Shown here piece by piece: positions 1-9,953 of a DNA stretch of 9,953 nucleotides (the first letter of the stretch is position 1; each line of letters starts with the position of its first letter). The translations under genes were made by a program, and so were the position numbers. Below the pieces are notes generated by a model, which was given only the letters and a program-made list of their open reading frames with translations, was not told the origin of the DNA and ran no database searches. Source of the DNA: an uncultured delta proteobacterium (lineage in GTDB: Bacteria; RBG-13-61-14; DRUE01); contig CAIYYW010000280.1 of assembly GCA_903930515.1 (NCBI GenBank), positions 1-9,953 of the forward strand. Reading direction: 5' to 3'.

Positions 1-72
1 GTTCCGGGCGCGCCGTTCCCCATTGGAAAACCATAGAACCAAGTCCCACGGAACCGCACCAAAAGCCTTGGG

Positions 73-94
73 CGGACGGGCCCAAGCTCGTCCG
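73..94 (+). other. Hairpin upstream of the first promoter
   Basis: Bases 73-81 pair with 86-94 (nine pairs including one G-T wobble, four-base loop CCAA). The following bases (TCTTTGCTT) are only mildly T-rich. It could be a weak terminator for a gene to the left of the window, or a structure near the promoter. A second stem, CTTGGGC at 67-73 with GCCCAAG at 80-86, uses some of the same bases, so the two cannot form together. The rest of 1-103 shows no gene I can support. Confidence 0.3.
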
Positions 95-103
95 GATCTT
101 TGC

Positions 104-132
104 TTGACATTCCCGGGCGGGCGGGATACCCT
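104..132 (+). promoter_or_regulatory. Probable sigma70-type promoter of the response regulator-TPR operon
   Basis: A perfect -35 hexamer TTGACA lies at 104-109. After a 17-base spacer, a weak -10 candidate TACCCT lies at 127-132, keeping the first, second and last consensus bases. Transcription would start near 138-140, giving a leader of about 20 bases before the GTG at 161. The very GC-rich spacer and poor -10 suggest either modest strength or help from an activator. Confidence 0.5.
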
Positions 133-147
133 GAAAAGAAAAGCGAT

Positions 148-153
148 AAGGAG
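148..153 (+). promoter_or_regulatory. Ribosome binding site that decides the GTG start
   Basis: AAGGAG at 148-153 sits seven bases before the GTG at 161. The ATG at 23 in the same frame has no such site and lies upstream of the promoter, so the short GTG-started form is preferred. Confidence 0.75.
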
Positions 154-160
154 TGAAATA

Positions 161-742
161 GTGGCGGATCCCCCAAAATTATATTGTCCGAGTTGCGGAG
201 AAGATGTGGAATATTTTGTGATGGTGAGCGGAGGCGAAGAGTTGGCTCATTGCTCGAACTGCGGGCTGATTTTGCAGAAGGACCAGCCGAAGCAGAAGAA
301 AGAGGCCAAGATCCGGCCGCTGCAATATGTGATCGCCGCGGAGGACAGCCCTCTGCTGTTGAAGAGCATCAGCAATATGATGCTTGAGCATGGGATCACC
401 AAGCAGGTGGAACCGTGCAAGAACGGCGAGGAGTTCATCACCAAGGTCACCGAGCGGCTGAAGGAGAACCAGCCGATCTCACTCACCGTCCTGGATGTGG
501 CGATGCCGATCCTGAACGGGATCAACGCCGCGGTGATCTTCCGCGCCATTGAAAAAGGCTTTGACCGGAAGCGGTTCACGCCGATCCTGTTCTTCACCTC
601 GTATAAATGCGATGACACCTTCAAGAAGGTGTTGAAATACACGGCGCCCGCCAAATACATCAACAAGGGCACGGGGAGCAGCCCGGAGCAATTCGCCGAG
701 CGCCTGCTCCAGGTGGTTTCTCAATTGCTGTTGGAACAATAA
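161..742 (+). CDS. Zinc-ribbon response regulator (CheY-like receiver, no output domain)
   Basis: This is a 193-residue cytoplasmic signalling protein read from GTG 161. Residues 9-34 form a four-cysteine zinc ribbon (CPSC at 9-12, CSNC at 31-34). A charged lysine/glutamine-rich linker follows, and a receiver domain fills about 54-193. The receiver has the acidic pair E61-D62, the predicted phosphorylated aspartate D112 in LDVAMP, the switch threonine T146 in FFTSY and the conserved lysine K169 in YINKG, so it should accept phosphate from a histidine kinase. No DNA-binding or enzymatic output domain follows. Signalling is therefore probably by protein contact, possibly through the ribbon; that is inference. 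No kinase gene is in view. The gene ends 17 bases before the giant TPR gene and probably shares its transcript. An extended form from ATG 23 would add 46 low-complexity residues and is unlikely. Confidence 0.88.
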   Translation: MADPPKLYCPSCGEDVEYFVMVSGGEELAHCSNCGLILQKDQPKQKKEAKIRPLQYVIAAEDSPLLLKSISNMMLEHGITKQVEPCKNGEEFITKVTERLKENQPISLTVLDVAMPILNGINAAVIFRAIEKGFDRKRFTPILFFTSYKCDDTFKKVLKYTAPAKYINKGTGSSPEQFAERLLQVVSQLLLEQ

Positions 743-759
743 ACCAAGAGGATCAGGAG

Positions 760-3700
760 ATGGAGGGGAAAAAGATCGGGGCGTTGCTATCCCCGCTGGG
801 GGAGTTAATTCAGATCCGGCTTCAAGAAATTGAAGCGGTGGCCGGGAACGACCAGGAGAAGCTGGGGTCGCTTCTGGACCGGGAAGCGGAACTCTCCGGG
901 GACCCTGCGGAAAAAGACTGGCTGAGGTTCCGGGCCGGGGAATGCCGGCTGGGTCTGGGCCGGAAGGAAGAGGCCCTTTCCGAATTTGAAAAAATTGAAG
1001 GATGCCGGGAATGGAAAAATCTCGGCCTGATCCTTTTGGAAGAGGCGGCGCGCCGGGGAAATAATCCCGCGGATCTCGCCGAACTCTACCGGAAGCGCGC
1101 GCAGTTTTGCGAGCCGGAACAGGGCAAAGCCCTGAAACTGTTGCGCGCCCGGGTGCTGGCTTTCCAGGCCGGAGACAAGAAAGAAGCGGCGAAAATCCTG
1201 GAAGAGTTGAGCCAGGACGACCCGCTAAACCCGGCCCTGCAATTGACCCGCGCCCAGCTTTACCTGGAAGAAGGGGACTGGAAGAAGCTGGCGGAAGTGT
1301 ATCAGAAGCTGGCCGAGCTGGGCGAATCCAAAAAAGAGAAAGCCGTCGCCATCGCCTATATTTACCGGATCGCGGTATTGATGGAAGGCCGGATCGGCTC
1401 TCCGATTTCGGCTTTGGAATGGTATCAGAAGCTGTTTTCGGAGCCGGAGGCGATCTACGCGCTCTTGCCTGCGATCGAGATCATGGAATCAATCAAGCAG
1501 ACCAAGGAATTGAAAGGGGCGTTGAGCCAGTTGGCCGGGCTGATCTCGGGAGAAGACCCCTGGATGCAGTCCCTGCTTTGTTTCAAACTCAGCCAACTGA
1601 GCGAGCTGGAAGGAGAACCCGAGACCGAGCTTGAGCTTCTGAAAAAAGTGGTGGAACTGGACCCGCAAAACCTTCTGGCCTTGTTCCGGCTGGAAACCAT
1701 GGCGCGTTCCGGAAAAAACCTGGAACTGCTCGCGCAATGCCTGGAAAAAATCTGCCAGACCATGGAACCGGGGGAGCTCAAGCTCAATTACCTGATTGAA
1801 CTGGCCCAGCTTTCCCTGGACCTCCTCAACCAGCCCGAGCAATGCGCCTGGGCTTTGGACCAGGCGGAAAAAATCTCTCCCGAATCGCTCACCCTGACCC
1901 GGCTCCGGCAGTCGCTCTGTTTGAAAAAACGCGACTGGCCCGGACTGATCCGGGCGGTGGACCAGGAACTCCAGTTGAGCGAGGAGCCGAAGGAGCTTCA
2001 GGCCGGCTTCATCCTCAAGGCCGATGTCTGGCTTTACGGAATGGGGGATTACGGACAGGCCCTGGAAGCGTCCCGCCAGGCCCTGGAGATCGCGCCCAGC
2101 CAGTTCACCCTGCTCCGGAACCTGGAGTCGGCTTTGATCAACACCCGGGATTACGAAGGATATTTGAGGATCGTCCTCGCCATGGAAAAACTGGTAGGGC
2201 CCGCGGAAAACAAGGCATATTACGCGAGGAGAAGGGCCTTGATCTCGGAGTTGGGACTGGGCAAGCCCGAGCTTGCGGTCGCGGCCTGGTCCGAGTTCAT
2301 CCGGCTCAAGCCGGATTCGGTTTCCGGCATTTTCGCCCTTGCCCGGATCTTGCGCGAGAAACGGGCGGGAGAAAATTACATAAAAGCGGTTGGGCGGATT
2401 TTGGCGCTCTCTGAATCTGCGGCCGAGTATCCGTACCTGCTCTGCCAATCGGCCTGGGACCTGGAGAATGTCTTCAACCAGACCGAGACCTCCCAGGAAC
2501 TCTGGCAGAAATTTCAAAAAATGAGTTTCCAGACCCCGATCCTGGTCAACGCCCAGCGCAGACTGTTCTACCGCGCGCGCGACTGGGCCAGCCTGAGCGC
2601 GCTCTGGCAGAACCTGTCCGAGCGGGCCAAAGACCCCGGGCTAAACTCGTCCTTCCTGCTCCGGACCGGTTTCTTTTTCGAAACCTATATGGGCGAGCCG
2701 GGAGAGGCCCGGGCCTGTTATGAAAAAGCGCTGCAACAGAGTTCCTTTCCCCTGGTCTATCCCGGCCTGATCGAGCTGGCCTGTTTCAAATCCGACTGGG
2801 AAACCGCCTCCGCGCTGTTCAAGGATTTCGGCCGGAGCATATCCAAACCGCTCCAGCCCGGATGGTTCTGGCAGGCCGCGATGATCGCCTGGGAGAAATT
2901 GCCGGAGAAGAGCGAGCGGGTTTTGGAAGACCTGAAACAGGCCGAAGCGGTCAATGCCGGAACCCTGGAACGGGAAAGCCACCTGGAATTCTTGAGAGCC
3001 CGGGGCGGGCATCCGGCCCTGGTGCAAAAACTGGAAGAATTGATCTCGCTCCTGGAAGAAGCGAAACTGCCGCTCTATCAGATTGAATTGGCCTGGGTCC
3101 TTTCCCGACGCACCGGCCAGAAGGAACAGGCGATGGAGCAATATCTCAAGATGCTCTCGGCCAACGAGCGATATTTGCCGGTGATCCGGGAGCTGGAGAT
3201 GATCGCCCTGGAGGAAAATCATTACCGGCTCCTGGTTCAATCCCTGACCCGGGAACTGCCGCTCCGATCCCAGCCCGAGCTGATGATTTTCATCTATCAC
3301 TGGCTCGCGGAACTTTTTGAGACCGAGCTTAAGGACGACCGGCGCGCCCTGTCCGCGCTGCAGAGCCTGAACAAATTCAAGCCGGACTGGATTCCCGGCC
3401 TGGAGGAACTGCGGAGGATTTACGCCAAGCTCGGGCTTTGGAAGGATCTGGTCAAACTGATCGCCGCGGAAATCCCGCTGATTGAGGAGACCGACAAGAA
3501 ACTGGCCCTGCTCCGGGAGCAGGCGGAAGCGTATCTGGAAAAACTCCACGAGCCGGAATCCGCGGTCGCCGCGCTGCTCTCCGCGCATTCCTTAAGCCCG
3601 GAGGATCCTGGAATACTTTCGGAGTTGGAAAAGCTTTATCAGCAGTTGGAGAAATGGCCGGAGCTTTCCGAAGTGCTGGAGAAGAAGATCCGGCTCGCGC

Positions 3701-6678
3701 GCGACGATCAGGAGCGGGCCCAGTTTGAAGTCCAGGCCGGGGCGCTCTCCGAGGATAAGCTCAAGGATTTTGAAAAAGCCGTCGGCCATTACGAGCAGGC
3801 GGAAAAAATTTTCCCCGAGCAAATCCCGGTCCTGCGCTCCCTGGAGCGTCTGTATCCGGCCTTGAGCCGGTTCCGGGAATGGATCCGGGTCCTGGAAAAA
3901 CTCGCGGCCCTGGTCAAGACCGACCAGGAGCGGGCCGGGATCGTGAACCAGATCGGGAAGATTTATTTTGAAAAACTGAACGAGCCGGACCCTTCAATTG
4001 AAAGCTACTCCCGGGCGTTGAAAATTGATCCGGTCAACCAGACGGCCCTGGAAAGCCTGACAGTCCTGTTCCGGGCCAAGCAGGACGCGCCCAATTTGAT
4101 CCAGGCGTTGGAGAAACTGGCGGAAGTGATCAAGGCCGGAAAGGCGGAAGCGGCCCGGGACTTATACCTGGAAGCCGGAGAGGTCCACGAGCAAAAGCTT
4201 TCCGATGAAAATTCCGCGATCGGCTGCTACCGTAAGGCCGCCCTGCTGGCGCCCCGGGATTTAAGGCCGCTTCAGGCGGAGCGTAATATTTACGAACGCC
4301 GGGGCAGTTGGCAGGAAGTGGCGCGGGTTATGGATCGGGAAGCGAAAATTGTTGACGCTCCGGACCAGAAGAAGGAATTGTTGGCCCGGATCGGAAACCT
4401 CTGGGAGCAAAAGCTGTCCGACCCGGAGCACGCCGCGAATTTCTACCGGTCGAGTCTGGAACTGGATCGGGAATATTTGCCCGCGGTCCGGCCCCTGGCC
4501 GAGATTTATTACCAGGGCAAATCCTTCGGGCCGGCCGAGCCGCTCTACCAGATTTGGATCCGGCATTTGAACCAGGAGCCGGAAGCCCTTCGTGCCAAAA
4601 TCCTTTTCGCATTCGGAATGGTGGAGGAGAAGCTCGGGAAAACCGCTCCGGCGGTGGAATCTTATGAGCGGGCCTGCCAGTCAAAGAGTCATTACCTGGA
4701 GCCGCTGGACCGGCTGTTTGAAATCTACCTTTCCCAAAACGAAAAGGTCAAGGCCGAGGGAACCGGCCGCGAACTCTCCCTGACCCTGGGCGAGCTCCAG
4801 GAAAAGGAGCGATTGTTCCAGGTATTATCCCGGATGGGGACGCTCGAGAATGAGCTGGGCAAGCCCGACCCGGCCATTGATTTTTTGGAACAGGCCCTCA
4901 GCCTCAAGCAGACCCACTATCCTTCCTTGCGGCTGCTGGTGGATTTATATCGGGGCAAGAAGAACTGGCCCAAGACCCTGTCCAGCTATGACCGAATGAT
5001 CCGCGCGGCCGGCAGCCCGGAACTGATTGCGCAGGGGCTGATTGAAAAAGGAGAAGTTCTGGAAACCCAGTTGGATCAAAGGGAAAGCGCGGTCGCCCAT
5101 TTCCGGAAGGCGGTTGAGGTCAAGTCGGATTCGCTTTCCGGATGGAGGCATCTGGCCGAGGCTTTGCTCAAGGACAAGAAATGGAAGGAATCCGCGGAGG
5201 CCTATCTTCAGATCATCAATTTGGAGCCGAGCGCGGAGCGGAAGGTTGAGGATTATTACAACCTGGGGCTGATCTACCGGGACGGCTTCGGGGACCTGCT
5301 TCGGGCCAGGGACAGCTTTGAGAAATCCCTGGCCATCAACAAGACCCACCTCCCCTCAATGGAAGCCATCCTGACTCTCTATCTCAAGGAGAAGAAATGG
5401 GACAACTACATTGAGATGAGCCAGCGCTTCATCTCCCTGATCCCCAAGGCCGAGGAAAAAAGAATCGCCCCGCTCCATTTCCAGCGCGCCCAAGTCTTCC
5501 GTGATTTCCTGGAAAACCGGGAAAAGGCCGTCTCCGAGTTCCAGGCCGTGCTCCGGATGGATCCCTCATTCCTCCAGGCCCGGATTGAGTTGGCCGAGAT
5601 TTACGCCAAGAACACGGAAAGTTACCCGCTGGCGATCCGGGAGCATCAGACCATTTTGGACCAGAAATTATTCCGGATTGAAAGTTACCGGCAGATGGGA
5701 CAGCTTTATGAATTCCTGAACCGGCCGGACGAGGCCTTCTGCGTTTACCTGGTGATGGAAATGCTCAAGGCGGCCAACCGCGATGAAGATATGTTCTTAG
5801 ACGCGCACCGGAAGGAAGTCAACCGCACCAGCAACAAAACCCTGGCCCCCGAGAGTCATTACTGGCTGCTCTCCCCGGCCCAGACCCATGGGCACTTGTT
5901 GGAGATCATCGCCGAGTTGGGGGATTATCTGGTGGAATTCTTCCCGCCCCAATTGGAAAAGTTGGGCGCGAGCAAGACCAACAAGGTCCCGGCCAATTCC
6001 ACCACGGGGATCAAGAAGCTGACCGACGAGCTGGCCCGCAACCTGGGGGTGGCCGAGTATGATTTGTACCTGGTGTCCCAGCAGGCCGAGCCGAAGATCG
6101 CCGGGACCAACCCGCCTTCCTTGATCCTGAGCGCGGATTGGCTCGCCAAGTTTCGGACCGAGGAGCAGAGGTTTCTTTTGGGCAAATGGATGGAGCATCT
6201 TCGCTTAAGGCACTGGACCATTTTCAATAACCCGCTCCCGGAGGTGTTCCGCGCCGCGATGTTATTCGCCTGGCTGATCGTGCCGGAGATGAAAATCCCG
6301 GGGATGAGCGAGGATGAGATGGAACGGCAGGCCAAGCCCATCAAGCGGGCGGTGCCGAGAAAGGTGAGATCGCAATTGGAGCCCAAGGCCAAGGCGCTCG
6401 CGCAAGAGGGCCTGCCCAAGGATCCGGCCGCGTGGCAAAAGGGAATCGCCCTGACCGGGAACCGGGCCGGCCTGCTTCTGGCCAATGACCTGCCGGCCTC
6501 GGTCTCGGCCCTGCTCAAGACCGACCCGCGCCTGCGCCAGGTCAATTTCCATGATTTGCAGGACCGGGTGCCGATCCTGGAGCAAAGCGAGGAGGCCCGG
6601 GATCTGGTGCGCTTTTTTGTCAGCGAGCCCTACTTCTCCCTGCGCAAGCGCGCCGGCTTCAGCCTTTTCAGCGCCTGA
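760..6678 (+). CDS. Giant TPR-repeat scaffold protein with C-terminal pseudo-M48 domain
   Basis: A 1972-residue protein without signal peptide or clear membrane helix, so probably cytoplasmic or membrane-associated through partners. Start ATG 760 is preceded by AAGAGGA at 746-752 with seven-base spacing. Residues about 135-1655 form a TPR solenoid with a steady 72-74 residue repeat, each unit a double TPR. Typical unit features are a leucine near position 30, an aromatic near 40 and an A-Y/F-A-L-x-P helix pattern at the start. TPR solenoids bind other proteins and assemble complexes. Residues about 1750-1860 resemble an M48 metallopeptidase core, but the zinc motif reads KWMEH (1809-1813), so proteolysis is not expected. 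A last helical region (about 1895-1972) contains NRAGLLLAND (1901-1910) and a RFFVSEPYFSLR-like end. From memory, this C-terminal layout recurs in large TPR proteins of myxobacteria and relatives. Exact role unknown; scaffold with its operon partners is inferred. Confidence 0.85.
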   Translation: MEGKKIGALLSPLGELIQIRLQEIEAVAGNDQEKLGSLLDREAELSGDPAEKDWLRFRAGECRLGLGRKEEALSEFEKIEGCREWKNLGLILLEEAARRGNNPADLAELYRKRAQFCEPEQGKALKLLRARVLAFQAGDKKEAAKILEELSQDDPLNPALQLTRAQLYLEEGDWKKLAEVYQKLAELGESKKEKAVAIAYIYRIAVLMEGRIGSPISALEWYQKLFSEPEAIYALLPAIEIMESIKQTKELKGALSQLAGLISGEDPWMQSLLCFKLSQLSELEGEPETELELLKKVVELDPQNLLALFRLETMARSGKNLELLAQCLEKICQTMEPGELKLNYLIELAQLSLDLLNQPEQCAWALDQAEKISPESLTLTRLRQSLCLKKRDWPGLIRAVDQELQLSEEPKELQAGFILKADVWLYGMGDYGQALEASRQALEIAPSQFTLLRNLESALINTRDYEGYLRIVLAMEKLVGPAENKAYYARRRALISELGLGKPELAVAAWSEFIRLKPDSVSGIFALARILREKRAGENYIKAVGRILALSESAAEYPYLLCQSAWDLENVFNQTETSQELWQKFQKMSFQTPILVNAQRRLFYRARDWASLSALWQNLSERAKDPGLNSSFLLRTGFFFETYMGEPGEARACYEKALQQSSFPLVYPGLIELACFKSDWETASALFKDFGRSISKPLQPGWFWQAAMIAWEKLPEKSERVLEDLKQAEAVNAGTLERESHLEFLRARGGHPALVQKLEELISLLEEAKLPLYQIELAWVLSRRTGQKEQAMEQYLKMLSANERYLPVIRELEMIALEENHYRLLVQSLTRELPLRSQPELMIFIYHWLAELFETELKDDRRALSALQSLNKFKPDWIPGLEELRRIYAKLGLWKDLVKLIAAEIPLIEETDKKLALLREQAEAYLEKLHEPESAVAALLSAHSLSPEDPGILSELEKLYQQLEKWPELSEVLEKKIRLARDDQERAQFEVQAGALSEDKLKDFEKAVGHYEQAEKIFPEQIPVLRSLERLYPALSRFREWIRVLEKLAALVKTDQERAGIVNQIGKIYFEKLNEPDPSIESYSRALKIDPVNQTALESLTVLFRAKQDAPNLIQALEKLAEVIKAGKAEAARDLYLEAGEVHEQKLSDENSAIGCYRKAALLAPRDLRPLQAERNIYERRGSWQEVARVMDREAKIVDAPDQKKELLARIGNLWEQKLSDPEHAANFYRSSLELDREYLPAVRPLAEIYYQGKSFGPAEPLYQIWIRHLNQEPEALRAKILFAFGMVEEKLGKTAPAVESYERACQSKSHYLEPLDRLFEIYLSQNEKVKAEGTGRELSLTLGELQEKERLFQVLSRMGTLENELGKPDPAIDFLEQALSLKQTHYPSLRLLVDLYRGKKNWPKTLSSYDRMIRAAGSPELIAQGLIEKGEVLETQLDQRESAVAHFRKAVEVKSDSLSGWRHLAEALLKDKKWKESAEAYLQIINLEPSAERKVEDYYNLGLIYRDGFGDLLRARDSFEKSLAINKTHLPSMEAILTLYLKEKKWDNYIEMSQRFISLIPKAEEKRIAPLHFQRAQVFRDFLENREKAVSEFQAVLRMDPSFLQARIELAEIYAKNTESYPLAIREHQTILDQKLFRIESYRQMGQLYEFLNRPDEAFCVYLVMEMLKAANRDEDMFLDAHRKEVNRTSNKTLAPESHYWLLSPAQTHGHLLEIIAELGDYLVEFFPPQLEKLGASKTNKVPANSTTGIKKLTDELARNLGVAEYDLYLVSQQAEPKIAGTNPPSLILSADWLAKFRTEEQRFLLGKWMEHLRLRHWTIFNNPLPEVFRAAMLFAWLIVPEMKIPGMSEDEMERQAKPIKRAVPRKVRSQLEPKAKALAQEGLPKDPAAWQKGIALTGNRAGLLLANDLPASVSALLKTDPRLRQVNFHDLQDRVPILEQSEEARDLVRFFVSEPYFSLRKRAGFSLFSA
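1387..5725 (+). repeat. Protein-level tandem array of about 20 double-TPR units, 216-bp period
   Basis: Within the giant TPR protein, units begin near residues 210, 282, 354, 426, 498, 570, 642, 712, 783, 855, 927, 999, 1071, 1145, 1217, 1290, 1364, 1436, 1508 and 1582. Nearly every step is 72-74 residues; the 642-783 stretch is the least regular. Units start with motifs such as EKLHEPESAV, EKLNEPDPSI, QKLSDPEHAA and NELGKPDPAI. A looser copy near residue 135 precedes them. The units are clearly related in protein but diverged in DNA, so this is an old, selected array and not a recent duplication. Confidence 0.8.
6007..6340 (+). other. Degenerate M48 peptidase-like domain inside the TPR protein
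   Basis: Residues about 1750-1860 follow the M48 pattern: LTDELARNLG, then AGTNPPSLILSADWL (1781-1795), then RTEEQRFLLGKWMEHLRLRH (1799-1818). Against the family pattern of a hydrophobic strand, an acidic helix start and HExxH followed by xxxxH, the first zinc histidine is K1809 and the catalytic glutamate is W1810. H1813 and H1818 line up with later family histidines. The fold looks kept and catalysis lost. No computed alignment was possible. Confidence 0.6.
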
Positions 6679-6682
6679 AGCA

Positions 6683-8041
6683 ATGTCCAAAGTAAAATGG
6701 GTCTTGCTCGCCTTCTTCGGACTGGCGCTGATCTTTTTTATTGACCGACCCTCCCTCTCCGGTCCGTTCGTTTACGACGACCTCCCGGACCTCGCGCTCA
6801 ATCCGAGAATCCAATCCGGCCTGCTTAACGCGCTTTCTTACAACCCGTTCCGGGCCGTGGGGTATTTTTCTTACTGGGCTCAATTCCAGATGGGAGAGAC
6901 GGCGGGATCGGCCCGCGATTTCCGCTTATTCAACCTGATCCTGCATTGGCTGAATGGAATCCTCCTGATCCGGCTCGCGATCTTGCTCGCGCCGAACAAA
7001 AAATATTTCCCCGCCCTGGCCGGGCTTTGGTTCTGGCTCAACCCTATTTTTCTGGAATCCATCAACCTGATCTCGGGACGGTTTGACCTGTTCGTTTCCT
7101 TTTTCTATCTGGCCGCGCTTTCCTGCTACCTCGCCCCCGGCCGAGGCGCGTTTATGCGTCCGGGATTTTTCCTTTGCCTGATCCTGGCGCTTCTTTCCAA
7201 GGAAATCTCCATCACCATCCCCATGGCCGCTCTGCTCTTGAGCCGATCCCGGGACCAGCGGGTGAAACGGCTGGAAGTTCTCGCGGGGACCGGGATCGTG
7301 GCTGTCTTCATTCTGCTCCGGCTCTTCTGGCCGATGGTGTTCGCCAAAAACGCCGGCCTGATCCCGGCCTGGCACATTTATTTTTTGAACCAGAACTGGA
7401 TCCTCTGGTTCGCGGCCCTCAAAACTCTTTTCCCGGTCCATCTGAATTTTGACTATGCCCTGGGAAGCCATCCGGCCTGGGGAGGAATTTTGTTCCTGTT
7501 CAACCTGATCCTTTTTTCCGGCATCGCGCTCCGGTCTTTGCGCAAATCCCGTCCGGGGGGGATGCTCCTGATCTATCCCCTGATCTATCTCCCGCTCGCG
7601 CTGATCCCGCTCGCGGACCCGTTTAGGGAAAGCCGGCTTTATCTGGGGTCCGCCTGGCTGATCCTGATCGCGGCGCTCCCGGCTTCAGCTCTCGCGGAAA
7701 AGCGGAAAGGCCTGACCCTGGTTTTTTTTGCGCTGGCGCTGGCTTGTCTGGTCTCGCTCGGCTCGCTCCGGGCGCGGGCCTGGCAAAGCAATGAAAGCCT
7801 CTGGAAAGACGCGGTGAAAAAATCTCCGGGGAAATTCCGGCCGGTGTTCAATTTCGCCAACGCCCTTCGGAGAAAGCTGGACCTGGACCGCGCGGAGCAA
7901 GCTTACCGATGGGCGCAACGGATTGATCCGGGGAATCCCAAAGTGGACGCGAACCTTTATTTGATCGAGCAGGCTCGGAAGAATTCGGAGCAAATAGAGC
8001 GGCTCAGGGATTCGCCGCAATCAAACCCGGAAAGCCCCTGA
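6683..8041 (+). CDS. TMTC-like multi-pass membrane protein with C-terminal TPR (GT-C type glycosyltransferase candidate)
   Basis: A 452-residue inner-membrane protein with roughly ten hydrophobic segments, beginning with one at 5-20. Family-type marks are the acidic pair D32-D33 in FVYDDLP just after the first segment, LILHWLN (85-91), ESINLISGRFDL (125-136), LSKEISITIP (171-180) and ESRLYLG (316-322). The soluble tail (about 365-452) holds roughly one TPR (FRPVFNFANAL, then AEQAYRWAQRIDPGN). This layout matches bacterial relatives of TMTC proteins in the GT-C superfamily, which transfer sugars from lipid carriers to proteins; the paired acidic residues are the expected active-site region. 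The acceptor here is unknown. ATG 6683 follows the TPR gene's stop by four bases and has only a weak GAAG in front, so translational coupling is likely. An in-frame ATG at 6485 would overlap the TPR gene by nearly 200 bases with unrelated sequence and is rejected. Confidence 0.75.
   Translation: MSKVKWVLLAFFGLALIFFIDRPSLSGPFVYDDLPDLALNPRIQSGLLNALSYNPFRAVGYFSYWAQFQMGETAGSARDFRLFNLILHWLNGILLIRLAILLAPNKKYFPALAGLWFWLNPIFLESINLISGRFDLFVSFFYLAALSCYLAPGRGAFMRPGFFLCLILALLSKEISITIPMAALLLSRSRDQRVKRLEVLAGTGIVAVFILLRLFWPMVFAKNAGLIPAWHIYFLNQNWILWFAALKTLFPVHLNFDYALGSHPAWGGILFLFNLILFSGIALRSLRKSRPGGMLLIYPLIYLPLALIPLADPFRESRLYLGSAWLILIAALPASALAEKRKGLTLVFFALALACLVSLGSLRARAWQSNESLWKDAVKKSPGKFRPVFNFANALRRKLDLDRAEQAYRWAQRIDPGNPKVDANLYLIEQARKNSEQIERLRDSPQSNPESP
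8004..8041. other. Convergent overlap of two operons
   Basis: The membrane-protein gene stops at 8041 on the plus strand and the hydrolase gene stops at 8004 on the minus strand, so their last codons overlap by 38 bp. The only inverted repeat seen nearby is GCGGC 7999-8003 with GCCGC 8014-8018 (ten-base loop). It is followed on the minus strand by a weak T-rich stretch, a poor terminator at best. Confidence 0.8.
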
Positions 8042-8663
8042 CCGCATGGAGAATCTCTGGTTCGGACCCCACCCAGAAATGATCCGCGGATTTGATCACC
8101 ATAAGTTTTGAGTCCGATCCCCCGGACGGCAGCAGCGGCTGATATTGCTGGCGCCTGAAAAACTGGTCCCGGCCTCCGGAAAGGATCAGGGTCGGAACCC
8201 GGAGCGGAATGACCCTGCGCAAAGTTTCGTCTTTATTGATCCCGGACTCCGGCAGCATCGGGCTGACCAGGATCAAGGCAGTGGGCTTCAGGCCTTTGGC
8301 GATGGCGGATAAAACGACCAGTCCTCCGAAGGAATACCCGCAAACAATCACCCGGTCGGGATTTGCCTCTGGGTCGGTCCGGATGAATTCGCAGGCGGCA
8401 ACCAGGTCTTGCGCTTCTCCATCAATTTCGCCGTAACTCCCGCGGCTTTTGCCCACACCCCGGAAGTTGAAGCAAAGCGTGAGAAAGCCGGAACCGCACA
8501 GGGCGTCCCTGAGCGCGTACACCACATTATTGTCCATTGATCCGCCGAAAAGCGGATGCGGATGCGCGACCACGGCAACGGGAAAAGGCCCTTCCCCTTT
8601 GGGCGGGCTGACCATTCCTTCCAGCCGGAGCTTCCCGCTCTTAAACTCAATCCTTCCCGGCAT
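8004..8663 (-). CDS. Alpha/beta hydrolase, COG2945-like
   Basis: A 219-residue soluble serine hydrolase from ATG 8663. The N-terminal AHPHPLFGGSMDN (33-45) is the signature of the small alpha/beta hydrolase group COG2945, and FNFRGVGKSRG (65-75) follows. The nucleophile is S111 in GYSFGG (109-114). The predicted acid is D166 in SGGRDQFF and the catalytic histidine is H195 in SADHFWVG, so the triad looks complete. Length is normal for the family, with no signal peptide. The substrate is unknown: relatives are usually annotated only as hydrolases or esterases. The start lies one base after the TAA of the upstream gene, with GGAG at 8674-8677, so the two are cotranscribed and probably coupled. 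The longer in-frame start at 8792 would run inside the neighbour and adds residues unlike the family. The 3' end overlaps the convergent membrane-protein gene by 38 bp. Confidence 0.88.
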   Translation of the reverse strand: MPGRIEFKSGKLRLEGMVSPPKGEGPFPVAVVAHPHPLFGGSMDNNVVYALRDALCGSGFLTLCFNFRGVGKSRGSYGEIDGEAQDLVAACEFIRTDPEANPDRVIVCGYSFGGLVVLSAIAKGLKPTALILVSPMLPESGINKDETLRRVIPLRVPTLILSGGRDQFFRRQQYQPLLPSGGSDSKLMVIKSADHFWVGSEPEILHAVRGFPGLIAANP

Positions 8664-8664
8664 C

Positions 8665-9953
8665 TTATTTCCGCTCCAATTCCCCCATCCGTTCCGCCAG
8701 CCGGAACAGGCCGGGAAAGCCCAGGAGCGGAACCAGCTCCGAGGGCGCCAGGAACAGGTTGGAAAAAGGAGTCCGGATCCGGGGATACCCAAGCTGGGAG
8801 GGTTCCAGCTTGAGATACTGGTGGAATGAGTTGGTCTCCTGAGCTCGCTTCAAGCGCTCGTTTTTCAACCAGGGAAAAAGCGCCGCCAGGGTTTTGCCCA
8901 GGTCATCCTCGTGCAAGGGCTTGACCTCGCCCTTGCGCCGGCCGTAGCAGATTGAGACCAGTTTAGACGCCCCGGTCAGGGGCCGGGCGCAAATCAAAAA
9001 TTCCTTCGGGTCTTCCGTCCGGCCGGAAATCCAGACCGCCCGGTCCGCCATTGCCTCGGGCCAGAACTCCGCTTTCAGCTCGTAATAATGAGTGAAGATG
9101 ACGCTCCGGGGAAACCGCTCGGCCAGCGATTTAGCCACCCGGCTCTCCCGGTCTTTTTCGCTGAGCAATTCCAGCACCGATCCCGGACCGGCGAAGAAAA
9201 TGTCCGCTTGAATTTTTCTCCCGGACCGGAACTGAATTTCCTTGAGTTCTTTCCCCTCCACCCCGAGCGACACCGGCTCTTCGCTCACCAGGCTCTTGCT
9301 CGCGTTCAACATTTCAAAAAAACCGGTCCAGCTTTCCCTCCCCTCGGCCATCCCGGCCTCTCCGGAAAGCAAATACCTCCAGAGCAAAGCCGCGCTGAAG
9401 AGCGGACCGGCCTCCTGGAAATGCGGGGAAAATATTCTCAAGGGCGCGATCAGGATTTCGCACAACTCGCGGGAAAGTCCGCTCTCGCCGATCAAGTTCC
9501 CGATCGTTAATTCCTGGGCCGGGAGCTTCCGCGCCCGCGAAAGCGTCCTGAGAAAATATTCCGCGCTTTTCCGACTGGAAATGATCGGAAATTCCCGGAC
9601 CCGTTCCTCAAATTCCTTGCCCAGCCGGACCAGCCGGTCCAGGGCGGAGGAAAACTTTTGGGCTTCCCCGGCCAGGTCCCGTTTAAAGGAAAAATCGCGG
9701 CGGGGCCGGTCCCAGAAGAAGTCCAGGCGGTATTTTTGGGAGATGATCTGGAAGTCGGGGATATAGGAAGACTTTTCTTTTTTGAGCGGAAGGCCGATCC
9801 GTCCGCAGATGATCTGAGAGCGGAAGGGGTCGAGCAAAAGCGCTCCGGGAGCGTCTTCCAGGTTCTGCTTGTTTGCCGCCACCCGGACCTTCTTGCCCAG
9901 CAAATGCAGGCAAGCGGCAAAGACCAGGTCGGAAAAATTGTCCGCCAGAATCA
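8665..9953 (-). CDS. FAD-dependent desaturase/amine-oxidase-like protein, 5' end cut off, cofactor motifs degenerate
   Basis: The frame is open to the window edge, with 428 residues visible, so the true start lies beyond 9953. The visible N-terminus (ILADNFSDLVFAACLHLL, then GKKVRVAA) fits the first strand-helix-strand of a Rossmann FAD site in spacing. The GxGxxG glycines read A, N, D, and the acidic residue ending the second strand is alanine. The middle has a typical GKELKEIQFRSGRKIQADI segment (strands around a substrate/FAD domain crossover). The end, NLFLAPSELVPLLGF, parallels the family's C-terminal FAD contact, with PS where GD is usual. The order of parts suggests the phytoene desaturase/amine oxidase superfamily, but cofactor binding may be lost. 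It is the upstream partner of the hydrolase gene, one base apart. Family assignment is moderate and the function unknown. Confidence 0.55.
   Translation of the reverse strand, partial: ILADNFSDLVFAACLHLLGKKVRVAANKQNLEDAPGALLLDPFRSQIICGRIGLPLKKEKSSYIPDFQIISQKYRLDFFWDRPRRDFSFKRDLAGEAQKFSSALDRLVRLGKEFEERVREFPIISSRKSAEYFLRTLSRARKLPAQELTIGNLIGESGLSRELCEILIAPLRIFSPHFQEAGPLFSAALLWRYLLSGEAGMAEGRESWTGFFEMLNASKSLVSEEPVSLGVEGKELKEIQFRSGRKIQADIFFAGPGSVLELLSEKDRESRVAKSLAERFPRSVIFTHYYELKAEFWPEAMADRAVWISGRTEDPKEFLICARPLTGASKLVSICYGRRKGEVKPLHEDDLGKTLAALFPWLKNERLKRAQETNSFHQYLKLEPSQLGYPRIRTPFSNLFLAPSELVPLLGFPGLFRLAERMGELERK

Follow-up and report, generated by a model that had tools for sequence, protein, structure and literature searches.

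The window, that is, the whole analysed stretch of 9,953 nucleotides from an uncultured delta proteobacterium, carries a gene for a 1972-aa TPR protein, and this locus raises the question from which protein family the C-terminal part of that protein descends and which role such a domain might play at the end of a TPR solenoid. A preliminary description had placed a pseudo-M48 metallopeptidase at positions 6007-6340, which correspond to residues 1750-1860 of the open reading frame 760-6678, and the string containing K1809 and W1810 is read there exactly as it had been quoted. The interval lies inside an M48-like domain but turned out to be too small, as the whole domain extends over positions of about 5860-6675. 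The following features were assigned:

2..742, + strand, upstream gene encoding a zinc ribbon and a response-regulator receiver, 5' end open (PF00072, 1.8e-8)
760..6678, + strand, TPR gene, 1972-aa open reading frame, TPR solenoid and C-terminal degenerate M48 domain
760..5859, + strand, TPR solenoid, residues 1-1700 (Pfam TPR_8 5.9e-31, TPR_2 8.5e-25; helical pairs in the AlphaFold2 model)
5860..6675, + strand, predicted degenerate M48 (gluzincin-fold) domain, residues ~1701-1972 (~270 aa; AlphaFold2 model, VIA-align to BepA, HMM link to true M48)
6007..6045, + strand, first helix of the M48-like core, residues 1750-1762 (DSSP of the model; aligns with the M48 helix preceding beta1)
6061..6132, + strand, three strands: beta1 1768-1772, short edge strand beta2 1779-1781 and beta3 1787-1791 (model; aligned with M48 NAFxxPGG)
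6157..6204, + strand, former active-site helix, residues 1800-1815 (K1809, W1810 and H1813 at the His1, Glu and His2 positions)
6424..6483, + strand, helix 1889-1908, counterpart of the M48 ExxAD helix (A1897 replaces the ligand Glu and G1900-N1901 replaces Ala-Asp; R1902 is invariant)
6556..6654, + strand, C-terminal helices, residues 1933-1965 (where M48 carries its HPx4R plug, whose residues are missing here; conserved S1955 and R1962)
6683..8041, + strand, downstream gene for a TMTC-like multi-pass membrane protein with TPR (weak Pfam match only)

The three genes are located on the + strand, with gaps of 17 bp between the zinc-ribbon/receiver gene and the TPR gene and of 4 bp between the latter and the TMTC-like gene. 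A copy of the zinc-ribbon/receiver gene with 71% identity is found directly upstream of a TPR homolog in a related genome (G002). The 1972-aa protein starts with MEGKKIGALLSPLGELIQIRLQEIEA, and inspection by eye revealed neither a signal peptide nor a hydrophobic N-terminus. A Pfam search with this protein recognised the TPR repeats and nothing past residue ~1690.

Searches of Pfam, NCBIfam and PDB sequences provided no usable match for the C-terminal domain, and a single-sequence scan of genome contigs detected no relatives. A family profile and HMM were derived from an alignment (A2) of 42 diverse TPR-fused members; neither the window protein nor any of these members matched PF01435 in Pfam above the gathering cut-off, and for the 42 members an M48 match was lacking even at an E-value of 10. 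Profile-profile alignment with hhalign matched the 42-member family with 32 M48 proteins over 155 columns, from the helix through ExxAD, at a score of 39.5 (P 5.2e-5), and the top score among the controls, comprising 100 block-shuffled, 100 column-shuffled and two reversed profiles, was 26.5. The register places EQRFLLGKWMEHLRLRH on ELAGVMAHEIGHIVSRH without a gap, K1809, W1810 and H1813 taking the HExxH positions, and aligns AGTNPPSLIL to the NAFxxPGG strand of M48. Both the M48 spacing with K1809 and W1810 at the positions of the first histidine and the glutamate and the M48 order of AGTNPPSLIL and the upstream strands, as proposed in the preliminary description, are reproduced by this alignment. 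The non-GltI subset of the family matched M48 with P 1.3e-5, whereas weak scores in the same register were obtained with the GltI-like subset alone (19.1) and with the BepA-like M48 subset (16.0). The M48 signal stems from the family as a whole and is stronger against HtpX/Ste24-like M48 proteins.

In the wide search, the family HMM, moreover, detected short open reading frames that encode PF01435 peptidases; the register is exact, with an intact HELGH at the aligned position and ADRAGLL..D in the second half. When it was rerun over 302 open reading frames, true M48 peptidases were detected at 25-54 bits with E-values down to 8e-15 (Z=10000), and the reversed sequence set yielded zero matches. 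The window domain alone matched the M48 protein L176 with an E-value of 8e-4. These results argue that the C-terminal domain shares a common ancestry with M48 that is detectable at the level of profiles.

Template-free AlphaFold2 models were generated for window residues 1601-1972, comprising the last repeats and the domain (pLDDT 92.7, pTM 0.90), and for the domain of the homolog L107 alone (pLDDT 89.0, pTM 0.87). In a VIA-align comparison of the window model with the PDB, the top 16 chains were all gluzincins, and unrelated TPR rows followed only thereafter. The best matches of this model were BepA (Z 9.0; 153 residues, 4.7 A), 3c37 (8.5), jannalysin (7.8) and BlaR1 (7.1), and those of the L107 domain were 3c37 (Z 9.2; 171 of 274 residues) and HtpX (8.4), where Z values of 7-9 are middling on the tool's own calibration; among the first 41 rows obtained with the L107 domain, nearly all were metallopeptidases or their folds. 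Since the Foldseek E-values, which never fell below 0.001 for either model, were not significant, the structural statements rest on the VIA-align rows, their agreement and the HMM evidence. The weight of the case for the fold lies in the gluzincins that fill the top rows for both models, together with the independent sequence result, and the predicted structures point to the presence of a gluzincin core in the domain. The two checks suggested along with the initial proposal, a sensitive profile search against M48 and a comparison of predicted structures with HtpX/BepA-type folds, hence both led to M48, with BepA as the first structural match, and neither of the outcomes named there as refuting it, an unrelated predicted structure or the lack of an M48 hit, occurred.

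The residues at the former active site are T1800-E-E-Q-R-F-L-L-G-K1809-W1810-M-E-H1813-L-R-L-R-H1818 in the 1972-aa open reading frame, with the codons of K1809, W1810 and H1813 at positions 6184-6186, 6187-6189 and 6196-6198, respectively. The HExxH motif is absent from the window protein (K1809-W1810-M-E-H1813) and from all 42 homologs. At the position of zinc ligand 1, occupied by K1809 in the window, 34 of the 42 relatives carry arginine or lysine, and the position of the catalytic glutamate, W1810 in the window, is mostly alanine in the family. As the second histidine position is not conserved and holds a histidine in only three of the 42 members, the ligand-like H1813 is probably incidental. 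The third zinc ligand is replaced by A1897, with the glutamate retained in 18 of the 42 relatives; at this ExxAD helix, active relatives carry AEFSADRAGLLVAQD and the window protein A1897-L-T-G-N1901. The HPx4R motif, the active-site plug of M48 (PMC7950410), is likewise absent, the aligned segment 1940-1952 being LEQSEEARDLVRF, and the family contains no conserved histidine. A replacement set of conserved His, Cys, Asp or Glu residues was not present among the 42 members. With ligand 1, the catalytic glutamate, ligand 3 and the plug lost in the window and HExxH lost throughout the relatives, the earlier view of a dead protease is well founded, and the domain can be regarded as a putative non-peptidase M48 homolog that would be expected neither to bind zinc nor to be proteolytic in vitro.

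Conservation across phyla, as deduced from the 42 members, is concentrated at T1783, P1785, F1805, R1902 (42/42), the near-invariant D1910, S1955 and R1962 (42/42). T1783 and P1785 belong to a conserved turn, T1783-x-P1785-P1786, within the three-strand region. R1902 and D1910 also occur in the active ADRAGLL-type M48 peptidases; being common to the active group, they may be conserved for the stability of the fold and not because they form a new binding site.

The origin of the TPR-fused domain was analysed with FastTree on 97 sequences under seven settings with 144-240 columns, including one run with masked motif columns; supports are local SH-like values, and the near M48 set was chosen with the family HMM, by which its split from other M48 proteins is partly a matter of selection. 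The 52 TPR-fused domains formed one clade (support 0.82-0.999). Together with L172 and L177, two non-TPR proteins in which the first histidine is also lost (RAVAH and REVAH, respectively, in place of HELGH), they formed a clade in all runs (0.92-0.96), the masked run included, and the HELGH-bearing ADRAGLL group fell outside of it. Since these non-TPR relatives already lack the first histidine, a loss of the zinc site before the TPR fusion is suggested, and this order of events would be the simplest reading of the tree. The RELGH motif of L178 represents a separate loss inside this active group.

The C-terminal ~270 aa have counterparts in L006 from the same order (48% identity), in L008 from a second phylum and in most Myxococcota. 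At least one copy of the domain was detected in 175 of 193 genomes of the large phylum that was taken as Myxococcota from named loci, typically with two to four copies per genome, and many of these bearers are encoded by open reading frames of ~1650-1970 or ~3500-4200 aa. In a wide survey, family profile matches were obtained in 30 of 336 genomes, a count that mixes true M48 peptidases with TPR-fused members. The 4123-aa TPR open reading frame L009 aligns over the whole C-terminal domain, and the gene following it encodes GltJ (NF033761, E 2.7e-173). A domain-bearing open reading frame was located on the same strand within 2 kb of the GltJ match in 20 of the 27 genomes with such a match. The ~4100-aa domain bearers are GltI (AgmK), a scaffold of the Myxococcus gliding machine. 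GltI of M. xanthus (MXAN_4863) was described as a 4132-aa protein that contains TPR only, with neither a transmembrane segment nor a signal peptide (PMC3169522, Table 1), and a 2026 review regards it as a large intracellular scaffold which, together with GltG, connects the motor with MreB (PMC13104615); in another paper it is called transmembrane (PMC9120999). In the openly accessible literature that was searched, neither a description of the domain nor a record of it in GltI was found.

In the genome of the window, no GltJ was detected above the model cut-off. The window protein is not GltI, as it is shorter (1972 versus ~4100 aa) and the genome lacks a GltJ above this cut-off. A shared zinc-ribbon partner, with the zinc ribbon of GltJ corresponding to that of the zinc-ribbon receiver gene, was also considered but would be no more than a conjecture, the matches of the GltJ model omitting the window gene. 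In general, the neighbours of domain-bearing TPR genes vary between phyla; in three genomes of the L008 phylum, for instance, the TPR gene is followed by genes for GT9 heptosyltransferase-like and heptose kinase-like proteins (sequences judged by eye). These differences imply no single partner, and the cap domain is common to scaffolds of different systems.

The domain of the window protein is probably best understood as a non-peptidase M48 homolog of ADRAGLL..D-type descent that lost its zinc site before or at the TPR fusion and now forms a cytoplasmic end cap, likely a protein-docking head. Its ancestor would have been a soluble M48 protein of the group characterised by ADRAGLL..D, and the zinc site would have disappeared before or upon fusion to the TPR repeats. 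At the end of a cytoplasmic TPR scaffold, the domain would act as a rigid cap, in which the retained edge strand with its conserved T-x-P-P turn and the emptied, basic-lined cleft (K/R1809, R1902) may bind part of a partner protein, the TPR solenoid meanwhile binding other proteins. In active M48 proteins, a strand beside the active site captures the substrate by strand addition, and the edge strand of BepA also serves a non-proteolytic, chaperone-like function (PMC8423444). The retention of the three strands and the T-x-P-P turn next to a site that has turned basic favours a head to which a segment of a partner would dock. The conserved edge-strand and cleft-rim positions are compatible with the binding role suggested in the preliminary description, perhaps for peptides or unfolded segments, which is plausible but of which they are no proof, and docking to a partner would be the most likely function of the cap.

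The main alternatives to a docking head are a structural cap and a general holdase. It is rather unlikely that the domain serves purely as a structural cap closing off the hydrophobic end of the TPR solenoid, or mediates dimerisation, and in either case binds no other protein, even though it is located at the extreme C-terminus of long TPR proteins and is modelled jointly with the last repeats at a pTM of 0.90. Most TPR proteins manage with one capping helix, which counts against this explanation, as does the position of the conserved turn (1783-1786) at the former substrate strand, and the retention of a 270-aa fold across phyla suggests more than capping. Somewhat more unlikely is a general chaperone function in which the dead cleft would hold unfolded client polypeptides of any kind. 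BepA would provide a precedent, as it likewise combines M48 and TPR, ranks first in the structural comparison with the window model and has an edge-strand-dependent assembly function besides proteolysis (PMC8423444), but it is periplasmic with M48 preceding TPR, whereas the window protein shows the reverse order without a signal peptide, and GltI, which is the best studied of the bearers, acts as a machine scaffold and not as a chaperone (PMC13104615).

The domain might also have remained an enzyme that uses a metal site at a new place or a different catalytic centre, to which H1813, H1818 and E1812 of the window and the glutamate at the third-ligand position of the 18 relatives could contribute. 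This is improbable in view of the arginine or lysine at ligand 1, the predominant alanine at the catalytic position and the lack of conserved substitutes for the lost ligands. Least credible of all is a chance resemblance to M48 of an unrelated fold: the missing Pfam M48 matches and the insignificant Foldseek E-values are in line with it, but the in-register HMM matches to HELGH-bearing M48 proteins, with none in the reversed set, and the gluzincins in the top rows for two models contradict it. Extending the preferred reading of a docking head, it is conceivable, albeit doubtful, that a dead M48 protein was captured once, fused to TPR repeats and became the docking head of giant cytoplasmic scaffolds in several phyla; the head of GltI might then engage the motor, the cytoskeleton or a regulator, and that of the window lineage might serve an uncharacterised envelope machine controlled by the zinc-ribbon receiver protein.

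The domain is near-universal in Myxococcota, has no Pfam entry and had been annotated only as the tail of a TPR protein. With the recognition of a dead M48 fold, GltI gains a defined module that can be deleted, mutated or used as bait.

Among known systems, the ADRAGLL-type M48 peptidases (PF01435; for example L176, L181 and L184; ~290-410 aa) resemble the window domain in the succession of a helix, three strands, the active-site helix and the ADRAGLL..D helix, but they have intact HELGH and AE.SAD motifs and no TPR fusion, whereas the window protein carries K-W-M-E-H and A-L-T-G-N. GltI/AgmK (MXAN_4863) is a giant TPR protein without a signal peptide and with the same C-terminal domain (L009); it comprises ~4100 aa and is encoded beside gltJ, whereas the gene of the 1972-aa window protein is flanked by the zinc-ribbon receiver and TMTC-like genes. 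BepA/YfgC, the best structural match (Z 9.0), combines an M48 fold with TPR as does the window protein, but it is a periplasmic protein with signal peptide and catalytic zinc in which an N-terminal M48 domain precedes the C-terminal TPR, the reverse of the window order. Minigluzincins, selecase (M95) and BlaR1 (M56) have the core fold in common with the window domain (Z 5.5-7.8) and, unlike it, an intact HExxH motif and no TPR. The new findings are that an HMM connects the domain directly with one specific M48 group, that inactivated intermediates exist, that the domain is near-universal in Myxococcota and that it occurs in GltI.

The gene encoding the TPR/pseudo-M48 protein is flanked in the window by the following genes and open reading frames:

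2-742, directly upstream of the TPR gene: fusion of a zinc ribbon with a response-regulator receiver domain
6683-8041, 4 bp past the TPR gene: TMTC-like (O-mannosyltransferase-like) multi-pass protein with TPR at its C-terminal end
8004-8792, minus strand: alpha/beta hydrolase (PF12146, 2.4e-14)
8665-9951, minus strand: 428-aa ORF, the end of which is overlapped by the long ORF of the hydrolase

The zinc-ribbon part of the upstream gene product reads CPSC...CSNC, and the copy of this gene in the related genome G002 revealed 71% identity. Only a weak Pfam match was obtained for the TMTC-like protein. The true start of the hydrolase gene is probably located later than the listed TTG, and the 428-aa ORF yielded no match in Pfam or NCBIfam.

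In three genomes of the second phylum (loci L141, L143 and L144), the TPR/pseudo-M48 gene is followed by GT9 heptosyltransferase-like and heptose-kinase-like genes, a gene order that is absent from locus L142. In some Myxococcaceae (L135 and L136), visual inspection indicated an apparent histidine ammonia-lyase gene immediately preceding the ~1700-aa paralog and convergent thymidylate kinase and CinA-like genes downstream of it.

Three M48 relatives without TPR have lost the first zinc histidine and are predicted to be additional undescribed pseudopeptidases:

L178, 1285-2325: RELGH, with a zinc ribbon at the C-terminal end
L177, 1093-2610: REVAH, with an RDD domain
L172, 1117-2187: RAVAH

The window's own genome encodes a second degenerate M48 (locus L004, G000:C304, ORF 2-1207). 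The score of this ORF against PF01435 is 29.8 bits. In its product, LLGTQTAHIIYRD is the sequence of the active-site helix, and the M48 domain precedes the TPR repeats, as in BepA.
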